From assembly GCF_023238445.1 (NCBI RefSeq), contig NZ_CP096658.1, positions 3,534,001-3,598,000 of the forward strand: a stretch of DNA of 64,000 nt, written 5' to 3'. Position 1 is the stretch's first letter. Every line of letters begins with the position of its first letter. The notes below the pieces were generated by a model. The model did not search any database and was not told the origin of the DNA. It saw nothing but the letters and a program-made list of their open reading frames with translations. This document shows, one piece after another, positions 1-64,000 of the stretch. The stretch comes from Halorussus gelatinilyticus (GTDB lineage Archaea > Halobacteriota > Halobacteria > Halobacteriales > Haladaptataceae). A program made the translations under genes and the position numbers.

Positions 1-755
1 CCCTCGATGAGGTCCACGCCGGCGTAGTCGAGTCCGACGACTTCCGAAGCCTCGCGGGCGATGGAAGCCACCTCTCGCGGGAGGTCGTCGGACGCGTCCT
101 CCACGTCGCCGCCCAGCGCCACGTTCGTCCGCCAGTCGTTCTCGGGCGCGTAGCGGTTCATCGCGCCGACGATGCGGTCGCCGACAACGTACACCCGGAG
201 GTCGCGGTGGCGGGTGTCGTCGCGCTCGATGAGTTCCTGGAGGAACGCTTGGCGGTCGCCGACCCGCGGGTTGACGAGTTCGTCCGGGCCGACCTTCCAC
301 GTCCCGCCGCCGTGGGTCCCGATAGCGGTCTTGTAGACGGCCTCCTCGCCGAACGCGTCCCGACCGTCGTTGAGCCGGTCGTTCGACAGCGCCAGCAGCG
401 CGTCCGGGACCGGAATCCCCGCGTCGGCCAGCGCCGTCGCCGTCGAGAACTTGTGGATGGCGGTCATGACCGAACTGGGGTCGTTCAGAACCGGCAACAC
501 CGCGTCGTAGATTTTGGCGAGACCGAGCGCCTCGGAAGGCTGTTCGGTGTTCGAGAGTAGAAGTCGATTCGCCACCGCGTCCACGTCGGGTTCGAGTTCG
601 ACGGACCCGTCTTCGAGCTGAATCGCGGTGTTCTCTTCCCGAAGCCAGGACGGTTCGTGACCGAGATCTTCGATAGCGTTCAGAATCGCCTTCGTTTCCT
701 TACTGTTGTGAAGACTGAGCACACCGACCCGCACACCTGAACCGTCAGCAGTCAT
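1..755 (-). CDS. RimK-family ATP-grasp ligase (3' end beyond window)
   Basis: Partial gene: the reading frame opens at ATG 755 and runs off the left edge after about 251 residues. The protein begins MTADGSGVRVGVLSLHNSKE. It shows a RimK/ATP-grasp layout: an N-terminal Rossmann-like part, the conserved HKFSTATALADAGIPVP region that precedes the ATP-grasp fold, then VYKTAIGTHGGGTWKV (ATP-binding loop) and DLRVYVVGDRIVGAMNRYA. The visible C-terminus keeps the conserved VGLDYAGVDLI. Family members ligate amino acids, often glutamate, to a carboxylate using ATP; the substrate here is unknown. It is divergent from an aspartoacylase-like hydrolase, and the two share a 100-bp promoter region. Start chosen by homology and by an AT-rich box 26-34 nt upstream. 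Confidence 0.88.
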   Translation of the reverse strand, partial: MTADGSGVRVGVLSLHNSKETKAILNAIEDLGHEPSWLREENTAIQLEDGSVELEPDVDAVANRLLLSNTEQPSEALGLAKIYDAVLPVLNDPSSVMTAIHKFSTATALADAGIPVPDALLALSNDRLNDGRDAFGEEAVYKTAIGTHGGGTWKVGPDELVNPRVGDRQAFLQELIERDDTRHRDLRVYVVGDRIVGAMNRYAPENDWRTNVALGGDVEDASDDLPREVASIAREASEVVGLDYAGVDLIE

Positions 756-781
756 TGGTAGTTACGTATTGGACGCCGCGG

Positions 782-789
782 CTTAAAAA
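782..789 (-). promoter_or_regulatory. TATA-like box for the RimK-family gene
   Basis: On the minus strand this reads CTTTTTAA, about 27-34 nt before ATG 755. That spacing suits a short or absent 5' leader. It lies back to back with the box of the divergent gene. Confidence 0.5.
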
Positions 790-825
790 GCCGAACATCG
801 GTTTCGGCGGAGCGACTGCCGCGCC

Positions 826-833
826 TTTATATA
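826..833 (+). promoter_or_regulatory. TATA box for leaderless amidohydrolase gene
   Basis: TTTATATA ends 22 nt before ATG 856. Transcription starting about 25 nt after the box centre would begin at the ATG, so the transcript is predicted leaderless. This favours ATG 856 over the GTG at 847. Confidence 0.65.
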
Positions 834-855
834 TGCCGGGGCCTCAGTGGGGGAC

Positions 856-1923
856 ATGACCGGTTCGGAGGCTGACCCGGACGCGTTTACGTACAACGGC
901 GGAATCGTCGAGCCGGGTGAGACCCAGAACGTTCGGTACGGCATCAGCGAGACGTATCTGGGCGACCCGGTTCGCATCCCCGTCACCATCGTTAACGGAG
1001 CCGAACCGGGGCCGACGGTGTTCCTCACGGCCGCGGCGCACGGCGACGAACTCAACGGCATCGAGGTCGTGCGGGAGGTCGCCCACGGCTGGAACCACGA
1101 CGACCTCTGTGGCACGCTGGTCTGTATGCCCGTCCTGAACGTCCCCGGATTCCTCTCACAGGAGCGCTACCTCCCGATTTACGACCGGGACCTGAACCGC
1201 TCGTTCCCCGGTCGGCAGGGTTCGACCAGTGCCAAGCGCATGGCCTTCCAGATATTCCGGAACTTCATCGCGCCCTGCGACATCGGACTCGACTTCCACA
1301 CGTCCACGCGCGGGCGCACGAACATGTTGCATGTGCGGGCGGACATGGCCGACCCCGAGGTTTCGAGGCTGGCCAAGTCGTTCGGTTCGAACGTCATCAT
1401 CTCCTCGGAGGGGCCGACCGGCACGCTCCGCCGGGAGGCGACCGACTACGGCATCCCGACCATCACCATCGAGATGGGCGAGGCCCACCGGTTCCAGCGC
1501 GAGTTCATCGACCGCGGACTGGAGGGCGTCGGGAGCGTCCTCTCGGAGTACGGCGCCCACCGCACCCCGTCGGTGAAGTGGCCGGGCTGGCGGACCGTCA
1601 TCGACGACGCCAAAGAGAAGACGTGGATTCGCGCCGACGCGGGCGGACTGGTGGACATGCACCACGACCGCGGGTCGCTGGTCTACGAGGGCGACACCAT
1701 CTGCACCATCACCAACCCGTTCAAAACCGACCGGGAACCCGTCGAAGCGCCGTTTACGGGGCTGTTGGTAGGCGTCCTCGAAAATCCGGTGGTCTATCCG
1801 GGGAACCCGCTGTGTCACATGGTCGAACTCTCGGCGAAGACCCGTAAAGCCCTCAAACGCGAGCGCGCCCGGAGCGAATCGGTCGAGAACACGCCGACGC
1901 CCGCGAGTCCGAGCCGGCGGTGA
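856..1923 (+). CDS. Succinylglutamate desuccinylase/aspartoacylase-family zinc amidohydrolase
   Basis: 355-residue member of the AstE/AspA family of M14-like zinc amidohydrolases, which cleave N-acyl amino acids. The zinc motif HGDE is at residues 62-65 (ligands H62 and E65). DRDLNRSFPG near residue 116 carries the substrate-binding Arg/Asn region, and DFHTS near 149 supplies the third zinc ligand. The C-terminal part (about 255-340) is a small beta domain typical of the prokaryotic family. There is no signal peptide, so it is cytoplasmic. ATG 856 is preferred over the in-frame GTG 847 because it matches a leaderless promoter. Divergence from a RimK-type ligase suggests a ligase/hydrolase pair acting on a related amino acid conjugate; this pairing is inference. 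Confidence 0.88.
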   Translation: MTGSEADPDAFTYNGGIVEPGETQNVRYGISETYLGDPVRIPVTIVNGAEPGPTVFLTAAAHGDELNGIEVVREVAHGWNHDDLCGTLVCMPVLNVPGFLSQERYLPIYDRDLNRSFPGRQGSTSAKRMAFQIFRNFIAPCDIGLDFHTSTRGRTNMLHVRADMADPEVSRLAKSFGSNVIISSEGPTGTLRREATDYGIPTITIEMGEAHRFQREFIDRGLEGVGSVLSEYGAHRTPSVKWPGWRTVIDDAKEKTWIRADAGGLVDMHHDRGSLVYEGDTICTITNPFKTDREPVEAPFTGLLVGVLENPVVYPGNPLCHMVELSAKTRKALKRERARSESVENTPTPASPSRR

Positions 1924-2069
1924 ACCTCGGATTTCGTGGCGTCGTCGCCGAGTTAGGATAAACTCCACACTGGAAAAAGACAGAACGGACCGAGCTGATC
2001 AGTTTCGTACGGAAACGGCCCGATGCCTTCCAGAACGTCTATTTCCGACCGAATAGACGTATCGCTCTG

Positions 2070-2514
2070 GTGGGAACCGTGTATTCGAGTCACAAACAAA
2101 AGCCACGGGTGGACGTACTCGACCGGCGTGGAAACGTGTTGAATCACCTGTCCGAAGAGGTCACGGACAAGCGAGAACTGGTGGAGCGCCTCGACTGCTC
2201 GCGCTCGACGGTCGATAGGAGCGTCCGCGAACTCCAATCGTACGACCTCGTGGAGTACGAGGACGGCGCGTACCGCCCGACGACGTTCGGCCGACTCGCT
2301 GCCGGGGAGTACCGGCAGTTCGAGCAGCGACTCGTCACGATGAGCCGACGCGGAGGTGGTGGTCTCGACGCCAGAAGACCCCTACGTGCCCGCCATCCAC
2401 CACGCCGGCGCGCTGGTCGAGTCAGACGCCCCGGAGTTGCACGAGTGGGCCGAATCGACTTACGCCGACTACCGGGCGGCGGCCCGCGAGTTCGAACCCG
2501 TGCGGTCGGCCTGA
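2070..2514 (+). pseudogene. Broken haloarchaeal HTH transcriptional regulator
   Basis: The N-terminal part (GTG 2070 to about 2345) encodes a clear winged-helix domain with [20 protein letters not shown] and a wing ending in [17 protein letters not shown]. After about residue 95 this frame becomes arginine-rich nonsense. A neighbouring frame (about 2344-2514) instead encodes [19 protein letters not shown] and then [14 protein letters not shown], which looks like the C-terminal tail of the same family, ending at TGA 2512-2514. The middle effector domain, roughly 100 residues in intact relatives of the FilR1/DUF1724 type, is missing. I read this as an internal deletion with a frameshift. The family assignment is moderate. 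A sequencing error alone would not explain the missing middle. Confidence 0.6.
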
Positions 2515-2617
2515 GTTCCGGACATGTTCGCCGGGAAAACCGAGTGCGGAGGCCGCGAGGCCGGCGGCAGGTAGAAACTTCTATTTGCCCACAGTCCAAC
2601 CTCCCGAACGGACAAGT

Positions 2618-3010
2618 ATGAGTCAATCGTACAATCGAGGCCTCGTCGAAGACTTCGGCCGGTGGCGGGAGTTCACGGCCGGGATGTGGGCCTGGATATT
2701 CCACAAGTTCACCGGGTGGGTACTCGTCGGCTACCTGTTCACTCACATCGCCGTGCTGAGTACCGCAACCACCGGTGCGAACGCGTACACGGATACGATT
2801 CAGGGGCTCGAAAGCCTGCTCGTGGTCCGGATCATGGAGGTCGGCCTGCTGGCGGTCGCCGTCTTCCACATCCTGAACGGGGTTCGCCTGCTGTTCGTGG
2901 ACCTCGGACTCGGACTCGAGTCGCAAGACAAGAGCTTCTACGCATCACTCGTCGTCACGGGCGTCATCGTACTGGCGAGCATCCCGACGTTCTTGGAGGG
3001 GGCGTTCTGA
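2618..3010 (+). CDS. sdhC: Succinate dehydrogenase cytochrome b subunit SdhC
   Basis: 130-residue membrane anchor of complex II. Three hydrophobic segments are visible (about 26-46, 67-90, 105-125). The first contains [16 protein letters not shown] and the second ends with HILNGVRLL; these hold the His residues expected to ligate haem b. It precedes sdhD by one base, then sdhB and sdhA, so it heads the operon. An in-frame upstream extension to 2585 adds residues that look nothing like the family, so ATG 2618 is chosen. The subunit anchors the catalytic dimer to the inner face of the membrane and passes electrons to menaquinone. Confidence 0.93.
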
Positions 3011-3011
3011 G

Positions 3012-3377
3012 ATGGCCGAGCGTTACTCCTCGTTCCAGAGCGGAAGCGCGTCGTGGCTCTTCCAGCGGGTCACGGCCGCGTTCCTCGTCGTGGTGCTGGC
3101 GTTCCACTTCTTCCTCCTGCACTTCATGAACCACGCCTCGGAGGTGACGTTCGCCGGGACGAGCGCTCGCATGAGCGAGTGGGGCTATCTCGTCACGATG
3201 GTGCTGTTCCTGTGGACCGGGACGTTCCACGGCGTCAACGGCGTCTACGCCGCACTGCTGAATCAAGGACTGACGGGTACGAAGAAGACCGCGGTCAAGG
3301 GCATCCTCGTCGTCGCCGGTCTCGCGCTGGCGGCGCAGGGCACCTACCTCGCGCTCGTCATGAACGGAATGGTGTAA
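3012..3377 (+). CDS. sdhD: Succinate dehydrogenase hydrophobic membrane anchor SdhD
   Basis: 121 residues, second membrane subunit of complex II. Three transmembrane helices are seen: about 17-39 (FQRVTAAFLVVVLAFHFFLL), 55-77 (WGYLVTMVLFLWTGTFHGVN) and 93-118. His residues in the first two helices are candidate haem or quinone ligands. It begins one base after the sdhC stop and ends two bases before sdhB. The short spacing fits coupled translation of the four subunits. Confidence 0.92.
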   Translation: MAERYSSFQSGSASWLFQRVTAAFLVVVLAFHFFLLHFMNHASEVTFAGTSARMSEWGYLVTMVLFLWTGTFHGVNGVYAALLNQGLTGTKKTAVKGILVVAGLALAAQGTYLALVMNGMV

Positions 3378-3379
3378 AC

Positions 3380-4276
3380 ATGAGCACGCAAGTACCAGAA
3401 GAGAAAGAGCAGAGCGAGACCGAACAGGAGGTCAACGCCGAGACCGAGGCCGAGATTTCCGAGGGCGCGTCGTACGGCGACCAGCGCCGCGACCAGCGGG
3501 ACGCCCAGCGCCGGCAGTCGGTGTCGGGCGCGCCCGCCGATATCGAGGGCGAGTCGTTCCGACTGAAGGTGTTCCGCTACGACCCCGAGGTCGAGGGGAA
3601 GATGGAACCGCGCTTCGACGACTTCGCCGTCCCGAAGCAGAAGGGGATGACGGTCCTCGACGCGCTCATCTACGCCCGCGACCGTTACGACACCACGCTG
3701 ACCTTCCGCCACTCGTGCCGACAGGCGGTCTGCGGGTCGGACGCGCTGTTCATCAACGGTCGCCAGCGACTCGGCTGTCAGACCCAGATTTCGGACCTCG
3801 AAGAGCCGGTCCGGGTCGAGCCGCTCCCCCACCAGGACGTGGTGAAGGACCTCGTCGTGGACATGGAACACTTCTACGACCAGATGCACGCGGTCGAACC
3901 GTTCTTCCAGCCCGAGGAGGACCCCGACGGCGACCTCGAAGAGTACCGACAGACCCGCGAGAACCGCGAGAAGATCAAGATGTCCACGCGGTGCATCTGG
4001 TGCGGTGCCTGTATGTCCTCGTGTAACATCGCGGCCGGTGACAACCAGTATCTCGGTCCGGCGGCCATCAACAAGGCCTACCGGTTCGCCATGGACGAGC
4101 GGGAGGGCGAGAACATGAAGGAACACCGGCTGAACGTGATGGACCAGGAACACGGCGTCTGGCGGTGCCAGACGCAGTTCTCCTGTACCAACGTCTGTCC
4201 GAAGGACATCCCGCTGACCGAGCACATCCAAGAACTCAAGCGAGAGGCGGTCAAGCAGAACCTCAAGTTCTGGTAG
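3380..4276 (+). CDS. sdhB: Succinate dehydrogenase iron-sulfur subunit SdhB
   Basis: 298 residues, long for SdhB because of an acidic N-terminal extension of about 50 residues, a common haloarchaeal feature. The [2Fe-2S] loop is CRQAVCGSD followed by RLGC. The third cysteine of the loop is Asp, as in Escherichia coli SdhB, so this is a known variant. The second domain has CIWCGACMSSC and CQTQFSCTNVCPKDIP, supplying ligands for the [4Fe-4S] and [3Fe-4S] clusters. It carries electrons from SdhA FAD to the SdhC/D quinone site. ATG 3380 is used; longer readings of the frame have no family support. Confidence 0.95.
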   Translation: MSTQVPEEKEQSETEQEVNAETEAEISEGASYGDQRRDQRDAQRRQSVSGAPADIEGESFRLKVFRYDPEVEGKMEPRFDDFAVPKQKGMTVLDALIYARDRYDTTLTFRHSCRQAVCGSDALFINGRQRLGCQTQISDLEEPVRVEPLPHQDVVKDLVVDMEHFYDQMHAVEPFFQPEEDPDGDLEEYRQTRENREKIKMSTRCIWCGACMSSCNIAAGDNQYLGPAAINKAYRFAMDEREGENMKEHRLNVMDQEHGVWRCQTQFSCTNVCPKDIPLTEHIQELKREAVKQNLKFW

Positions 4277-4300
4277 CTCGAACACTACAAGATTACAACT

Positions 4301-6163
4301 ATGCACGAACACGACGTTCTGGTAATCGGCGGCGGCGGTGCCGGACTCCGAGCGGCCATCGCGGCCCACGAGGAGGGCGCGGACGTGGCTATCGTCACGA
4401 AGCTCCACCCGGTCCGTTCGCACACCGGCGCGGCCGAGGGCGGTATCAACGCGGCGATTCGAGAGGGCGACGACTGGGAACTCCACGCCTACGACACGAT
4501 GAAGGGGTCGGACTACCTCGGCGACGCCCCGGCAATCGAGACCCTCGCGCAGGACAGCCCCGAGGAGACGGTCCAACTCGAACACTGGGGGATGCCGTTC
4601 TCCCGAGAGGACGACGGCCGGGTCTCCCAGCGCCCGTTCGGCGGTCTCTCGTTCCCGCGGACGACCTACGCCGGGGCCGAGACCGGCCACCACCTGCTCC
4701 ACGTGATGTACGAGCAGGTCGTCAAGCGCGGGATTCAGGTGTACGACGAGTGGTACGTCTCGAACCTCGCGGTCACGGACCACGACGACGCCGAGGACCG
4801 GGAGTGTCACGGCGTCGTCGCCTACGACATCAAGACCGGCGCGGTCGAGGGCTTCAAGGCCCGCAACGGGGTCATCCTCGCCACCGGCGGCACCGGACAG
4901 GTGTACGACCACACGACCAACGCGGTCGCCAACACCGGCGACGGCGCGGCGATGGCCTACCGAGCGGGCGTCCCGCTCGAGGACATGGAGTTCGTCCAGT
5001 TCCACCCGACGACGCTCCCCTCGACGGGCGTCCTCATCTCCGAGGGCGTCCGCGGGGAGGGCGGCATCCTCTACAACAGCGAGGGCGAGCGGTTCATGTT
5101 CGAGTACGGTTACGCCAACAACGCCGGGGAACTGGCCTCCCGCGACGTGGTGTCGCGGGCGGAACTCACCGAGGTCAACGCCGGCCGCGGCGTCGAAGAC
5201 GAGTACGTCTATCTGGACATGCGCCACCTCGGCGAGGAGCGTATCACCGACCGACTGGAGAACATCCTCCACCTCGCGCGGGACTTCGAGGGCGTGGACG
5301 CGCTCGAAGAGCCGATGCCGGTCAAGCCCGGCCAGCACTACGAGATGGGCGGCATCGAGACCGACGAGAACGGCGAGACGCTCATCGACGGTCTCTACGC
5401 CGCCGGGGAGTGCGCCTGCGTGTCGGTCCACGGGTCGAATCGCTTGGGCGGCAACGCACTGCCGGAACTCATCGTCTTCGGCGCGCGCGCCGGTCGTCAC
5501 GCCGCGGGCGCCGACCTCGGCGAGGCCGAGATTACGAAGGGCAAGACCGCCGAAATCGAGGAGGAAGACGGTCTCGACACGCCGGTCGAACCCGGCGCGG
5601 TCCCCTCGGGCGACGACGAAGCAGTGGCCGACGGTAGCGACGACGTGGCCGCGGACGGCGGCGCGGCGGTCGTGGACCCCGACGAGACGGTCCGCCGGGC
5701 GGTCGAGCGCGAACGCACTCGCATCGAGGAACTGATGCAAAAAGACGAGGGCATCAAGCACTCGGACCTCCGGGCGGACCTCCAGCAGTCGATGACCGAG
5801 AACGTCAACGTCTTCCGGAACGAGGACGGTCTGAAGCAGGCGCTCGAGGACATCCGCGAAGTCCGGGAGGCGTATCAGGACGTGTACGTCAACGACCCGT
5901 CGCGGACGTTCAACACGGACCTCATCCACACCATCGAGACGCGCAACCTCATCGACCTCGCGGAGGCCATCACGCTCGGCGCGCTGGCCCGCGACGAGTT
6001 CCGCGGTGCCCACTGGCGACAGGAGCACCAGGAGCGCAAGGACGACGAGTGGCTCAAGCACACGATGCTGTCGTGGAACGACGGCACGCCGGAACTGTGG
6101 TACAAGCCGGTCATCCTCGAAGGCGAGGACAAGACCTACGAGCCGAAGGAACGCTCGTACTGA
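4301..6163 (+). CDS. sdhA: Succinate dehydrogenase flavoprotein subunit SdhA
   Basis: 620 residues, close to the family norm. The N-terminal FAD motif VIGGGGAGLRAAIAA starts at residue 7. HPVRSHTGAAEGGIN contains the His expected to bind FAD covalently. The catalytic core includes FVQFHPTTLPSTGVL and the C-terminal flavin segment SNRLGGNALPEL. A haloarchaeal acidic insertion (about 410-460, rich in D, E, G and A) separates the flavin domain from the C-terminal helical domain. It oxidises succinate to fumarate on the cytoplasmic face. Last gene of sdhCDBA, 24 bp after sdhB. Confidence 0.96.
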   Translation: MHEHDVLVIGGGGAGLRAAIAAHEEGADVAIVTKLHPVRSHTGAAEGGINAAIREGDDWELHAYDTMKGSDYLGDAPAIETLAQDSPEETVQLEHWGMPFSREDDGRVSQRPFGGLSFPRTTYAGAETGHHLLHVMYEQVVKRGIQVYDEWYVSNLAVTDHDDAEDRECHGVVAYDIKTGAVEGFKARNGVILATGGTGQVYDHTTNAVANTGDGAAMAYRAGVPLEDMEFVQFHPTTLPSTGVLISEGVRGEGGILYNSEGERFMFEYGYANNAGELASRDVVSRAELTEVNAGRGVEDEYVYLDMRHLGEERITDRLENILHLARDFEGVDALEEPMPVKPGQHYEMGGIETDENGETLIDGLYAAGECACVSVHGSNRLGGNALPELIVFGARAGRHAAGADLGEAEITKGKTAEIEEEDGLDTPVEPGAVPSGDDEAVADGSDDVAADGGAAVVDPDETVRRAVERERTRIEELMQKDEGIKHSDLRADLQQSMTENVNVFRNEDGLKQALEDIREVREAYQDVYVNDPSRTFNTDLIHTIETRNLIDLAEAITLGALARDEFRGAHWRQEHQERKDDEWLKHTMLSWNDGTPELWYKPVILEGEDKTYEPKERSY

Positions 6164-6409
6164 CCGACTCTTCGTTTCTCTCGACGTTCGGTCTCCGGTA
6201 ACTCGGAGTAGCGACGCTGCGCGGCCGCCCGACTTCAGCAGACTCGACCGACGGGACGGCTATCGACCGAGACCGCAGAGTCGCGGCGCTGTGTTTGTTC
6301 GTCCCGGCATCGCACTTCGACTCTCCGACGACGTACCGAACGCCGAGGAAGAGGATTCGTTTTTAGAGACGAAGGACAGCGACTCACGCGTACAAATCGT
6401 TCGTTTCGC

Positions 6410-6610
6410 TCATCCCGCCAGTCCGAGCGCCGCGAGCAGGTCGATACCCGCGTCGAAGTACTCGACCGCCCTGTATCCGAGATAGACGCCGACGATGCCG
6501 ACCAAACCGGGGAGTTCGGGCGGCGCGGGCAGCGGGATGCCGAGGAAAGTGAACAGCGCGCCCGTCAAAAACCCCGTCAGCAGCGCGAGGAGCGTGAGTA
6601 TCACGTTCAT
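6410..6610 (-). CDS. XapX-domain small membrane protein
   Basis: 66 residues with two hydrophobic helices (about 3-25 and 36-60) and the family pattern GFLTGALFTFLGIPLPAPPE followed by LVGIVGVYLGYRAVEY. This matches XapX/DUF1427, a small inner-membrane family of unknown biochemical role. It has the length expected for the family. It is convergent with sdhA across a 246-bp gap and is not obviously in an operon. Confidence 0.8.
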   Translation of the reverse strand: MNVILTLLALLTGFLTGALFTFLGIPLPAPPELPGLVGIVGVYLGYRAVEYFDAGIDLLAALGLAG

Positions 6611-6732
6611 CGGTAACGTCGTTCGCGGAGGAGCGAGAAGGGAGTTCTGATTCGGGTCGAACGTCGGGAGAGTCGCTCAACGCGTGACGCGACTGGCGTC
6701 GGCGTCGAGGGAGAAGTAGGGCGGCTATCGCG

Positions 6733-6909
6733 CTATCGCCACTGCGAGAGCGTCCGGGACTCTTCGAACGGCATCGCCAGATACGCTTCGTCGTTCGACA
6801 CGTCGGCGATGACCGTCGTGCGTTCGTCGTCCGTGTCGTCCACGGCGAACATGACTTCGCCGTCTTCGAACGATTCGTCCAGTTCTGCGGTGGGGAGTGT
6901 CCAACTCAG
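6733..6909 (-). CDS. Small haloarchaeal protein (DUF7556-like) with uncertain start
   Basis: This minus-strand frame encodes 58 residues ending GEVMFAVDDTDDERTTVIAD and then SNDEAYLAMPFEESRTLSQW. It is acidic and resembles a small haloarchaeal family I recall as DUF7556 (name from memory). No ATG, GTG or TTG lies at a fitting position in frame; the furthest plausible start is a CTG at 6909. A well placed leaderless GTG at 6919 (TATA-like TCTAAAAC centred near 6946) is in another frame. An early 1-nt frameshift, a non-standard start or a sequencing error are all possible. Confidence 0.5.
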   Translation of the reverse strand: MSWTLPTAELDESFEDGEVMFAVDDTDDERTTVIADVSNDEAYLAMPFEESRTLSQWR

Positions 6910-7122
6910 GGTTAATCACCGAGGTTCGGTCTTCGTACTTCAGTTTTAGAGGCGAGAGGGACTTTAGTATACACTACCCTCCCGCCCGTAACGGAACGTT
7001 ACGCGCACCGTACCGCCGTAAAACGGATCGAAACAGAAAATTACTGATAGGTGTGCGAGCCGTCGTCGGCCATATTTCCGGACTGCTAATTTCGCCGCCG
7101 GTGGTCACGAAGTGACCGACCG

Positions 7123-9339
7123 TCAGTCGCGGAGTCGGACCGCGACCAGCGCGGCGGCCAGTAGCGCGACCAACGTCACGCCCGCGCCGAATCCGGGCAC
7201 GCCGCCGTCGGCATCTGCCGTCTCGGTCGCCTCGGTCGTCGCCGGTTCGTCCTGCGCGGCCACCTCGACCTGCACCTCCTTCGTCACGGTCGCGCCGTAC
7301 TCGTCTTCGACGACGACGGTGACGGTCCGAGTGCCGGGCGACCCGAAGCTGTGTTCGACGGACTTCCCGGTCACTTCGCCGTCGCCGAACTTCCACGTCA
7401 CCGTCACGTCGCCGACGTCGTCGGAGACGTTCGCCGAGAAACTCCCGGCCTTGCCGACCGTCACGGAGTCGGGCGTCCGAACCGCGACCTCGGGCCGGTC
7501 GTTGACCACGAGCATCTTCGTCGCGGTGTCGCGGAGTCCGTGCTCGTCCGTGACCGTCAGATTCACCGTGCGCTCGCCCGGCGAGTCGAAGCTGAGCGTC
7601 GCGGTCTCGCCGGTCGCCGACCGGTCGCCGACCGACCACTCGTAGGCCGCCACGCTCCCGTTCTCGGCGGTCGAGCCGCTCGCGGAGAGTTCGACCGACT
7701 CGCCGACCGGCACCGCCGTCTTCGCGTCGATGGTCGCCGAGGGCGCGGGCACGCTCGTCACCGCCAGCGTGCCGGTGCCCGTCACGTCAGCCGAGAGAGT
7801 CGCCGTGCCGTTCGCCTCGGAGACGACGCTCGTCGCCAGCAGCGACCATCCCTCGTCGGTCCGCTCGGCGACGCGCACGTCCGAGAGTTCCGCCTCGACC
7901 GCGCTCTTCCGGACCGCGAACTCGACCGTCGCAGAGCCGTTGGCCAGCGTCGCGGGACCGTCCATCTCGACCGCGTAGAGCGCGTCGCCCGGCGGCGAGA
8001 GGTCGGTCGCGTCGGTCCGCTCCGCGACCGCGAGGACACCCGAGACGTTCGAGTCGGCGAGCGTGACCGCCTGCACGGGTGACTCCTCGAAGGTCACGGT
8101 CGTCCCGGTCTGGTTCGCGGCGGCGTCCTCGATGGCGGCCACCGCGGGACCGCCGATCCGGACGACCCACCCGTCGCGGCTCTCGCCGTAACTGGTCGAT
8201 TCGCCGACCGCGAGGTAGCCGCCGTCGTGGCCCTCGACGACCGGCCAGAACTTGTCCCAGTAGCTGTCGCCGTAGGTCCGCGACCAGTCGCGCTTGCCCG
8301 CGGCGTCGGTCTTGACGATCCAGCCGTCCGCGCCCTCGTCGCCGAGGACGTGTTCGGTCCCCGAGAGGACGTAGCCGCCGTCGGGGTCGTTGTGGATGCC
8401 GTAGAAAGCGTCGCCGCGCTCGGTGCCGAAGGTTCGGTCCCACGCGGTCTCGCCGTCGCCGGTTATCTTCAGCATCCAACCATCCTGCTGGCCCGCGCCC
8501 TTACTCGCGGTCCGCCCCGCGAGGACGAACCCGCCGTCGGAGGCGACCGTCGCGTCGTGAATCCGGTCGTACTCCTCGCCGCCGTACGTCTTGCTCCACT
8601 CGCGGTCGCCGTCGCCGTTCACCTTCAGTACCCACGCGTCGGCCGGGTCAACTCGGTCGCTCGTCGTGGTGCCGGTCATCAGGAGGTCGCCGCCGTCGGT
8701 CACGAAGATGGAGTTGACGTACTCGTCGGTGTTCGCGCGCTGCGTGTCGTAGGTCTCGCTCCAGACCGTGTCGCCGCCCTCGGTCAGTTCCATCGCCCAC
8801 GCCTCGGCGTTCCCGCGCTCGTCGCTGAAGCCCGAGACGTAGATTCGGTCGCCGGACTTCGCCAGCGACCAGAACTCGTCGGGACCGGCCTCGCCGTAGG
8901 TCTTCGACCAGCGCTTCTCGCCGTCGGGGCCGATTTTCAGCAGCCACCCGTCCCACGCGCCTCCGGACTCCTCGGCGGACATCCCGGCCAGCAGGTAGCC
9001 GTCTTCGACCCGTTCGACGTCGAAGATGCGGTCGACGCCGGACCCGCCGTAGCTTCGCTCCCACTTCGTCTCGCCCGCGCGGTCGAGCATCGCCACGTAG
9101 CCGTCGTGGGCACCGTCGGTCGAACTGTTCGACCAACCGACGGCGAGATAGCCGCCGTCTACCCGCAGGCCCGTCGCCAGTTTGTCGTCGTCGCCGCCGC
9201 CGACCGTCTGAGACCATCGCTCGGACGGGCCGGGCGCGTTCGCGGCCTCGGGCGACGCCGCGCTCGCGCCAACCGACCCGACCATCGGGGCCGCCACGAG
9301 CAACGCGGCGAACGCCGCGGCCAACACTGTTCGTCTCAC
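7123..9339 (-). CDS. Secreted PGF-CTERM protein with propeller repeats and PKD domains
   Basis: 738 residues. There is a Sec-type signal peptide (about 1-28, hydrophobic core VLAAAFAALLVAAPMVG). About seven repeats of the form W-x-YGG-x-x-x-D then GG-Y-(L/V)-(L/A)-x-G (about 40-380) suggest a beta-propeller. Two PKD-like beta domains follow (about 530-700), with VNLTVTDEHG and VTVVVEDEYG. The C-terminus has VPGFGAGVTLVALLAAALVA then RLRD, the PGF-CTERM tripartite signal cleaved and lipid-anchored by archaeosortase A. It is therefore a surface protein. The GTG start overlaps the stop of a 16-codon mini-ORF and has GGGAGG 7-8 nt upstream. A TAACAAAG motif lies about 150 nt upstream. A small GGTCAC-gaa-GTGACC hairpin follows the stop (7103-7117). 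Confidence 0.85.
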   Translation of the reverse strand: MRRTVLAAAFAALLVAAPMVGSVGASAASPEAANAPGPSERWSQTVGGGDDDKLATGLRVDGGYLAVGWSNSSTDGAHDGYVAMLDRAGETKWERSYGGSGVDRIFDVERVEDGYLLAGMSAEESGGAWDGWLLKIGPDGEKRWSKTYGEAGPDEFWSLAKSGDRIYVSGFSDERGNAEAWAMELTEGGDTVWSETYDTQRANTDEYVNSIFVTDGGDLLMTGTTTSDRVDPADAWVLKVNGDGDREWSKTYGGEEYDRIHDATVASDGGFVLAGRTASKGAGQQDGWMLKITGDGETAWDRTFGTERGDAFYGIHNDPDGGYVLSGTEHVLGDEGADGWIVKTDAAGKRDWSRTYGDSYWDKFWPVVEGHDGGYLAVGESTSYGESRDGWVVRIGGPAVAAIEDAAANQTGTTVTFEESPVQAVTLADSNVSGVLAVAERTDATDLSPPGDALYAVEMDGPATLANGSATVEFAVRKSAVEAELSDVRVAERTDEGWSLLATSVVSEANGTATLSADVTGTGTLAVTSVPAPSATIDAKTAVPVGESVELSASGSTAENGSVAAYEWSVGDRSATGETATLSFDSPGERTVNLTVTDEHGLRDTATKMLVVNDRPEVAVRTPDSVTVGKAGSFSANVSDDVGDVTVTWKFGDGEVTGKSVEHSFGSPGTRTVTVVVEDEYGATVTKEVQVEVAAQDEPATTEATETADADGGVPGFGAGVTLVALLAAALVAVRLRD

Positions 9340-9386
9340 GACTCGTTCCTCCCGTCGAGAACCGCTATTTGGCGTTTCGGAAGCAT
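9336..9386 (-). CDS. Possible leader mini-ORF overlapping the PGF-CTERM gene start
   Basis: Sixteen codons from ATG 9386 (MLPKRQIAVLDGRNES), ending in TGA that overlaps the GTG start of the next gene as GTGA. It lies between the TAACAAAG site at 9488-9496 and the gene. No known homology. It may be chance or a translational-coupling leader. Confidence 0.25.
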   Translation of the reverse strand: MLPKRQIAVLDGRNES

Positions 9387-9487
9387 AGTATCGAACCGTC
9401 GTCCCGGTTATTCCGGGATTGTCGTTGTTCTCCCCGGACGGAGAGCGCCGGGGCGAACGTTACTCTACATATGTCCGCGTTCGGGTC

Positions 9488-9496
9488 TTTGTTATA
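9488..9496 (-). promoter_or_regulatory. TAACAAAG motif, copy 1 (toward PGF-CTERM gene)
   Basis: Minus strand reads GTATATAACAAAGACCC. It points at the PGF-CTERM gene (start 9339) and forms a divergent pair with copy 2, 135 bp away. Confidence 0.65.
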
Positions 9497-9631
9497 TACG
9501 GACTGAGGCGTTGGCAGGGGCGACCTGCGTCGCGCTCGGCGGGTCGCACGAGCCGGCCAGCGAGACCGTGAAACGGTCAGTCGCCAGTCGGGAACCGAGG
9601 TAATCGCGGCTTACCACCGGACACTCGGGCG

Positions 9632-9640
9632 ATAACAAAG
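9632..9640 (+). promoter_or_regulatory. TAACAAAG motif, copy 2 (toward DUF1616 gene)
   Basis: GCGATAACAAAGTGG. The motif ends 26 nt before ATG 9667 of a mini-ORF and 88 nt before the DUF1616 start. The 26-nt gap equals that of the copy at 18768. Confidence 0.7.
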
Positions 9641-9666
9641 TGGCAATCCGGCCTTGGAATGGAGTA

Positions 9667-9732
9667 ATGAGCCGTCGAATCAGCTTCGAGTGTCCCCGAC
9701 CCGACGAGGAGGTCACGTCGGTCGAACGATGA
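9667..9732 (+). CDS. Candidate leaderless mini-ORF ahead of DUF1616 gene
   Basis: Twenty-one codons (MSRRISFECPRPDEEVTSVE, then R), beginning 26 nt after the TAACAAAG motif. It ends in TGA overlapping the next ATG as ATGA (9729-9732). If the motif sets the transcription start, this ORF would be the first thing translated and would couple ribosomes into the DUF1616 gene. A GAGGAGG sequence inside it (9704-9711) could also serve the downstream start. No homology known. Confidence 0.4.
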   Translation: MSRRISFECPRPDEEVTSVER

Positions 9733-10745
9733 GTCACGAAACGCCCGCCGACGCGTGGATCGACCGCCTCGCGCGTCCCCAACTCGCGGCGGACCTCCTC
9801 GCGGTCGTCGGCTACGTCGCGCTCGCGGTCGTCGTCCTCTCGCAACCCGGCGTCTACGGGACGCCGCTGGCGGCTGCGCTCGGGCTACCGCTCCTCTTTT
9901 TCGCGCCGGGCTACGCCCTCGTCTCGGCGCTGTTCCCCGGTGCGACGCCCGACGACGCGCGGACGGACGTGACCTTCGCCGAGGTCCGCCAGCACGGACT
10001 CTCCGGAGCCGAACGTCTCGCGCTCGGCTTCGGCGTCAGCCTCGCGCTGCTCCCGCTGTTGGCCGTCGCGCTCTCGCTCTCGCCGTGGTCCATCGTGCCC
10101 GCGACCGTCCTGCTCTCGGTCGCGGTCGTGACGGCGCTGTTCGCGGTCGTCGGCGCGGCGCGGCGACTCCGCCGGCCGGCCGACCGCCGGTTCTCGCTCC
10201 CGGTGCGGGCGTGGCTCGGCGACGCCAAGCGGTCGGTCTTGACCGGGCCGGCCTCGGAGCGCGCGCTGAACGTCGGTCTCGCGCTCGGGGTCCTGCTGGC
10301 GGTCGGCGCGATGGGCTACGCCGTCGCCGCGCCCGGACCGGGCCAGCAGTACACCGGCGTCGCGCTCCTCTCGCAGAACGAGACGGGCCAACTCGTCGCG
10401 GACGACTACCCGAGCAACTTCACGCGCGGCGAGAGCAAGCCGCTGGTCGTGGAGTTGACCAACCACGAGGGCGAGCGGACCGACTACTCGGTGGTGGTCG
10501 AACTCCAGCGCGTCCGGAACGCCGACGGCGGCGCGCCGAAGGTGGTCCAAGACCGGAAACTGGCGACGTTCACGCCGACCGTGGGCGCGGGCCGGACGTG
10601 GCAGACCACCCACGAGGTCACGCCGACGATGACCGGCGAGAACCTGCGGCTGACCTACCTCGTCTACGAGGGCGACCCGCCTCAGAACCCGACGACGGAG
10701 AACGCCTACCGCCACGTCCACGTCTGGGTGAACGTCACCGCGTGA
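9729..10745 (+). CDS. DUF1616 membrane protein
   Basis: 338 residues. Four or five transmembrane helices are visible: about 19-40, 45-68, 99-120, 124-147 and 181-203. A long C-terminal extracytoplasmic part (about 210-338) starts with GPGQQYTGVALLSQNETGQL, characteristic of DUF1616, and has an immunoglobulin-like beta pattern (KPLVVELTNHEGERTDYSVV). Function is unknown, but the family recurs in archaeal surface-polysaccharide and glycosylation clusters. It starts at ATG 9729, coupled to the mini-ORF. It is followed after 80 bp by a DUF457-type membrane protein, probably cotranscribed. Confidence 0.85.
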   Translation: MSHETPADAWIDRLARPQLAADLLAVVGYVALAVVVLSQPGVYGTPLAAALGLPLLFFAPGYALVSALFPGATPDDARTDVTFAEVRQHGLSGAERLALGFGVSLALLPLLAVALSLSPWSIVPATVLLSVAVVTALFAVVGAARRLRRPADRRFSLPVRAWLGDAKRSVLTGPASERALNVGLALGVLLAVGAMGYAVAAPGPGQQYTGVALLSQNETGQLVADDYPSNFTRGESKPLVVELTNHEGERTDYSVVVELQRVRNADGGAPKVVQDRKLATFTPTVGAGRTWQTTHEVTPTMTGENLRLTYLVYEGDPPQNPTTENAYRHVHVWVNVTA

Positions 10746-10805
10746 CGGGGGCATTCGGGCGTCACCGCGCGACGAGGGCGTTCGAGCGTCACCGCGCGAC
10801 GGGGG
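10734..10805 (+). repeat. 27-bp direct repeat, 2.7 copies
   Basis: Units begin at 10734, 10761 and 10788 with the core GTCACCGCG-GACG-GGG. The first unit overlaps the DUF1616 stop codon and the rest fill the gap to the next gene. Period is exactly 27 bp. Confidence 0.75.
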
Positions 10806-10825
10806 GAAGCCGGGGGTAAGCGACG

Positions 10826-11446
10826 ATGTGGCCGTGGGAACACCTCGCCGTCGGCTATCTGGGCTACTCGCTCGCGGTTCGACTCGCGGGCCGGGGAGCG
10901 CCGCGACCGTGGCCGGTCGTCGCGCTCGCGGTCGGCACGCAGTTCCCCGACCTGGTGGACAAACCGCTCGCGTGGACCTTCGGCGTCCTGCCGTCGGGCC
11001 ACTCGCTGGCGCACTCGCTGTTCGCGGCGCTCCCGCTGGCGGCGCTCGCCGCGACGGTCGGGGTCGCGCTCGACCGCCGGCGGGACGGCGACGCGCCCGG
11101 CGCGAGTCGAGTCGGCGCGGCGTTCGCGTTCGGCTATCTCAGCCACCTGCCGAGCGACGCGTTCTACCCCCTGCTGGTCGGCGGGGAGGCGAACTACGAC
11201 TTCCTACTCTGGCCGGTCGTCCCGGTCTCTTCGCCCGAGACCGGCGTCGGGTTCGCCGAGATGCTCCGGACGCTGTTCTCGCGCTACGTCGAGCGACTGG
11301 CCCGCGGCGAGGTGTCGCCCTACCTCGCGGTCGAACTCGGCCTGCTCTCGGCCGTGGTCGCGCTGTGGGTCGCCGACGGCCTGCCGCCGCTCCGGTGGCT
11401 CTGGTCGCGGGTCGTCCTCGGGCGACCCGTCGAGGAGTCGGGGTAG
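10826..11446 (+). CDS. Membrane-bound metal-dependent hydrolase-like protein (DUF457/YdjM type)
   Basis: 206 residues. It starts MWPWEHLAVGYLGYSLAVRL, with the early His that opens this family, followed by QFPDLVDKPLAWTFG and SGHSLAHSLF (D, H and H candidate metal ligands) and a later YLSHLPSDAFYPL. About four transmembrane helices. The family (YdjM, LexA-regulated in enterobacteria; phospholipase C-like fold) has no settled function in archaea. It probably shares a transcript with the DUF1616 gene and is followed by a strong hairpin. Confidence 0.8.
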   Translation: MWPWEHLAVGYLGYSLAVRLAGRGAPRPWPVVALAVGTQFPDLVDKPLAWTFGVLPSGHSLAHSLFAALPLAALAATVGVALDRRRDGDAPGASRVGAAFAFGYLSHLPSDAFYPLLVGGEANYDFLLWPVVPVSSPETGVGFAEMLRTLFSRYVERLARGEVSPYLAVELGLLSAVVALWVADGLPPLRWLWSRVVLGRPVEESG

Positions 11447-11487
11447 TCGGCGAGGAATTGGGGAGTCGGCAAGGAGTCGGGGTAGTC

Positions 11488-11525
11488 GGCGAGACGCTTC
11501 GCGGCCTGCCGCGAAGCGTCTCGCC
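11488..11525 (+). terminator. Perfect 17-bp hairpin with tetraloop
   Basis: Arms 11488-11504 and 11509-11525 are exact reverse complements around the loop CCTG. It follows the DUF457 stop by 41 bp and precedes the next gene by 99 bp. A terminator or RNA-stabilising structure is likely. The flanks carry short direct repeats of the type GGAGTCGGGGTAGTCGGCGA. Confidence 0.6.
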
Positions 11526-11591
11526 CTGCTCGGCCGGAGTCGCCCCGGTTCTCGCCCGGAAAGCGACGCCTGAACGCCGCGCAGGACGGAC

Positions 11592-11600
11592 ATAACAATA
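11592..11600 (+). promoter_or_regulatory. Variant of the TAACAAAG motif (TAACAATA)
   Basis: ACATAACAATATCCC ends 24 nt before GTG 11625, the same spacing as the exact motif in leaderless cases. It supports GTG 11625 as the start of the beta-helix lipoprotein. Confidence 0.45.
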
Positions 11601-11624
11601 TCCCGAAACGACCGAGTGGGTAAC

Positions 11625-13070
11625 GTGACCGACGAGGAGCGTTCGGCGACGAGGCGCGCGTATCTCCGAACCGCCGGGACCGTCGCGGCGGTCGGATCGC
11701 TCGCGGGGTGTGGTCGGACCGACCGCGGGCCGACGACGAGCGCACCGACCGAAACGACCGAAACGACGCCGGGCGAGCGGACTACGACCGACGAACCGAC
11801 CGCGACCGGCGAACCGACCGAGACGGCCACGCCGAGCGAACTGGCCGACCGGCGCGGCTACGAGACCGTCGTGAACGTCGCGACTGCGAGCGTCGATACC
11901 CAGGACGGCGAGGCGATGGAGGCGTTCCTCGAGGAGAAGTCCGGTGACGACACGCTGTTCTACTTCCCGTCGGGGCGCTACCGCCTCGCGGAGTGGCGCG
12001 CGACGGACTACCGGAACCTCGGCATCGTCGGCGACGACGCGGTGCTCGCCGCGCCCAGCGACGCGACCTACTGGCTGAAGTGGGCCAGGCTGGACGACCT
12101 GCTCTTCGAGGGGTTCACCATCGACTGCCGTGGCAAGGGCGTCGCGCCGATCGCCCGTGTCGGAGTCGGGGGCGGGACGAGCGTGGTCCGGAACGTCGTC
12201 GTCCGCGGGCACCGCCACGTGCCCCGAAACGGGTTCGAGATAGAAGTGACCGACCCGGACGGCGAGTTGACCTTCGAGAACGTCGCGCTCCCCGACGGCT
12301 CGACCACCGGCGACGCGATGTTCGTCTTCCCCGCGAGCACCGGGACGCTGACCTTCCGGAACTGCCGCATCGAGGACTGGCACGAGGGTCTCTACAGCGC
12401 GTACCACTCCGGCCCGCTCCGGATTCTGGGCGGCTACTACGCCAACAACGGCATCGAGCAGGTCCGGGTCGGCGGCGGGACCGCGGGCGCGCTCGTGCGC
12501 GGCGCGACCGTGCGCGTAGACGACCCGAGGCGGCCGAACCACAAGCCGAACATGCGGGGCATCTGGGCCGAAGAAGGCGCGAGCGCCCGCATCGAGAACT
12601 GCGACATCGCCATCACCGACCTGACCGGGACCTACAGTTCGGGCGGCATCGTCGTCGGCACGCAGTTCGGCGAGGTGACGATAGCGAACACGGACATCCG
12701 AATCGACGCCGACACCTACGCCGTCAGCCTCCGGGACCCAATCGAGAGCATGGACGGCCAGACCATCCCGAGCATGGACCGTCTCCCGAAGCGCACGCGC
12801 GTCACGGCCCGGAACGTCCGCATCTCCGGCGACGCGACGACCGGCACCGCGGTCCGGACGGCCCGGCGCGACGACTGCCGGTTCGAGCGCGTCTGCATCC
12901 AGCACGGCGGGTCGCGCGACGGCATCGCGGTCGAGGACGCCTCGGGGTGTGCGGTCCGGAACTCGACCATCGACGTGGGCGGCGAGGCCATCCGGACCGA
13001 GGACGCGAACGTGACCACGCGCGGACTCCGGACCAGCGGGTCGTGTCGAATCGAGACGACGATGAACTAA
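11625..13070 (+). CDS. Tat-exported beta-helix lipoprotein
   Basis: 481 residues from GTG 11625. The N-terminus has a twin-arginine stretch (RRAYLRTAG at 10-18), a hydrophobic core and a lipobox SLAGC with Cys29 as the lipid-modified residue. A Thr/Glu-rich linker (about 30-75) resembles haloarchaeal lipoprotein spacers. From about 80 onward, FYFPSGRYRL then repeated N-x-x-(I/V)-x-(G/N)-x turns (FRNCRIEDW, IENCDIAI, VRNSTIDV) fit a right-handed parallel beta-helix of the pectate-lyase type. It may bind or cleave polysaccharide; catalytic residues cannot be assigned. A second protein of the same class lies at 18981. Confidence 0.82.
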   Translation: MTDEERSATRRAYLRTAGTVAAVGSLAGCGRTDRGPTTSAPTETTETTPGERTTTDEPTATGEPTETATPSELADRRGYETVVNVATASVDTQDGEAMEAFLEEKSGDDTLFYFPSGRYRLAEWRATDYRNLGIVGDDAVLAAPSDATYWLKWARLDDLLFEGFTIDCRGKGVAPIARVGVGGGTSVVRNVVVRGHRHVPRNGFEIEVTDPDGELTFENVALPDGSTTGDAMFVFPASTGTLTFRNCRIEDWHEGLYSAYHSGPLRILGGYYANNGIEQVRVGGGTAGALVRGATVRVDDPRRPNHKPNMRGIWAEEGASARIENCDIAITDLTGTYSSGGIVVGTQFGEVTIANTDIRIDADTYAVSLRDPIESMDGQTIPSMDRLPKRTRVTARNVRISGDATTGTAVRTARRDDCRFERVCIQHGGSRDGIAVEDASGCAVRNSTIDVGGEAIRTEDANVTTRGLRTSGSCRIETTMN

Positions 13071-13164
13071 CTCCACCAGTCTTTTCCCCGCCTCGATAGT
13101 TCGCAACCACTGGTCGCTATTGCTCGTCGGGTAGTCTTTTGCGCCTGCGCGCCGAGTCGTCGGT

Positions 13165-13551
13165 ATGCCCCGCGTCGCGCTCATCGCCCACGACGACGAG
13201 AAGCCCGAAATCATCGACCTCGTCACCGACCACGAGTCGCTGCTCGCGTCGTTCGACCTCGTGGCGACCGGCACGACCGGCCAGCGCATCGCCGAGGAGA
13301 CGGGTCTCGAAATCGAGCGCAAAAAGTCGGGACCGGTCGGCGGTGACACCCAAATTGGCGCGGAGGTCGTCGAGGACCGACTCGACGGCATCGTCTTCCT
13401 CCGGGACCCGCTGACCGCCCAACCTCACGAACCGGACATCACCGCGCTCCTACGAATCTGCGACGTTCACGACGTGCCGATGGCGACGACGCGGACCTCG
13501 GCGGAGTACCTGCTCGACGGCCTCGCGGCCGAACTGGAAGAGACGGTCTGA
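13165..13551 (+). CDS. mgsA: Methylglyoxal synthase
   Basis: 128 residues matching MgsA, which converts dihydroxyacetone phosphate to methylglyoxal and phosphate in the cytosol. Visible motifs: MPRVALIAHDDEKPE (strand 1 and phosphate region), VATGTTGQRIAEETGL (phosphate-binding TGTTG), SGPVGGDTQIGA (with the catalytic Asp of GGD) and FLRDPLTAQPHEPDI. Length is slightly short of the bacterial enzyme but complete. A TCTTTTG box about 27-33 nt upstream fits a leaderless transcript. It is flanked by surface-glycan genes but has no obvious functional link to them. Confidence 0.93.
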   Translation: MPRVALIAHDDEKPEIIDLVTDHESLLASFDLVATGTTGQRIAEETGLEIERKKSGPVGGDTQIGAEVVEDRLDGIVFLRDPLTAQPHEPDITALLRICDVHDVPMATTRTSAEYLLDGLAAELEETV

Positions 13552-14017
13552 GCGGAGCGGTCCGAGTCGCGTTCCGATTTTTCGCGGTCGGTCCGGCGAG
13601 AGTTGCTGAAATCGTGAGCGGAGGCTCTCGGACCGCGACAGCAACTGTACCGCGAGTCCGGACCGCTCTGCGAACGCACTGCTCTACGAACGCAACTGCA
13701 CCGCTAACTGAAGCCGACGCCGAGGAGTTGACCGCGCAGCACTGCGACCGCACGGCACCGCGCTTCGTCCTCCCCACCCGATTGCGTTCCCCACTACGTT
13801 GCGCTACTCAGCCACCGGAAGACGAACCGCGTCTTCCGAGCCTACGCTCACGTCGGTTCGCGCAGACCTCGCGCGTGTGGACGCGACCCGCGAGGGGTCG
13901 CGCCAGCACGCGCCGGGTCGAGGGTTCCGTGGAGTCCGACCAGACCGCTGAACGAGTCCGAGAAGGCCCCTGAACGAATCACGCGAGCAATCGACGTTCC
14001 CGACCGCAACCGGCGCG
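13552..14017. other. Intergenic region with convergent-end hairpin
   Basis: No gene is supported. Open frames here are basic, cysteine- and arginine-rich and unlike haloarchaeal proteins. An 8-bp hairpin (CGCGACCC at 13882-13889, GGGTCGCG at 13895-13902) lies between the convergent mgsA and AP-superfamily genes and may terminate either. Confidence 0.5.
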
Positions 14018-15727
14018 TCAGAGGTAGCCGAGGTCTTCGAGTCGCCGTTCGACCGAGCCGTCGTCGCCCGCAGCGCGGTCGGTCCCGAACGGAACGTCGC
14101 CGTAGTCCCTGCGCGAAACGGAGTCGGCGAGCAGGTCCTCGGGGACCTCGCCGGTCATCCGCGCGGGCACGTCGAGTCCCGCGGCGGCCATCGCGATGGG
14201 GGCCACGTCGGTCAGCGAGAGCGCGCCGGGCCGCGCACCGTCGGCGTCGAGCGCGGGGTCGGCGTCGGGAGCCTCGAAGCCCGCGTCGTCGGCGAACGCC
14301 GGGCCGTCGGCGAGAAACACGCCGTCGCGCTGGTGGTCGTGGGTCTCGGTCGGGACGAACCGCTGGCCGATGAGGTTCGTACTGAGCGTGTGGTTCATGT
14401 CGGCGGGCATGAAGAGGACGTCGCAGGCCTGCTCGGTGTACGGCCCGTCGTAGACCTCCTCGCGCCGCCGGACCCACTCGAACACCGGGTCGCCGTCGGG
14501 CGTCCGCAGGGTCGAGAGCAGGTCGATGAGGTCGTCACGGACGCCCTCGTACTCCTCGGGCGTGACCACGCCGGACGGTTCCCGGCCAGCCAGATTCACC
14601 CGGACGCCGAGTTCGACGCTCCGGGTGTAGGCCTTCGAGTTCGCCCAATCGACGCCCTCGCTGGCGGCCGACACCGCCTCGTAGGGCAGGACGTCGGTCA
14701 GGAGGTCGCCGACCCCGAGTCTGGTCGCCAGCGAGTAGGCGTCGCCCGGCGTCACCCCGACCGTGCCGAGCGCCGTCGTCGCGGCGGAGACGACCTGTCC
14801 CGTGACCGACGGGCCGCCGTCCGCGCTCGCTCCCGCGGCACCGTCCCCGCCGCTCGCGCCGTCGGCCGCGCCGGTCAGCGTCGCCTTCTCGGTCATCAGA
14901 CTCGGGCCGGACGAGTCGGCGGTCGCCTCGACGAACCCCGCGTCGCGGAGGATTTCGTTGAGGTAGACCGTGTAGCCGTCCACCTCGCCCATTCCGTGGT
15001 CCGAGCAGACGACGACGTTGGCGTCGCCCGCGGCCTCGCGGACCCGACCCAACACTTCGTCGGCGCGCTCGTAGGCCCGCCGGAAGGTCTCGCGGTCGTC
15101 GAAGTTGTGAAACACCGTGTCGGTCTTCTGGACCTGTACGACCGCGACCCGCCAGTCGTACTCCGCGAGGACGTACTCGGCGGCCTCGCCGCGCATCCGA
15201 ATCAGGTCGAGGTAGCTCTCGCGCTTGCGGTCGTGGTCGTCGCTCGTCTCGGCGTCGGCGTAGATGCGGTACTCGCCGTCGATGGCCTCCGACAGCTCGC
15301 TCCGGATGCCCTCCGGGTAGCCCGCGTCCTCCTCGTGGGCGAGATATCCCGGCACGAGGACGCCCGCGACCGGTTCCGCGGGGTGGGTCACGGGCACGTT
15401 CAACACCACCGCGGGTTCGTCCAACGCGGTCAGGTAGTTCCACAGCGCGGGCTGGCGGACCCGGTTTCTCGTGACGAGTTCGTCCTCGTCGGGGTAGCCC
15501 GCGGTGGAGTGGAAGAAGCCGTAGGTGCCGTGGTGGCTCGGGTCGGTCCCGGTGTACATCGAGGGCCACGCGCTCCCGGTCCACGGCGGAAAGGTCGATT
15601 CGAGGGGTGCCTCGACGCCCTCGTTCCGGAGTCGCTCGAACTCGGGGAGCGACGACTCGAACTCGTCGAGGTATCTGAAGTCCAGCGCGTCGAAGCCGAC
15701 GACGACGGTGTTGTGTTTGCTCGACAT
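14018..15727 (-). CDS. Alkaline-phosphatase-superfamily phosphodiesterase-like protein (paralogue 1)
   Basis: 569 residues of the type I phosphodiesterase/nucleotide pyrophosphatase branch. VVVGFDALD near residue 8 supplies the first metal Asp (D13). FPPWTGSAWPSMYTG aligns with the NPP nucleophile loop, giving Thr50 as nucleophile. KTDTVFHNF near 200 and VVCSDHGMG near 235 supply further metal ligands. No signal peptide or membrane segment, so it is predicted cytoplasmic. Family members hydrolyse or transfer phospho-groups. Two paralogues at 17101 and 35978 keep the same nucleophile motif. The promoter region carries only a weak AACAATA variant of the shared motif (about 15785). An Ala/Gly-rich insertion (about 270-300) is unique to this copy. 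Confidence 0.85.
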   Translation of the reverse strand: MSSKHNTVVVGFDALDFRYLDEFESSLPEFERLRNEGVEAPLESTFPPWTGSAWPSMYTGTDPSHHGTYGFFHSTAGYPDEDELVTRNRVRQPALWNYLTALDEPAVVLNVPVTHPAEPVAGVLVPGYLAHEEDAGYPEGIRSELSEAIDGEYRIYADAETSDDHDRKRESYLDLIRMRGEAAEYVLAEYDWRVAVVQVQKTDTVFHNFDDRETFRRAYERADEVLGRVREAAGDANVVVCSDHGMGEVDGYTVYLNEILRDAGFVEATADSSGPSLMTEKATLTGAADGASGGDGAAGASADGGPSVTGQVVSAATTALGTVGVTPGDAYSLATRLGVGDLLTDVLPYEAVSAASEGVDWANSKAYTRSVELGVRVNLAGREPSGVVTPEEYEGVRDDLIDLLSTLRTPDGDPVFEWVRRREEVYDGPYTEQACDVLFMPADMNHTLSTNLIGQRFVPTETHDHQRDGVFLADGPAFADDAGFEAPDADPALDADGARPGALSLTDVAPIAMAAAGLDVPARMTGEVPEDLLADSVSRRDYGDVPFGTDRAAGDDGSVERRLEDLGYL

Positions 15728-16079
15728 CGTGTCTCACGGTCGCCTCTCGCGACCGACTCGCCACTCGCTACGTCCTCGCCCGGTATTGTTCCCGGCCGCT
15801 TAGCCGGGGGCCACAGAGCCGCTAACGGCTCTGACGACTCGTTAAAATCGGTGGCGACAGGCGGTGCCTGCGGCTAACCCGGCCGAGCGAACGCCGTGCC
15901 TGTGGGACGTTCCGGAACCGACCCGGCCGGCGAACGCGCTCCCTGTGCGGTCGATAATCCAGCGAAAATCCGGCGAACGTGCCGACTGACGTGCGACGAG
16001 AAAATTTACGCCGAGCCTGAGCGAATCCGCAGGGCGAGGTTATCGTCCGGCGTCTCCGACTCGAAACGAGGCGGCCGCC
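15728..16079. other. Intergenic region with two hairpins
   Basis: No gene supported. Two close hairpins are present: CCCGGC-cgctta-GCCGGG (about 15791-15808) and CAGAGCCG-ctaa-CGGCTCTG (15814-15833). They could end the upstream minus-strand operon (18741 to 16080) or form the leader of the gene starting at 15727. Confidence 0.5.
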
Positions 16080-17099
16080 CTACCGGAACTTCTTGTAGAC
16101 GCTCGACAGCGCGTTGGTGACGGCCGTGCCGGTCTCCATCGTGTAGTACGACCGGAGTTCGGGCGCGAACTTGGCCTTGTAGCCACAGAGCCGTTCCTCG
16201 TTGGCACCCACGAGGTCGTAGTTCTCGACGCCGCGGTCCATCGCGTCGGTCATGATGGCCCAGTCCACGAGGTCGTTGACCGGCAGGTCGTGGTCGTGTT
16301 TCGCGCCGCCCTGCCACCGGTAGACGGTGTCGCCGGCCTCCAGCGCGACCATCCCGCCCGCGATTTCGCCGTCGATTTCGCAGGCGTAGGGCCGGACCGT
16401 CCCCTCGGGCAGTCGCTCGTAGAGGTCGGCGACGAACCGCGGCGTCACGCCGTAGTTCTCGTCCTGTTCGTCGTGGCGCGCCCGGACCTGCGAGATGACC
16501 GCCCGAATCTCGTCGATGCCGCCCTCGTAGACGCGATAGTCGCCGTCGGTCCGGACGTTGTTCCGGGCGTCGCTGGAGAACGACATCAGCACGTCCTCCT
16601 CGCCCCGCGTCAGGTCCACCGAGTAGGTGTGGCGCACGTCGATGTCGAACTCGCTCCACTCGAAGGGCCGCACGTCCCGATACTCGGGACCCGGCCGAAT
16701 TTGGGTGTGTTTCGGCTTCAGTTCGCTCTCTATCCAGTCGAGACAGCCCCGAACGAACCGCTTGTTCCGGCGCTCGCGCTTGCGGCGCTTGAGCTTCCAG
16801 TGGTTCAGGAGCGCGGGACCGAGATACGTGACCCAGAGACCGGGCGCGGGCGAGAACGCCATCGCCATCCCGCCCTTGCGCTTCTCGAAGACGGGGAAGA
16901 GACCGACCGCCTCGTGGCCCTTGTAGCCCACGAGGAGGTGGAGGTCCGCGTCCGCGTGGGCCGCCTGCACCGCGAGCGATTCCCGATAGTGGAACGGCGT
17001 GGTCTGGGGCGACCGGGCCACGAGGTCGTCCCAATCGTGATGGTCGAAGTCCGCTACGGTTCCGATACTGATACCTTCCTGCTCGATTGTCACGCTCAT
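16080..17099 (-). CDS. FemAB-like GNAT-fold transferase (paralogue 1)
   Basis: 339 residues from ATG 17099, one base after the stop of the upstream AP-superfamily gene, so the pair is one operon. The N-terminal half has FHYRESLAVQAAHADADLHL and VGLFPVFEKRKGG; the C-terminal half has VYRWQGGAKHDHDLPVNDLV and YDLVGANEERLCGYKAKFAP, typical of FemAB/FemX-like tandem GNAT proteins (BioF2-like acyltransferase domain). Bacterial relatives transfer an aminoacyl group from tRNA to peptidoglycan; haloarchaea lack peptidoglycan, so the acceptor is unknown. A longer upstream reading of the frame runs inside the neighbouring gene and is rejected. Paralogue at 30854. Confidence 0.82.
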   Translation of the reverse strand: MSVTIEQEGISIGTVADFDHHDWDDLVARSPQTTPFHYRESLAVQAAHADADLHLLVGYKGHEAVGLFPVFEKRKGGMAMAFSPAPGLWVTYLGPALLNHWKLKRRKRERRNKRFVRGCLDWIESELKPKHTQIRPGPEYRDVRPFEWSEFDIDVRHTYSVDLTRGEEDVLMSFSSDARNNVRTDGDYRVYEGGIDEIRAVISQVRARHDEQDENYGVTPRFVADLYERLPEGTVRPYACEIDGEIAGGMVALEAGDTVYRWQGGAKHDHDLPVNDLVDWAIMTDAMDRGVENYDLVGANEERLCGYKAKFAPELRSYYTMETGTAVTNALSSVYKKFR

Positions 17100-17100
17100 G

Positions 17101-18741
17101 TTATTCGAGATAGCCGAGATCCGCGAGTCGCGCTTCGACGTCTCCGTCGTCGGTCGCTTCCTGTTCGCCCGCGTCGAGCGCGGGGTACGATTCGGTTCCC
17201 GCCGACCGCACCGCCGGGAGGACCGACCCGTCCATCCGGTCGGCCGCGGGAACCCCCATCGTCGCCAGAATCGTCGGTGCCACGTCGAAGAGGTGGGCGT
17301 CCGAGAGGTCGGCGCTCGGCGTCGCGCCCTCGCCCGAAATCGCCACGATACCGTCGCGCTTGTGGTTGTACGGTTCGCTCGGCGGGCCGAACTGTCCGTC
17401 GCCGACCCGCGTCGAGAGGAACTCGTCGAACTCACGCGGGACCGTGATTACGTCGGGCGCTTCCTCGACGTACGGGCCGGAGAAGACCTCGTCGCGCCGA
17501 GCGACCCGCTCGAAGACGGGTTTCCCGTCGGGGGTCTCGACGGCCGACAGCGCATCCACGAGGTCGTCGCAGAGCCGGTCGTACTCGCGTTCCGGAACGA
17601 CGCCCTCGGGTTCGCGACCCGCCAAATTTATCCGGACCCCGAGTTCGATGCGGTCGCGCACGTACGCCTTCGAGTCGGGGAAATCGACCTGCTCGGAGCC
17701 GGCGCGGGCCACGTCGGTCGGGACGTGACGGGCCGCGAACTCCGCGAGACCCACCGCGTCGAGCGCGTTGTAGACGCGCTGGCTTGTGACGCCCGCGCTG
17801 GCGAGACCTGTCACCGCGCGCTCGGCGAGGCTCGGCCGGTCGCTCCCGTCGGCGGCTTTCCTCCCCTCTTTGCCGTCCTGAAGTTGGTTGTCCGCGATGG
17901 TGGACCACGTGGGCATCCCCTGGCCCTCGGTGGTCGTCTCGACCAGTCCCCGCTCGCGGAGGTACTCGTTCGGCCGGAACTCGTGGCCGGTGTACTCGCC
18001 CATCCCGTGGTCGCTGGCGACGATTACGGTGTCGGGGTCGCAGGCGTCCAGAATCTCGCCGACCTGTTCGTCCACCGCCTCGTAGACGGTCCGGACCGTC
18101 TCGTCGTCGCCGGGGAACTCGTGGAACACGGTGTCGGTCTGCTGGAACTGCACGAAGCCGAACTCGGGGTCGAACCGCGAGGCGAGGTAGCGAAACGCCT
18201 CGCCGCGCATCTCGATCAGTTGCTCGTACCACGCGACTTTCTCGCTTCCCTCGGCGTCTCGGGGGGCGTACACGCGGTAGTCGCCGATTTCGTCTCGAAT
18301 CTCGTCTAGCAGTCCGTCGGGGTGACAGTCGGGGTCCTCCGGGGCGGTGTAACCGGGCACTATCGCGCCGTCGATTTCGCCGGGCGGGTGCGTGACCGGA
18401 GCGTTCACCACGACGCTCGACTTGCCGTGGTAGTCCAGCAGGTCCCAGAGGGTCCGCTCTCGGACGTGGGTCGCGTTCACCACGTCCCAGTCGTAGCCGT
18501 CGAAGGTCAGAAACCCGAACACGCCGTGCTTGCCGGGATTGACGCCGGTGTACAGCGAGGGCCACGCGCTCGGAGTCCACGGCGGAATCTGGGACTCCAG
18601 CGGCCCGGCCGCCCCCGAGTCGAAGACCGACGCCAGATTGGGGAGCGCGCCGGACTCGAACAGCGGGTCGAGGACCGGCCGACACCCCGCGTCCAATCCG
18701 ACGAGGAGAGTCTCCATGTTCGTCTGCGGGCGGTCAGCCAT
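17101..18741 (-). CDS. Alkaline-phosphatase-superfamily phosphodiesterase-like protein (paralogue 2)
   Basis: 546 residues. LLVGLDAGC (D17 as first metal ligand), then IPPWTPSAWPSLYTG with Thr56 in the nucleophile position, QTDTVFHEF and VASDHGMG (metal ligands). No signal peptide. ATG 18741 is preferred because TAACAAAG lies 26 nt upstream, fitting a leaderless transcript; ATG 18717 is the alternative. First gene of a two-gene operon with the FemAB-like gene. The partnership of an AP-type enzyme with a FemAB-like enzyme suggests sequential modification of one surface polymer (inference). Confidence 0.85.
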   Translation of the reverse strand: MADRPQTNMETLLVGLDAGCRPVLDPLFESGALPNLASVFDSGAAGPLESQIPPWTPSAWPSLYTGVNPGKHGVFGFLTFDGYDWDVVNATHVRERTLWDLLDYHGKSSVVVNAPVTHPPGEIDGAIVPGYTAPEDPDCHPDGLLDEIRDEIGDYRVYAPRDAEGSEKVAWYEQLIEMRGEAFRYLASRFDPEFGFVQFQQTDTVFHEFPGDDETVRTVYEAVDEQVGEILDACDPDTVIVASDHGMGEYTGHEFRPNEYLRERGLVETTTEGQGMPTWSTIADNQLQDGKEGRKAADGSDRPSLAERAVTGLASAGVTSQRVYNALDAVGLAEFAARHVPTDVARAGSEQVDFPDSKAYVRDRIELGVRINLAGREPEGVVPEREYDRLCDDLVDALSAVETPDGKPVFERVARRDEVFSGPYVEEAPDVITVPREFDEFLSTRVGDGQFGPPSEPYNHKRDGIVAISGEGATPSADLSDAHLFDVAPTILATMGVPAADRMDGSVLPAVRSAGTESYPALDAGEQEATDDGDVEARLADLGYLE

Positions 18742-18767
18742 GTACCGAAATCCAGCGCCCGTTCGGC

Positions 18768-18776
18768 CTTTGTTAT
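18768..18776 (-). promoter_or_regulatory. TAACAAAG motif, copy 3 (AP/FemAB operon)
   Basis: Minus strand GCGCATAACAAAGGCC, 26 nt before ATG 18741. No other TATA-like box lies between motif and start, so the motif occupies the core promoter position. Confidence 0.75.
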
Positions 18777-18923
18777 GCGCCGTCTGTCACCGCGAAGATA
18801 CGTCCTACGCCGCGATTGCCCGGTTAACGCGCCATTACTCTGGGGAAATCGGGTGTTTCCGGAATTTCGGACCGTTCCGTCCCGACCGTTTCACACCCAG
18901 CCATAACACTTAAAACAGTAATG

Positions 18924-18942
18924 TAGCATTGAACCTAAGTCG
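18924..18942 (+). promoter_or_regulatory. Conserved 19-nt leader element, copy A
   Basis: TAGCATTGAACCTAAGTCG, identical to 21223-21241. Both copies follow an ACTTAAA box by about the same distance and both end exactly 38 nt before an ATGGCACGCGACG start. It lies around the predicted transcription start or in the 5' leader. Confidence 0.65.
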
Positions 18943-18980
18943 ATAGCTTTATGAATGACTGGTTTCGCATTGAGAAATAC

Positions 18981-20531
18981 ATGGCACGCGACGATACGGC
19001 ACGCGACCGCAGTTCGGACGAATCACTACTCGACCGCCGCTCGTACCTGAAGATGGCGGGTGCTGCAGCGGCGACGGTCGGGGCGGCAGGCGTCTCGGCG
19101 AACGCCGCCCAGGGCGCGGAGTACGACACCATCAAGGTCCCCGCGAACACCCGGAAGGTCATCAAGGTGCGGGCGGGCGAGACGTTCGAGAACAAGCTTA
19201 TCGACATCACGGCCGACGGCGCGCACGTGAAGCTCCTGACCTACGGTAGCGGTTGGACGGTCCGGAACGTCGGCGTCAAGGGTGAGAACAACGACCGGGA
19301 CGGAACCTACGGCACGTTCTACCTCCGCTGTACCGAGGAGGGCGAGGCGCTGGCCGAGAACATCTACCTGGGCGACGGCGCGGCCGACCGCTGTGGTCAC
19401 GCCGCGGTCTCCGACTGGGACAATCACGGGACGGTCACGATTCGGAACATCAACGTCACCGGCTGGTCGGCCGACGGCATGTACATGTCCCACTCGGGCG
19501 TCTCCCAGAGTCACGGCATGGGCGCGACACAGGTCGAGAACGCCTACCTGAAGAACAACAACATCGAGAACTGTCGGCTCGGTGCGCCCGGTTGTTACAT
19601 CAAGGACAGCGTCATCCACGTCGAGAATCAGGACGTCGTCTCGACCAACGAGTCGGGACAGGTCAACGCTCGCGGCCTCTGGTTCAAGGAGCAGTCCGGA
19701 ATCAAGGCCATCAACTGCGACATCTCGGTCCAAGGCTCCCACGCCGTGCTCGCCAGCGACGGCGGGTCGGGTACGCTGGAGAACTGCCGAGTCGAAGGTC
19801 CCGTCACGGGACCGGTCGAACAGGTCAACGTCTCGGGCAACCCCGACGTCACGCCGCCCGCGAGCGTTCCGATGTCGGCCGAGGAGGCCGCCTCGGGCGA
19901 GATCGACTCGTCGGAGAACACCTCTTCGCCCGCGAACGAGACGACGACCGGCGACGAGACGACCACCGACGACGGGTCCGCCGCCCAACCCGCGGGCACC
20001 CTCTTCGAGCTGGTCCCCGACGAGAACGCCTCCAGCGTCAAGTACGAGTTCACCGTCGAGGGGAGCGTCCGCGGCCGCACGACGGCGGCCGACGGCGGAC
20101 ACACAGCGGAAGCGGCCGACAGCGTGACCGACAACGGCGACGGCACGGTGACGGTCTCCGGCGTCGCGGGCAACGGCTACGGCGACGCCTTCTACGTGGA
20201 CGGCGCGATTACCGCGGTGAATCTGGACGAGAGCGTCTGGACGCTCCACCTCGGCGGAAACGAAGTCGCCGTGGACGACCTCGTCCTCCCGAACAAGCTG
20301 ATCATCGACGGCGGCAACCGCCCGCGGCAGGCGGCCGACTACACCTTCGAGGTCAGCGGCGCGGCCCGCAAGAGTACCGAACTCGGCTCGATTCAGAAGA
20401 ACGACAGCGTTTCGAGCGGCGAGATAACCGGGTCGGTGTTCGGCGGTAAGGACGGCTACCGCTTCTCGGGCGAGATCACCGGCTTCAGCCTCGACGGTCC
20501 CGCCAGCGTGCAGGTCGAAGACGGGTCCTGA
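18981..20531 (+). CDS. Tat-exported beta-helix protein with tandem haloarchaeal C-terminal domains
   Basis: 516 residues from ATG 18981, chosen because the duplicated copy at 21280 has the same start and an upstream stop. Twin-arginine signal: LLDRRSYLKMAGAAAATVGA (about 20-39) with cleavage near residue 45. A beta-helix core follows (about 50-290) with rungs such as VRNVGVKG, ENIYLGDGAADRCGHA, IRNINVTGWSADGMY and IENCRLGAPGCYI. A Thr/Ser-rich linker leads to two similar C-terminal domains (YEFTVEGSVR... and YTFEVSGAAR..., each ending in a G-F/Y strand and VDG), a domain I associate with haloarchaeal secreted proteins. A CGAGCG-ccga-CGCTCG hairpin follows the stop. Probably binds or processes extracellular polysaccharide. 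Confidence 0.82.
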   Translation: MARDDTARDRSSDESLLDRRSYLKMAGAAAATVGAAGVSANAAQGAEYDTIKVPANTRKVIKVRAGETFENKLIDITADGAHVKLLTYGSGWTVRNVGVKGENNDRDGTYGTFYLRCTEEGEALAENIYLGDGAADRCGHAAVSDWDNHGTVTIRNINVTGWSADGMYMSHSGVSQSHGMGATQVENAYLKNNNIENCRLGAPGCYIKDSVIHVENQDVVSTNESGQVNARGLWFKEQSGIKAINCDISVQGSHAVLASDGGSGTLENCRVEGPVTGPVEQVNVSGNPDVTPPASVPMSAEEAASGEIDSSENTSSPANETTTGDETTTDDGSAAQPAGTLFELVPDENASSVKYEFTVEGSVRGRTTAADGGHTAEAADSVTDNGDGTVTVSGVAGNGYGDAFYVDGAITAVNLDESVWTLHLGGNEVAVDDLVLPNKLIIDGGNRPRQAADYTFEVSGAARKSTELGSIQKNDSVSSGEITGSVFGGKDGYRFSGEITGFSLDGPASVQVEDGS

Positions 20532-21279
20532 GCCGAGCGCCGACGCTCGCTCGGGGTCGCTCTCTCGGTCTCTCGGAGTCCTCCGCGGCTGATTCCCCCT
20601 CGGTAGCCCTCGAATGCGGTCCCTCGGTTTCCGACTCGGGACTTCCGTGGTCCCATCGTACGGTCCCCGCCGGTCTCCGGTAGCCCTCCCGCGGTCCCCG
20701 CTACGACTCCCTCGACGACTCCCCCGATAGCTCCTCCGTAGGTCCTCGCCACGACTCCCCTCCGCGACTCCCGCGGTCCCCACGACTCTCCGCGGTTCAC
20801 CTCCCCAGTTCATCTCCGCAGTTCCCCTCCGCGGCTCCCCTTCTCGCTCGTCGCGGACCGCATCTTCTCTCGGTGAGTCCGGGGTTTCCAGTCCGACTTC
20901 CGAACTCCTCTCGTCCGCTCTCGCTCGGTTCGACGTTCAGCTTTTCCCAGTTATCGAGAGCGACCGACCGGCGGACCGATGGCCGACCTCGGCTACCGAC
21001 CAGTTTCGACTATCGGCCAGCTCCGACTATCTGCCGGTCTCGACTATCGCCGGAGCGACCGTTTCGTTCCGTTCCGCAAACCGACGGGCCGGAAACGCCC
21101 AGTTACGGACCGGTTTCGGCGAGGAACGACTTATAGTAGGTGCGCGCGTCGGTCCGAACGGCGGCGTGTCGGCGGGAGAGGGCGGGCCCGACCGTTCGGC
21201 CATTATACTTAAATCGGCAAGCTAGCATTGAACCTAAGTCGGTACCTTTTTCAAGTGGTAATGATGCATTGAAGAGTGC
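20532..21279. other. Long intergenic region, pyrimidine-rich on the plus strand
   Basis: No gene is supported. From about 20570 to 20960 the plus strand is strongly C/T-rich with irregular repeats of CGACTCCC, GCGGTCCCC and CTCCGCGG. From 20985 to 21060 CGACTATC recurs three times. The last 80 nt hold a duplicated promoter and leader for the remnant gene at 21280. A minus-strand frame here is Arg/Gly-rich and not credible. Confidence 0.5.
21223..21241 (+). promoter_or_regulatory. Conserved 19-nt leader element, copy B
   Basis: Exact copy of 18924-18942, 38 nt before the remnant gene start at 21280. It is preceded by ATACTTAAA as in copy A. Confidence 0.65.
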
Positions 21280-21543
21280 ATGGCACGCGACGTTACGGCA
21301 CGCGACTCGAAATCCGAAACGGCCCTCCTCGACCGTCGTTCGGCCCGCTGGCACGCGGGGCCGGCCGCGACGGCCGCCGGGCGCGGGACTGCGGCCTCGT
21401 CCGAACCGAACTCCGCTGGCACGCCCTCCACCGGCACGATGCCCTCCGCTGGCGCGATACCCTCCGGTGCGACCCTCTTCACGGGCGAATCGACCCCCTC
21501 CACTCGCGCCGCGTCCGGCGCGGAGGTGCAGAATGGCTCCTGA
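21280..21543 (+). pseudogene. Truncated duplicate of the beta-helix gene 5' end
   Basis: 87 codons. The first 22 residues (MARDVTARDSKSETALLDRR) match MARDDTARDRSSDESLLDRR of the gene at 18981. The Tat motif is then lost (RRSARWHAG instead of RRSYLKMAG) and the rest is a low-complexity run of A, S, T, G and P with no beta-helix. The promoter, leader element and leader length are conserved with the parent. It could be a decayed duplicate or a small protein still using the parental promoter. The stop overlaps the start of the next gene by 11 nt. Confidence 0.55.
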
Positions 21544-21760
21544 GAACGCCCACTCCGAGACGGACGGGTGGCAGGAAGTCCCCCGCGACCCCGAACCCGA
21601 CGACCTCGGCTACGAACTGGACGACTGGGAAGTCATCCGCGCGAAGAAGAACGACCGGGGTCACCTGATGTTCCTCCCCGAAGAAGAAGAGATGCTCCGC
21701 GACGAAGCCTTCATCGTCGCGGACGCTCAGTCGGTCTGCGACGTCGTGGACCGGATTTAG
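21533..21760 (+). CDS. Small acidic conserved-type protein of unknown function
   Basis: 75 residues, MAPENAHSETDGWQEVPRDP then DDLGYELDDWEVIRAKKNDR and HLMFLPEEEEMLRDEAFIVA. Codon use and acidity match real haloarchaeal genes, unlike the longer extension upstream of ATG 21533. No known domain recognised; the Trp/Val-rich core suggests a small folded cytoplasmic protein. It starts inside the remnant gene and its stop overlaps the convergent glmM stop by 4 bp. Confidence 0.7.
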   Translation: MAPENAHSETDGWQEVPRDPEPDDLGYELDDWEVIRAKKNDRGHLMFLPEEEEMLRDEAFIVADAQSVCDVVDRI

Positions 21761-23124
21761 CTCCGCCGACTCGCGCGCTCGGATTCCCCCTCGGCGCTGG
21801 CACGCTCGACCGCGCGAATCGCCTCCTCGACGGTGGTTTCGGCTTCTGCGAACAACTTCTCGGTGCGCTCCTCGTTTCTGGCCTCGGCAGTCACCCGAAT
21901 CAGGGGTTGGGTCCCGCTCGCGCGCACGAGGAACCAGCCGTCCTCGGTCCCGACGCGCACGCCGTCCAAGGTGTTCACGTCGTCGTACGTCCCGAGCAGT
22001 CGCTCGCGGACGCGCTCCATCGCGGCCGCCTTCCGGTCGGTCTCGACGTTGCCGCGTTCGAGCGGGTAGGTCTCTATCTCGCCGACGAGTCGGTCGAGCG
22101 ACCCGCGGCGGGCGACCAGTCCCGCGAGCCGACACGCCGCCAGCGGACCGTCGGGACACAGCGTCTCGCCGGGCCAAATCCACGCGCCGCTGGGTTCCCC
22201 GCCGAAGGCGACGCCCCCGCCGGTCGCGCGCTCGGCCACGTACACGTCGCCGACGCGCGTGCGCGAGACGGACGCGCCCTGCGCTTCGAGGCAGTCCGCG
22301 ACCGTAAGGCTCGTGTCCACGGGGACCGCCACCTCGTCGCCGGGGTTCGCGGCCTCGCGGGCGAACAGCGCGAGCAGGAGGTCGCCCGCGACGAACTCGC
22401 CCGATTCGGTGGCCGCGCGCATCCGGTCGGCGTCGCCGTCGTGCGCGATACCGAGGTCGGCATCGGTCGCCGCGACGAACCGGGAGAGACCCCGGCAGTT
22501 CTCGGCAGTCGGTTCGCTCGGGCGCGCGGGGAACGATCCGTCCGGCCGGTCGTTGAGCGTCCGCACGTCGTGGCCGAGTCGCCGGAGCGCCTCTGCCGTG
22601 ACCTGCCCGACGCCGTTACCGACGTCCACGACTATCGAGCAGTTGCCGGGTGCGGCCGCGCTCGTCACCGCTCGGGCGTGGCGCTCGTCGGCGTCGTCCC
22701 ACGTCGTCGCCTCGCCGAGACCGTCCCACGCGCGGAGGTCGTATTTTTCTTCGCGCACGCGGGCCGCGATGGCCTCGCGCTGGCGCTCGTCGAAGGCCTG
22801 TCCCGACGGGTTCCAGAGCTTCAGTCCGTTGTCCGGGGCCGGGTTGTGGCTGGCGGTCACCATCAGGCCGGCGTCGGCGTCCCGCCAGCCGACGCTCCGG
22901 GCGACGGTGGGCGTGGCCGCCTCGCCGAGGCGAATCACGTCCGCGCCGCACTCCCGGAGGCCCGAGACCGCGGCGTCGGCCAGCATCCGGCCGCTCTCGC
23001 GGGCGTCTCTGCCGACCACGACGTCTCGGTACCCCTCGCTGGCGAGCGCTCGCCCGACCGCCAGCGCGAGGTCGCAGGTCACTTCGTCGCCGATTCGTCC
23101 GCGTACGCCGCTCGTTCCGAACAT
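21757..23124 (-). CDS. glmM: Phosphoglucosamine mutase-type phosphohexomutase
   Basis: 455 residues of the alpha-D-phosphohexomutase family. MFGTSGVRGRIGDE opens the protein, GLMVTASHNPAPDNGLK has the phosphoserine (TASHNP), IAHDGDADRM the metal-binding DGDAD loop, and FGGEPSGAWIW the sugar-binding GEPSG loop. The C-terminal phosphate-binding motif is VRASGTQPLIRVTAEA. The GEPSG loop fits the archaeal GlmM group (glucosamine-6-P to glucosamine-1-P), though phosphomannomutase activity is possible. ATG 23124 directly abuts the stop of the upstream winged-helix gene, so the two are cotranscribed from the TAACAAAG promoter. Acts with GlmS and GlmU elsewhere in the window. Confidence 0.86.
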   Translation of the reverse strand: MFGTSGVRGRIGDEVTCDLALAVGRALASEGYRDVVVGRDARESGRMLADAAVSGLRECGADVIRLGEAATPTVARSVGWRDADAGLMVTASHNPAPDNGLKLWNPSGQAFDERQREAIAARVREEKYDLRAWDGLGEATTWDDADERHARAVTSAAAPGNCSIVVDVGNGVGQVTAEALRRLGHDVRTLNDRPDGSFPARPSEPTAENCRGLSRFVAATDADLGIAHDGDADRMRAATESGEFVAGDLLLALFAREAANPGDEVAVPVDTSLTVADCLEAQGASVSRTRVGDVYVAERATGGGVAFGGEPSGAWIWPGETLCPDGPLAACRLAGLVARRGSLDRLVGEIETYPLERGNVETDRKAAAMERVRERLLGTYDDVNTLDGVRVGTEDGWFLVRASGTQPLIRVTAEARNEERTEKLFAEAETTVEEAIRAVERASAEGESERASRRS

Positions 23125-23685
23125 CTAGTTCTCCTGTCCGTTGACGCGATGTATCTCGGGCGGGGTGCCGACGTTGCCGCCGCGCCTGTACCTGAAGTAG
23201 TGGACGATAGCCGAGACGCCGAACACCACGAGAATGAGCGTCGCCAACACGAGTCCGGGAATCATGCCGAACGGCGGCACGTCGAGCCAGACCGCCGCGA
23301 CCATCAGGGAACTCGCACCGACGAGTCCGAGGTAGTACCGGTCCCACGGGAACTCCTCGCGGGACACGTCGCCCAGATAGATGTCGAGGTCCGAAGCCCG
23401 GTCGCCGAGTCGGACGACTCCCTCGTCGCGGTCGTACTCCACGATGTCCGCCTCGTCGAGTTTCGGCAGGTGAGTCTGGTAGAGGGAGATGTACACGCGC
23501 TTGCGCTGTTCGGTCGAGAGCGCCGCGGGAGTCGTCTCGTTCTCCCACGCCGCGACCTGTTCGGTCAGATCCGACAGTTCGGTCTCGCCGCCCTCCTGTC
23601 GGAGGTAGTACAGCGCGTACCGACGTCGGGGACTCTTCAGAACCTCGAAGACCTCGTCCTGGGAGAGCTCGTCAGCGCGAGACAT
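23125..23685 (-). CDS. Winged-helix membrane protein (DUF7344 type)
   Basis: 186 residues from ATG 23685. An N-terminal winged-helix domain (about 1-105: LSQDEVFEVLKSPRRRYALY, then ELSDLTEQVAAWENETTP, VYISLYQTHLPKLDEADIVE) is of the DUF7344 type found in haloarchaea. Two transmembrane helices (about 122-138 and 144-166) follow, then a short basic tail. It is likely a membrane-tethered DNA-binding regulator. It is the first gene of an operon with glmM, so it is a candidate regulator of surface-glycan precursor supply. The upstream in-frame GTG at 23736 is rejected because the added residues are not family-like. Confidence 0.75.
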   Translation of the reverse strand: MSRADELSQDEVFEVLKSPRRRYALYYLRQEGGETELSDLTEQVAAWENETTPAALSTEQRKRVYISLYQTHLPKLDEADIVEYDRDEGVVRLGDRASDLDIYLGDVSREEFPWDRYYLGLVGASSLMVAAVWLDVPPFGMIPGLVLATLILVVFGVSAIVHYFRYRRGGNVGTPPEIHRVNGQEN

Positions 23686-23773
23686 ACTCCCCCGGAGGTC
23701 GGCAGGTCGTCGGAGGCGATACGCGCTCGGAGCCACCGGGTCGGGAGGATGTCCGCAGGTGAGACCGCCGCAT
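23672..23773 (-). CDS. Candidate leaderless mini-ORF overlapping the winged-helix gene
   Basis: Thirty-three codons from ATG 23773 (MRRSHLRTSSRPGGSERVSP...), starting 24 nt after TAACAAAG copy 4 and ending in TGA 14 nt inside the next gene. The spacing to the motif matches the leaderless genes. Composition is basic with no homology, so its peptide is probably not the functional product. Confidence 0.35.
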   Translation of the reverse strand: MRRSHLRTSSRPGGSERVSPPTTCRPPGEYVSR

Positions 23774-23797
23774 ACCCTCGATATTACCGCGTTGGCA

Positions 23798-23806
23798 CTT
23801 TGTTAC
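23798..23806 (-). promoter_or_regulatory. TAACAAAG motif, copy 4 (winged-helix/glmM operon)
   Basis: Minus strand TGGGTAACAAAGTGCC. It is 24 nt before the mini-ORF ATG 23773 and 112 nt before the winged-helix start. Divergent from copy 5. Confidence 0.7.
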
Positions 23807-23978
23807 CCACGTACTGTCGCGAGGTAGTCCGACGATACGTCGGGGGGAAGCACCGATACGGTCACGATAACGCGCCCCGACCGGTCTGGCGACCGGGAAG
23901 TCACTTCGAGGGCGCTATCTCCGGAAGAACCGGTCGAGAGTCCCGATAAGAGCGGTCTACTCGTCTTCAAGGCGCCGT

Positions 23979-23987
23979 ATAACAAAG
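23979..23987 (+). promoter_or_regulatory. TAACAAAG motif, copy 5 (wbp-like operon)
   Basis: GCCGTATAACAAAGAGG, 135 nt before GTG 24123 of the sugar N-acetyltransferase. Divergent partner of copy 4, 172 bp away. Confidence 0.7.
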
Positions 23988-24058
23988 AGGAATACAGGTC
24001 ATTGACTCGATAACGCCCGGCGCGCCGTCCGGCGATACGACCGGGCAATCGACCGACT

Positions 24059-24130
24059 ATGATTCCGCTACCGACTGCGAACGTTACGTTGGGTTCCCGC
24101 TCCCGCGAGGAGGTGAGCCAGCGTGGCTAA
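24059..24130 (+). CDS. Possible leader mini-ORF ahead of the wbp-like operon
   Basis: Twenty-three codons (MIPLPTANVTLGSRSREEVS...), whose TAA overlaps the GTG start of the next gene. A GGAGGTG ribosome-binding sequence inside it precedes GTG 24123 by 7 nt. It may serve translational coupling or be chance. Confidence 0.25.
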   Translation: MIPLPTANVTLGSRSREEVSQRG

Positions 24131-24743
24131 GGCCGACGCGCGGTCCGAGCGCGACGACCGACTCGCCCCCGAGTTGGGCGAGGACTGTACGGTCTCGCCG
24201 AACGCCACGGTCGGCCACCGCCACCGCGAGGACGCCCGACCGCCGCGCATCGGCGACCGAGCGACGATTCGCTCGGGCAGCATCGTCTACGCCGACGTGG
24301 AGATCGGCGACGACTTCACCACGGGCCACGGCGTGCTGGTCCGCGAGGACACCGCCGTCGGCGACGACGTGGTGGTCGGCACGAACACCGTCATCGACGG
24401 GACGACCGCTATCGGGTCGCACGTCAGCCTCCAGACGGGCGTCTACGTGCCGACGAACACGGCCATCGGCAGCGAGGTGTTCGTCGGGCCGAACGCGGTG
24501 CTGACCAACGACGCCTACCCGATTCGGAAGGAGTACGAGTTGGAGGGGCCGACGCTCGAAGACCACGTCTCGGTCGGCGCGAACGCGACCCTGCTGCCCG
24601 GCGTGACCGTCGGCGAGGGGTCGTTCGTCGCGGCCGGAGCGGTCGTGACCGAGGACGTGCCGCCCGAGACGCTGGCGGTGGGCGCGCCCGCCGCATTCCG
24701 GGAACTGCCCGAGGAGCTGCGAGGGGGGAACGAGATAGCATGA
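24123..24743 (+). CDS. Hexapeptide-repeat sugar N-acetyltransferase (WbpD-like)
   Basis: 206 residues of left-handed beta-helix repeats ((I/V/L)-G-x-x-x-x type: IGDRATIRSGSIVYADVEIG, VGDDVVVGTNTVIDGTTAIG, VSVGANATLLPGVTVGEGSF). It ends with VVTEDVPPETLAVGAPA, as in WbpD and related 3-N-acetyltransferases. Predicted to acetylate the 3-amino group of UDP-GlcNAc3N uronic acid with acetyl-CoA. GTG start with a Shine-Dalgarno-like GGAGGTG. The stop overlaps the aminotransferase start (ATGA). First gene of the wbp-like operon. Confidence 0.83.
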   Translation: MAKADARSERDDRLAPELGEDCTVSPNATVGHRHREDARPPRIGDRATIRSGSIVYADVEIGDDFTTGHGVLVREDTAVGDDVVVGTNTVIDGTTAIGSHVSLQTGVYVPTNTAIGSEVFVGPNAVLTNDAYPIRKEYELEGPTLEDHVSVGANATLLPGVTVGEGSFVAAGAVVTEDVPPETLAVGAPAAFRELPEELRGGNEIA

Positions 24744-25825
24744 GCGTCCCCATCGCCGACCCCGAGATGGGCGAGCGCGAAATCGAGCGCGTCCGCGAGG
24801 TCATGGAGTCGGGCCGCATCGCCGACGGGCCGGAGGTCCGAGCCTTCGAAGACGAGTTCGCGGCGCTCTGCGAGACCGACCACGCCGTCGCCACGAGCAA
24901 CGGGACGACCGCGCTCCACACCGCCTTCGAGGCGCTCGGCATCGGGCCGGGCGACGCGGTGGTGACGACGCCGTTCTCGTTCGTCGCCAGCGCGAACGCG
25001 ATTCGCCTCGCCGGGGCCGAACCGGTCTTCGCCGACATCGACCCCGAGACGTACAACCTCGACCCGGTCGCGGTCGAGGAGGTCGTCCGCGAGCGCGACG
25101 ACGTGGCCGCACTCCTGCCGGTCCACCTCTACGGTCTCCCGGCCGAGATGGACCACCTGCTCGACGTGGCGGACGACTACGACCTCGCTGTCGTCGAGGA
25201 CGCCGCGCAGGCCCACGGCGCGGAGTTCCGGGGCCGACCGGTCGGGTCGCTCGGCGACGCGGCCTGCTTCTCGCTGTATCCGACGAAGAACATGACCACG
25301 GGCGAGGGCGGCGTCGTGACGACCGACCGCGACGACGTGGCCGAGCGAGCCAGCAGTTTCGTGAACCACGGCCGACCGCCCGAAGGCGGCTACGAACACG
25401 TCCGGGTCGGCCACAACTTCCGGATGACCTCCATCGCGGCCGCCATCGGCCGAGTCCAGTTGGACCGTCTGCCCGACTACAACGCGGCCCGGCGGTCGAA
25501 CGCGGCGTACCTCACCGACTCGCTGGCCGACGCCGCAGTCGAGACGCCGGCCGAACCCGACGACCGGACGCACGTCTACCACCAGTACACGATTCGGACC
25601 AGTGAGCGCGACGGACTGGCCGACTACTTGGACGAGGTGGGCGTCGGCACCGGCGTCTACTACCCGACGCCTATCCACGAACAGCCGGCCTACGAGGGCG
25701 TGAGCCACGACGCGCCGGTCGCCGAGCGCGCCGCCGACGAGGCGCTGTCGCTCCCGGTGCATCCGAACGTCTCCGAACAGGACCTCCGAACCATCGTCTC
25801 CGCAATCCAAGAGTATGAACGCTGA
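24740..25825 (+). CDS. DegT/DnrJ/EryC1-type sugar aminotransferase (WbpE-like)
   Basis: 361 residues. Fold type I PLP enzyme with the cofactor Lys183 in FSLYPTKNMTTGEGG. ATSNGTTALHTAFEALGIGP (phosphate cup) and VVEDAAQAHGAEFRG (PLP Asp and His) are intact. The C-terminal half contains VGHNFRMTSIAAAIGRVQL. Expected reaction: glutamate-dependent 3-amination of UDP-3-keto-GlcNAcA to UDP-GlcNAc3NA. It overlaps both neighbours (4 nt upstream, 11 nt downstream), so it is translationally coupled. Confidence 0.9.
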   Translation: MSVPIADPEMGEREIERVREVMESGRIADGPEVRAFEDEFAALCETDHAVATSNGTTALHTAFEALGIGPGDAVVTTPFSFVASANAIRLAGAEPVFADIDPETYNLDPVAVEEVVRERDDVAALLPVHLYGLPAEMDHLLDVADDYDLAVVEDAAQAHGAEFRGRPVGSLGDAACFSLYPTKNMTTGEGGVVTTDRDDVAERASSFVNHGRPPEGGYEHVRVGHNFRMTSIAAAIGRVQLDRLPDYNAARRSNAAYLTDSLADAAVETPAEPDDRTHVYHQYTIRTSERDGLADYLDEVGVGTGVYYPTPIHEQPAYEGVSHDAPVAERAADEALSLPVHPNVSEQDLRTIVSAIQEYER

Positions 25826-26909
25826 ACCCCCGGACGAGAGCGACGACCGGAATGATGCGACCGACAACCCGAGTGACGCGACCAACACTACCAGCGACGC
25901 GACCGACGAAGCGAACGACGCGACCGACGTGACGAACGCCGCGGTCATCGGCGTCGGGAGCATGGGCCGCCACCACGCGCGGGTGTACAGCGAACTGCCG
26001 ACCGCGAATCTCGTCGGCGTCTTCGACGTGGACGACGAACAGGCCCGCGAGGTCGCCGCCGACCACGGGACGACGGCGTTAGAGATGGACGCGCTCCTCG
26101 AGGCGGCCGACGTCGCCTCCATCGCGGTACCGACCCAGTTCCACGCCGAGATGGCCCGCGACTGCATCGACCGCGGGGTGGACGTGCTGGTCGAGAAGCC
26201 ATTCGTGGACGACCCCGAGGTCGGCCGGGAACTCATCGACCGCGCGGCAGACGCGGGCGTGACGATTCAGGTCGGCCACGTCGAGCGGTTCAACCCCGCG
26301 ATTCGGGCGCTGGCCGACATCGTGGCCGACTTGGACGTCATCGCCGTGGACGCCCAGCGACTCGGGCCGCCGCCGGAAGGCCGGCAGGTGGACGAGAGCG
26401 CGGTGCTGGACCTGATGATTCACGACATCGACGTGGTGCTGGCGATGCTCGGCGAGTCGCCCGAGACCGTCACCGCCCACGGCGCGAAGAACAACCAGTA
26501 CGCGACCGCGGACCTCACCTTCGCCGACGGGACCGTCACCTCCCTCACGGCGAGCAGAGTGACCCAACAGCGCGTCAGGAAACTGGCCATCACGGCCGAG
26601 AGCTGTCGGGTCAACGTCGATTACATCGACCGGTCGGTCGAGATTCACCGCCACTCGCTCCCGGAGTACATCGAGGACAACGGCGACGTGCGCTACCGCC
26701 ACGAGAGCATCGTGGAACGGCCGACCGTCCAGACCGGCGAACCGCTCAAGAACGAGTTAGAGGCGTTCGTCGCGGCCGCGACCGGCGACGGCGACCCGGT
26801 GGTCTCGGGCGAGGACGGCCTGCGGGTCCTCGAAGTCGCGCGCGAGATTCACGAGGCGGCCGGGGACACCGCCGACGAGCGGCCCGAACCGGAGGTGAGC
26901 GCCCGGTGA
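25815..26909 (+). CDS. Gfo/Idh/MocA-family sugar oxidoreductase (WbpB-like)
   Basis: 364 residues. The Rossmann motif VIGVGSMGRHHARVYSELP begins near residue 44 after a low-complexity acidic tail (repeated NDATD/SDATD units, about 8-40) that enzymes of the family usually lack. VLVEKPFVDDPE carries the family EKP motif and VGHVERFNPAI the substrate region with His. DLMIHDIDVVLAM contains the catalytic-site His. Predicted to oxidise C3 of UDP-GlcNAcA with NAD. Start ATG 25815 is taken because no start nearer the Rossmann fold exists except within the repeat. Couples to the next gene through GTGA. Confidence 0.88.
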   Translation: MNAEPPDESDDRNDATDNPSDATNTTSDATDEANDATDVTNAAVIGVGSMGRHHARVYSELPTANLVGVFDVDDEQAREVAADHGTTALEMDALLEAADVASIAVPTQFHAEMARDCIDRGVDVLVEKPFVDDPEVGRELIDRAADAGVTIQVGHVERFNPAIRALADIVADLDVIAVDAQRLGPPPEGRQVDESAVLDLMIHDIDVVLAMLGESPETVTAHGAKNNQYATADLTFADGTVTSLTASRVTQQRVRKLAITAESCRVNVDYIDRSVEIHRHSLPEYIEDNGDVRYRHESIVERPTVQTGEPLKNELEAFVAAATGDGDPVVSGEDGLRVLEVAREIHEAAGDTADERPEPEVSAR

Positions 26910-28255
26910 GCCTGCACGAACTCACGCACCTCTACGGCAACGACGCTCCGACCGCGGACCAGCGCGAGGCGTTCCTTACCGGGCGAGTCCCCGTCGCGGT
27001 GTACGGACTCGGCAAGATGGGCCTGCCGCTCGCCGCGGTGTACGCCGACACCTGCGGCAACGTCGTCGGCGCGGACGTGGACCCCGAGGTCGTCGAGACC
27101 GTCAACGCCGGCGAGTGCCACGTCAAGCGCGAACCCGGCCTGCCGGAACTGGTCGGCGAGACGGTCGAGCGCGGTGCGCTCGAAGCCACCGACGACCCGG
27201 CGGCGGCCGCCGCCGACGCCGCGGTCCACGTCGTCATCGTCCCGACGCCGATCACGGAGGACCACGAGGCCGACCTCTCCATCCTGAAGTCGGTCGCCGA
27301 GGACGTCGGGTCGGGGTTGGACCCCGGCGACCTCGTGGTCGTGGAGTGTACGGTCCCGCCCCGGACCTGCGAGGACCTGCTCGAACCCCTCCTCGCAGAG
27401 GCGGCGGGCCACGACGAGTTCGGACTGGCGTTCTGCCCCGAACGGACCTCCAGCGGGCGGGCGCTCGAAGACATCCGGGGGGCGTACCCGAAGGTCGTCG
27501 GCGGCGCGGACGACGAGGCGACGCGCGTCGCGGAACTCGTCTACGGCGAAATCACCGACAACGACGTGCTGGCGGTCTCGGACGCGACGACCGCGGAGGC
27601 CGTCAAGGTCTTCGAGGGACTCTACCGGGACGTGAACATCGCGCTGGCGAACGAACTCGCCACCCTGACCGACGAGTTGGGCATCGACGTGAACGAGGCA
27701 ATCGCGACCGCCAACACTCAGCCGTTCTGCGAGATTCACACGCCCGGTCCCGGCGTCGGCGGCCACTGCATCCCCTACTACCCCTACTTCGTCATCAACG
27801 GCTTCGAGACTGACTCGCCGCTGCTCGAAACCGCCCGCGAGGTCAACGACTCGATGCCCGAGTTCACCGTCGAGACGCTGGCCCGCGAACTCGACGCCGA
27901 AGGCAAATCGCCCGAGGAGGCCACCGTCGCGGTCCTCGGCCTGACCTACCGGCCGGGCGTCGAGGAGACCCGCGCGACGCCCGCCGAACCCATCGCAGAA
28001 CGCCTCTCGGCGCTCGGCGCGACGGTCCTCGGCGTGGACCCGATGCTGGACGACGCCGAGTCCTTCGACCTCGAAAAGATATCGCAAGATGCGCTTTACG
28101 ACCGCGAACCCGACGCGGTGGTGCTGGTGACGCCCCACAGCGAGTTCGACGCCATCGAGTGGGAGCGCTTCGACCCGCTGGTGGTCGTGGACGGCCGCCA
28201 GAGCCTCGACCTCGCGGCGACAGACCACCGCGTCTACACCGTCGGGAGCGGGTAG
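26906..28255 (+). CDS. UDP-N-acetyl-hexosamine 6-dehydrogenase (WbpA-like)
   Basis: 449 residues of the UDP-glucose/GDP-mannose dehydrogenase family. N-terminal NAD motif VAVYGLGKMGLPLAAVYADT, central LAFCPERTSSGRAL, catalytic Cys288 in GPGVGGHCIPYYPYFV. The C-terminal UDP-binding domain has VLGLTYRPGVEETRATPAEP. The HCIP(Y/V)-YPYF form fits the UDP-GlcNAc/UDP-ManNAc branch. It oxidises C6 in two steps to the uronic acid. Last gene of the four-gene wbp-like operon. GTG start in GTGA overlap. Confidence 0.9.
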   Translation: MSLHELTHLYGNDAPTADQREAFLTGRVPVAVYGLGKMGLPLAAVYADTCGNVVGADVDPEVVETVNAGECHVKREPGLPELVGETVERGALEATDDPAAAAADAAVHVVIVPTPITEDHEADLSILKSVAEDVGSGLDPGDLVVVECTVPPRTCEDLLEPLLAEAAGHDEFGLAFCPERTSSGRALEDIRGAYPKVVGGADDEATRVAELVYGEITDNDVLAVSDATTAEAVKVFEGLYRDVNIALANELATLTDELGIDVNEAIATANTQPFCEIHTPGPGVGGHCIPYYPYFVINGFETDSPLLETAREVNDSMPEFTVETLARELDAEGKSPEEATVAVLGLTYRPGVEETRATPAEPIAERLSALGATVLGVDPMLDDAESFDLEKISQDALYDREPDAVVLVTPHSEFDAIEWERFDPLVVVDGRQSLDLAATDHRVYTVGSG

Positions 28256-28565
28256 CGATGCGGGAGGTCCGGTCCGACGCGGCGGTCCGCTCGCCGAGCG
28301 GGTCGCGACGGGTTCTCGCTGACCCCCGCCGCCGAGCGGACCGCGCTCCGAACGACCGGACTCCGGACCACCACCCGTCGCGGACCGACGCCGCGCGTCG
28401 GTCCGCGACTCGAAGCGAGTCGCCCGGTCCGGCGGTTCACTGCCGGACCGGGCGACGGGCGTGTCGTCGGGCGGCCGCCGACTCCCCGACCCGACGGTCG
28501 CGCTTCCCGCAAAACGACGCAACGACCCTCGACCACGAAGAAACATCGAGCTATTTCAAAACAAT
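28256..28565. other. Intergenic region before small ORF and epimerase
   Basis: No gene is supported; open frames are Arg/Pro/Ser-rich and basic. The first 250 nt are GC-rich with imperfect inverted repeats of the CGGTCCG type. The last 50 nt turn abruptly AT-rich (CTATTTCAAAACAATATGG), likely a promoter for the next genes. Confidence 0.45.
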
Positions 28566-28736
28566 ATGGATACCGCTAAAAGAAATATACACCTGTTCAG
28601 AAGCGACCGAGCGACCGGCCACCCCCGCGCGGCGACGCCGGTCGAACGACTCTTCCGAACGCTGACCGCCACCCTCGACGCCGCCGAGAGCGAACCGCTC
28701 CGCGTCCCGGACCGCGACGAGGAGGACGAGCGATGA
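28566..28736 (+). CDS. Possible small basic protein coupled to the epimerase gene
   Basis: 56 codons from ATG 28566, MDTAKRNIHLFRSDRATGHP then VERLFRTLTATLDAAESEPL and an acidic tail. The stop overlaps the epimerase start (ATGA). It begins in an AT-rich island unlike its surroundings. The amphipathic segment VERLFRTLTATLD and the change from basic to acidic ends are more protein-like than nearby frames. No homologue recognised. Alternative: a leader only. Confidence 0.4.
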   Translation: MDTAKRNIHLFRSDRATGHPRAATPVERLFRTLTATLDAAESEPLRVPDRDEEDER

Positions 28737-29794
28737 AGGTCCTCACCGTCGTCGGCGCGCGACCGCAGTTCATCAAGGCCGCCGCGGTCTCGCGCGAACT
28801 CCGGCGTCGCCACGACGAGGTGTTGATTCACACCGGCCAGCACTACGACGAGGAGATGTCCGACGTGTTCTTCGAGGAGTTGGGCATCCCCGAGCCGGAC
28901 GACAACTTGGGCGTCGGTTCGTCGAACCACAGCGACCAGACCGCCGAGATGCTGGCCGGGTTGGGCGAGAAGATAGAGACCGTCGAACCCGACGCGGTGC
29001 TGGTCTACGGCGACACCAACTCGACGCTCGCGGCCGCCATCGCCGCCTCGAAGGCCGACACCCGACTCGCGCACGTCGAGGCCGGACTCCGGAGCTACAA
29101 CCGCGAGATGCCCGAGGAGATAAACCGCGTGCTGACCGACCACGCCGCCGACCTGCTGTTCGCGCCCTCCCAGCGCGCGGTGGCGAACCTCCGCGAGGAG
29201 TCCGTGCCGGGCGCGGTCCACGACACGGGCGACGTGATGTACGACGCGGTCCTCTGGGCGCGCGAGCGAGCGGAAGCGAACTCCGAGGTTCTGTCGGAGT
29301 TCGGCGTCGAGCCGGACGAGTACGTACTAGCGACGGTTCACCGCGCCGCGAACACCGACGACCCCGACCGCCTCGCGGCGATTCTCGACGCGCTCGCGGG
29401 CGATCCCCGAGAGGTCGTCCTGCCCGCCCACCCGCGGACGATAAACCGGATGGAGCGATACGAAATGTACGACGAGGCCCGCGAGCGGCTGACGCTCGTC
29501 GAGCCGGTGGGCTACCTCGACTTCGTGCGGTTGCAGGACTGCGCCGACGTGGTGGCGACCGACTCGGGCGGCGTCCAGAAGGAAGCGTTCTTCCTCGACA
29601 CGCCCTGCGTGACGATGCGCGAGGAGACCGAGTGGCGCGAGACGGTCGAAGCCGGCTGGAACGAGTTGGTCGGCGCGAACGAGACGGCCATCCGCCGGGC
29701 GCTGGACGACGCCGACCCGCCGGGCGACAAGCCCCGACCGTACGGCGACGGCGACGCCGCTGCCAGAATCACCGACCTGTTGGACGATGCCTGA
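28733..29794 (+). CDS. wecB: UDP-N-acetylglucosamine 2-epimerase, non-hydrolysing (WecB/WbpI-like)
   Basis: 353 residues, GT-B fold. VVGARPQFIKAAAVSRELR at the N-terminus, HTGQHYDEEMSDVFFEELGI (catalytic-site region), HVEAGLRSYNREMPEEINR (substrate loop with catalytic Asp/Glu) and the C-terminal TDSGGVQKEAFFLDTPCVTM (UDP-binding). Complete length. Converts UDP-GlcNAc to UDP-ManNAc, or the diacetamido uronic acid to its manno epimer if it acts as WbpI. The gene order (D-E-B-A then epimerase) supports the WbpI role, but WecB activity is equally compatible. Confidence 0.92.
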   Translation: MKVLTVVGARPQFIKAAAVSRELRRRHDEVLIHTGQHYDEEMSDVFFEELGIPEPDDNLGVGSSNHSDQTAEMLAGLGEKIETVEPDAVLVYGDTNSTLAAAIAASKADTRLAHVEAGLRSYNREMPEEINRVLTDHAADLLFAPSQRAVANLREESVPGAVHDTGDVMYDAVLWARERAEANSEVLSEFGVEPDEYVLATVHRAANTDDPDRLAAILDALAGDPREVVLPAHPRTINRMERYEMYDEARERLTLVEPVGYLDFVRLQDCADVVATDSGGVQKEAFFLDTPCVTMREETEWRETVEAGWNELVGANETAIRRALDDADPPGDKPRPYGDGDAAARITDLLDDA

Positions 29795-30857
29795 CGACGG
29801 CGATTCGGCGACCCAACGCGACGACCGAGACGCCGGGACGTCGGCGGACCCCCGCGTCGCGGGCGACCCCAAGGCGGTCGCGGACCACGAGTTCGCGCTC
29901 CTGCTGACTCACGACGTGGACCGGCCGTACAAGACGATCCAGTCGGCGTACCACGCCGTGGAGCATCGCGACCCCCGGCAGTTGCTGGACCTCCTGCCCG
30001 GTCGGAACCCGTGGTGGCAGTTCGAGGAGGTGATGGAGTTGGAGGACTCGCTGGGCGTCAGGTCGGCGTTCTACTTCCTGCGCGAGAAGCACCTCTTGCA
30101 GCGCTCGCCGAGCGACTGGCTCGACCCCTTCTACTGGATAGAGCAGTTCGGGCGCTACGAGATAGAGACTCCCGAGATGCTCGACCTGCTGGACCGCCTC
30201 CACGCGAGCGGCTGGGAGGTCGGACTCCACGGCTCGTACGACTCCTACGACGACCGCGACCGCCTCCGGATGGAGAAAGCGACGCTGGAGGAAGCCCTCG
30301 GCGAGCCGGTGGTCGGCGGCCGCCAGCACCACCTGAACCGCGGAGCCGAGACGTGGGACCACCACCGCGATATCGGACTGCGCTACGACGCCAGTCCGGG
30401 GTCGAGCGAGACCACCGGCTTCGACCACGGGTATCTGCCGCGCCGACCGTTCGACGACGAGTTCGTCGTCTTCCCGCTGACGGTGATGGAGGCCGCGCTC
30501 CCCGACCCCGGCGACGACTTCGCGGCGGCGTGGGCCGAGTGCGAGGCCCTGCTGTCGGAGGCCGCGGAGAACGGCGCGGTGATGTCGGCGCTCTGGCACC
30601 CGCGGCTGTTCACCGAGCGGGACTTCCCCGGCCAGCGCCGACTCTACCGCCGACTGGTCGAGCGCGCGCTGGAGATGGGCGCGTGGGTCGGGCCGCCGCG
30701 GGACTACTACGAGCTGATGGAGCACCCCGAACCCGACGGTGGGGCGGCCGAGTCGAGGGAAAGGAACGCGAAAAACCACCACAGGAGCGACCTACGGCGT
30801 CCGCAGGCGGAGGATAACAAAGTGAAAACCCACCCCAACACGGAGTCAACAGAATGA
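29787..30857 (+). CDS. Polysaccharide deacetylase-like protein (NodB/CE4 fold)
   Basis: 356 residues. The core (about 35-310) begins LLLTHDVDRPYK, the CE4 motif 1 with THDVD as metal/base Asp, and has VGLHGSYDSY (motif 2, His ligand) and SALWHPRLF (C-terminal His). The arrangement resembles archaeal polysaccharide-deacetylase relatives rather than chitin deacetylases. No signal peptide, so it probably acts on precursors or lipid-linked units inside the cell. The last 35 residues look non-homologous and their DNA carries a TAACAAAG promoter for the next gene. Overlaps the epimerase by 8 nt and the FemAB gene by 4 nt. Confidence 0.8.
   Translation: MPDDGDSATQRDDRDAGTSADPRVAGDPKAVADHEFALLLTHDVDRPYKTIQSAYHAVEHRDPRQLLDLLPGRNPWWQFEEVMELEDSLGVRSAFYFLREKHLLQRSPSDWLDPFYWIEQFGRYEIETPEMLDLLDRLHASGWEVGLHGSYDSYDDRDRLRMEKATLEEALGEPVVGGRQHHLNRGAETWDHHRDIGLRYDASPGSSETTGFDHGYLPRRPFDDEFVVFPLTVMEAALPDPGDDFAAAWAECEALLSEAAENGAVMSALWHPRLFTERDFPGQRRLYRRLVERALEMGAWVGPPRDYYELMEHPEPDGGAAESRERNAKNHHRSDLRRPQAEDNKVKTHPNTESTE
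30814..30822 (+). promoter_or_regulatory. TAACAAAG motif, copy 6 (toward FemAB-like gene)
   Basis: GAGGATAACAAAGTGAAAAC, 31 nt before ATG 30854. It is inside the 3' end of the deacetylase gene, in a tail not needed by the domain. It implies an internal promoter. Confidence 0.65.
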
Positions 30858-31942
30858 GAGTCGAGCAACTCGAACTGTCGGAGTGGGAGTCGGCGCTGCC
30901 GAGCGACGGATTCGAAGTGTTCCACCGCCCGGAGGCCTTGGAAGTGGTCGATAGACACGCGGACGCCGAGATGAAGCTGTTCGGCGGGTTCAAGGGTCAA
31001 CAGCCCATCGCGCTGCTGCCCGTCTTCGTCCAGCAGAAGTCGGTGGGCACCGCGGTCACGTCGCCGCCGCCCAGCATGGGCATCCCCCGGCTGGGACCGA
31101 TTCTGATGCCGACCAGCCCCAAGCGACGCAAGCAGGAGAAAGTCAACAACGAGTTCACCGAGAAGGTCCTCCAGCAGGTCGGCACCGACCTCGACTTGGA
31201 CCGACGGCTCGCCGACGCGGGCGTCGAGTCGCCGACGGCCGAGCGCGTGCTGGACACCCTCGACGTGGACTCGCGACTGACTCTCTTCCGGATGGAGTGC
31301 AACGCCGCCTACGGCGACCCCCGACCGTACGCGTGGGGGAATCTACAGGTCGAACCCAACTTCACGTACTTCCTCGACCTCGAAGACCGTGGGACAGAGG
31401 AGGTCCGCAAGTCCTTCTCGAAGAGCCTCCGCCGAGAAATCGGTGACGCCGAGGAGTTGGACGTGACCGTCGAGTGCGAGGGCGTCTCGGGTGCCCGCGA
31501 CGTCTATCGCGCGACGAAGGAGCGGTTCGCCGAGCAGGACGAACCCTTCGGGCTGACGTGGGCCTACGTCCGGGATCTCTTCGAGGCGCTGGCCGAGGAG
31601 GACCGCGCGCGGGCCTACGTCGCTCGCGACGACGACGGCGAGTACCTCTCGGGAATCACCGCGCTGTACTCGAACGACCACGCCTACTTCTGGCAGGGCG
31701 GCGCGAAGGCCATCTACGAGGGAACGGCGGTCAACAGCCTCATCCACTGGCGGCTCATCGAGGACATCGTCGAGGAGCCGCCGGTCGAGTCGGTCACGCA
31801 GTACGACCTGATGGGCGCGAACACCGAGCGGCTCTGTCGCTACAAGGCGAAGTTCGGCGCGGACCTCCAGCCGTACTACGTCGTGGAGTCGTCCGGCGCG
31901 GCGATGAACGTCGCCAAGCGAGCGTACAAACTAGTGCAGTAA
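30854..31942 (+). CDS. FemAB-like GNAT-fold transferase (paralogue 2)
   Basis: 362 residues. N-terminal half: FHRPEALEVVDRHADAEMKL, then PIALLPVFVQQKSVG; C-terminal half: HAYFWQGGAKAIYEGTAVNS and YDLMGANTERLCRYKAKFGA. These match paralogue 1 (16080) in the WQGGAK, N-S/D-L, YDL-GAN-ERLC-YKAKF block and the terminal YY-E segment, so the paralogy is clear though the N-terminal halves diverge. Predicted tandem GNAT fold, cytoplasmic. Likely aminoacyl or acyl transfer to a surface-polymer precursor. It has its own promoter motif as well as readthrough from the deacetylase gene. Confidence 0.82.
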   Translation: MRVEQLELSEWESALPSDGFEVFHRPEALEVVDRHADAEMKLFGGFKGQQPIALLPVFVQQKSVGTAVTSPPPSMGIPRLGPILMPTSPKRRKQEKVNNEFTEKVLQQVGTDLDLDRRLADAGVESPTAERVLDTLDVDSRLTLFRMECNAAYGDPRPYAWGNLQVEPNFTYFLDLEDRGTEEVRKSFSKSLRREIGDAEELDVTVECEGVSGARDVYRATKERFAEQDEPFGLTWAYVRDLFEALAEEDRARAYVARDDDGEYLSGITALYSNDHAYFWQGGAKAIYEGTAVNSLIHWRLIEDIVEEPPVESVTQYDLMGANTERLCRYKAKFGADLQPYYVVESSGAAMNVAKRAYKLVQ

Positions 31943-32041
31943 ATAGCGTCACTATTTTTCCGCGAGCCGTCGATTCGTCGCAGAATGGACAGCGGGGTCG
32001 TTCCTCGAAATGGACAGCAGGGGTCGCCCCGCGAAGAAGAG

Positions 32042-32206
32042 TCAGACCATCTCTTCGACGACGACCGCCGCGTCGGACTTCACCCACGCGGCGTTGTTCT
32101 TCGTGTCGTAGACGACGACTTCGCCACCACCGTCTTTGAAGGCGGCGTAGCGGTCGGTCCCCCGGTCGTCGTCGCGGCCGTTCGCGCTGTCGTATTTCTC
32201 GGTCAT
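32042..32206 (-). CDS. Small haloarchaeal protein (DUF7331-like)
   Basis: 54 residues, MTEKYDSANGRDDDRGTDRY then AAFKDGGGEVVVYDTKNNAA and WVKSDAAVVVEEMV. The pattern of DRY-A, then G-VVVYD--N--AW--SD, matches a short haloarchaeal family I recall as DUF7331 (name from memory). Start ATG 32206; the longer in-frame extension is not protein-like. Convergent with the FemAB-like gene; function unknown. Confidence 0.75.
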   Translation of the reverse strand: MTEKYDSANGRDDDRGTDRYAAFKDGGGEVVVYDTKNNAAWVKSDAAVVVEEMV

Positions 32207-32399
32207 TGGTGTGGTCGCCCACTTCCGTTTCGTTAGTGGGTTTCTACCAGTTACTCGGTGCCGTACGGTGATAAGGATTACCAAACTTTCCAGCGGCCGG
32301 GGAGGTCGAAAGGAACCCGCCGACCGATCGCCGGGACGGACTCGTGGCAACGACAGGCCTTCCGGCTGTTCTCACCCCCTACGTCGCCTCAGGCGGCCC

Positions 32400-32408
32400 A
32401 TAACAAAG
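32400..32408 (+). promoter_or_regulatory. TAACAAAG motif, copy 7 (polymerase/flippase operon)
   Basis: GCCCATAACAAAGCCCG, 60 nt before ATG 32469. With the same motif-to-TSS spacing as leaderless cases this gives a leader of about 35 nt. Confidence 0.65.
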
Positions 32409-32468
32409 CCCGAACGCGGGGACGTGTGGAGGTAACGACGCGCTCGTCTGGGCGCGGTCTGATTACAC

Positions 32469-34274
32469 ATGGCTTCGGACACGCACTCGTCTCAGCGATG
32501 GGAGAAAGGCGCACTTTTGGTCGGGTTCGTCTCGCTCGCGGCGGCGATACTCGTCGCGCACGGTTCGCCCCCGGAGGCGTACGAACTCTCGATATACGCC
32601 GGCACGCCGCCGGCGTTCTGGCTCGGAACCGCCGCGGCGCTGTTGGTCGCGGTGTTCGTCGGACTGCGGGCGACGGGCACGCCCCGGCGACTGGCGCTCG
32701 TCCTCGGGGGCGTCGGGATGCTCGCAGTCGCCTCGCTGCCCGTGCTGCGGTCGTACTACTTCTTCGGCGCGGGCGACTCGCTGACCCACCTCGGGTGGGC
32801 GAAGGACATCGCGTCCGGCGAGTTGCCGGTCGTCCAGTTGCTGTACCCCGGCACGCACTCAATCGCGATCATGCTCGCCGACGCGACGGGGATGAAACTC
32901 CCCCGCGCGATGCTCGTCATGGTGATGGCGTTCACCGCGACGTTCCTCCTGTTCCTCCCGCTGACGACGTGGGCGATCACCCGCGACCGGCGCGCGACCG
33001 CGCTGGCGGCGCTGTCGGGACTGCTGTTCATGCCAGTGAACAACATCAGCGTCTTCGACATGCCCCACCCGACCACGCAGGCCATCATGTTCCTCCCGCT
33101 GGTGCTGTATCTGGCGGCGCGCTACCTGACGCGGGCCGACCGCGACGAGCAACCGGTCGGGACGCCGACCGGCGCGGTGCTGGCGGTGGCCTCGACGGCG
33201 GTCGTGCTGGTCCACCCCCAGCAGGCCGCGAACGTCCTCGTGGTCTTCGCGGCCATCGTCGGACTCCAACTGGTCGCCCGATTCGTTGGGGGCGAGGCGA
33301 CGAACCACCGGACGTTCGCGCTCCAAGCGGTCTTCCTCGCGGGCGTGTTCGCGGTGTGGACGCCCCGCCACGAGCGCGCGTCGGGGGCCAGTTCCGCGCT
33401 GTTGAGCATGCTGTCCAGCGGCCTCCAGTTGGGGACCGACACCACTCAGGCAGCCGGGTCGGTCGCCTCGGTCGGCGGCTCCATCCAGATACTCTTCCTG
33501 AAACTGTTCTCGGTCAGCGTGGTGTTCTGTGCGCTCGCGGGTTTGCTGGTCCTCGGCGGGTTCCTCGGGCGCGTCGAGGAGTCGAACCTGACCGCGTTCT
33601 CGCGGTACTTCGGGCTGGCGCTGATTCCGCTGTTCGGGCTGTTCACGGCGTACTTCATCGTCAGCTACGAGAAACTCCACTTCCGGCAGTTGGGCTTCAT
33701 CATGGTGCTGGTGACGATTCTCGGGGCGGTCGCGCTCGCCCGCGGACTCGACCTGCTCTCGACGCGAACGTCGCTGTCGTCGGGGAGCGCACGGACATTG
33801 GTCGGGGTCGCCTTCGTCGTCATGCTCGCGGCGTCGGTGCCGACGCTGTACCAGTCGCCGTACATGTACCAGAGTTCGAGCCACGTCAGCGAGGCCCAGA
33901 TGACCGGCTACGAGAACGCCATCGAGTACCGCGGGTCGTCGCCGTTCCTCGGCGTCCGGGGCACCGGCGAGCGCTGGACCGACGCGATACTCGGCTACGA
34001 GGAGAGTCGGAGTCGTACGCTGGGCGCGGGGAGCCTCTACGCGTCGGAGACCCACCCTGCGACCGGCGAGAACTTCACCGGGAGATACGTCGCGCGCCAC
34101 TACGACGACCGGTATCTGGCGTTCACCGACCGCGAGCGCCAACAGGAAGTTCGGGTGTTCAACGAGTTGCGCTTCGACCGGTCCGGGTTCCGGTCGCTCG
34201 ACGGCGCGCCCGGACTGAACCGCGTACAGGCGAACGGGGGCTTCCAGATGTACCAGATAAACGAGACGAGCTGA
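32469..34274 (+). CDS. Polytopic membrane protein, candidate glycan polymerase or GT-C transferase
   Basis: 601 residues with about 12 hydrophobic helices in the first 470 residues and a soluble C-terminal tail (about 470-601). The first loop contains FFGAGDSLTHLGWAKDIASG, an acidic motif placed like the catalytic Asp of GT-C enzymes, and later YPGTHSIAIMLA. No specific family is certain. Position directly ahead of a Wzx-type flippase in one operon (one base between them) suggests a Wzy-like polymerase or lipid-linked sugar transferase. It could instead be an unrelated membrane protein. ATG 32469 is chosen because a stop lies just upstream in frame. Confidence 0.65.
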   Translation: MASDTHSSQRWEKGALLVGFVSLAAAILVAHGSPPEAYELSIYAGTPPAFWLGTAAALLVAVFVGLRATGTPRRLALVLGGVGMLAVASLPVLRSYYFFGAGDSLTHLGWAKDIASGELPVVQLLYPGTHSIAIMLADATGMKLPRAMLVMVMAFTATFLLFLPLTTWAITRDRRATALAALSGLLFMPVNNISVFDMPHPTTQAIMFLPLVLYLAARYLTRADRDEQPVGTPTGAVLAVASTAVVLVHPQQAANVLVVFAAIVGLQLVARFVGGEATNHRTFALQAVFLAGVFAVWTPRHERASGASSALLSMLSSGLQLGTDTTQAAGSVASVGGSIQILFLKLFSVSVVFCALAGLLVLGGFLGRVEESNLTAFSRYFGLALIPLFGLFTAYFIVSYEKLHFRQLGFIMVLVTILGAVALARGLDLLSTRTSLSSGSARTLVGVAFVVMLAASVPTLYQSPYMYQSSSHVSEAQMTGYENAIEYRGSSPFLGVRGTGERWTDAILGYEESRSRTLGAGSLYASETHPATGENFTGRYVARHYDDRYLAFTDRERQQEVRVFNELRFDRSGFRSLDGAPGLNRVQANGGFQMYQINETS

Positions 34275-34275
34275 T

Positions 34276-35742
34276 ATGGACCTGAAACGCATCTCCCGCG
34301 GACTGAAGGCGACGTTCGGCGCGCGACTGCTCCACATGGTCGCCAGCGGCCTGCTGATGGTCGTCCTCGTGCGCTACCTGCTGTCGAGTCGGCAGTACGG
34401 CATGCTCGGGTCGGCGGTGGCGGTCCTCGGCGTCGCGCAGCTACTGGGCGACCTCGGCATCGGGAAGGCGGCCGCGCGCTACGTCACGGAGTATCGCGAG
34501 AACGACCCCGGACAGGTTCCCTACGTCGTCCGTGCCGCGCTCGTCTACCGAATCATCGCCGTCGCGCTGGTCGCCGGCGGGTTCGTCCTGTTCGGCAGTC
34601 AGGTCGCCGAACTCATCGGCCAACCGGACATCGCGCCGCTCCTCGTGGCCGGCGCGGGCTACGTCGTGGTCCACTCGCTGTTCACGTTCACCCAGATACT
34701 CTTCCAAGGGTTCAACCTGGTGACGTACAGCAGCGTCATCCGAACCGTCGGCACCGTCTCGCGGCTCGGGCTGGCGGTCCTGTTCGTCGTCGTCTTCGGC
34801 GGCGCGATGGGGGCGCTGACTGGCTACATCGTCGGCTACGGCATCGGTGCCGCGCTCGGTCTCGGCCTCCTATACGTCGTAGCGTTCCGCGACGCAGAGC
34901 GCGCCGAGGCTCCGGAAGACGGGCTGGCTCGGAAAGTCCTGCGATACAGCGTCCCGCTGACCGTCACCCGCGGCGCGAACGTCATCGACAAGCGCGTGGA
35001 CACCATCCTCGTGGGCTACTTCATCGGGCCGGTCGCGGTCGGCTACTACTACCTCGCCAAACAGATCGTCGGGTTCGTCCAGACGCCCGCGGCGTCGCTG
35101 GGCTTCACCCTCTCGCCGACCTACGGCGAACACAAGGCCGGCGGCGACACCGACAGCGCGGCCAAAATATACGAGACGACGCTGAAGTACACCTTGCTTC
35201 TCTACGTGCCCGCCGCGGCGGGAATCGTCCTCGTGGCCGAGCCGACCATCACGCTCATCTTCGGCTCCGACATGGGGCCCGCCGCGCAGGTCTTGCAGGT
35301 GTTCTCGGGGTACGTCGTCCTGCAAGCCATCGCGTTCGTCACCAGCGACGCGCTCGACTACCTCGGCCGGGCGCGCTCGCGGGCCTACGCCAAGGGCGCG
35401 ACCTCCATCGGGAACTTCCTGCTCAACCTCGTCATGATTCCCCGGTTCGGAGTCGTCGGTGCCGCGGCCGCGACGGTCGTCACCTTCGGCGGCTACACCG
35501 CGGTCAACGTCGCCATCATCCACTCGGAACTCTCGCTGTCGGTCCGCCGACTCGCCCGCCACCTCGCGGCGGTCGGCGCGGTCGCGGGAGCCATGTCGGT
35601 CGCGGTCTACGCCGCGCTGAACGCGACCTCCGGCGTCGTCGCGGTCGCCGGGTCGGTCCTCGTCGGGATTGCAGTCTGGGGCGCGCTCTCGGTCGCGGGC
35701 GGTCTCCTCGACCCGAAGCGAGTCGCCTCGGTGCTCTCGTAG
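34276..35742 (+). CDS. Oligosaccharide flippase (Wzx/MATE-like, MOP superfamily)
   Basis: 488 residues with about 14 transmembrane helices. The N-terminal helix carries LHMVASGLLMVVLVRYLLSS followed by YGMLGSAVAVLGVAQLLGDL, typical of the polysaccharide-biosynthesis (RfbX) family. A mid-protein DKRVDTILVGYFIGPVAVGY and a C-terminal domain with PRFGVVGAAAATVVTF match the Polysacc_synt_C region. Predicted to flip lipid-linked oligosaccharide across the membrane. It follows the polymerase-like gene by one base. A 15-bp hairpin lies 21 bp after its stop. Confidence 0.9.
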   Translation: MDLKRISRGLKATFGARLLHMVASGLLMVVLVRYLLSSRQYGMLGSAVAVLGVAQLLGDLGIGKAAARYVTEYRENDPGQVPYVVRAALVYRIIAVALVAGGFVLFGSQVAELIGQPDIAPLLVAGAGYVVVHSLFTFTQILFQGFNLVTYSSVIRTVGTVSRLGLAVLFVVVFGGAMGALTGYIVGYGIGAALGLGLLYVVAFRDAERAEAPEDGLARKVLRYSVPLTVTRGANVIDKRVDTILVGYFIGPVAVGYYYLAKQIVGFVQTPAASLGFTLSPTYGEHKAGGDTDSAAKIYETTLKYTLLLYVPAAAGIVLVAEPTITLIFGSDMGPAAQVLQVFSGYVVLQAIAFVTSDALDYLGRARSRAYAKGATSIGNFLLNLVMIPRFGVVGAAAATVVTFGGYTAVNVAIIHSELSLSVRRLARHLAAVGAVAGAMSVAVYAALNATSGVVAVAGSVLVGIAVWGALSVAGGLLDPKRVASVLS

Positions 35743-35763
35743 CCGACGAGCGTCGGGAGTGCG

Positions 35764-35797
35764 GTCGGGCGCGTCGGCGACTGCCGACGCGCCCGAC
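35764..35797 (+). terminator. Perfect 15-bp hairpin with tetraloop after flippase gene
   Basis: Arms 35764-35778 and 35783-35797 are exact complements around GACT. It begins 22 bp after the flippase stop. It resembles the 17-bp hairpin at 11488 in position, perfection and loop size. Confidence 0.6.
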
Positions 35798-35864
35798 TGG
35801 TACAGCCATCGAACGCACCCGACTGGTACAACCACCACGCGCCCGACTGGAACAGCCGTCGAAC
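35789..35864 (+). repeat. Three direct repeats of 24-26 bp
   Basis: Units at 35789-35814, 35815-35838 and 35839-35864 share GC(G/A)CCCGACTGG(T/A)ACA(G/A)CC. The first unit overlaps the right arm of the hairpin. Confidence 0.7.
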
Positions 35865-35913
35865 GCGCCGCCTACGCCGGAACAGACGCCTCGTAATCGC
35901 CGGCAGACGGGGT

Positions 35914-35922
35914 ATAACAAAG
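35914..35922 (+). promoter_or_regulatory. TAACAAAG motif, copy 8 (toward AP paralogue 3)
   Basis: GGGGTATAACAAAGGCC, 55 nt before ATG 35978, implying a leader of about 30 nt. Confidence 0.7.
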
Positions 35923-35977
35923 GCCGTTCCGGGCCTGCGAACCACCACGAAGCGGGCGAGTCCCGCACCTACAAATT

Positions 35978-37567
35978 ATGTCGGCGAAATCAACAGACCC
36001 GAACAAGGCGTTCGTTCTCGGGCTCGACGGCGTACCGTGGTATCTCCTCGAAGACTGGATAGACGAGGGCGAGCTCCCGAACTTCGCTCGCCTCGTCGAG
36101 GAGGGGTCGGCCGGACCGCTCGAGAGCACGAAGCCCCCGACCACGGCGCTGGCGTGGCCGACCATCGCCACGGGAACGTGGCCCGACAAGCACGGGGTCT
36201 ACGCCTTCCAAGAGGTGCAGTCCGACTACACGAACGAGATGAACACCAGCAACGACCTCGCCCGGCCGGAGCTGTGGGACGTTCTCTCGCCCGCGGTCGT
36301 CGGCAACGTCCCGATGACGTACCCCGCCGACGACGTGGACGGCCAGATGGTCACGGGGATGATGACGCCGGAGTTCGACGAGGGGTTCACCCATCCGCCG
36401 GAGCTAGCCGACGAGATTTTGGACGAGATTCCGGACTACCGAATCGGGCTCCCGTGGGAGGAGTACCACGACGACCGTGAGACGTTCCTCGAAGACTTCG
36501 AGACGCTGGTCGCCAGCCAGCGGGCACTGCTGGAGAAACAGATGACGGTCGAGGACTGGCGGCTCTTCTTCTTCGTCTTCACTGCGCCCGACCGCATCCA
36601 GCACCTCGTCTGGGACGAGGAGGTACTCCTCGACCACTATCAGGAGTTAGACGACGCACTGGGCGACGTTCTCGACTACGTCGAGTGCCACGGCGCGAAC
36701 CTCTTCGTCGTCTCGGACCACGGATTCGGTCCCATCGACACCTACGTCCACACGAACACGTTCCTCGAACGCGAGGGGTATCTCACCCGGAAGTCCGGGT
36801 CGGGCCGCGGCGCGCTCGAACGCCTCGGTCTGACGAAAGACCGCGTCGAGAGCCTCCTCGGGACGGCGGGGGTCACCATCGAAGACCTCTACCATCGCCT
36901 GCCCGAGTCGGTCATCGAGTCGGTGGCGTCCCAAGTCCCCGGCAGTCACGCGCTCTACGACGTGGACTTCACCGAGACGGTCGCGTTCACCCACGGCGAG
37001 GGGAACCTCTACGTCAACGACACCGAGCGATTCGAGCAGGGCATCGTCGCTCCCGACGAGGTCCCTGCAGTCAAAGCCGAGATTCGGGACGCGCTCGAAG
37101 GACTCGAAGACCCCGAGACCGGCCAGCGCGTCATGAACGTCTACGACGGCGACGAGGTGTTCGAGACCGACGACGACTCGCCCGACCTCGTGGTCCGCGG
37201 CCGGGTGAAAGAGGGGTATCTGAACGGCAACTCCCTGTCGGAGTCGGTGTTCACCGACAGCGACATGAACGCGACCCACCGCTCGGAGGGCGTCTTCCTC
37301 GCGTGGGGTCCCTCGGTCGAGGCCGGAAGCGCGCCCGAGGCGGCAACCGTCGCCGACGTCGCTCCGACGGTCCTTCACAGCGTCGGCGAAGCCGTCCCCG
37401 CCGCGGCCGACGGCCGGGTCCTCTCGGAGGTGTTCGACCCTGACGCCGACGCCGCGCGCCGCGACGTGGTCGAGCGAACGCTCGACGAGCAAGACGCCAC
37501 GGCGGCCCACGACGCCGACTACGACGAAGTCGAGTCCCGACTCAAGGGACTGGGCTACATGGATTAG
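35978..37567 (+). CDS. Alkaline-phosphatase-superfamily phosphodiesterase-like protein (paralogue 3)
   Basis: 529 residues. FVLGLDGVP supplies metal Asp17; KPPTTALAWPTIATG places Thr56 at the nucleophile position seen in the other two paralogues; TAPDRIQHLVWDEE and VVSDHGFG supply further ligands. No signal peptide. The other paralogues have PPWT rather than PPTT and HGMG rather than HGFG, so this copy is the most divergent. It has its own TAACAAAG promoter and is followed after 77 bp by a nucleotide-sugar epimerase gene, possibly cotranscribed. Confidence 0.85.
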   Translation: MSAKSTDPNKAFVLGLDGVPWYLLEDWIDEGELPNFARLVEEGSAGPLESTKPPTTALAWPTIATGTWPDKHGVYAFQEVQSDYTNEMNTSNDLARPELWDVLSPAVVGNVPMTYPADDVDGQMVTGMMTPEFDEGFTHPPELADEILDEIPDYRIGLPWEEYHDDRETFLEDFETLVASQRALLEKQMTVEDWRLFFFVFTAPDRIQHLVWDEEVLLDHYQELDDALGDVLDYVECHGANLFVVSDHGFGPIDTYVHTNTFLEREGYLTRKSGSGRGALERLGLTKDRVESLLGTAGVTIEDLYHRLPESVIESVASQVPGSHALYDVDFTETVAFTHGEGNLYVNDTERFEQGIVAPDEVPAVKAEIRDALEGLEDPETGQRVMNVYDGDEVFETDDDSPDLVVRGRVKEGYLNGNSLSESVFTDSDMNATHRSEGVFLAWGPSVEAGSAPEAATVADVAPTVLHSVGEAVPAAADGRVLSEVFDPDADAARRDVVERTLDEQDATAAHDADYDEVESRLKGLGYMD

Positions 37568-37644
37568 GGTGTCCGAAACGTGACTCCGAGCACGAAAGCG
37601 ACCGAAACCCCGGATATTTCCCCGCCCGCGTCGAGGGTTCGACC

Positions 37645-38610
37645 ATGAACGACGGTTCGACCTTCGAGTCGCCCGCGAACGACGACATCGGTGTATCGGA
37701 CCAGACGGTGCTGATAACCGGCGGTGCCGGTTTCGTCGGAAGCCACCTCGCCGAGGCGCTCGTCGCGGACAACGACGTGCGAATCCTCGACGACCTCTCC
37801 GGTGGCTCGCGCGAACACGTCCCCGCCGGCGCAGAGTTGGTGGAGGGCGACATCTGTGATTCGGAGACCCTCGCCGACGCGATGGACGGCGCGGACCTCG
37901 TGTTCCACGAGGCCGCGCTGGTCTCGGTCGAGGAGTCCGTCGAGGACCCCTCGAAGAGTAACCGCGTCAACGCCGCCGCGACCGTTGACCTGCTCGAAGC
38001 GGCCCGTGACGAGGACGCTCGGGTCGTCCTCGCGTCGTCGGCCGCCGTCTACGGCCACCCCGACTCGGTGCCGGTCGCGGAGGCCGACGCGAAGGAACCC
38101 ACCTCGCCCTACGGCATCGACAAACTCGCGCTCGACCACTACGCCCGCCGGTATCACGACCTCTACGGACTGGAGACGGTCCCCCTGCGGTACTTCAACG
38201 TCTACGGCCCGCGACAGAACCCCGAGTACAGCGCGGTCGTCAACGTCTTCTTCCAGCAGGCCGACGACGACGGTCCCCTCACCGTCGAGGGCGACGGCGA
38301 ACAGACCCGCGACTTCGTCCACGTTCGCGACGTGGTTCGGGCGAACATGCTGGCGGCGACTACCGACCGCGTGGGCGAACCGTTCAACGTCGGCACGGGC
38401 AGCAGCGTCACGGTCAACGAACTCGCCGAGACGGTGGTCGAGGTGACGGACTCGGACGCCGAGATAACCCACGTCGAGCCGCGACCGGGCGACATCCGCC
38501 ACAGCGAGGCCGACGTCTCGAAGATACGCGAGGAGTTGGGCTACGAACCGACGGTGTCGTTGGAGGACGGGCTTCGAGCGTTGGCCGAGGCGAAGGGGCT
38601 GAGCGACTGA
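37645..38610 (+). CDS. NAD-dependent nucleotide-sugar epimerase/dehydratase (GalE-like SDR)
   Basis: 321 residues, extended short-chain dehydrogenase. TVLITGGAGFVGSHLAEALV (NAD motif, near residue 22), LASSAAVYGHPDSVP (catalytic Ser/Thr region), SPYGIDKLALDHYARRY (YxxxK pair) and LRYFNVYGPRQNPEYSAVV. The family fits UDP-glucose/UDP-GlcNAc 4-epimerases and WbpP-like enzymes; substrate not resolved. The N-terminus has about 20 extra residues before the Rossmann strand. It ends the surface-glycan region and is convergent with cheF. Confidence 0.88.
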   Translation: MNDGSTFESPANDDIGVSDQTVLITGGAGFVGSHLAEALVADNDVRILDDLSGGSREHVPAGAELVEGDICDSETLADAMDGADLVFHEAALVSVEESVEDPSKSNRVNAAATVDLLEAARDEDARVVLASSAAVYGHPDSVPVAEADAKEPTSPYGIDKLALDHYARRYHDLYGLETVPLRYFNVYGPRQNPEYSAVVNVFFQQADDDGPLTVEGDGEQTRDFVHVRDVVRANMLAATTDRVGEPFNVGTGSSVTVNELAETVVEVTDSDAEITHVEPRPGDIRHSEADVSKIREELGYEPTVSLEDGLRALAEAKGLSD

Positions 38611-38826
38611 GAACGAGTGCGTTCGGCCAATTTACGTGGTCGGTGGACACGCCCAGTATCATAGTGTCTCGCCCGCGCATGCTCGCGCGCGACCCGAGAC
38701 TCTCACCGAACGTTCACTCCGTCACCGAACGCTCACCTCGTCACCGAAAACTACACCTCTCGAAGTCGGTAGAAAACGAGTTCCCTTTCCCTGAGGAACG
38801 TCTGCCCTTTCCCTGTTCCGAAAGCG

Positions 38827-39696
38827 TCACTTCTCGTTGATAGACTCGCTGGCGATGTTGCGCCCGCGAGTCTTCAAGCTCACTTCGCGCCGTTTGCGCA
38901 CTTCCTCCAGTACGTCCACTTCGATGAGTCGCTCGAAGATGCGTTCGACTTCGTCGACGTCCATCCCGAGGAAGTCGGGAATCTCGAACGACGAGACGCC
39001 CGAATAGAGCGCCATCAGGACCTCCTTCTCGGTCTCGTCCAGTTCGACGCCGCCCTCGTTCTTGCGCTCGCCCTTCTTCAACAGCGACTCCAGCAGGCTA
39101 CACCGTCGAGTCTGGCCCGAGATGTAGGTCTGGACGCTGGTGTCGCCCTGCGTGTGCTCGACTTCGAGGACGGTCCGCTGCTCGCCCTTGACGGTCCGGG
39201 TCGCCCTATCGACCCCGCCGATATCGTCGAGTTCGATGCCGACGAACGTGCCCGAGGCGATGGCGACGTTGACCATCTCCTCGGTGATCTTGATGCGGGC
39301 CTTCTCCCAGTCGGTGTCCTGGATCACGCCCCCTTCGACCGCGGGGTGCTTGGTCAGGATCATCTTCTGGTTGAGCAACGCGCCGTACACGTCGGTCTCG
39401 AACTCGTCGATGTCGATGCTCGTGCCAATCAGGAGGACGTTGTTCTCGAACTCGATGCTGAGGTAGTCCGAGACCGACGCGACGGCCTGATTCACGTCGT
39501 AGCGCCCCTTCAATCCGTCCACCTTCGAGAGCGGAATCGACCGCTTGCCCTGGTTGCCCGCCAACACGATGCGCTTGTTCGACAGCAGGATGCGGCCGCT
39601 GGTCCAGTCGGGGTCGTTGAGTTTGCGGCCGTTCTTGACCACCTGCAGGAACTTCCCCTTCGTGTCGGTTATCTTGTGCTCGCCTTCGTTGCTCAT
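38827..39696 (-). CDS. cheF: CheF, chemotaxis-archaellum adaptor (copy 1)
   Basis: 289 residues of the CheF/DUF439 family. It begins with a PH-like beta domain (TDTKGKFLQVVKNGRKLNDP, GRILLSNKRIVLAGNQGKRS), followed by a second beta domain (about 130-200) and a C-terminal winged helix (LDETEKEVLMALYSGVSSFE, then GMDVDEVERIFERLIEVDVL). CheF links CheY, CheD and CheC2 to the archaellum motor in Halobacterium. A second copy lies at 52621. It is followed on the same strand by no further gene before galE's convergent end. Confidence 0.92.
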   Translation of the reverse strand: MSNEGEHKITDTKGKFLQVVKNGRKLNDPDWTSGRILLSNKRIVLAGNQGKRSIPLSKVDGLKGRYDVNQAVASVSDYLSIEFENNVLLIGTSIDIDEFETDVYGALLNQKMILTKHPAVEGGVIQDTDWEKARIKITEEMVNVAIASGTFVGIELDDIGGVDRATRTVKGEQRTVLEVEHTQGDTSVQTYISGQTRRCSLLESLLKKGERKNEGGVELDETEKEVLMALYSGVSSFEIPDFLGMDVDEVERIFERLIEVDVLEEVRKRREVSLKTRGRNIASESINEK

Positions 39697-39794
39697 GAGT
39701 CGTGTCTACGGTCTCGGCACAGTGGTTCGCGTCGGCGGCGGTCGAGCGCGGTCGCGGTAGGGCGGTTGAGTGGGGTCATGGCAGCGCGCGGCAG

Positions 39795-41738
39795 TCATTC
39801 GCTTCGCATGTCGTCGACCCGCGACGAGAGTTCCTCGATGGCCCGAGTCTGCTCGCGGGTCGCGTCCACGATGTCGTCGGTCGCGTTCTCGACCTGCTGG
39901 GTCTGGTCGCGCACGTCCTCGACGGTCGCCATCACCTGCTCGACGTTTGCGGCCTGTTCGTCGTTGGCCTGCGCGACCTCGGTCACGCCGGTCGCGGCCT
40001 CCTCGACCGCGTCGGCGATCTCTTCGAGCGCGACCAGCGCGTCCTCTATCTCGTCGCCGGCGAACTTGACCTGTTCGTTGGACTCCTCGACGGCGACGAC
40101 GGTCTCGTTGGCCTGGGACTGTATCTCCTCGATGCGCTCGGCTATCTCCTCGGTGTGTTCGCGCGTCTCGTTGGCCAGTTCCTTCACCTCGTCGGCGACG
40201 ACCTCGAACCCGCTTCCGGCCTCGCCCGCGCGCGCCGCCTCGATGTTGGCGTTGAGTGCGAGCAGGTTGGTCTGGTCGGCCACCTCGGCGATGACCTCGA
40301 CCACGTCCTCTATCTCGTCCATCTGGGATTCGAGTTCGGTCACGGTGTCCACGAGGTCGTCGCTCATCTCGATGACCTCGTCGGTGGCCTCGCGCGCGCC
40401 CTGACTGGATTCGAGACCGCTGTCGGCCGACGCCTTCGCCTGCTCGGCGGCGGAGGCGACCTCGTCGGAACTGGCCGCGACCTCCTCCATGCTAGCCGAG
40501 AAGTTCTCCATCTGGGTGGCGACCTCCGAGAGCTGTTCGGTCTGGGAATCGACGCGCTCGTCTATCGTCTCCGCCGACTCCGCGGCCTGTTCGACCGAGC
40601 TTTCGAGTTCGTCGGCCTTCTCGCCGACGCGCTCGGTCAGCGCCTCGAAGCGCTCGGCCATCGCGTTGACCTGATCGACGACTTCTATCAGCGATTCGTC
40701 CACCACGTCGTACTCGTCCTCGAAGGAGGCACGGGCCGAGAGGTCGCCCATCTCCATCGCGGTCAGCGTGCCGATGAGTTCCTCGACCAGCGAGGTGATG
40801 CCCTCCCGTCGGTGGATGTCCTCGGTGCGGTCGCGGACCGTCTCGACCACCGCGATGAGGTCGCCGTCGTCGTACAGCGGCATCGCCGAAAACTCTATCT
40901 TGCGCTCCTCGCCGTCGCGGGTCACCATCTCGCCCTCGTCGGTGTAGAGCGTTCGCGTGGTGTCTGCCTTCTCGACGTCGAACTCGGTGTGGGCCGACTC
41001 GGGGGCCTCGGCCACCTTGTCGGCCAGCGTCTTCACGCGGCGACCGTCCGGGTAGAACGCCTCGCTGGCGTTTTCGAGTCCGAGCGCCTCCTCGGATTCG
41101 ACGCCGGTGAGCTCCGCGAGCGCGGAGTTCCACGCCGCGACCTTGCTCCGCTCCGTGTCGAGCATGAACACCGGGACGCCGATGCCGTCGAGCAGGTCGT
41201 CGTCGTCCACGTTGAGTTCTTCCTCGGCCTCGTCATCGCTCGCCCCGGCCGCCCCGTAGGCACCGAGTCCGGCCTGCATGTCGGCCATCGTCGCCGAGAG
41301 CGCCGACTGGAGTTCGTCTTCGGCCCGAGCGAGTTCCTCGGCGACCGCCTCGTTGCCCGCGCCGAGTCGGTGTTCGAGTCGCTCGAACGTCTCGCTGACG
41401 AGTCGTTCGACGCCGACGCCGTAGGTGCCGGCGAACGTCTCTGCGGGGACCGAAGCGGCAGCGTGGCGTCGCCCGAGGTCGGTGGCGTCGCCCGCCGCCG
41501 CCTTCGGGTCGTCGAGTACCTGTCCGAGGTGGACTGCTTGGGCCTGTTGGAGGTCGTCGCTCACGTCGGCGTCCCGATACGTGTCGGAGAGCTCTGATCG
41601 CGTGACCGTTCCTCCCGACGAGACGGACACGTCTCCGGTCTGCGTGCCTCCGTCGAACGTCACGTTTCGTTGGTGTTCGTCGTGTCGTTCCGCATTACGT
41701 AAACTCGTTAAAATTTTCAGCAGCCTGTCCCGGACCAT
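39795..41738 (-). CDS. Soluble methyl-accepting transducer with PAS domain
   Basis: 647 residues from ATG 41738, which sits 28 nt from a TTTATA box (leaderless). No transmembrane helix, so a cytoplasmic Htr. Regions: about 50-160, a helical segment with DLGRRHAAASVPAETFAGTY, reminiscent of the tail of globin-coupled sensors; about 185-300, a PAS domain (GIGVPVFMLDTERSKVAAWN ... ERKIEFSAMPLYDDGDLIAV); about 310-360, a HAMP-like linker (TAMEMGDLSARASFEDEYDV); 370-640, the MCP signalling coiled coil with the hairpin tip IAEVADQTNLLALNANIEAA. The ligand is unknown. Neighbours cheF and HEAT protein place it in the taxis locus. Confidence 0.88.
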   Translation of the reverse strand: MVRDRLLKILTSLRNAERHDEHQRNVTFDGGTQTGDVSVSSGGTVTRSELSDTYRDADVSDDLQQAQAVHLGQVLDDPKAAAGDATDLGRRHAAASVPAETFAGTYGVGVERLVSETFERLEHRLGAGNEAVAEELARAEDELQSALSATMADMQAGLGAYGAAGASDDEAEEELNVDDDDLLDGIGVPVFMLDTERSKVAAWNSALAELTGVESEEALGLENASEAFYPDGRRVKTLADKVAEAPESAHTEFDVEKADTTRTLYTDEGEMVTRDGEERKIEFSAMPLYDDGDLIAVVETVRDRTEDIHRREGITSLVEELIGTLTAMEMGDLSARASFEDEYDVVDESLIEVVDQVNAMAERFEALTERVGEKADELESSVEQAAESAETIDERVDSQTEQLSEVATQMENFSASMEEVAASSDEVASAAEQAKASADSGLESSQGAREATDEVIEMSDDLVDTVTELESQMDEIEDVVEVIAEVADQTNLLALNANIEAARAGEAGSGFEVVADEVKELANETREHTEEIAERIEEIQSQANETVVAVEESNEQVKFAGDEIEDALVALEEIADAVEEAATGVTEVAQANDEQAANVEQVMATVEDVRDQTQQVENATDDIVDATREQTRAIEELSSRVDDMRSE

Positions 41739-41766
41739 CTTATTCCGGAAAGAGACACCAACCGGA

Positions 41767-41772
41767 TATAAA
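41767..41772 (-). promoter_or_regulatory. TATA box of the transducer gene
   Basis: Minus strand TTTATA(TCC), 28 nt before ATG 41738. It fits leaderless transcription and decides the start over the longer frame to 41783, whose extra residues overlap the box. Confidence 0.65.
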
Positions 41773-41905
41773 GCTTTACTCAAATTTCACGCGCGATAAC
41801 CTCGTCCGCTCGCGCCGATTGTCCGCCGCCTCGGGCGTTCGGCGACCGGTGACGGGTGACCGGCGACGGGCGGCCAGCGAATCTTCGACGACCCCGCCCC
41901 GCGGC

Positions 41906-41965
41906 GACTTCCTCCGCGACGACTTCCTCCGCGACGACTTCCTCCGCGACGACTTCCTCCGCGAC
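41906..41965 (+). repeat. Tandem 15-bp repeat, four exact units
   Basis: Unit GACTTCCTCCGCGAC at 41906, 41921, 41936 and 41951, followed by a degenerate fifth. It lies between the HEAT-repeat gene stop (41990) and the transducer promoter. On the minus strand it would read as a Ser-Arg-Arg-Lys-Ser repeat, but no credible gene contains it. Confidence 0.8.
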
Positions 41966-41989
41966 GACTCCACCGACACCTCGACGCGA

Positions 41990-43210
41990 CTACCCACGAC
42001 CGCCCAGTTTCGACAGCGCGGAGAACGCGCGTTTCCGGACGTCCTCGTCGTCGGTGTCGTCGATAATCTCGTTGAGGCGTCTGCGCGCGCGCTCGCCCCC
42101 GACCTTGCCGAGCGTGAACGCGGCTTTGGCCCGCGCGTCGCCGCTCGCTTCCGGGTCGTCCAGCACTTCGAGCAGCGCGTCCTCCGCGACTTCGCCGCCG
42201 ACTTCGGCGATACTCGTCGCGGCGAACTGCGCGGTCATCCCGTCCTTGTCGTCCAGCACGGACGCCAGCGCCCGAATCGCGGACTCGCGGTTGTCGTCGC
42301 CCGCGACGCGGCCGAGCAACCACGCCGCGTTCCGGCGCTGGTGGGCCTGTGTGCCTTGGTCCAGGATATCGACCAGCGAGTCCACGACGCTCCGGTGGTC
42401 GGTCGCGCTCAACTTCTCGACCATCCGCTCGCGGAGTTCGTGGCTCTGCTGGCCCGGTGCGTTCGAGAGGAGTTCGATGAGCGAGAACACCGCGGCCCGC
42501 CGGACCGCCTCGTTCTCGTCGGAGAGCAGCGACACCAACGCGTCCAGCGGTTTCGCGCTCCCGAAGTTGCCCAGCGAGTTGGCCGCGATGCGCCGAACCG
42601 TCTCGCTGTCGTCGTTCAGTAGGTCGAGCAACGCCGACAGCGCCTCGTCGCCGCCGATGCGACCGAGTGAGTCGGCGGCCTCCCGACGGACCTCGACGCT
42701 GTCGTCGCCCAATCGTTTCCTGAGCGCCGACACCGCTCGGGGGTCTTCGACGCGGCCGAGAGCGCGAGCGACGCGCGCTCGAACCCGCGGGTCGGGGTCG
42801 CCGAGTCGCCGGACCAGCGCCTTCGTCCCGGCCTTGTTCCCGATGCGCCCCAGCGCGTTGGCCGACGCCATCCGAAGTTCGGGTTGGTCGGCCGAGAGCG
42901 TCTCGACCAGCGCCTCGGCCCGCGCCCACTCTGCCCCCTCTGTCGGCACCTCCTCGCCGGTCAGCGCGGCGACGAGTCGTTCGACGGCGTGGCGCTGGTC
43001 GAGCGCGTCGATCGCCGCCGCGCGCACCTCCTCGCTGTCGTCGTCCTGGACGGCCGTCACGAGCGGGTCCAACACCTTCTCGTCGGGAGCGTCTACTTCT
43101 CCTAGGATGTCGGCCGCGCGCCGACGGACTGGCTCGCTGTTGCTCTTCGCCAACAGCGAGGTGAGTTGGTCCACGTCGCCCGTCTTTTCCAGTTCGAACA
43201 GCGAAGTCAC
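41990..43210 (-). CDS. HEAT/PBS-lyase-repeat scaffold protein of the taxis locus
   Basis: 406 residues made of about 11 HEAT_PBS-type repeats of 30-32 residues (pattern A-x-x-L-G-R-x-x-x-x-x-A-x-x-x-L, for example VRARVARALGRVEDPRAVSA, VRREAADSLGRIGGDEALSA, VRRIAANSLGNFGSAKPLDA). Cytoplasmic alpha-solenoid for protein binding. Halobacterium carries a HEAT-repeat protein beside its cheF genes that interacts with the taxis machinery, so this is a likely equivalent. No enzymatic residues seen. Confidence 0.85.
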   Translation of the reverse strand: MTSLFELEKTGDVDQLTSLLAKSNSEPVRRRAADILGEVDAPDEKVLDPLVTAVQDDDSEEVRAAAIDALDQRHAVERLVAALTGEEVPTEGAEWARAEALVETLSADQPELRMASANALGRIGNKAGTKALVRRLGDPDPRVRARVARALGRVEDPRAVSALRKRLGDDSVEVRREAADSLGRIGGDEALSALLDLLNDDSETVRRIAANSLGNFGSAKPLDALVSLLSDENEAVRRAAVFSLIELLSNAPGQQSHELRERMVEKLSATDHRSVVDSLVDILDQGTQAHQRRNAAWLLGRVAGDDNRESAIRALASVLDDKDGMTAQFAATSIAEVGGEVAEDALLEVLDDPEASGDARAKAAFTLGKVGGERARRRLNEIIDDTDDEDVRKRAFSALSKLGGRG

Positions 43211-43294
43211 GACTGACCGATGGAATTGAGCCGAGAAAAAACGTTGTGTTACGCGGTCGAAACGGAGAGGAAGGTCAGTTGGAAGCGATGCGAG

Positions 43295-43897
43295 TTAGAC
43301 CGTGACCGCGCTCTCTTGGGAGAGCGACTGGGGCACGTTCGCGCGGTAGAGCGTCACTGCGCCGTACTGGGTAGTGAGCTTCAGCTTGACTTCCTCGCCC
43401 TCGCCGAGGCCGGTCCCACTTTCGCGGATGGCAGTGGCATCCATCGTAATCTTGAAGCGGTCGTCCTGTGTGTTGAGGACGGGCTCGGAGCCGTCGGGGT
43501 CCTTGATGGCGCTGACGCCGAACTCGGTGCCGTTCAGCGTGTCGGGCTTGGCGGTGTTGTGGACCAGCGTCCTCGCTTCGTTCGGACCGATCCACTCAAT
43601 GGTGGCCGCAGAGAGGTTGATGTCTGCGGACCCGGAGCCACGCATGACCGTCAGGTTGATCTGTTCGACTTTCTCGTTGGCCACGTCACCGAACGCGCTG
43701 ACGACCTGCACACGGTTCGAGACCTGCGCGCTGGACTCCTGACCAGTCTGTTCGGACTTGGTCTGGAGGAATCCAGCCGTGTTGATGAGCACGCCCGCTG
43801 CGATTGCCGCGACGAGCACCATCGCGATGAACACGATGAGTGTACCGATACCGACTTGACCTCTGTCAGTTAGCCGTTCTTTGATTTTTTCTTTCAT
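43295..43897 (-). CDS. arlA: Archaellin (major archaellum filament protein)
   Basis: 200 residues. The short basic leader [13 protein letters not shown] precedes the class III signal: [20 protein letters not shown], with prepilin-peptidase cleavage predicted after Gly13. The hydrophobic helix that forms the filament core spans about 14-40. The remainder is a beta-rich, Asn-x-Ser/Thr-containing outer domain ([11 protein letters not shown]-type turns) with candidate N-glycosylation sites at NLT, NLS and NGT. It is a single archaellin here. The symbol arlA follows current haloarchaeal usage (formerly flgA/flaA). Confidence 0.93.
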
Positions 43898-43918
43898 TTT
43901 CTCACGTCCTGTCCGAAC

Positions 43919-43935
43919 GTCAATGTGACATTGAC
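43919..43935. promoter_or_regulatory. Palindrome upstream of the archaellin gene
   Basis: GTCAATG-TGA-CATTGAC, a perfect 7-bp dyad with a 3-bp spacer, 21 nt before the archaellin ATG. A TTTTATTA box lies about 70-80 nt before the ATG (near 43967-43980, minus strand), so the dyad sits downstream of the likely transcription start. It is a candidate operator. Confidence 0.5.
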
Positions 43936-44089
43936 TACGGACTCTATGCGGAACGAAACGAAGCTCCGTAATAAAACTACGGCCGAGATTATCAGACCTG
44001 ATATTGGGTATATTGAAAGTACTGAAATCGGATACGTAACGTCAGTAGCGGTCGAACGGTCGGAACGAGAGAACGTCGATCAGGGAGAG

Positions 44090-44371
44090 TCATTCGGTCG
44101 CGGTGATGCTGTAGATGACGAACAGGTACCCGACGGTCGTGATGAGATAGTTGACCGACAGCAGTATCCGAGTCTGTTCGAATCGGGTCACGAAGGCGCT
44201 CACGGTCGTCGCTATCGCGGCCGCGACGATGAGCGTGAACCCGATGGAGAGGTGGAACATCGCCTGTCGGGACGTTCGGTTGTACGCTCGGACCGCGAGT
44301 CCGACCATCGAGAGACCGGCAGTTGCTAAAGTGACGCTAAACACGACGTACAGCAGTTCAATTGTTTGCAT
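44090..44371 (-). CDS. Small three-helix membrane protein (DUF7521-type)
   Basis: 93 residues with three hydrophobic helices (about 4-27, 39-62, 69-90), starting MQTIELLYVVFSVTLATAGL. It resembles a haloarchaeal DUF7521 family I recall from operons with a small winged-helix protein. It follows such a gene here by 87 bp on the same strand. Role unknown; possibly a membrane partner of the regulator. Confidence 0.7.
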   Translation of the reverse strand: MQTIELLYVVFSVTLATAGLSMVGLAVRAYNRTSRQAMFHLSIGFTLIVAAAIATTVSAFVTRFEQTRILLSVNYLITTVGYLFVIYSITATE

Positions 44372-44458
44372 GGTTTTCCTCTGCTGAGAGGCCGCCCGCC
44401 GACGAGCGGCGTCCGAATCGACGGGAAGTCGGTCGGCGGTCTCCGGGGGAGCGTCGGC

Positions 44459-44797
44459 TCATTCCGCTTTCAGGTCGCGCCAGACGTCCGCCAGCGAGTT
44501 GTCCACTTCCGGGCGGTCGTCCACGGACACGTCGATGTGTTCCTCCTCGAAGGCGAATTCGAGCGCGTCCACGTTACGTCGATAGACCTTCGTGCGCCGC
44601 CCTTCGTCGGAGAACTCTCTGCCCGACAGTTCGAGCAGGTCGGCCTCGGTGAGTTCCTCGATGCGACGATAGCTGGTCGCTATCGGAATTTCGAGTTCGT
44701 CACTCAGTTCCTGGGCCGACATCGGCTCGTTCGTGGCGCGGAGTATCTCGGCGTTGTACTTGTTGCCGAGCACCCGGAGCAGTTCCACGGCCTCCAT
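44459..44797 (-). CDS. Winged-helix transcriptional regulator beside archaellin
   Basis: 112 residues, ArsR-like winged helix: VELLRVLGNKYNAEILRATN, PMSAQELSDELEIPIATSYR (recognition helix SYRRIEEL) and wing KVYRRNVDALEFAFEEE. Acidic C-terminus. It lies between cheW and archaellin with a small membrane protein. The setting suggests a regulator of motility, comparable in role to the euryarchaeal archaellum regulator EarA, but sequence-level identity with EarA cannot be claimed. Confidence 0.78.
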   Translation of the reverse strand: MEAVELLRVLGNKYNAEILRATNEPMSAQELSDELEIPIATSYRRIEELTEADLLELSGREFSDEGRRTKVYRRNVDALEFAFEEEHIDVSVDDRPEVDNSLADVWRDLKAE

Positions 44798-44909
44798 CAG
44801 TTACCGCGTTTGAAAACGTGGGTTAAAAAGGTACCGTAGGCGACCCGTCAACGGACTCGAAGTGGTCGGCGTCGGAACAGTAAAGTGGTCGCCGCGGGAC
44901 GCTCCGAAC

Positions 44910-45326
44910 ATGCCAGAGACAGTCGGCGGCGTTCAGGTTCTCGAATTCCGGCTCGAGGACCGGAAGTACTGCATCGACATCGCTCACGTGGACGAAATCG
45001 TGGACAAGGACGAACTGACACCGCTCCCGAACTCCGAGCCACGTGTCGAGGGCGTGATGGACCTGCGGGGCATCACGACGACCATCATCAACCCCAAGAA
45101 GGTGCTGGACCTCGAAGAGACCGAGACGGGCGAGCGCGTGGTCGTCCTCGAGTCCGACGACGACGAGAAGGGGAACGTCGGGTGGCTCATCGACGCCGTG
45201 AACCAAGTCGTCAGCATCGACACCGACGAGGTGGACGAGAGCGTCGAGAGCGGGTCGGTCCGAGGCATCGTCCGGCAGGACGACGACTTCGTGGTCTGGG
45301 TCAAACCCGAGGAAATCAACAACTGA
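44910..45326 (+). CDS. cheW: CheW coupling protein
   Basis: 138 residues. Full CheW fold: VQVLEFRLEDRKYCIDIAHV, then LPNSEPRVEGVMDLRGITTT (the conserved P-x-x-x-x-G-x-x-x-L-R-G motif), NPKKVLDL, and GWLIDAVNQVVSIDTDEVDE. It bridges transducers to CheA. A CAGTAAAG box centred about 27 nt before ATG 44910 fits a leaderless transcript, excluding the upstream frame. Oriented away from the archaellin side genes. Confidence 0.94.
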   Translation: MPETVGGVQVLEFRLEDRKYCIDIAHVDEIVDKDELTPLPNSEPRVEGVMDLRGITTTIINPKKVLDLEETETGERVVVLESDDDEKGNVGWLIDAVNQVVSIDTDEVDESVESGSVRGIVRQDDDFVVWVKPEEINN

Positions 45327-45354
45327 GAGACGGGCTGCCGTTCTGCGGGTTTTC

Positions 45355-46551
45355 CTATCGGTCGCGCGTGACGGTCTCGCCCGGTGCGATTCCGACGCCC
45401 GGCGAGAGCTTCGTGCCCGCGTTCAGCGCGACGTTGATACCAGTTTTCGCCTCGTCGCCGACGACGACGCCGAACTTCCGACGGTCGGTCGAGACGCGCT
45501 CACCCTTCACCGTGAGTTTCACCGGTTGGTCGTCGTGGCGGAGGTTCGCCACCGTCGTCCCCGCGCCGAAATTGACGTTCCGGCCCAGTACGCTGTCGCC
45601 GACGTAGCTCAGGTGACCGACGGTGGCTCCTGCCATCAGGACGCTGTTTTTGACTTCGACGCCGTGGCCGACGTGGGCGTCCTCGCCGACGAGCGTCGCG
45701 CCGCGGACGTAGGCGTTCGGGCCGACGCTCGCGCCCGAGCGCACGAGCGCGGGACCCTCGATGACCACGCCGGCGTCGATGCTCGCGCCCTCCTCGACCA
45801 CGACGTCGCCCCGGAGGTCGGCGTTCTCGTGGACCGACCCCCGGACGTCTCGCTCCAGTTCGCCGAGTTTCCACTCGTTGGCCGCCAGCAGTTCCCACGG
45901 CCGGCCCACGTCGAGCCAGCGGTCGATTTCGACCGCCGTGACCTCGTGTTCCGCGATGGTCCGGGCCAACACGTCGGTGATCTCGTGCTCGCCGCGCTCG
46001 CTCGCGGGCACGTCCAGCCACTCGCGGGCCTCGGCGGGAAACACGTACGCGCCGGTGTTGGCGAGGTCGGTCGGCGGGTCGGCGGGCTTCTCCACGATGT
46101 CGGTGACGGTCTCGCCGTCCGTCGAGAGGACGCCGTAGCTCGTCGGGTCGGCGACGCGGTGCGCGCCGACGCTCGGCCCGGCCGCGAACAACCGCTCGAC
46201 GCCCGCAGGGTCGTAGAGGTTGTCGCCGTTCAGCACCGCGAACGCGCCGTCGAGGTGTTCGCGGGCCGCACGCACCGCGTCGGCGGTCCCGGCCTGTTCG
46301 TGCTGGACCGCGTACTCCACGGGGATGCCCGCGTACTCCTCGCCGAAGTACTCGCGCACCGCGTCGGCCTCGTAGCCGACGACGAAGACGAGTTCGTCCG
46401 CGCCCGCGCGTACCGCGGCGTCCGCGGCGTGGGCGGCCAGCGGTCGGTCGGCGGCCGGAAGCATCGGCTTGGGGAGCGACGCCGACAGCGGCCGAATTCG
46501 AGTGCCTTCGCCGGCGGCGAGGACGACTGCCTGAATCCTCTCGGCTGTCAT
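45355..46551 (-). CDS. glmU: Bifunctional sugar-1-phosphate nucleotidylyl-/acetyltransferase (archaeal GlmU)
   Basis: 398 residues. N-terminal nucleotidyltransferase: VVLAAGEGTRIRPLSASLPK (G-x-G-T-R signature, Lys) and AVLNGDNLYDP (metal Asp). A left-handed beta-helix from about 250 (VEEGASIDAGVVIEGPALVR, VGPNAYVRGATLVGEDAHVG) ends in the acetyltransferase signature KFGVVVGDEAKTGIN. Expected to acetylate glucosamine-1-P and form UDP-GlcNAc. ATG 46551 is chosen because TAACAAAG lies 24 nt upstream; the longer frame would start inside the motif region. Convergent with cheW. Confidence 0.88.
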   Translation of the reverse strand: MTAERIQAVVLAAGEGTRIRPLSASLPKPMLPAADRPLAAHAADAAVRAGADELVFVVGYEADAVREYFGEEYAGIPVEYAVQHEQAGTADAVRAAREHLDGAFAVLNGDNLYDPAGVERLFAAGPSVGAHRVADPTSYGVLSTDGETVTDIVEKPADPPTDLANTGAYVFPAEAREWLDVPASERGEHEITDVLARTIAEHEVTAVEIDRWLDVGRPWELLAANEWKLGELERDVRGSVHENADLRGDVVVEEGASIDAGVVIEGPALVRSGASVGPNAYVRGATLVGEDAHVGHGVEVKNSVLMAGATVGHLSYVGDSVLGRNVNFGAGTTVANLRHDDQPVKLTVKGERVSTDRRKFGVVVGDEAKTGINVALNAGTKLSPGVGIAPGETVTRDR

Positions 46552-46575
46552 TGGCAGTACAACTCGGGGCGGAGC

Positions 46576-46584
46576 CTTTGTTAC
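46576..46584 (-). promoter_or_regulatory. TAACAAAG motif, copy 9 (glmU)
   Basis: Minus strand GTGGTAACAAAGGCTCC, 24 nt before ATG 46551. Core promoter position for a leaderless gene. Divergent from copy 10. Confidence 0.75.
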
Positions 46585-46763
46585 CACCTGCTTGCGGCGA
46601 CGTAAGTGTGAGCTACCGGACCGATTTCGCGGCCTGCCGTCGTTTCACGCGCCGCCAGAGCGTCGGGCGAACGGCGGTACGCCCCGAAAACCGTTTCACC
46701 CGTTTCAAGATAAGTTCGGCCTACGGCCGGCGTATTTCCTCCTACCGGGAAGTCAGCGAGCGT

Positions 46764-46772
46764 ATAACAAAG
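46764..46772 (+). promoter_or_regulatory. TAACAAAG motif, copy 10 (glmS)
   Basis: GCGTATAACAAAGGGC, 213 nt before ATG 46986 of glmS. A long leader or additional promoter is implied. Confidence 0.6.
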
Positions 46773-46932
46773 GGCACCCGACGCCATCTGTCGAACAGCA
46801 CCCGCTTCCCGTAGCTCGGGGCGGTCAGGACGGTACAATGCTCGATGGAGTAGCCCGGACGAACGATAGGCGCAGATTATGTGACGGTCAGTGCGCCGTC
46901 CCGAACGACTTTCGAACTACGACCCTCTAACC

Positions 46933-46986
46933 ATGATAGCTACCAATACGACGCCCACGACCGAGACGCCGGGGGTGTACTGCTGA
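46933..46986 (+). CDS. Possible leader mini-ORF overlapping glmS start
   Basis: Seventeen codons (MIATNTTPTTETPGVYC), with TGA sharing its A with the glmS ATG (TGATG). Thr-rich; no homology. May be chance. Another 30-codon frame from 46838 ends just before it. Confidence 0.25.
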   Translation: MIATNTTPTTETPGVYC

Positions 46987-48809
46987 TGTGTGGAATCATC
47001 GCCCGAATCGGCGGTGACGACGACAGCGCGGTGGACGAACTCCTCACGGGACTCGAGAATCTGGAGTACCGCGGGTACGACTCGGCCGGACTCGCCATCA
47101 AGAACGGCGGCGGTCCGGAAGTGTTCAAGCGGCAGGGCGAGATCTCCCACCTGAAAGACGCCCTCGCCGACGAGGTGCCCGACGGCGGTCTCGGCATCGG
47201 GCACACGCGCTGGAGCACTCACGGTCCGCCGAGCGACGCGAACGCCCACCCCCACACCGACTGCACCGGCGAGGTCGCGGTCGTCCACAACGGCATCATC
47301 GAGAACTACGACGAACTCAAAGCCGGGCTACGGGCCCGCGGCCACGCCTTCGAGAGCGACACCGACACCGAGGTCATCCCGCACCTCGTCGAGGAACGAC
47401 TGGCGGCGGGCGCGGACCCCGAAACCGCGTTCCGCGAGACCATCGAGAAGCTCTCGGGCAGCTACGCGGTGGCGATGATAACGAAGCACGACCACGCCGT
47501 CTACGCGACCCGACGCGGGTCGCCGCTCGTGCTGGGCGTGGACGACGGCGAGTACTTCCTCGCCAGCGACGTGCCCGCGTTCCTCGACTTCACCGACGAT
47601 GTGGTCTATCTGGACGACGGCGACGTGGTAATCGTGAAACCCGACGGCCACCGCATCTCGACCACCGAGGGCGAGACGGTCGAACGGTCGGTCCAGACGG
47701 TCGAGTGGGACCCCGAAGACGCCGGGAAGGGCGGCTACGACCACTACATGCTCAAGGAGATTCACGAGCAACCCGCCGCGCTCCGCCAGACGCTCCGAGG
47801 CCGGGCCGACCCCACCACCGGCGACATCGACCTCGAAGACTTCCCGGCCGGGACCTTCGAGGACGTCGAGCGCGTCCAGTTCGTCGCCTGCGGGACCTCC
47901 TACCACGCCGGACTGGTGGGCGCGCAGTTCCTCTCTTCGGGCGGCGTACCCGCGCAGGCGTTCCTCGCCAGCGAGTACGCGACGTCCCAACCGCCGGTAG
48001 ACGAGGGGACCCTCGTCGTCGGCGTGACCCAGAGCGGTGAGACGGCCGACACCCTGTCGGCGCTCCGGCGGGCGAACGCCTCGGGCGCGCGGACGCTCGC
48101 GGTGACGAACGTCGTCGGTTCGACCGCGGCCCGCGAGTGCGACGACGCGCTGTTCATCCGGGCCGGACCGGAGATAGGGGTGGCGGCGACCAAGACGTTC
48201 TCCTCGCAGGTCGTCTCGCTCGGCCTGCTGGCCGAACGGATGGTCCGGGACGTGACCGGTTCGCGGACCGACGACGCCCGCGCCCGCCTCGAAGCCCTCT
48301 CGGACCTGCCGGGCCACGTCCAGCAGATTCTGGACTACACGAGCGCCCGCAGGGTGGCCGAGAACTACCGGGACAGCGAGGCGTACTTCTTCATCGGTCG
48401 GGGCACGGTCCGGCCGGTCGCGCTGGAGGGCGCGCTCAAGTTCAAGGAGATCTCCTACGAACACGCCGAGGGGTTCGCGGCGGGCGAGTTGAAACACGGT
48501 CCGCTCGCGCTCGTCACGCCCGAGACGCCGATCTTCGCGGTGTTCACCGGGCGCAACGACGAGAAGACCCTCGGCAACGTCAAGGAGGCCGAGGCCCGCG
48601 GCGCGCCCGTGGTCGCGGTCGCCAGCGACGGACAGGAGTCGGTCCACCAGTACGCCGACGAGGTGTTGACGATTCCCGACACGCATCCTGACGTGGCGGG
48701 CGTGCTGGCCAACGTCCAGCTCCAACTGCTCTCGTACCACGCGGCCGACCTGCTCGACCGCTCCATCGACAAGCCCAGAAACCTCGCCAAGAGCGTGACC
48801 GTCGAGTAG
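46986..48809 (+). CDS. glmS: Glutamine--fructose-6-phosphate aminotransferase
   Basis: 607 residues. ATG 46986 gives MCGIIARIGGDDDSA, so Cys2 becomes the N-terminal nucleophile of the class II glutaminase after Met removal; any longer start would block it. HTRWSTHGPPSDANAHPH is the glutaminase Trp loop. The isomerase half has two SIS domains: CGTSYHAGLVGAQFL with TQSGETADTLSALR, and FIGRGTVRPVALEGALKFKE with HAEGFAAGELKHGP. The C-terminal DLLDRSIDKPRNLAKSVTVE is intact. First committed step to UDP-GlcNAc. Under TAACAAAG copy 10, with glmU divergent. Confidence 0.95.
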   Translation: MCGIIARIGGDDDSAVDELLTGLENLEYRGYDSAGLAIKNGGGPEVFKRQGEISHLKDALADEVPDGGLGIGHTRWSTHGPPSDANAHPHTDCTGEVAVVHNGIIENYDELKAGLRARGHAFESDTDTEVIPHLVEERLAAGADPETAFRETIEKLSGSYAVAMITKHDHAVYATRRGSPLVLGVDDGEYFLASDVPAFLDFTDDVVYLDDGDVVIVKPDGHRISTTEGETVERSVQTVEWDPEDAGKGGYDHYMLKEIHEQPAALRQTLRGRADPTTGDIDLEDFPAGTFEDVERVQFVACGTSYHAGLVGAQFLSSGGVPAQAFLASEYATSQPPVDEGTLVVGVTQSGETADTLSALRRANASGARTLAVTNVVGSTAARECDDALFIRAGPEIGVAATKTFSSQVVSLGLLAERMVRDVTGSRTDDARARLEALSDLPGHVQQILDYTSARRVAENYRDSEAYFFIGRGTVRPVALEGALKFKEISYEHAEGFAAGELKHGPLALVTPETPIFAVFTGRNDEKTLGNVKEAEARGAPVVAVASDGQESVHQYADEVLTIPDTHPDVAGVLANVQLQLLSYHAADLLDRSIDKPRNLAKSVTVE

Positions 48810-48887
48810 AAACCGACGATTACCGTGCAGAACGCTCCTGAACGGTCGGACCGATTTACTCGCCGACCGCCCGATAGAAGCGACACG

Positions 48888-49835
48888 ATGGGTTCTGTCG
48901 TACTCTCCCTCGACGCCGAGCTCGCGTGGGGGTTCCACGACCACGAGACGATGCCAGAAGACCGGGTCGGCGCGGCCCGCGAGTCGTGGCTCCGACTCCT
49001 CGACATGTTCGACGACCACGACGTTCCGGCGACCTGGGCGGTCGTCGGCCACCTCATGTTAGACTCCTGCGACGGCGACCACGACTCCCACCCGACGCCC
49101 GACGGGTGGTTCGACCGCGACCCCGGCACGTGGGAGGGCCGGGACGAACAGTGGTACGGCCAGAAGCTCGTGGACGCCATCGAGGACGCCGACGCCGACC
49201 ACGAGGTAGGGAGCCACACCTACTCCCACGTCGAGATGGGCCACACCTCCCGCGAAATCGCGTCGGCCGAGATGCGCGAGTGCGTCGAAGTCGCCGAGGA
49301 GCGCGGTCTCTCGGTCGATTCGGTCGTCTTCCCGCGAAACTACGTCGGCCACCGCGACGTGCTGGCGGCCTACGGCGTCAAGTGCTACCGGGGGACCCAG
49401 CCCCGGCGCTGGTACGACCGCGGCCCGCTCGGGTCGATGGCGAAACTCTTCGGGTGGCCCACCGGAACGGTCTCGTCCACGCTCGTCACGCCCGAGGAAG
49501 ACGAGTACGGACTGGTCAACGTGCCGGCCTCGCTCTACCTCTTCTGCTTCGAGGGCCGAGGCCGAAGCGCCGTCGAGCGCGTGACCGACGACCCGATCGT
49601 CAGCATGGCCAAGCGCGGCATCGACCGCGCGAGCGCCGAGAACGGCGTGTTCCACATGTGGCTCCATCCGAACAACCTGACCGAGGAGCGGGACTTCGAG
49701 CGCATGGAGTCCATCCTCTCGTACCTCGCGCAGGTCAGGGACACGACGCCGCTCCGCGTCGAGACGATGGGGTCTATCGCGGCGGACATCAAGGACGACG
49801 AACCGCTCCCGCGCGAGCCTATCGGTCCGCGCTAA
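48888..49835 (+). CDS. Polysaccharide deacetylase-family protein (second)
   Basis: 315 residues from ATG 48888. CE4 motifs: VVLSLDAELAWGF (motif 1 variant with Asp9 and Glu11), ATWAVVGHLML, VGSHTYSHVEMG (H-x-x-x-H metal pair) and FPRNYVGHRDVLAAYGVKCY. C-terminal FHMWLHPNNL. No signal peptide. The motif set is closer to canonical NodB than the deacetylase at 29787. It lies downstream of glmS by 78 bp, oriented the same way, so it may act on GlcNAc-derived units. Confidence 0.82.
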   Translation: MGSVVLSLDAELAWGFHDHETMPEDRVGAARESWLRLLDMFDDHDVPATWAVVGHLMLDSCDGDHDSHPTPDGWFDRDPGTWEGRDEQWYGQKLVDAIEDADADHEVGSHTYSHVEMGHTSREIASAEMRECVEVAEERGLSVDSVVFPRNYVGHRDVLAAYGVKCYRGTQPRRWYDRGPLGSMAKLFGWPTGTVSSTLVTPEEDEYGLVNVPASLYLFCFEGRGRSAVERVTDDPIVSMAKRGIDRASAENGVFHMWLHPNNLTEERDFERMESILSYLAQVRDTTPLRVETMGSIAADIKDDEPLPREPIGPR

Positions 49836-50069
49836 TCGACGTTTCCCACGCTTCTCGGGGACGTTACTGGCTGATTTTCGACGTGAGTTTGCTCGACGGA
49901 AACTCCGTTCGCGTTCGCTCGAACTCGCCGAGGCGTTTCCGCTCGCTCCCGCCGGTCGCTGTACTTCCGGACTTGCGACTGACTTGCTCGACTCCCTTCT
50001 GAATCAGCTCGTGGCTCGCAGAGTAGCGAGCACACGCTACGCGGTGCTCGCCGATTGCTCGCCACAGAA

Positions 50070-50155
50070 CGGAAGGGGCGGGAGTCGAACCACGCGAAGC
50101 CTGTAAGGCTGCCACCGGGAAGTCCGGTGGCACTCTACCACTGAGCTACCCTTCC
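50070..50155 (-). tRNA. Aberrant tRNA-like sequence, probably a tRNA relic or unusual tRNA
   Basis: Reading the minus strand from 50155: acceptor GGAAGGG pairs with CCCTTCC; the D-arm TAGCTCAGTGGTAGAGT and T-loop GGTTCGACTCC are canonical. The anticodon arm is not: TGCCACCGG-ACTTC-CCGGTGGCA forms a 9-bp stem with a 5-nt loop and no U33-anticodon layout. A further AGCC-TTACA-GGCT hairpin sits in the variable region, and the T-stem is disrupted by one base (GCGTGG against CCCGC). Length about 86 nt. No amino-acid identity can be given. Confidence 0.45.
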
Positions 50156-50237
50156 ACGTCCGGCGATGCGGACGACGGCCGGCTTCGTTACGAACCGCCC
50201 GAACGCGTCCACTGGGAGTGTCAGTCCCAGACCTAAA

Positions 50238-52517
50238 TCAACGTTCCGACGACAGTTCGTCACGGAGCGTCACCCGAGAGAACTCGAAGCGCGCGCCTTC
50301 GCAATCGTCGCCGGTCTCGTCGTCGCAGTCCACGGCTTCGACGTTCCAGCCGTGGGCGTTGGCGATGGACGAGACGATGGCGAGACCGAAGCCGGTGCCG
50401 TCCTCGTCGGTCGTGAAGCCGTGGTCGAACACCTGCTCGCGCTCCGCTTCGGGGATGCCCGGCCCGTCGTCGGCGACGTAGAACCCTTGGCCGTCGTCCA
50501 GCAGGCCGACCTCCACGGCGGTTCCCACGTCGCCGTGCTCGACCGCGTTCCGAAACAGGTTCTCCAGCAGTTCCCGGAAGCGGGCGTCGTCGGCCTCGAC
50601 CACCGCGTCGTCGGCGAGGCGGAGCGACGCCTCGGCGGTATCGGCGGTCTCCCACGCCTCTTCGACCGCGTCCGAGAGCGAGACCGGTTCGGGGTCGTCC
50701 ACGACCAGTCCCTGCCGAGCGAGTTTGAGCAGGTCCTCGACCAGACCGTCCATCCGGTCCAGCGACCGGCCGATGGGCGCGAGGTGGTCGCTGTCGCACT
50801 CGTCTTCGAGCAGGTCGAACCGCCCCAAGGCGACGTTCAGCGGGTTGCGCAGGTCGTGGCTGACCACGCTGGCGAACTCCTCCAGCCGCTCGTTCTGGCG
50901 GGCCAACTGGCGTTCGCGCTCCTTCTGCTCGCTGATGTCCACGTAGATGGCGAACGCCTCGCTCTCGCCGTCGTCGCCGGCGGGCGCGGTGTGAAGCAGG
51001 AAGTCACGGCCGCCGTCGCGGGTCGTTCGGTGGACCTCCGCGCCCTCGATGCGCCGGCCGTGGCTCACGCGCGCGTTGAGCGCCTCGCCCTCGTCCTGCT
51101 GGTCGTCCCGCAGGATGTAGTCGTCCACGGAGTCGCCGACGATTTCGTCCTCGCGCCAGCCGAAGACGTCCTCGAACGCCGGGTTCACCGACTTGCACAC
51201 CGCGTCGGTCCCGTCGATTCCGTAGCGTACGACGGCGTTGGGAACGTTCTCGAACAGCGCGGCGAACCGGTCGCGCTCGGCCCGGAGTTCGGTCTCGGTC
51301 CGGACGCGGGCCAGCGCCTCGGAGATGTGGGCCGCCAGCAGTTCGGCGAGTTCCCGGTCGCCGCGGTCGAAACCGTCGGCGTCCTTCGAGACCGCCTGAA
51401 ACACCGCGAACTCGTCGAACGGAATCGTCAGCGCCGACCGATACTCGCTCTCTGCGGGCACCACGTCGGCCTCGTGGAGGTCCCGGACTAACGAGGTCTC
51501 GCCCTCGCGGTAGACGCGGGCCGCGAGGTTGTCCTCCCTGTCCAGCGGCGTCCGCTCGTAGTAGCCGTCGGTCGAGACGACCTTCGAGACGGCTCTGGTG
51601 ACGAGATGGTCGCCCTCCACCGCGTCCACCGTACACAGGTCGAATGCGAGAATCTCCTCGGCCGCCTCGATGGCGAGGTCGTAGATGTCCTGTTCGGAGG
51701 TGCAACCGACCGCGCGGGCGGCCACGTCGTGGAGCGCCTCTATCTTCTGGTTGGTCTCGCGCAGTTCCATCTGGGCGCGTCGGCGCTCGGTGACGTTCCG
51801 GAAGTACACCGACAGGCCGTCCTCGGCGGGGTAGACCCGGATTTCCAGCCAGTCACCCGGTTGGAACGTGGATTCGGTTTCGAGCGTGACGGGTTCCTGC
51901 ACCTCGAAGGCCTTCTCGTAGGCGGCTCGAAACTCCTCGCCCATGTCGTCCGAGAACGCCTCGCGGATGTTCTCGCCCAGCAGGTCGTCGGCGTCCCGAC
52001 CGAAGAAGTCGGCCGCGCGCTCGTTGACGTGGGTGAACCGCCACTGGTCGTCCAGCGCGAAGAAGGCGTCCGTGATGCGCTCGAAGATGCGCCGAATCTG
52101 CTCGTCGGCTTCCTCGGCCTCGCGCTCGGCGCGGTACTGCGCGACCGCATTCTCGACTCGGTTGGCCAGCACGGCGTACTGGTCGGAACCGGTCTCCTTC
52201 TGGAGGTAGTCGGTGACGCCGGCCGAAATCGCCTCGGAGGCTATCTCCTCGCTGCCGCGCCCGGTGAACAGGATGAACGGGAGCGACGGGGCGGTCTCGC
52301 GGACCGCGTCCAGAAATTCCAGGCCGTCCATCTCGGGCATCTCGTAGTCGCTGACCACGCAGTCCACCGCGTCGTCGGTTACGCGGTCGAGTGCGGTGGC
52401 CGGAGAGGTTTCGACGGCCGTCTCGATGCGGTCGCTCGCCCGCTCCAGATGGGTAGCGGTCAAGTCCGCGATGGCCGGGTCGTCGTCCACCAACAGGACG
52501 CGGATGGCGTGGCCCAT
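50238..52517 (-). CDS. Hybrid receiver/PAS/GAF/PAS sensor histidine kinase
   Basis: 759 residues, no membrane helix. Order: receiver (1-120; VLLVDDDPAIADL, phospho-acceptor Asp in CVVSDYEMPEMDG, Lys in YLQKETG); PAS (about 135-250); GAF (about 265-400; EILAFDLCTVDAVEGDHLVT); second PAS with C-terminal HxxR region (about 405-530); HisKA with SVVSHDLRNPLNVALGRFD; HATPase with LENLFRNAVEHG (N-box), VADDGPGIPEA (G1) and GTGFGLAIV (G2). A cytosolic sensor; the GAF and PAS domains may sense redox or light. The receiver at the N-terminus suggests input from another kinase. Preceded by a leaderless TATA box. Confidence 0.9.
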   Translation of the reverse strand: MGHAIRVLLVDDDPAIADLTATHLERASDRIETAVETSPATALDRVTDDAVDCVVSDYEMPEMDGLEFLDAVRETAPSLPFILFTGRGSEEIASEAISAGVTDYLQKETGSDQYAVLANRVENAVAQYRAEREAEEADEQIRRIFERITDAFFALDDQWRFTHVNERAADFFGRDADDLLGENIREAFSDDMGEEFRAAYEKAFEVQEPVTLETESTFQPGDWLEIRVYPAEDGLSVYFRNVTERRRAQMELRETNQKIEALHDVAARAVGCTSEQDIYDLAIEAAEEILAFDLCTVDAVEGDHLVTRAVSKVVSTDGYYERTPLDREDNLAARVYREGETSLVRDLHEADVVPAESEYRSALTIPFDEFAVFQAVSKDADGFDRGDRELAELLAAHISEALARVRTETELRAERDRFAALFENVPNAVVRYGIDGTDAVCKSVNPAFEDVFGWREDEIVGDSVDDYILRDDQQDEGEALNARVSHGRRIEGAEVHRTTRDGGRDFLLHTAPAGDDGESEAFAIYVDISEQKERERQLARQNERLEEFASVVSHDLRNPLNVALGRFDLLEDECDSDHLAPIGRSLDRMDGLVEDLLKLARQGLVVDDPEPVSLSDAVEEAWETADTAEASLRLADDAVVEADDARFRELLENLFRNAVEHGDVGTAVEVGLLDDGQGFYVADDGPGIPEAEREQVFDHGFTTDEDGTGFGLAIVSSIANAHGWNVEAVDCDDETGDDCEGARFEFSRVTLRDELSSER

Positions 52518-52544
52518 AGTATGTTGACTTCTACCAAACCGCTG

Positions 52545-52550
52545 TATAAA
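52545..52550 (-). promoter_or_regulatory. TATA box of the sensor kinase gene
   Basis: Minus strand TTTATA(CAGC), 27 nt before ATG 52517. Leaderless spacing in a locally AT-rich stretch (52530-52620) that separates the kinase from cheF copy 2. Confidence 0.65.
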
Positions 52551-52620
52551 AATCCACAGGAGTATTACGTACCCCTATAGTGTGGAAAAAATTATCTAAC
52601 AGGAAAGATGATAAGACGTT

Positions 52621-53478
52621 CTAAGTGTTCACCGACTCGATGCGGTCGCTGACCAGAAGTTGACCCTGCGCGGTCAGCGACAGCCCCTTCTGGCCCTCGT
52701 CGATGAGTTCCTTCTCCCGGAGGTCGTTCAGCAGCATCGTGACCCGACTCGAATCGACGCCGAGGGTTCCGGCGAGGTCGCCGCTCCGCGCGCCCGAGTA
52801 GATGGCGACCAGCGCCTCCATCTCGTCTTCGGAGGTCGTGACCTCCTCGGCCTGTTGGGCGAGTTCCGAGTATTCGAGTCGGAGGTAGCGGCCGAGCAGA
52901 TTGAGTTTCCGGTCGCTCTCGATGGCGAACTCGGAGGTGACCGACTGGCCCTCGTCGGCGTGGCGGACGACGAGGACCGACCCGCGGTCGCGGGTGTCCC
53001 TCTGGAAGTGGGTGACGTTGGCGAGGTTCACCGTCACCGACTCGTCGCCGACGAACTCCACTACGCCCGGTCGAATCTTGAGTTTCGACGGTTGGAACGA
53101 CGCGTCGGTCACGCGGCCACCGACCCGCGCGGGATGCTTGACTCTCGCCTTCGCGCCGCTGAGTTCGGCTTTGAACAGCACGGTCTTGAACCGCGAGACC
53201 TCCTCGGTTCCGGCCTCGATGACCACCGACCGACGCCGGTCGTCCTCCCGGTAGGCGATGGTGATGGTGTCCTGAAAGAACGATTCGAGTTCGGCGGGGA
53301 CCTGCCCGACGTTGATGTCGAAGATGGCCGAGAGCGGAATCGTCGTCTTCGACCCGTCGCCGGAGGCCAGCACCAGTCGCTTCTGACTGAGGACGATTCG
53401 ACCCTTGACCGGTTCCGGCGAATCGAAGGTGTCGAGGCTGAACCGTGCGACGAAGTCGGCGATGACCTTTTCGGACAT
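52621..53478 (-). CDS. cheF: CheF, chemotaxis-archaellum adaptor (copy 2)
   Basis: 285 residues of the same family as the protein at 38827: PH-like domain (GRIVLSQKRLVLASGDGSKT), middle beta domain (KIRPGVVEFVGDESVTVNLA) and C-terminal winged helix (MEALVAIYSGARSGDLAGTL, then DSSRVTMLLNDLREKELIDE). N-terminal 20 residues (MSEKVIADFVARFSLDTFDS) differ from copy 1. Two CheF proteins also occur in Halobacterium, where both are needed for normal switching or bind different partners. Located near the arl operon. Confidence 0.9.
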   Translation of the reverse strand: MSEKVIADFVARFSLDTFDSPEPVKGRIVLSQKRLVLASGDGSKTTIPLSAIFDINVGQVPAELESFFQDTITIAYREDDRRRSVVIEAGTEEVSRFKTVLFKAELSGAKARVKHPARVGGRVTDASFQPSKLKIRPGVVEFVGDESVTVNLANVTHFQRDTRDRGSVLVVRHADEGQSVTSEFAIESDRKLNLLGRYLRLEYSELAQQAEEVTTSEDEMEALVAIYSGARSGDLAGTLGVDSSRVTMLLNDLREKELIDEGQKGLSLTAQGQLLVSDRIESVNT

Positions 53479-53638
53479 GGTAGACAGGACCGAGGACGCC
53501 CGCTGTCCGCGCGCCTCTTTGCAACGTAATTCTCAGTAGGGGTAAATATTTTTTCGGTCCCGCGTGACCCCCGCCGAACGCCCTCCCTACCGCCCAAGCC
53601 ACGAAACCTAACTGTCTCTCCCTCGTTTCGTGACGTGG

Positions 53639-54667
53639 ATGTCCACCGAAACGTCCGGCGAGGTCTTCGACCGTCGAACGACTATCAAGGTCATCGCCGG
53701 GTTCGTCGTCGCCGGACTCCTGCTGTACTTCTTCGGCCGGGTCATCGGATGGAACGAGATAGCACGGACGTTCAGAGGGGCGAACCTGATATGGCTCGGC
53801 GTGGCCTGCCTCTCGACGGTGGTCTCGCTGGTCATCTGGGCGAAGTCGTGGGACGTGATCCTCAGTACGGTCGGCATCGAGGTTCCCTTTCGGAAGATAA
53901 TCACGACCTACTTCGCGGCCACGTTCGCCGACTACGCGACGCCGTTCGGCAAGGCGGGCGGCGGCCCGTTCATCGCCTACGTGCTGGCGGCCGACACCGA
54001 GGCCAACTATCAGGACAGCCTCGCCAGCGTCGTGACCGCCGACCTGATCAACCTGCTTCCGTTCTTCACGTTCGCAGGACTCGGCACCCTCGCGCTCTTG
54101 ATACAGGGCGAGGTGCCCAAGCAGGCCGAGTTGCTCGTGGCCGGACTCGGCGGGATGGCCGTCGTCCTTCCCGCCCTCATCTACGGCTCCTATCGCCACC
54201 GGAACTTCGTGGAGCGACTCGTGATGAAGGTGGTCGGTCCCGTCGCCGCGCGCGTCGAGCGCATCGACGCCGAGAACGCCCGCGAGCGAATCGACGAGTT
54301 CTACGAACTGGTGGACCGAATCGCGGCGAGTCGCCGCCAACTCGCCAAGACGCTCGTCTACGCCTACGCCGGGTGGCTCTTTTTCGCCGCGCCGCTCTAC
54401 TTCGCGGCGCTGACGCTCGGCATCGCCGACCAACTCACTCCGATACTGGTCCTGTTCGTGGTTCCGGCGAGTTCGCTGGCGGGCGTCGTCCCCACGCCGG
54501 GCGGCGTCGGCGGCGTCGAGTTCGCGCTGGTGGGCCTGATGGTCGCGCTGACGACGCTCCAGGCCGACGTCGCCGCCAGCGCCGCGCTGGTCTATCGCGT
54601 GGCGAGCTACTGGTTCGCGCTCGCGCTCGGCGGTATCGCGGCGTTCTTCGTCATCCACCGGAGCTGA
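53639..54667 (+). CDS. UPF0104 / lysylphosphatidylglycerol-synthase-type membrane protein
   Basis: 342 residues with about 7 transmembrane helices. The conserved motifs YATPFGKAGGGPFIAYVLA and PTPGGVGGVEFALVG define the UPF0104 (LPG_synthase_TM) family. Haloarchaeal relatives are seen near N-glycosylation genes and in the C-terminal half of AglD. No glycosyltransferase domain is attached here. Role unknown; possibly lipid-linked glycan handling. It runs opposite to the flanking cheF and arlJ genes. Confidence 0.85.
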   Translation: MSTETSGEVFDRRTTIKVIAGFVVAGLLLYFFGRVIGWNEIARTFRGANLIWLGVACLSTVVSLVIWAKSWDVILSTVGIEVPFRKIITTYFAATFADYATPFGKAGGGPFIAYVLAADTEANYQDSLASVVTADLINLLPFFTFAGLGTLALLIQGEVPKQAELLVAGLGGMAVVLPALIYGSYRHRNFVERLVMKVVGPVAARVERIDAENARERIDEFYELVDRIAASRRQLAKTLVYAYAGWLFFAAPLYFAALTLGIADQLTPILVLFVVPASSLAGVVPTPGGVGGVEFALVGLMVALTTLQADVAASAALVYRVASYWFALALGGIAAFFVIHRS

Positions 54668-54913
54668 ACCGCCTGCGAACGCTCGACCGACCACCGCCAG
54701 AGACGCACCTACCGGCCCATCACCACGGGCGGGACTGAAAGGGGCCGGTCGCTCGACTGTCCCCCGACGAAGTACGGCCCGCAGGTCGAAGATCGAGGAC
54801 CGCAGCGAGTCGCGGGCCATCGAGCGACCGGGGGCTTTCGAAGCAGTCACTCGCCTATCGGTAGCGTCTCGGTTCGCGGTTCGCGGTGAAAATCCGAACG
54901 GAACCGTTCGACC

Positions 54914-56650
54914 TCAGACGTTCAGGAACGACCCGACGACGACGCGGGTGAACACCGCGATGAGGCTGGACGACCACATCAGGAACACGAAGTGCATGTA
55001 GGAGTTGACCTTGTGGCCGCCGTCCGCGATGCGAATCATCAGCGACGAGAGGACGGCGTTGAGCAGGGTGATGATGACCAGCAGGTACTCGATGGTCGGG
55101 ATGTCGTAGACGTTCGTGTGGATGATCGTCGTGATGTCCAGCTGACTGCTGTTGAGGCCGATGGACATCTGCGAGAGGACTTCGACGATTTCGAGACCGA
55201 TGAAGAACGCGAACGTCGAGGCGGCGGTGATACCGTAGAGGACGCCGATGAGGGTGACGGTCGATTGGGCGCGGCGCTCGCGCAGTTGCAGGACCTCGTT
55301 CATGTTCGCGGAGATGAGTTCGCCGAGTTTCTTCGGGTCGCCGCCCATCTGTCGCCCGATGAGGAACATCTCCGAGAACTTCTGGATGAGATAGGACCGC
55401 GAGTCGGCGGTGAAGTGTCGCCACGCCATCGCCGGTTCGATGCGCATGTTCAGGCGCTTGTAGAGGTCGCTGACGTTCGAGCTCAGCGCGCCGAAGTTCT
55501 TGCCTCGGAGACTCTCGAGGACCTTCGTAGTGGTACTCTGCTTCGCGGTCTCGGTCGCGCCGAGCGCCCGGATGAAACTCGTGAACTCCTCGTCGCGTTC
55601 CTTTATCTTCTCCTCCTCGCGGCGCGCGACGACGCCGGGGAGCAACAGCGGCGTGGTCGGAATCGCGGCGTAGATGGGGAGCGGAATCGCGTCGGGGTCG
55701 ATGCCGGTCCGCCCCATCAACACGAGCAGGCACGCGACGATGAGTGCGAGCGTGAGCAGGAATCCGACCGCGACCGAGATGCGGATGCGCCACTCCGCGT
55801 CGGTGGTCTGGTGGGTGGGGTGGTACCACACCGGGTCGTAGGGCGCGGTGTTGCGAATCATGATGAGGAACCCGGTCTGGACGAACGCGAACATGACGAC
55901 GACCGCGCTGACCGTCATCGTGGGGTTCGTGCCGGTCAGAATCGGCAGGACCGTGGCGAACACCAGCGCGAACGTCACGGACAGGACCATCGAGAGGTAG
56001 AGGTCCTTCATCACTTCGAGGTTCTGCAAGGACCCCTCGTAGATGGTGACGTAGTTCTGAATCACCACGTCCTGCTCCGAGAGGAGGAAGTCCTGAATCT
56101 CCTGTCCGGCGTTGATTGTGTAGGCGAGGCGGTCGAGGAAGTCGGCGAACGGCTTACTCGGGGACTTGTTCGCTCGGATGCGCAGGGCGTCGTCCAGACT
56201 CTGGTTCCACGTGTCCACGAGTTGCGTGATGCGGCGCATCTCCTCGGAGAGCGCGCCGTACTCCTCCTCCTCGCCGAGCGTCCGGAACACCTCCACGCGG
56301 TCGATGTTCGCGGTCGAGAGGATGGTCATGTGAGTGATGAACAGGTGGAGGCGGTCCTCTATCTCCTTGCGCTTCTGGTCGCGCAGAATCTTCGGGTAGA
56401 TGACCGCGACGACGAGCGACAGCAGGCCCAACAGCGGAATCGGCGCGGAGATGAGGAGCGGAAAGTCGGTGACGACGTAGACCACCAGGGTCAGCAGGAA
56501 GAACACGACCGAGGGAGCCACGACCAGCGTGAGATACCGGGAGACTGGCGTCTCCATGTGCTGGTAGGACTCGATAGTCGAGGACATGAAGCCCGAGATG
56601 AGGTCTTTCACGTCCTTGGGGGCGTCCCCGGATTCTTCGTTCGTCGCCAT
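54914..56650 (-). CDS. arlJ: Archaellum membrane platform protein ArlJ (FlaJ)
   Basis: 578 residues. Two TadC/GspF-type modules, each a cytoplasmic helical domain followed by membrane helices: hydrophobic segments at about 45-100, 225-260, 295-340 and 475-575. LHLFITHMTILSTANIDRVE and LGATETAKQSTTTKVLESLR are the characteristic cytoplasmic motifs. It anchors the ArlI motor ATPase. It is separated from arlI by a 59-residue gene on the opposite strand. Confidence 0.93.
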   Translation of the reverse strand: MATNEESGDAPKDVKDLISGFMSSTIESYQHMETPVSRYLTLVVAPSVVFFLLTLVVYVVTDFPLLISAPIPLLGLLSLVVAVIYPKILRDQKRKEIEDRLHLFITHMTILSTANIDRVEVFRTLGEEEEYGALSEEMRRITQLVDTWNQSLDDALRIRANKSPSKPFADFLDRLAYTINAGQEIQDFLLSEQDVVIQNYVTIYEGSLQNLEVMKDLYLSMVLSVTFALVFATVLPILTGTNPTMTVSAVVVMFAFVQTGFLIMIRNTAPYDPVWYHPTHQTTDAEWRIRISVAVGFLLTLALIVACLLVLMGRTGIDPDAIPLPIYAAIPTTPLLLPGVVARREEEKIKERDEEFTSFIRALGATETAKQSTTTKVLESLRGKNFGALSSNVSDLYKRLNMRIEPAMAWRHFTADSRSYLIQKFSEMFLIGRQMGGDPKKLGELISANMNEVLQLRERRAQSTVTLIGVLYGITAASTFAFFIGLEIVEVLSQMSIGLNSSQLDITTIIHTNVYDIPTIEYLLVIITLLNAVLSSLMIRIADGGHKVNSYMHFVFLMWSSSLIAVFTRVVVGSFLNV

Positions 56651-56836
56651 AGTGGAAGCCGTCGGTGTTCGCGGGGTTTACGTTCCACCTTCAATTCTCT
56701 TTCCCTCGAAATCTTCCTGCTGATACTCGGGGGTCTCTTCGAAGGCAGTCGAATCGAACGCCGCAGTGGGGAATCGGACCGACGAACTAGGAGGCGAAAA
56801 CGACTTCACCGGTCCCTCCGACCGACTGGACGCCCC

Positions 56837-57016
56837 ATGCAGAAATCCGAGTTCTTCGACGCCCTGACGCTGTGGTTCGTCGCGGCCATCTTCCTCCGGA
56901 CCGGGTCCGGAAGTTCGAATCCAGCAATCGCGGTCATGGCCATCGTCGCCACCCTCCTCAGTTACGCCGTGCCGCTGTACCTCCTCGGCGAGTCGGTACT
57001 GCTGTTGACGGAGTAA
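56837..57016 (+). CDS. Small membrane protein inserted between arlJ and arlI
   Basis: 59 residues from ATG 56837, MQKSEFFDALTLWFVAAIFL then two hydrophobic helices (about 7-22 and 30-55), ending LGESVLLLTE. Codon use and helix pattern are protein-like. It is transcribed against the arl genes on either side and overlaps neither. An AT-biased GAAAACGAC stretch about 40 nt upstream may be its promoter. No family recognised. Confidence 0.65.
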   Translation: MQKSEFFDALTLWFVAAIFLRTGSGSSNPAIAVMAIVATLLSYAVPLYLLGESVLLLTE

Positions 57017-57044
57017 AAGGCTCGACGCGAAAATTCCTGCCCAA

Positions 57045-58835
57045 TCAGTCGATGGAGCGGTGGATGTCGAAGGGCAGTTCGTCCACCCCGCCGCGCTGGA
57101 AGGCCTCGATGGTCTCGTTGACCTCGTGGTAGCCCAGAATGTTCTCCTCTATCATTCGCTCCATGAGTTCGGCCCGGAAGTCCAGTTCCTTGTAGATGTC
57201 GCGGGTGTTCTCGTACCCGAGCAGAGTCGCAATCTGCTCTTCGAGGACGAAAGAGTTGTTCATCCCCTGGAAGACGATTTCGTCCTCGACGGGGTCCCAG
57301 TAGAACGACTGGCGGGTCACGACGCCGCCCATCTCCTTTGAGTAGCCCTCGATTTCCTGCACCGAGGTCACGCGGCGCAGCACGTCGTCGCCCTGCTTGA
57401 CCCGGTTCTGGAACAGCGCCACGTCGGCGTTGTCCATGAACGTCTCGGGGATGTTGATGGGGTCGCCGGTGAAACGCTGAATCATCGAGACGATGTCGCT
57501 GGCGTGGAACGTCAGCATCACGGGGTGGCCGGTCTGGGCCGCCTGGAACGCCATGCGACCCTCCTCGCCACGGACCTCACCCACGATGATGTAGTCGGGA
57601 CGCGAACGGAGCGCGGCCGCCACGAGGTCGAACATGTCCACGTCGGTACTGTCCTCGCCGCCGCCCTCGCGGGTCAGGAGTTGCTGCCACGTGTCGTGGG
57701 GCGGCAGGACCTCGGCGGTGTCCTCCGCGGTGTAGATCTTGCTGTCGCGGGGGATAAACGACATGATACAGTTCAGGGTCGTGGTCTTCCCGGACGCCGT
57801 CTCCCCGACCACGAACACGGTCTGTTCGTTCTCCAGACAGAGCCAGAGGTACGCCGCCAGCTTCGGCGACAGCGTGCCCCACTTGGTAATCTGGGCGACC
57901 GACAGCGGCGTCCCCTCGCCCTGACGGATGGTGAGGCTCGGCCCCTTCAGGCTCACGTCGTCGGAGTAGATGATGTTGATACGCGACCCGTCCGGCAGGG
58001 TCGAGTCGACGATGGGGTCGCTGTCGCTCACAGGGTCGCCGATTCGCTCGCCCATGTTTCGCAGCCAGTTGTCGAATCGGTCGGGCGACCCGAAGTCCAC
58101 GCTGGTCCCGAGCATGCCGAACGTGCCGTGGTCGACGTACGTCTCGTGGGGACCGATGACGTGGATGTCCTCGTTGGCCGGGTCGCGCATGATGGGTTCG
58201 AGCGGACCGAAGCCGACGATGTCCCGGTTGAGTCGGTACCGGATGTTCTCGTAGGTCTGTTCGGACACCTCGTAGGTCCCGATGTTGGTGAAGTCCTTGA
58301 CGTACCGCACGATGTCGTCGGTCGAAAACGTCCGGACGTTGTGTTTGAAGTCGTTGTACGAGACGTCCTTTATCCAGTCGAGAATCCGCTGTGCCGAGAC
58401 GTTCTGGAGGTTGGCCCGACCGCCACCGCCGCCGTTGTTGCCGTTGTTGACCAACACCGTGTCGTCCAGCAGTTCCTCGATGCGGTCGTCGTACTCGCCC
58501 TCGTCCTGCGGTGCGGGCTTCTTGACGCTCTTCTCCAAAATCTCGCCCCGGACCTTACCGAACAGCTCCTGTTCGGTGCCCGAGAGTTCGGGTTCGACCG
58601 CGTAGTACTCGGTGTCTTGGCCCACGTCGCCGTAGACGTGACAGTAGATGGGACCGCCGACCGGATAGATGACGTTGGGCTTGTCGGCTTCCCACTCGTC
58701 GCCCGGTTCGTCGATGAGTCTCGGGAACTCGCCGGTGAACTGCTTGAATCGCTTCAGGTAGTCCCGCAGGTGGGGTCGCCGCATGGCGACTTCCCGAAGG
58801 TCGTCCTGAATCTGTGCGGTCCCGTGCTCAGTCAT
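57045..58835 (-). CDS. arlI: Archaellum motor ATPase ArlI (FlaI)
   Basis: 596 residues of the type II/IV secretion ATPase family. Walker A VGETASGKTTTLNCIMSF, Asp box TAEDTAEVLPPHD, Walker B-like DYIIVGEVRGEEGRMAFQAA and His box GHPVMLTFHASDIVSMIQRF. The N-terminal part (about 1-250) is the long archaeal three-helix/adaptor region with a Gly/Asn-rich loop (NNGNNGGGGGRANL). Hexameric, powers assembly and rotation at the inner face of the membrane. It follows arlH by 11 bp. Confidence 0.96.
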   Translation of the reverse strand: MTEHGTAQIQDDLREVAMRRPHLRDYLKRFKQFTGEFPRLIDEPGDEWEADKPNVIYPVGGPIYCHVYGDVGQDTEYYAVEPELSGTEQELFGKVRGEILEKSVKKPAPQDEGEYDDRIEELLDDTVLVNNGNNGGGGGRANLQNVSAQRILDWIKDVSYNDFKHNVRTFSTDDIVRYVKDFTNIGTYEVSEQTYENIRYRLNRDIVGFGPLEPIMRDPANEDIHVIGPHETYVDHGTFGMLGTSVDFGSPDRFDNWLRNMGERIGDPVSDSDPIVDSTLPDGSRINIIYSDDVSLKGPSLTIRQGEGTPLSVAQITKWGTLSPKLAAYLWLCLENEQTVFVVGETASGKTTTLNCIMSFIPRDSKIYTAEDTAEVLPPHDTWQQLLTREGGGEDSTDVDMFDLVAAALRSRPDYIIVGEVRGEEGRMAFQAAQTGHPVMLTFHASDIVSMIQRFTGDPINIPETFMDNADVALFQNRVKQGDDVLRRVTSVQEIEGYSKEMGGVVTRQSFYWDPVEDEIVFQGMNNSFVLEEQIATLLGYENTRDIYKELDFRAELMERMIEENILGYHEVNETIEAFQRGGVDELPFDIHRSID

Positions 58836-58846
58836 GGTAGAGGTCG

Positions 58847-59611
58847 TTACGCGACACTACGGCTTTCGATGACGATTCCGGCGTCGGCCCGCACCGAGAA
58901 CCCGATGGTGTCGCCGACCTGCTCGCCCATCCCGGCGAAGCGCTTGACCGAGATGTTGCGGCGCACGTCGTTGCCGACCTCGACCATCTGGAGTTCCATG
59001 AACACGTCGGCGATGGCGCGGAACGGCCCGATGGCCTCCTCGTCCACCGTCGAAGGGTCCACCGTGAGGACGATGACCTGCCCCTGCGAGACCAAATCGC
59101 GGAAGAACGAGATGATTTCGAGGGCGGCTTGGCGCTCCTCGTTCTGGCGAATCAGCGCCTCGAACTTGGGGTCGTTGCGGAGGATGGCGTCGAACGTGTC
59201 GATGACGATGACGTCGGCCTGCCACATGGCCTCCGCGTTCATCAGCCGATTCAGCAGTTCCTTTCGGTTGCCCTCCTCGTCCTCGGCGGGTGCGGTCAGG
59301 CGACCGCCGCCGGTGTCCACGTCGGCGTGGAGAAAGAGGAGGCGTTCGTCGAGTAGGTGGTCCTCCACGCCGTACGACAGCGAGTGCATCTGGTCGATGA
59401 ACCCGCCGATGGTCAGTTCGGTCGAGAGCAGGGTAACCGAGTGGCCCGTCTCGCAGAGTCCGTAACTGAACCGCTGGCTGATAGCCGACTTTCCGGCCCC
59501 GTAGTCGCCCTCGATGAGGACGATGGAACCGCGGGGGACGCCGCCGCCGAGTTCGTGATTCAATCGGTCGTGGTCTTCGAGGCCGAGGGAGTAGAGATTG
59601 TCTTGACTCAT
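58847..59611 (-). CDS. arlH: Archaellum motor regulator ArlH (FlaH)
   Basis: 254 residues, RecA/KaiC-like. Walker [15 protein letters not shown] with Lys41; incomplete Walker [34 protein letters not shown] is typical of ArlH. It binds ATP without strong hydrolysis and regulates ArlI. It overlaps arlG by 4 nt and precedes arlI. Confidence 0.95.
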
Positions 59612-60057
59612 GTTCTGAACTGAAGCACCTCCTCGTCGCCGTTGACGATAATCTTCACGCGGTGGTCACCGCCCGAGAGCGACTGGTCGATTTCGAGTCG
59701 CACGACGTTGCCGACGCGCCACGCCGACCCGTCGAGGACGGTGACGGCGATGCTCGTCTGGTATTTCCCGTCCACTATCACTTCCAGTTGGTCACTCTCG
59801 GCTTCGAGTGGACGTGACCCGGTGTTTTTCACTAGTACCGTGATGTTCTCCTCGCCCGCCGAGTTGTACACCGCACCGCTCGCGGGGTCACTGATGATGG
59901 AGATGTCCGTGCGGATGTCGCCGCTCAGGTCGATGCTCCGGTCGCCGAGCGCCGAGGAGAGCCGCTGAACGCCCTGCGTGAACGTCCCCGCGACGCTCGC
60001 GGCGATGATGAGACTGGCGATGAACAGGATGAGGTGAGATGTGGAAACGCTCGCCAC
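59608..60057 (-). CDS. arlG: Archaellum stator-type protein ArlG (FlaG)
   Basis: 149 residues. One N-terminal transmembrane helix (about 7-28, [20 protein letters not shown]) and an outer beta-sandwich domain with [20 protein letters not shown]. With ArlF it forms the complex that contacts the S-layer. GTG start directly after the arlF stop. Confidence 0.92.
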
Positions 60058-60507
60058 TCAGACCACCTCCGAGTCGGCGACACCAGGTCCGGTCACGACC
60101 TTCACTCGGTCTGGCCGAGTGGCCACCGAGACGTTGAAGCGGAACGTCTCGCCGGGCAACCAGATGTCGGTCTCGTCACTTCCTACCACTTCGAACGTCT
60201 CCATTCTGGAACTCGTGTGGTTCGTGTAATTTCCATCTATAAGAATGTCGGTGTCATCTGTCGATAACGTCGTGGAACCCGTGTTGTTGACTGTCACGTT
60301 CAAGTAGAGGTCTCCGCCTTCGTTGGCGACCGACGCGTTACCGATGGCAATCGCGGTGTTCTGTCGGGCGAGCGCGTCCTCGGTGTTCTCCTCGTAGGCG
60401 TCGTTGACCCGCTCCATCCCGTTGTTCGCCGCCGAATAGGCGATTCCGAAGCTGATGAAGAGACCGAGGAAGATAACGACGGTCGCGCCACTAACGCTGA
60501 ATCCCAT
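60058..60507 (-). CDS. arlF: Archaellum stator-type protein ArlF (FlaF)
   Basis: 149 residues from ATG 60507: MGFSVSGATVVIFLGLFISF (transmembrane helix about 6-28), then a beta-sandwich domain with LYLNVTVNNTGSTTLSTDDT, binding the S-layer in studied archaea. It overlaps the 3' end of arlCE by 17 nt, indicating coupling. A start at GTG 60516 adds three residues and cannot be excluded. Confidence 0.92.
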   Translation of the reverse strand: MGFSVSGATVVIFLGLFISFGIAYSAANNGMERVNDAYEENTEDALARQNTAIAIGNASVANEGGDLYLNVTVNNTGSTTLSTDDTDILIDGNYTNHTSSRMETFEVVGSDETDIWLPGETFRFNVSVATRPDRVKVVTGPGVADSEVV

Positions 60508-62035
60508 CGCGCCCACCTCGAATCTGTGCGCAGTGTTCGACGATTTTCCGCTGGACCGCGTCGCCGGTCAGTTGGCTCAGGAAGGTGAGGCTCTGGATGT
60601 GGTCGTCCACTTCGAGCGTCGCGGGACCGGTCTCCTCGGTGTCTACCGATTCCACGTCGGCGAACCCGCCTACGAACGCCAGCAGCTCCTCCTCGACCGA
60701 CTCGCTTATCCAGCCGATGTCGCTGTAGTACTCGATGGTCCGGACCGCGTCCTCGGGACCGAACTCGGTCACAAGGAACTCCAACCACTCCATCACCACG
60801 AGGTCCGAGACGTAGCCGCTGGGGAGCTGTGCGAGGTACGGCTTGCCGCCCCGCCCCGCGTTCGCGTTCGCGGCCGTCGCGGGTTCGGCGGGTTCGGCAG
60901 GTTCGGTCTCGGCCGGTTCCTCGAACTCGAAGTCGCCGTCCTCGGGGGCCGGGTCGGTCTCGACCGCCGGTTCGGGAGCGTCGTCGAGGTCCGCGAGGTC
61001 GTCCTCGGCGTCGTCGGGGGCGTCTCCGTCTTCGGCCCAGTCGGCGTCGCCCGACTCGTACTCCTCTTTGAGTTCCTCGAACGTCGATCCACCGGCCTGT
61101 CCACCGTCGCCGTCACCGGCACCGTCGTCTACGTCGTCCATCATCGGCTCCTCGTCGTCTAACGCCTCGTCCGGCGATTCGAAGCCGAGGTCGTCGGCCG
61201 CCTCGTCTTCGAAGTCGTCCTCCTCCTCGAAGTCATCGCCGAGCTCGTCACCGTCATCCTCGAAGTCGTCCTCCTCCTCGAAGTCATCGCCGAGCTCGTC
61301 ACCGTCATCCTCGAAGTCGTCTTCCTCGTCGAAGTCGTCGTCGAAGAAGCTCTCGGCCTCGGCGTCGGCCACGTCCTCGCTGAGGTCTTCTTCCTCCTCT
61401 TCTTCCTCCTCGCCGTCGAACAGGCCGAAGCCGCCGCCACCGTCCTCGCCGCCGAAGTTGCCGCCGCCACCGCCCATCCCGCCCTGTTGCACGTCGTCCA
61501 CGAACGGGTTGACGCCGCGGGTGACCATCTCGTAGATTTCGAGGAGTTTGCGGACGTTCTCCTCGGTCTCGTCCACCTTCGAAGATATCTGTTCGTTCTC
61601 GCTCCGGACCGTCCCGACCGTCGATGAGATCTCGGCGACCTCGTTTTCGAGTTCGTCGATCCGGTTTTCGAGTTCCTGGGTCGGTCCGCCGCCGCCACCG
61701 CCCATGGCGAACTCGTCGTCGCCGCCCCCGTCGGCCCAGTCGTCCATCTCCCCGTCCATCCCCATGCCGTCGTCCATACCGCCGTCCATCCCGCCGAAGT
61801 CGTCGTCCATCTCCCCGCCCATCTCGCCACCCATGCCGTCGCCGCCCATACCGTCGCCGCCCATACCGTCGCCGCCCATACCGTCGCCGAAGAGGTCGTC
61901 ATCGCCACCGCCGCCGGAGCCGTCGGCGTCGGCGCTCTCGCCCTCCTCTTCGTCCATGAAGTCCATGATTCCCATGCCGACCAAGCCCGTCCCGAGGAGG
62001 TAGACGAACTGGTCGCTGAGACCGATAAGTTTCAT
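60491..62035 (-). CDS. arlCE: ArlC-ArlE fusion with long acidic linker (FlaCE)
   Basis: 514 residues from ATG 62035. N-terminus MKLIGLSDQFVYLLGTGLVG is amphipathic. A Gly/Met/Asp repeat region (about 30-115), a coiled coil (ELENRIDELENEVAEISSTV, about 117-170: ArlC-like), a very acidic linker with exact internal duplications (about 205-400) and a C-terminal ArlD/E domain (YLAQLPSGYVSDLVVMEWLE, then FGPEDAVRTIEYYSDIGWIS). ArlCDE proteins form the cytoplasmic ring that receives the chemotaxis signal through CheF. Start TTG 62044 is rejected in favour of ATG 62035. Confidence 0.9.
   Translation of the reverse strand: MKLIGLSDQFVYLLGTGLVGMGIMDFMDEEEGESADADGSGGGGDDDLFGDGMGGDGMGGDGMGGDGMGGEMGGEMDDDFGGMDGGMDDGMGMDGEMDDWADGGGDDEFAMGGGGGGPTQELENRIDELENEVAEISSTVGTVRSENEQISSKVDETEENVRKLLEIYEMVTRGVNPFVDDVQQGGMGGGGGNFGGEDGGGGFGLFDGEEEEEEEEDLSEDVADAEAESFFDDDFDEEDDFEDDGDELGDDFEEEDDFEDDGDELGDDFEEEDDFEDEAADDLGFESPDEALDDEEPMMDDVDDGAGDGDGGQAGGSTFEELKEEYESGDADWAEDGDAPDDAEDDLADLDDAPEPAVETDPAPEDGDFEFEEPAETEPAEPAEPATAANANAGRGGKPYLAQLPSGYVSDLVVMEWLEFLVTEFGPEDAVRTIEYYSDIGWISESVEEELLAFVGGFADVESVDTEETGPATLEVDDHIQSLTFLSQLTGDAVQRKIVEHCAQIRGGRDGIQR
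61210..61311 (-). repeat. Exact 51-bp tandem duplication in arlCE
   Basis: Positions 61210-61260 and 61261-61311 are identical, encoding a 17-residue acidic unit (EEEDDFEDDGDELGDDF) twice, with a decayed third start. It is in frame. Confidence 0.85.
61836..61890 (-). repeat. 15-bp tandem repeat in arlCE
   Basis: CCGTCGCCGCCCATA at 61836, 61851 and 61866, with a fourth unit degenerate after 9 nt. On the coding strand it encodes GMGGD repeats near the N-terminus of ArlCE. Confidence 0.8.
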
Positions 62036-62157
62036 TATCGACAACAGCGAACTTCCGCCACATTAATCTTCCCCCTGAGTTATCAGCTCTGATACTCGCC
62101 AGCGCCGAGACCCAAAACGCCGCGAGGGACGCACTGTAACCCGTTTCACGGGGTTTT

Positions 62158-62982
62158 CTACCGGATTGATGTAGTATCTACTTTCTTATATATACGGAGG
62201 CGACGAGCGACCGGTTCGAAGGCCGGTTTGAGCGTGTCGGGGAGCGTCTCGGTCTTCCCGATGACGAGGTAGCCGCCCACCGAGAGCGACTTCGAGACCG
62301 TCTCCAGAATCGGAAGCTTGTGCTCGGCGTCGATGTAGATGAAGAGATTACGACACACCACGAGGTCGAAGTCCGACTTCGGGTCGCCGTTGATGAGGTC
62401 GTGGCGCTCGAACGACACGAGGTCCTTGACGGGGTCGGTCACGGCGAACTCGTCGTCCGTGCGCCGGACGTACCGCTCGTACTCGTCCAGCGGCGCGAGT
62501 TGCTCGCCGATGTCGGTCGTCCGAGTGTTCTCGTAGACGCCCCGCCGGGCCGCCGCCAGAATCTCGCGGTCGATGTCGGTCGCGGTTATCCGGACGTTCC
62601 CGTCCTTGACCTCCGGGTCGTCCAGCGCGAGCATCGACAGCGAGTAGGGTTCCCGGCCGTCCGAACAGGCCGCGCTCCAGAGCCGAATCCGGTCGCGCTC
62701 GGCCGAGAGCGCCCGGAGGACGTTTCGGACCTCCTCCCAGACCTCGGGGTTGCGGAAGAAGCTCGTGACGTTGACCGAGAAGGCGTCCAGCAGGGCCTCC
62801 TGCTCGCTCTCGTCGCTTTGCAGGAGGTCGAGGTACGCGGCGTAGCTCTCGGTGTCACTCCGGCGCATCCGCGAGGAGACCCGCCGGTCGAGATACGAGT
62901 CGTCGTAGTAGCTCGTGGCGAACCCGAGTTCGTCCTCGACGTACTCCAACAGCCGGTCGAAGGCCTCGTCGTCGGACGTCAC
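62158..62982 (-). CDS. cheR: CheR chemotaxis protein methyltransferase
   Basis: 274 residues from GTG 62982, which overlaps the cheD stop as GTGA. An N-terminal helical CheR domain ([20 protein letters not shown], then [20 protein letters not shown]) is followed by a SAM-binding Rossmann domain ([60 protein letters not shown]). It methylates glutamates on transducers such as the one at 39795. First start codon without added non-family residues. Confidence 0.94.
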
Positions 62983-63491
62983 AGCTCCTCGGCCCCCTTG
63001 TGGGTGCTGGTCACGGTTAGCGTCCACGTCTCGGGAATCAACTCGACCGACCGTCCGTAGTCGCCGCCCACGTCCTCGGCGACGATGGGAACGTCGCGTT
63101 CGCCGAGCGCCGTCCGCGTTCGCTCGACGTTCCGCTCGCCGACGCCCTCGCTGACGCCCGAGAAGTCGAACATCTTGCTTCCGCCCGCGAGTTTGGCCTC
63201 GGCGCGCTCGGGGTCGCCGCCCGCAGCTTCGAGTTCGGCCAGCAGTCGCTCGACGCCGGCCTCGACCGACTTGGCCGGCTTCCCCCGGTCGTCGCCGGTC
63301 GCGTCCGGGAGCATGACGTGGGCCAGTCCGGCGACCCCCGACTCCGGGTCCGCCACGGCGACGCCGACGCAGGAGCCGAGACCGCTGGTCGTGACTCTAG
63401 TCTCGCCGGTGGCGACCGCGAGGTCGGCCACGCCGACTCGCACGCGGTCGGGAACGTCGTCGGCCAAGAAGTGGCGTTCGGCGGTCATCAT
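62979..63491 (-). CDS. cheD: CheD chemoreceptor glutamine deamidase
   Basis: 170 residues. The catalytic Cys is in [20 protein letters not shown], the His in [10 protein letters not shown], and a downstream Thr/Ser in SKMFDFSG. Deamidates receptor glutamines and docks with CheC; in haloarchaea it also binds CheF. ATG 63491 overlaps the cheC stop (ATGA); 63488 is an alternative. Confidence 0.94.
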
Positions 63492-64000
63492 AGCGTGCCC
63501 GCTTTCGTCTTGCGTTCGGCCGTGGCGTCCGGGTCGATGTCCTCTAGCGCGGTCCGGAGGTCGGTCTCGTCGGGGAGCGCGTAGATTCCGCAGTCGAACT
63601 CCCGGTCGTCCGCTCGCAGCGTCGCGTCGAAGAGGAACGCGAACGACTGAGTGCGTCCGAGGCGCGCGACGACCGACTCGGCGACCGCGGGACCCGCGTC
63701 GTGGACGAACTGGGGCGGCGAGATGTCGATGGTCGCGTCCAAGACGTTCGCCCAGCCGTCGATGAAACTGCTGGTCATCACGTTGCCGATCTCCTTCATC
63801 GCGGACTGGGCCTGTTCGTTGAAGGTCGTCACCTCGTCGGTGCCAGGCACGAGCGCCGCGGCCACTTCGCGGGCCGACGCCTCGTCGAACAGCACGAGAA
63901 CGTACCCGCCGAGCGCGCCCTCGGTCCGGAGGACGACCCCGACGTACGGGCGGTCGGCCAACTCCGCTGGCACGTCTTCGATGGGGACGAAGCTCAAATG
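63488..64000 (-). CDS. cheC: CheC CheY-phosphatase/adaptor family protein (5' end beyond window)
   Basis: Partial: at least 170 residues, C-terminal side complete, N-terminus off the right edge (frame continues through HLSFVPIEDVPAELADRPYV). Family motif EQAQSAMKEIGNVMTSSFID followed by GWANVLDATIDISPPQFVHD is the CheC/FliY phosphatase helix (E-x-x-x-N). A single such helix is visible in this part. The apparent TTG start at 63997 is not a real start, because coding continues to the edge. Confidence 0.9.
   Translation of the reverse strand, partial: HLSFVPIEDVPAELADRPYVGVVLRTEGALGGYVLVLFDEASAREVAAALVPGTDEVTTFNEQAQSAMKEIGNVMTSSFIDGWANVLDATIDISPPQFVHDAGPAVAESVVARLGRTQSFAFLFDATLRADDREFDCGIYALPDETDLRTALEDIDPDATAERKTKAGTL

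Follow-up and report, generated by a model that had tools for sequence, protein, structure and literature searches.

A probable promoter and start cassette of Halorussus and related haloarchaea, and a hollowed beta-helix gene as a possible translation conduit

In bacterial leader-peptide and coupling cistrons, translation of a short upstream open reading frame (ORF) counts for more than the peptide it makes. Termination-reinitiation at overlapping genes has been described in Haloferax volcanii, and the excerpts drawn on here report strict coupling in 13 of 14 overlapping pairs tested in H. volcanii and E. coli (PMC6728339). Removal of the Shine-Dalgarno (SD) motif in H. volcanii reduced coupling in most pairs without abolishing it, according to the same excerpts, and in E. 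coli the last 15 nt of the upstream gene were sufficient (PMC10666635, in part). Overlaps of -4, -1 and -8 nt dominate in H. volcanii, and "longer overlaps are rare" in the portion of that paper used (PMC10666635). The haloarchaeal basal promoter consensus, as excerpted from PMC4983044, consists of a TTWT TATA box, a CGAAA BRE and a WW -10 element.

The window, the whole stretch of 64,000 nt analysed here, is G000:C1:3534001-3598000 within a single-contig 3.67-Mb haloarchaeal genome. The gene order of the locus is the same in most Halorussus genomes: a phosphodiesterase gene (minus strand), leader 1 with beta-helix gene 1, leader 2 with beta-helix gene 2 or its remnant, a 75-aa gene (all plus strand) and a phosphoglucosamine mutase gene (minus strand). 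Two profiles were used. R1 is a sequence-only profile of a whole promoter and start cassette, with matches reaching into the ATGGCACGCGA start; R2 was built from 52 noncoding leaders only. The features of the locus are as follows.

18906-18980, plus strand: leader 1, noncoding and predicted to be the promoter region ahead of the full-length beta-helix gene; matched by R1 and R2, and kept in 13 Halorussus copy-1 leaders and in Haladaptatus G003
18908-18914, plus strand: distal TATA-like box ACTTAAA of leader 1, from sequence; in alignment A1 TAAA is invariant and ACTTAAA nearly invariant
18926-18933, plus strand: distal GCATTGAA repeat of leader 1, within the 19-mer at 18924-18942
18948-18956, plus strand: proximal TATA-like box TTTATGAAT of leader 1, about 29 nt before the ATG, a putative leaderless-type spacing; Haladaptatus leaders have CTTAAAT at the same place
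18967-18974, plus strand: proximal GCATTGAG repeat of leader 1, 41 nt 3' of the distal repeat
18981-20531, plus strand: copy 1 ORF, a 516-aa predicted exported protein with a Tat-type start and a right-handed beta-helix region (PF13229, E 1.9e-6; TIGR01409 weak, below cut-off, E 0.049)
21205-21279, plus strand: leader 2, duplicated putative promoter region ahead of the shortened copy (R1 96.6 bits at 21206-21305; R2 E 8.8e-18)
21223-21241, plus strand: second exact copy of the 19-mer, containing the distal GCATTGAA at 21225-21232
21266-21273, plus strand: proximal GCATTGAA of leader 2, 41 nt 3' of the distal one
21280-21543, plus strand: mini-ORF of 87 codons, apparently the start cassette and first ~25 codons of ancestral beta-helix gene 2, then an unconstrained middle and a stop within the next gene
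21522-21528, plus strand: SD-like GGAGGTG ahead of the 75-aa gene, from sequence
21533-21760, plus strand: 75-aa gene ("down75", a label of this analysis), which shares 11 nt with the end of the mini-ORF; 51 of 146 genomes of the order have homologues

The duplicated block and its history

The duplicated block is real; it is a selected element, probably a promoter and start cassette, and neither an RNA element nor a recent duplication. The first-pass annotation had reported ACTTAAA and an identical 19-mer in both copies with an equal 38-nt spacing, and this was confirmed. The 19-mer, TAGCATTGAACCTAAGTCG, occurs at 18924-18942 and 21223-21241. ACTTAAA is present in both leaders (18908-18914 and 21207-21213), ending 9 nt before each 19-mer, and each block stands 38 nt from its ATG (starts at 18981 and 21280). 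Allowing up to three mismatches, the 19-mer was found at exactly two places in its own 3.67-Mb genome and the reversed-pattern control at none; the match between the two copies is therefore not due to chance. The same search of 28 family genomes gave 22 places in 14 genomes (control 0), with a ATGGCACG start behind 19 of them, the exceptions being L016, L020 and L022.

Two earlier statements about the copies needed correction. The leader was said to be more alike between the copies than the coding sequence behind it. Leaders 1 and 2 agree at 41 of their final 60 noncoding positions; the figure is 44 for the first 60 coding nt and 30 for the next 60, so the pattern is true only past the first codons; a single base differs in the first 27 coding nt as read from the displayed sequence. 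The second copy was also said to have lost its Tat motif and beta-helix. The 87-aa ORF indeed has no beta-helix match, but the RR of DRRSARWHAG is still there; beyond it, the rest of the Tat motif and the hydrophobic stretch are gone.

The block is not confined to these two sites with neutral divergence. Another beta-helix gene is preceded by a third copy, which has diverged (G000:C1:2644878-2644976), and R2 likewise recognises three full copies in this genome, the window pair and G000:C1:2644907-2644977, the last before a 300-aa homologue. A further R1 match in this genome (L097) was dropped, only its coding start being matched. Aligned copy-2 leaders are 0.91-0.95 identical in five of seven genome pairs and 0.79 and 0.83 identical in the other two; the region just upstream, in the same comparison, is 0.74-0.81 identical with many gaps.

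In a quick tree of 38 proteins, 13 copy-1 proteins form one clade and four full-length copy-2 proteins another, both with 100% SH-aLRT support; the copy-1 proteins of G025 and G017 fall elsewhere, beside a third beta-helix gene. Because the two clades are separate, the duplication is older than the radiation of the genus as sampled. By this sequence evidence the window copies arose from a beta-helix gene duplicated in tandem long ago, and the recent partial duplication that had been suggested is ruled out by the trees, the full-length proteins of each clade occupying the same syntenic slots. One feature would fit a local conversion tract: the window 19-mers are identical even at the variable CCT positions, which differ in most relatives. 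Even so, a recent partial duplication or gene conversion making leader 2 out of leader 1 is barely credible against the genus-wide separation of the clades and the retained synteny. Copy-2 leaders also have features of their own, among them a GGTAAT that in most genomes precedes the proximal GCATTGAA, and the window leaders are 0.92-0.95 identical to close orthologues, a closer match than the 41 of 60 positions that the two copies share.

A probable promoter and start cassette in one haloarchaeal family

The cassette spans about 100 nt and consists of two modules 41 nt apart, each a TATA-like box followed by GCATTGAA, and then a fixed ATGGCACGCGAC start. The search covered 28 genomes from a single haloarchaeal family (Halorussus, Haladaptatus and Halomicrococcus), and each of them has the cassette. 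R1, trained on part of the sequences that it was then matched against, recognised it in every one of the 28 with E-values no higher than 3e-13; outside the family it gave only weak or partial matches (best 2.3e-5; 293 genomes of the order). R2, trained with the same partial overlap, also matched all 28 family genomes, at 71 places with E-values up to 5.9e-6. By coordinates each of the 71 is in the R1 list and continues into the ATGGCACGCGA start; leader and start are thus a single unit, and the genes behind them are mostly Tat beta-helix genes. These matches and the genus-wide conservation of the leader in both copies uphold the earlier proposal of a regulatory element kept by selection.

Among 27 aligned leaders the mean column identity is 83%, and length is constant except for two 1-nt changes. 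The noncoding consensus reads, in order, a TATA-like CTTAAAT, GTAAT, GCATTGAA, AAATCGGAA at a BRE-like place, a second TATA-like box, GTAAT, GCATTGAA, about 6 nt and the ATG, with about 18-21 nt from TATA-like box to GCATTGAA inside each module. The AT-rich boxes keep fixed positions across 52 aligned leaders. In leader 1 the 3' half of the 19-mer block, AAGTCG, abuts the proximal TATA-like box at the expected BRE place; the consensus upstream of the proximal box is CGGAA-like (alignment A2) and not exactly CGAAA. Two or more ATTGA occur in 50 of 75 leaders and are exactly 41 nt apart in 45, where 0.014 per leader is expected from the window average. All counts over 75 leaders leave out L131 and L132, partial matches from another family, and the weak secondary matches L125_6426 and L119_6498.

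The likeness between the modules is clearest in Haladaptatus. In five first-gene leaders of that genus the modules match at 60-77%, and 0-1 of 500 shuffles were as good. Within single Halorussus leaders it is weak and often not above shuffles (183 of 500 as good for window leader 1); nearly all of them share one best register. The constraint continues into the coding sequence. Codon 2 is GCA in 75 of 75 cassettes, as is codon 7 in 60 of the 62 cases in which it encodes Ala. Across seven window genes with 358 Ala codons, GCA accounts for 3.6%, and the constraint on the first codons thus acts on nucleotides.

An RNA element had also been proposed, and the roughly 75 nt before the start codon are indeed highly conserved. 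A structured RNA leader or small RNA is nevertheless very improbable: the consensus fold has a predicted energy of -1.77 kcal/mol and four pairs, none of them changed on both sides in a compensatory manner, and TATA-like boxes and direct repeats make up the conserved blocks. The cassette is probably the DNA-level promoter and start of an exported-protein family in the three genera, and would take in the first ~9 codons. The proximal module has the spacing of a nearly leaderless transcript, and the distal module may be a second promoter or an operator for a putative regulator. The neighbouring gene for a winged-helix-like DUF7344 protein was considered for this regulator and set aside. Each Halorussus genome has 19-51 members of the family, and nothing links the gene to the leader; it remains a lead. 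Its best match is at least 77% identical in 17 of 18 Halorussus genomes and 43% identical in G025. No account of the cassette was found among the papers listed on promoters, Halorussus, beta-helix proteins of haloarchaea, translational coupling, small upstream ORFs, the MARD start peptides and DUF7344.

The copy-1 protein scores 28.1 bits with PF13229 (Beta_helix), above the cut-off of 25.9, in its 516-aa form. The Tat model TIGR01409 gives 14 bits, below its cut-off of 16.7, and an RRSYLKMAG motif was seen by eye; export by the Tat pathway is likely from these sequence features. Sequence links place all the long proteins behind the cassette in a single cluster with the window beta-helix protein. 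Some keep just the N-terminus and the C-terminal region around a different middle, among the matches to other families being polysaccharide lyase 14 (L110, 2.2e-13) and glycosyl hydrolase 16 (L106, 1.1e-23). The sequences suggest a set of exported polysaccharide-active proteins under shared regulation; if so, the cassette defines a promoter common to such proteins in one haloarchaeal family.

The shortened second copy and the 75-aa gene

Of the 18 Halorussus genomes, four have a long copy 2 (G013, 429 aa; G022, 521 aa; G023, 314 aa; G027, 540 aa), and in the other 14 it is a mini-ORF of 52-98 aa. In all 18, copy 2 overlaps the beginning of the 75-aa gene by 11 or 14 nt, its stop falling within that gene, on the same strand and in the same phase (phase 1); the 13 different mini-ORF lengths leave phase and overlapping stop unchanged. 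The second copy had been called decayed; it is shortened, but its frame and its stop-start overlap with the next gene are kept in every one of these genomes. Single gap lengths in the nucleotide alignments of the mini-ORFs are not all multiples of three; the net phase always is. An SD-like tract precedes the 75-aa gene, GGAGG in 16 of 18 by eye, AAGAGG in G019 and GGGGGG in G025.

On a species tree of three neighbouring proteins (two for G015 and G025), the genomes with an intact copy 2 sit in three places. Hollowing, counted as irreversible, took place eight times on the best tree and six times with weak forks collapsed in favour of fewer events; the count depends on irreversibility, since free parsimony needs only three changes between the intact and hollowed states. 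Past codon 27 the mini-ORF is near-neutral, with dN/dS values in seven pairs of 1.04, 1.16, 0.88, 1.14, 0.69, 1.42 and 0.62 from codon alignments.

The 75-aa gene is found beside intact beta-helix genes in the sister genera. In Haladaptatus and Halomicrococcus genomes with an intact second gene, its homologue is directly next or within a few tens of nt at 10 of 10 loci, with an overlap of 4 nt in two (L050 and L051). Most of 23 inspected homologue loci (L043-L065) have a long ORF, beta-helix-like in several, ending at or near the start of the small gene; L055, L057, L058, L063 and L065 are without a close upstream stop of a long ORF. The protein belongs to no known family (Pfam on 24 members gave chance-level matches only), and its AlphaFold model is of low confidence (mean pLDDT 54.6).

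These observations point, with a probability of roughly two in three, to a leader, start and unbroken copy-2 frame that are kept to express the 75-aa gene by coupling, the hollowed copies acting as conduits. The ancestral second beta-helix gene would have headed an operon and overlapped the start of the 75-aa gene, and would have been hollowed repeatedly and independently in most Halorussus species. Ribosomes entering at the cassette would cross the mini-ORF frame to its overlapping stop, and termination-reinitiation at the overlap would deliver translation to the 75-aa gene. Selection would then hold the promoter, the start cassette and the open frame, leaving the mini-ORF peptide nearly free. 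The reading presumes a single transcript and a role for the 75-aa protein. The length of the overlaps, rare in H. volcanii, counts against it, and so do the weak module likeness within single Halorussus leaders and the mini-ORF gaps that are not multiples of three. The bolder form of it, that a large exported-protein gene was turned independently at least six times in one genus into a near sequence-free translation conduit for an overlapping small gene that goes with beta-helix genes across haloarchaea, is tentative and falls a little short of even odds.

Plain promoter retention is one alternative. Leader 2 would then serve only to start transcription of the 75-aa gene, and the mini-ORF would be a passive relic whose frame survives because erosion was recent and the region is GC-rich. 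A dN/dS near 1 in the middle of the mini-ORF is relic-like, and of the 14 mini-ORF regions 10 are open in one of the other two forward frames and 7 in the other. Openness of the frame is by itself weak evidence because GC-rich DNA is often open by chance, and phase is the stronger argument. The identical phase and overlapping stop over so many mini-ORF lengths, and the GGAGG ahead of the small gene, make plain retention unlikely; if at least six erosions were independent, the phase would be kept by chance with a probability of (1/3)^6, about 0.0014 by hand calculation.

R2 scores of leader 2 are 46.2-66.7 bits in the 14 genomes with a hollowed copy 2 (below 50 in G014, G017 and G020) and 57.6-67.9 bits in the four with an intact one; the leader is mostly not weaker where the copy is hollowed. 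Counting against the conduit, leader 1 also persists, at 39.2, 36.2 and 61.8 bits in G014, G019 and G020, where copy 1 is hollowed with no known partner, three cases being too few for a control and only G020's leader 1 being inside the R2 training set. It scores 50.8-68.2 bits in the 15 genomes with a copy 1 of more than 290 aa.

A functional small peptide, for example a regulator or decoy keeping the N-terminal 25 residues, is improbable. In five of seven pairs, conservation is higher over the first 27 codons of the mini-ORF (dN/dS 0.12-0.41) than beyond them, as such a peptide would have it. The N-terminal codons are however constrained at synonymous sites in intact genes too, so a low dN there is not necessarily a sign of peptide function. 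In these same codons dN/dS exceeds 1 in two pairs that include G019, the remainder of the mini-ORF drifts in sequence and length, and searches of Pfam and NCBIfam gave no family match for it.

If coupling through a hollowed frame is correct, the locus is a natural series of what a coupled operon needs once its upstream protein is dispensable, namely promoter, start and open frame and not the peptide, and it supplies 18 natural test constructs for archaeal termination-reinitiation. It would also draw attention to an uncharacterised 75-aa family behind beta-helix genes in several haloarchaeal families, and would counsel caution with short "decayed" ORFs ahead of conserved genes, which may work as frames.

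Comparison with known systems

The cassette may correspond to the haloarchaeal basal promoter: it has a TATA-like CTTAAAT or TTTATGAAT about 29 nt before the ATG, a CGGAA-like sequence just upstream and a leaderless-type spacing. Its boxes are compatible with the consensus as excerpted from PMC4983044, the start sites here being predicted from sequence. Unlike the promoter of those excerpts, it is doubled at 41 nt, has a fixed GCATTGAA after each box and is nucleotide-constrained in its first codons.

The Halorussus loci resemble the termination-reinitiation pairs of Haloferax volcanii, as far as these are described in the excerpts of Huber et al. (2019, PMC6728339; 2023, PMC10666635), in their same-strand stop/start overlap and in the SD motif inside the upstream ORF and before the downstream start. 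The Haladaptatus loci have the canonical 4-nt overlap of those pairs. Unlike the pairs in these excerpts, the Halorussus overlaps are longer than usual, coupling is proposed from sequence, and the upstream gene appears to have been hollowed repeatedly while start, frame and overlap were retained. In the mini-ORF, as in bacterial leader-peptide and coupling cistrons, translation would outweigh the peptide. Unlike those cistrons, the mini-ORF is archaeal and would derive, several times over, from a large exported-protein gene.

Other genes and sequence features in the window

The window contains a third stretch of beta-helix-like sequence, distantly related to copy 1, the 516-aa beta-helix gene.

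12189-12614, plus strand: beta-helix-like, 28% identical to copy 1 across 160 aa

Downstream of it, at 14018-15727, lies the second of two phosphodiesterase-like genes, which shares 40% identity with the other, at 17101-18741. The plus strand of the intergenic stretch 20532-21180, between copy 1 and the shortened copy 2, has many CTCCCC and CCGCGG-like runs. Further along, a phosphoglucosamine mutase gene adjoins a gene of the DUF7344 family.

23128-23736, minus strand: DUF7344 winged-helix-like gene (PF24035, 1.9e-33)

The top match of this gene has at least 77% identity in 17 of 18 Halorussus genomes, and the family numbers 19-51 members per Halorussus genome.

Strand arrangement in a relative

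One relative, G011, differs in strand arrangement from the other genomes looked at: the mini-ORF (shortened copy 2) and the 75-aa gene are on the strand opposite the copy-1-type gene with its leader.

L130 10108-10206, plus strand: site of this arrangement, G011

Differing middle parts and possible distant relatives

Four genes in relatives (loci L110, L098, L106 and L107) have the leader and N-terminus of the beta-helix genes and differ from them in their middle parts, which are polysaccharide lyase 14, glycosyl hydrolase 16 and weakly fn3-like; they also have a C-terminal region in common with the beta-helix proteins. Two genes of another family, f8, at L131 5748 and L132 5987, start with MARDE..VRD. 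Their leader match is partial, covering the proximal module, and their leader and start are possibly a distant relative of the cassette, the leader plus start unit found before exported-protein genes.
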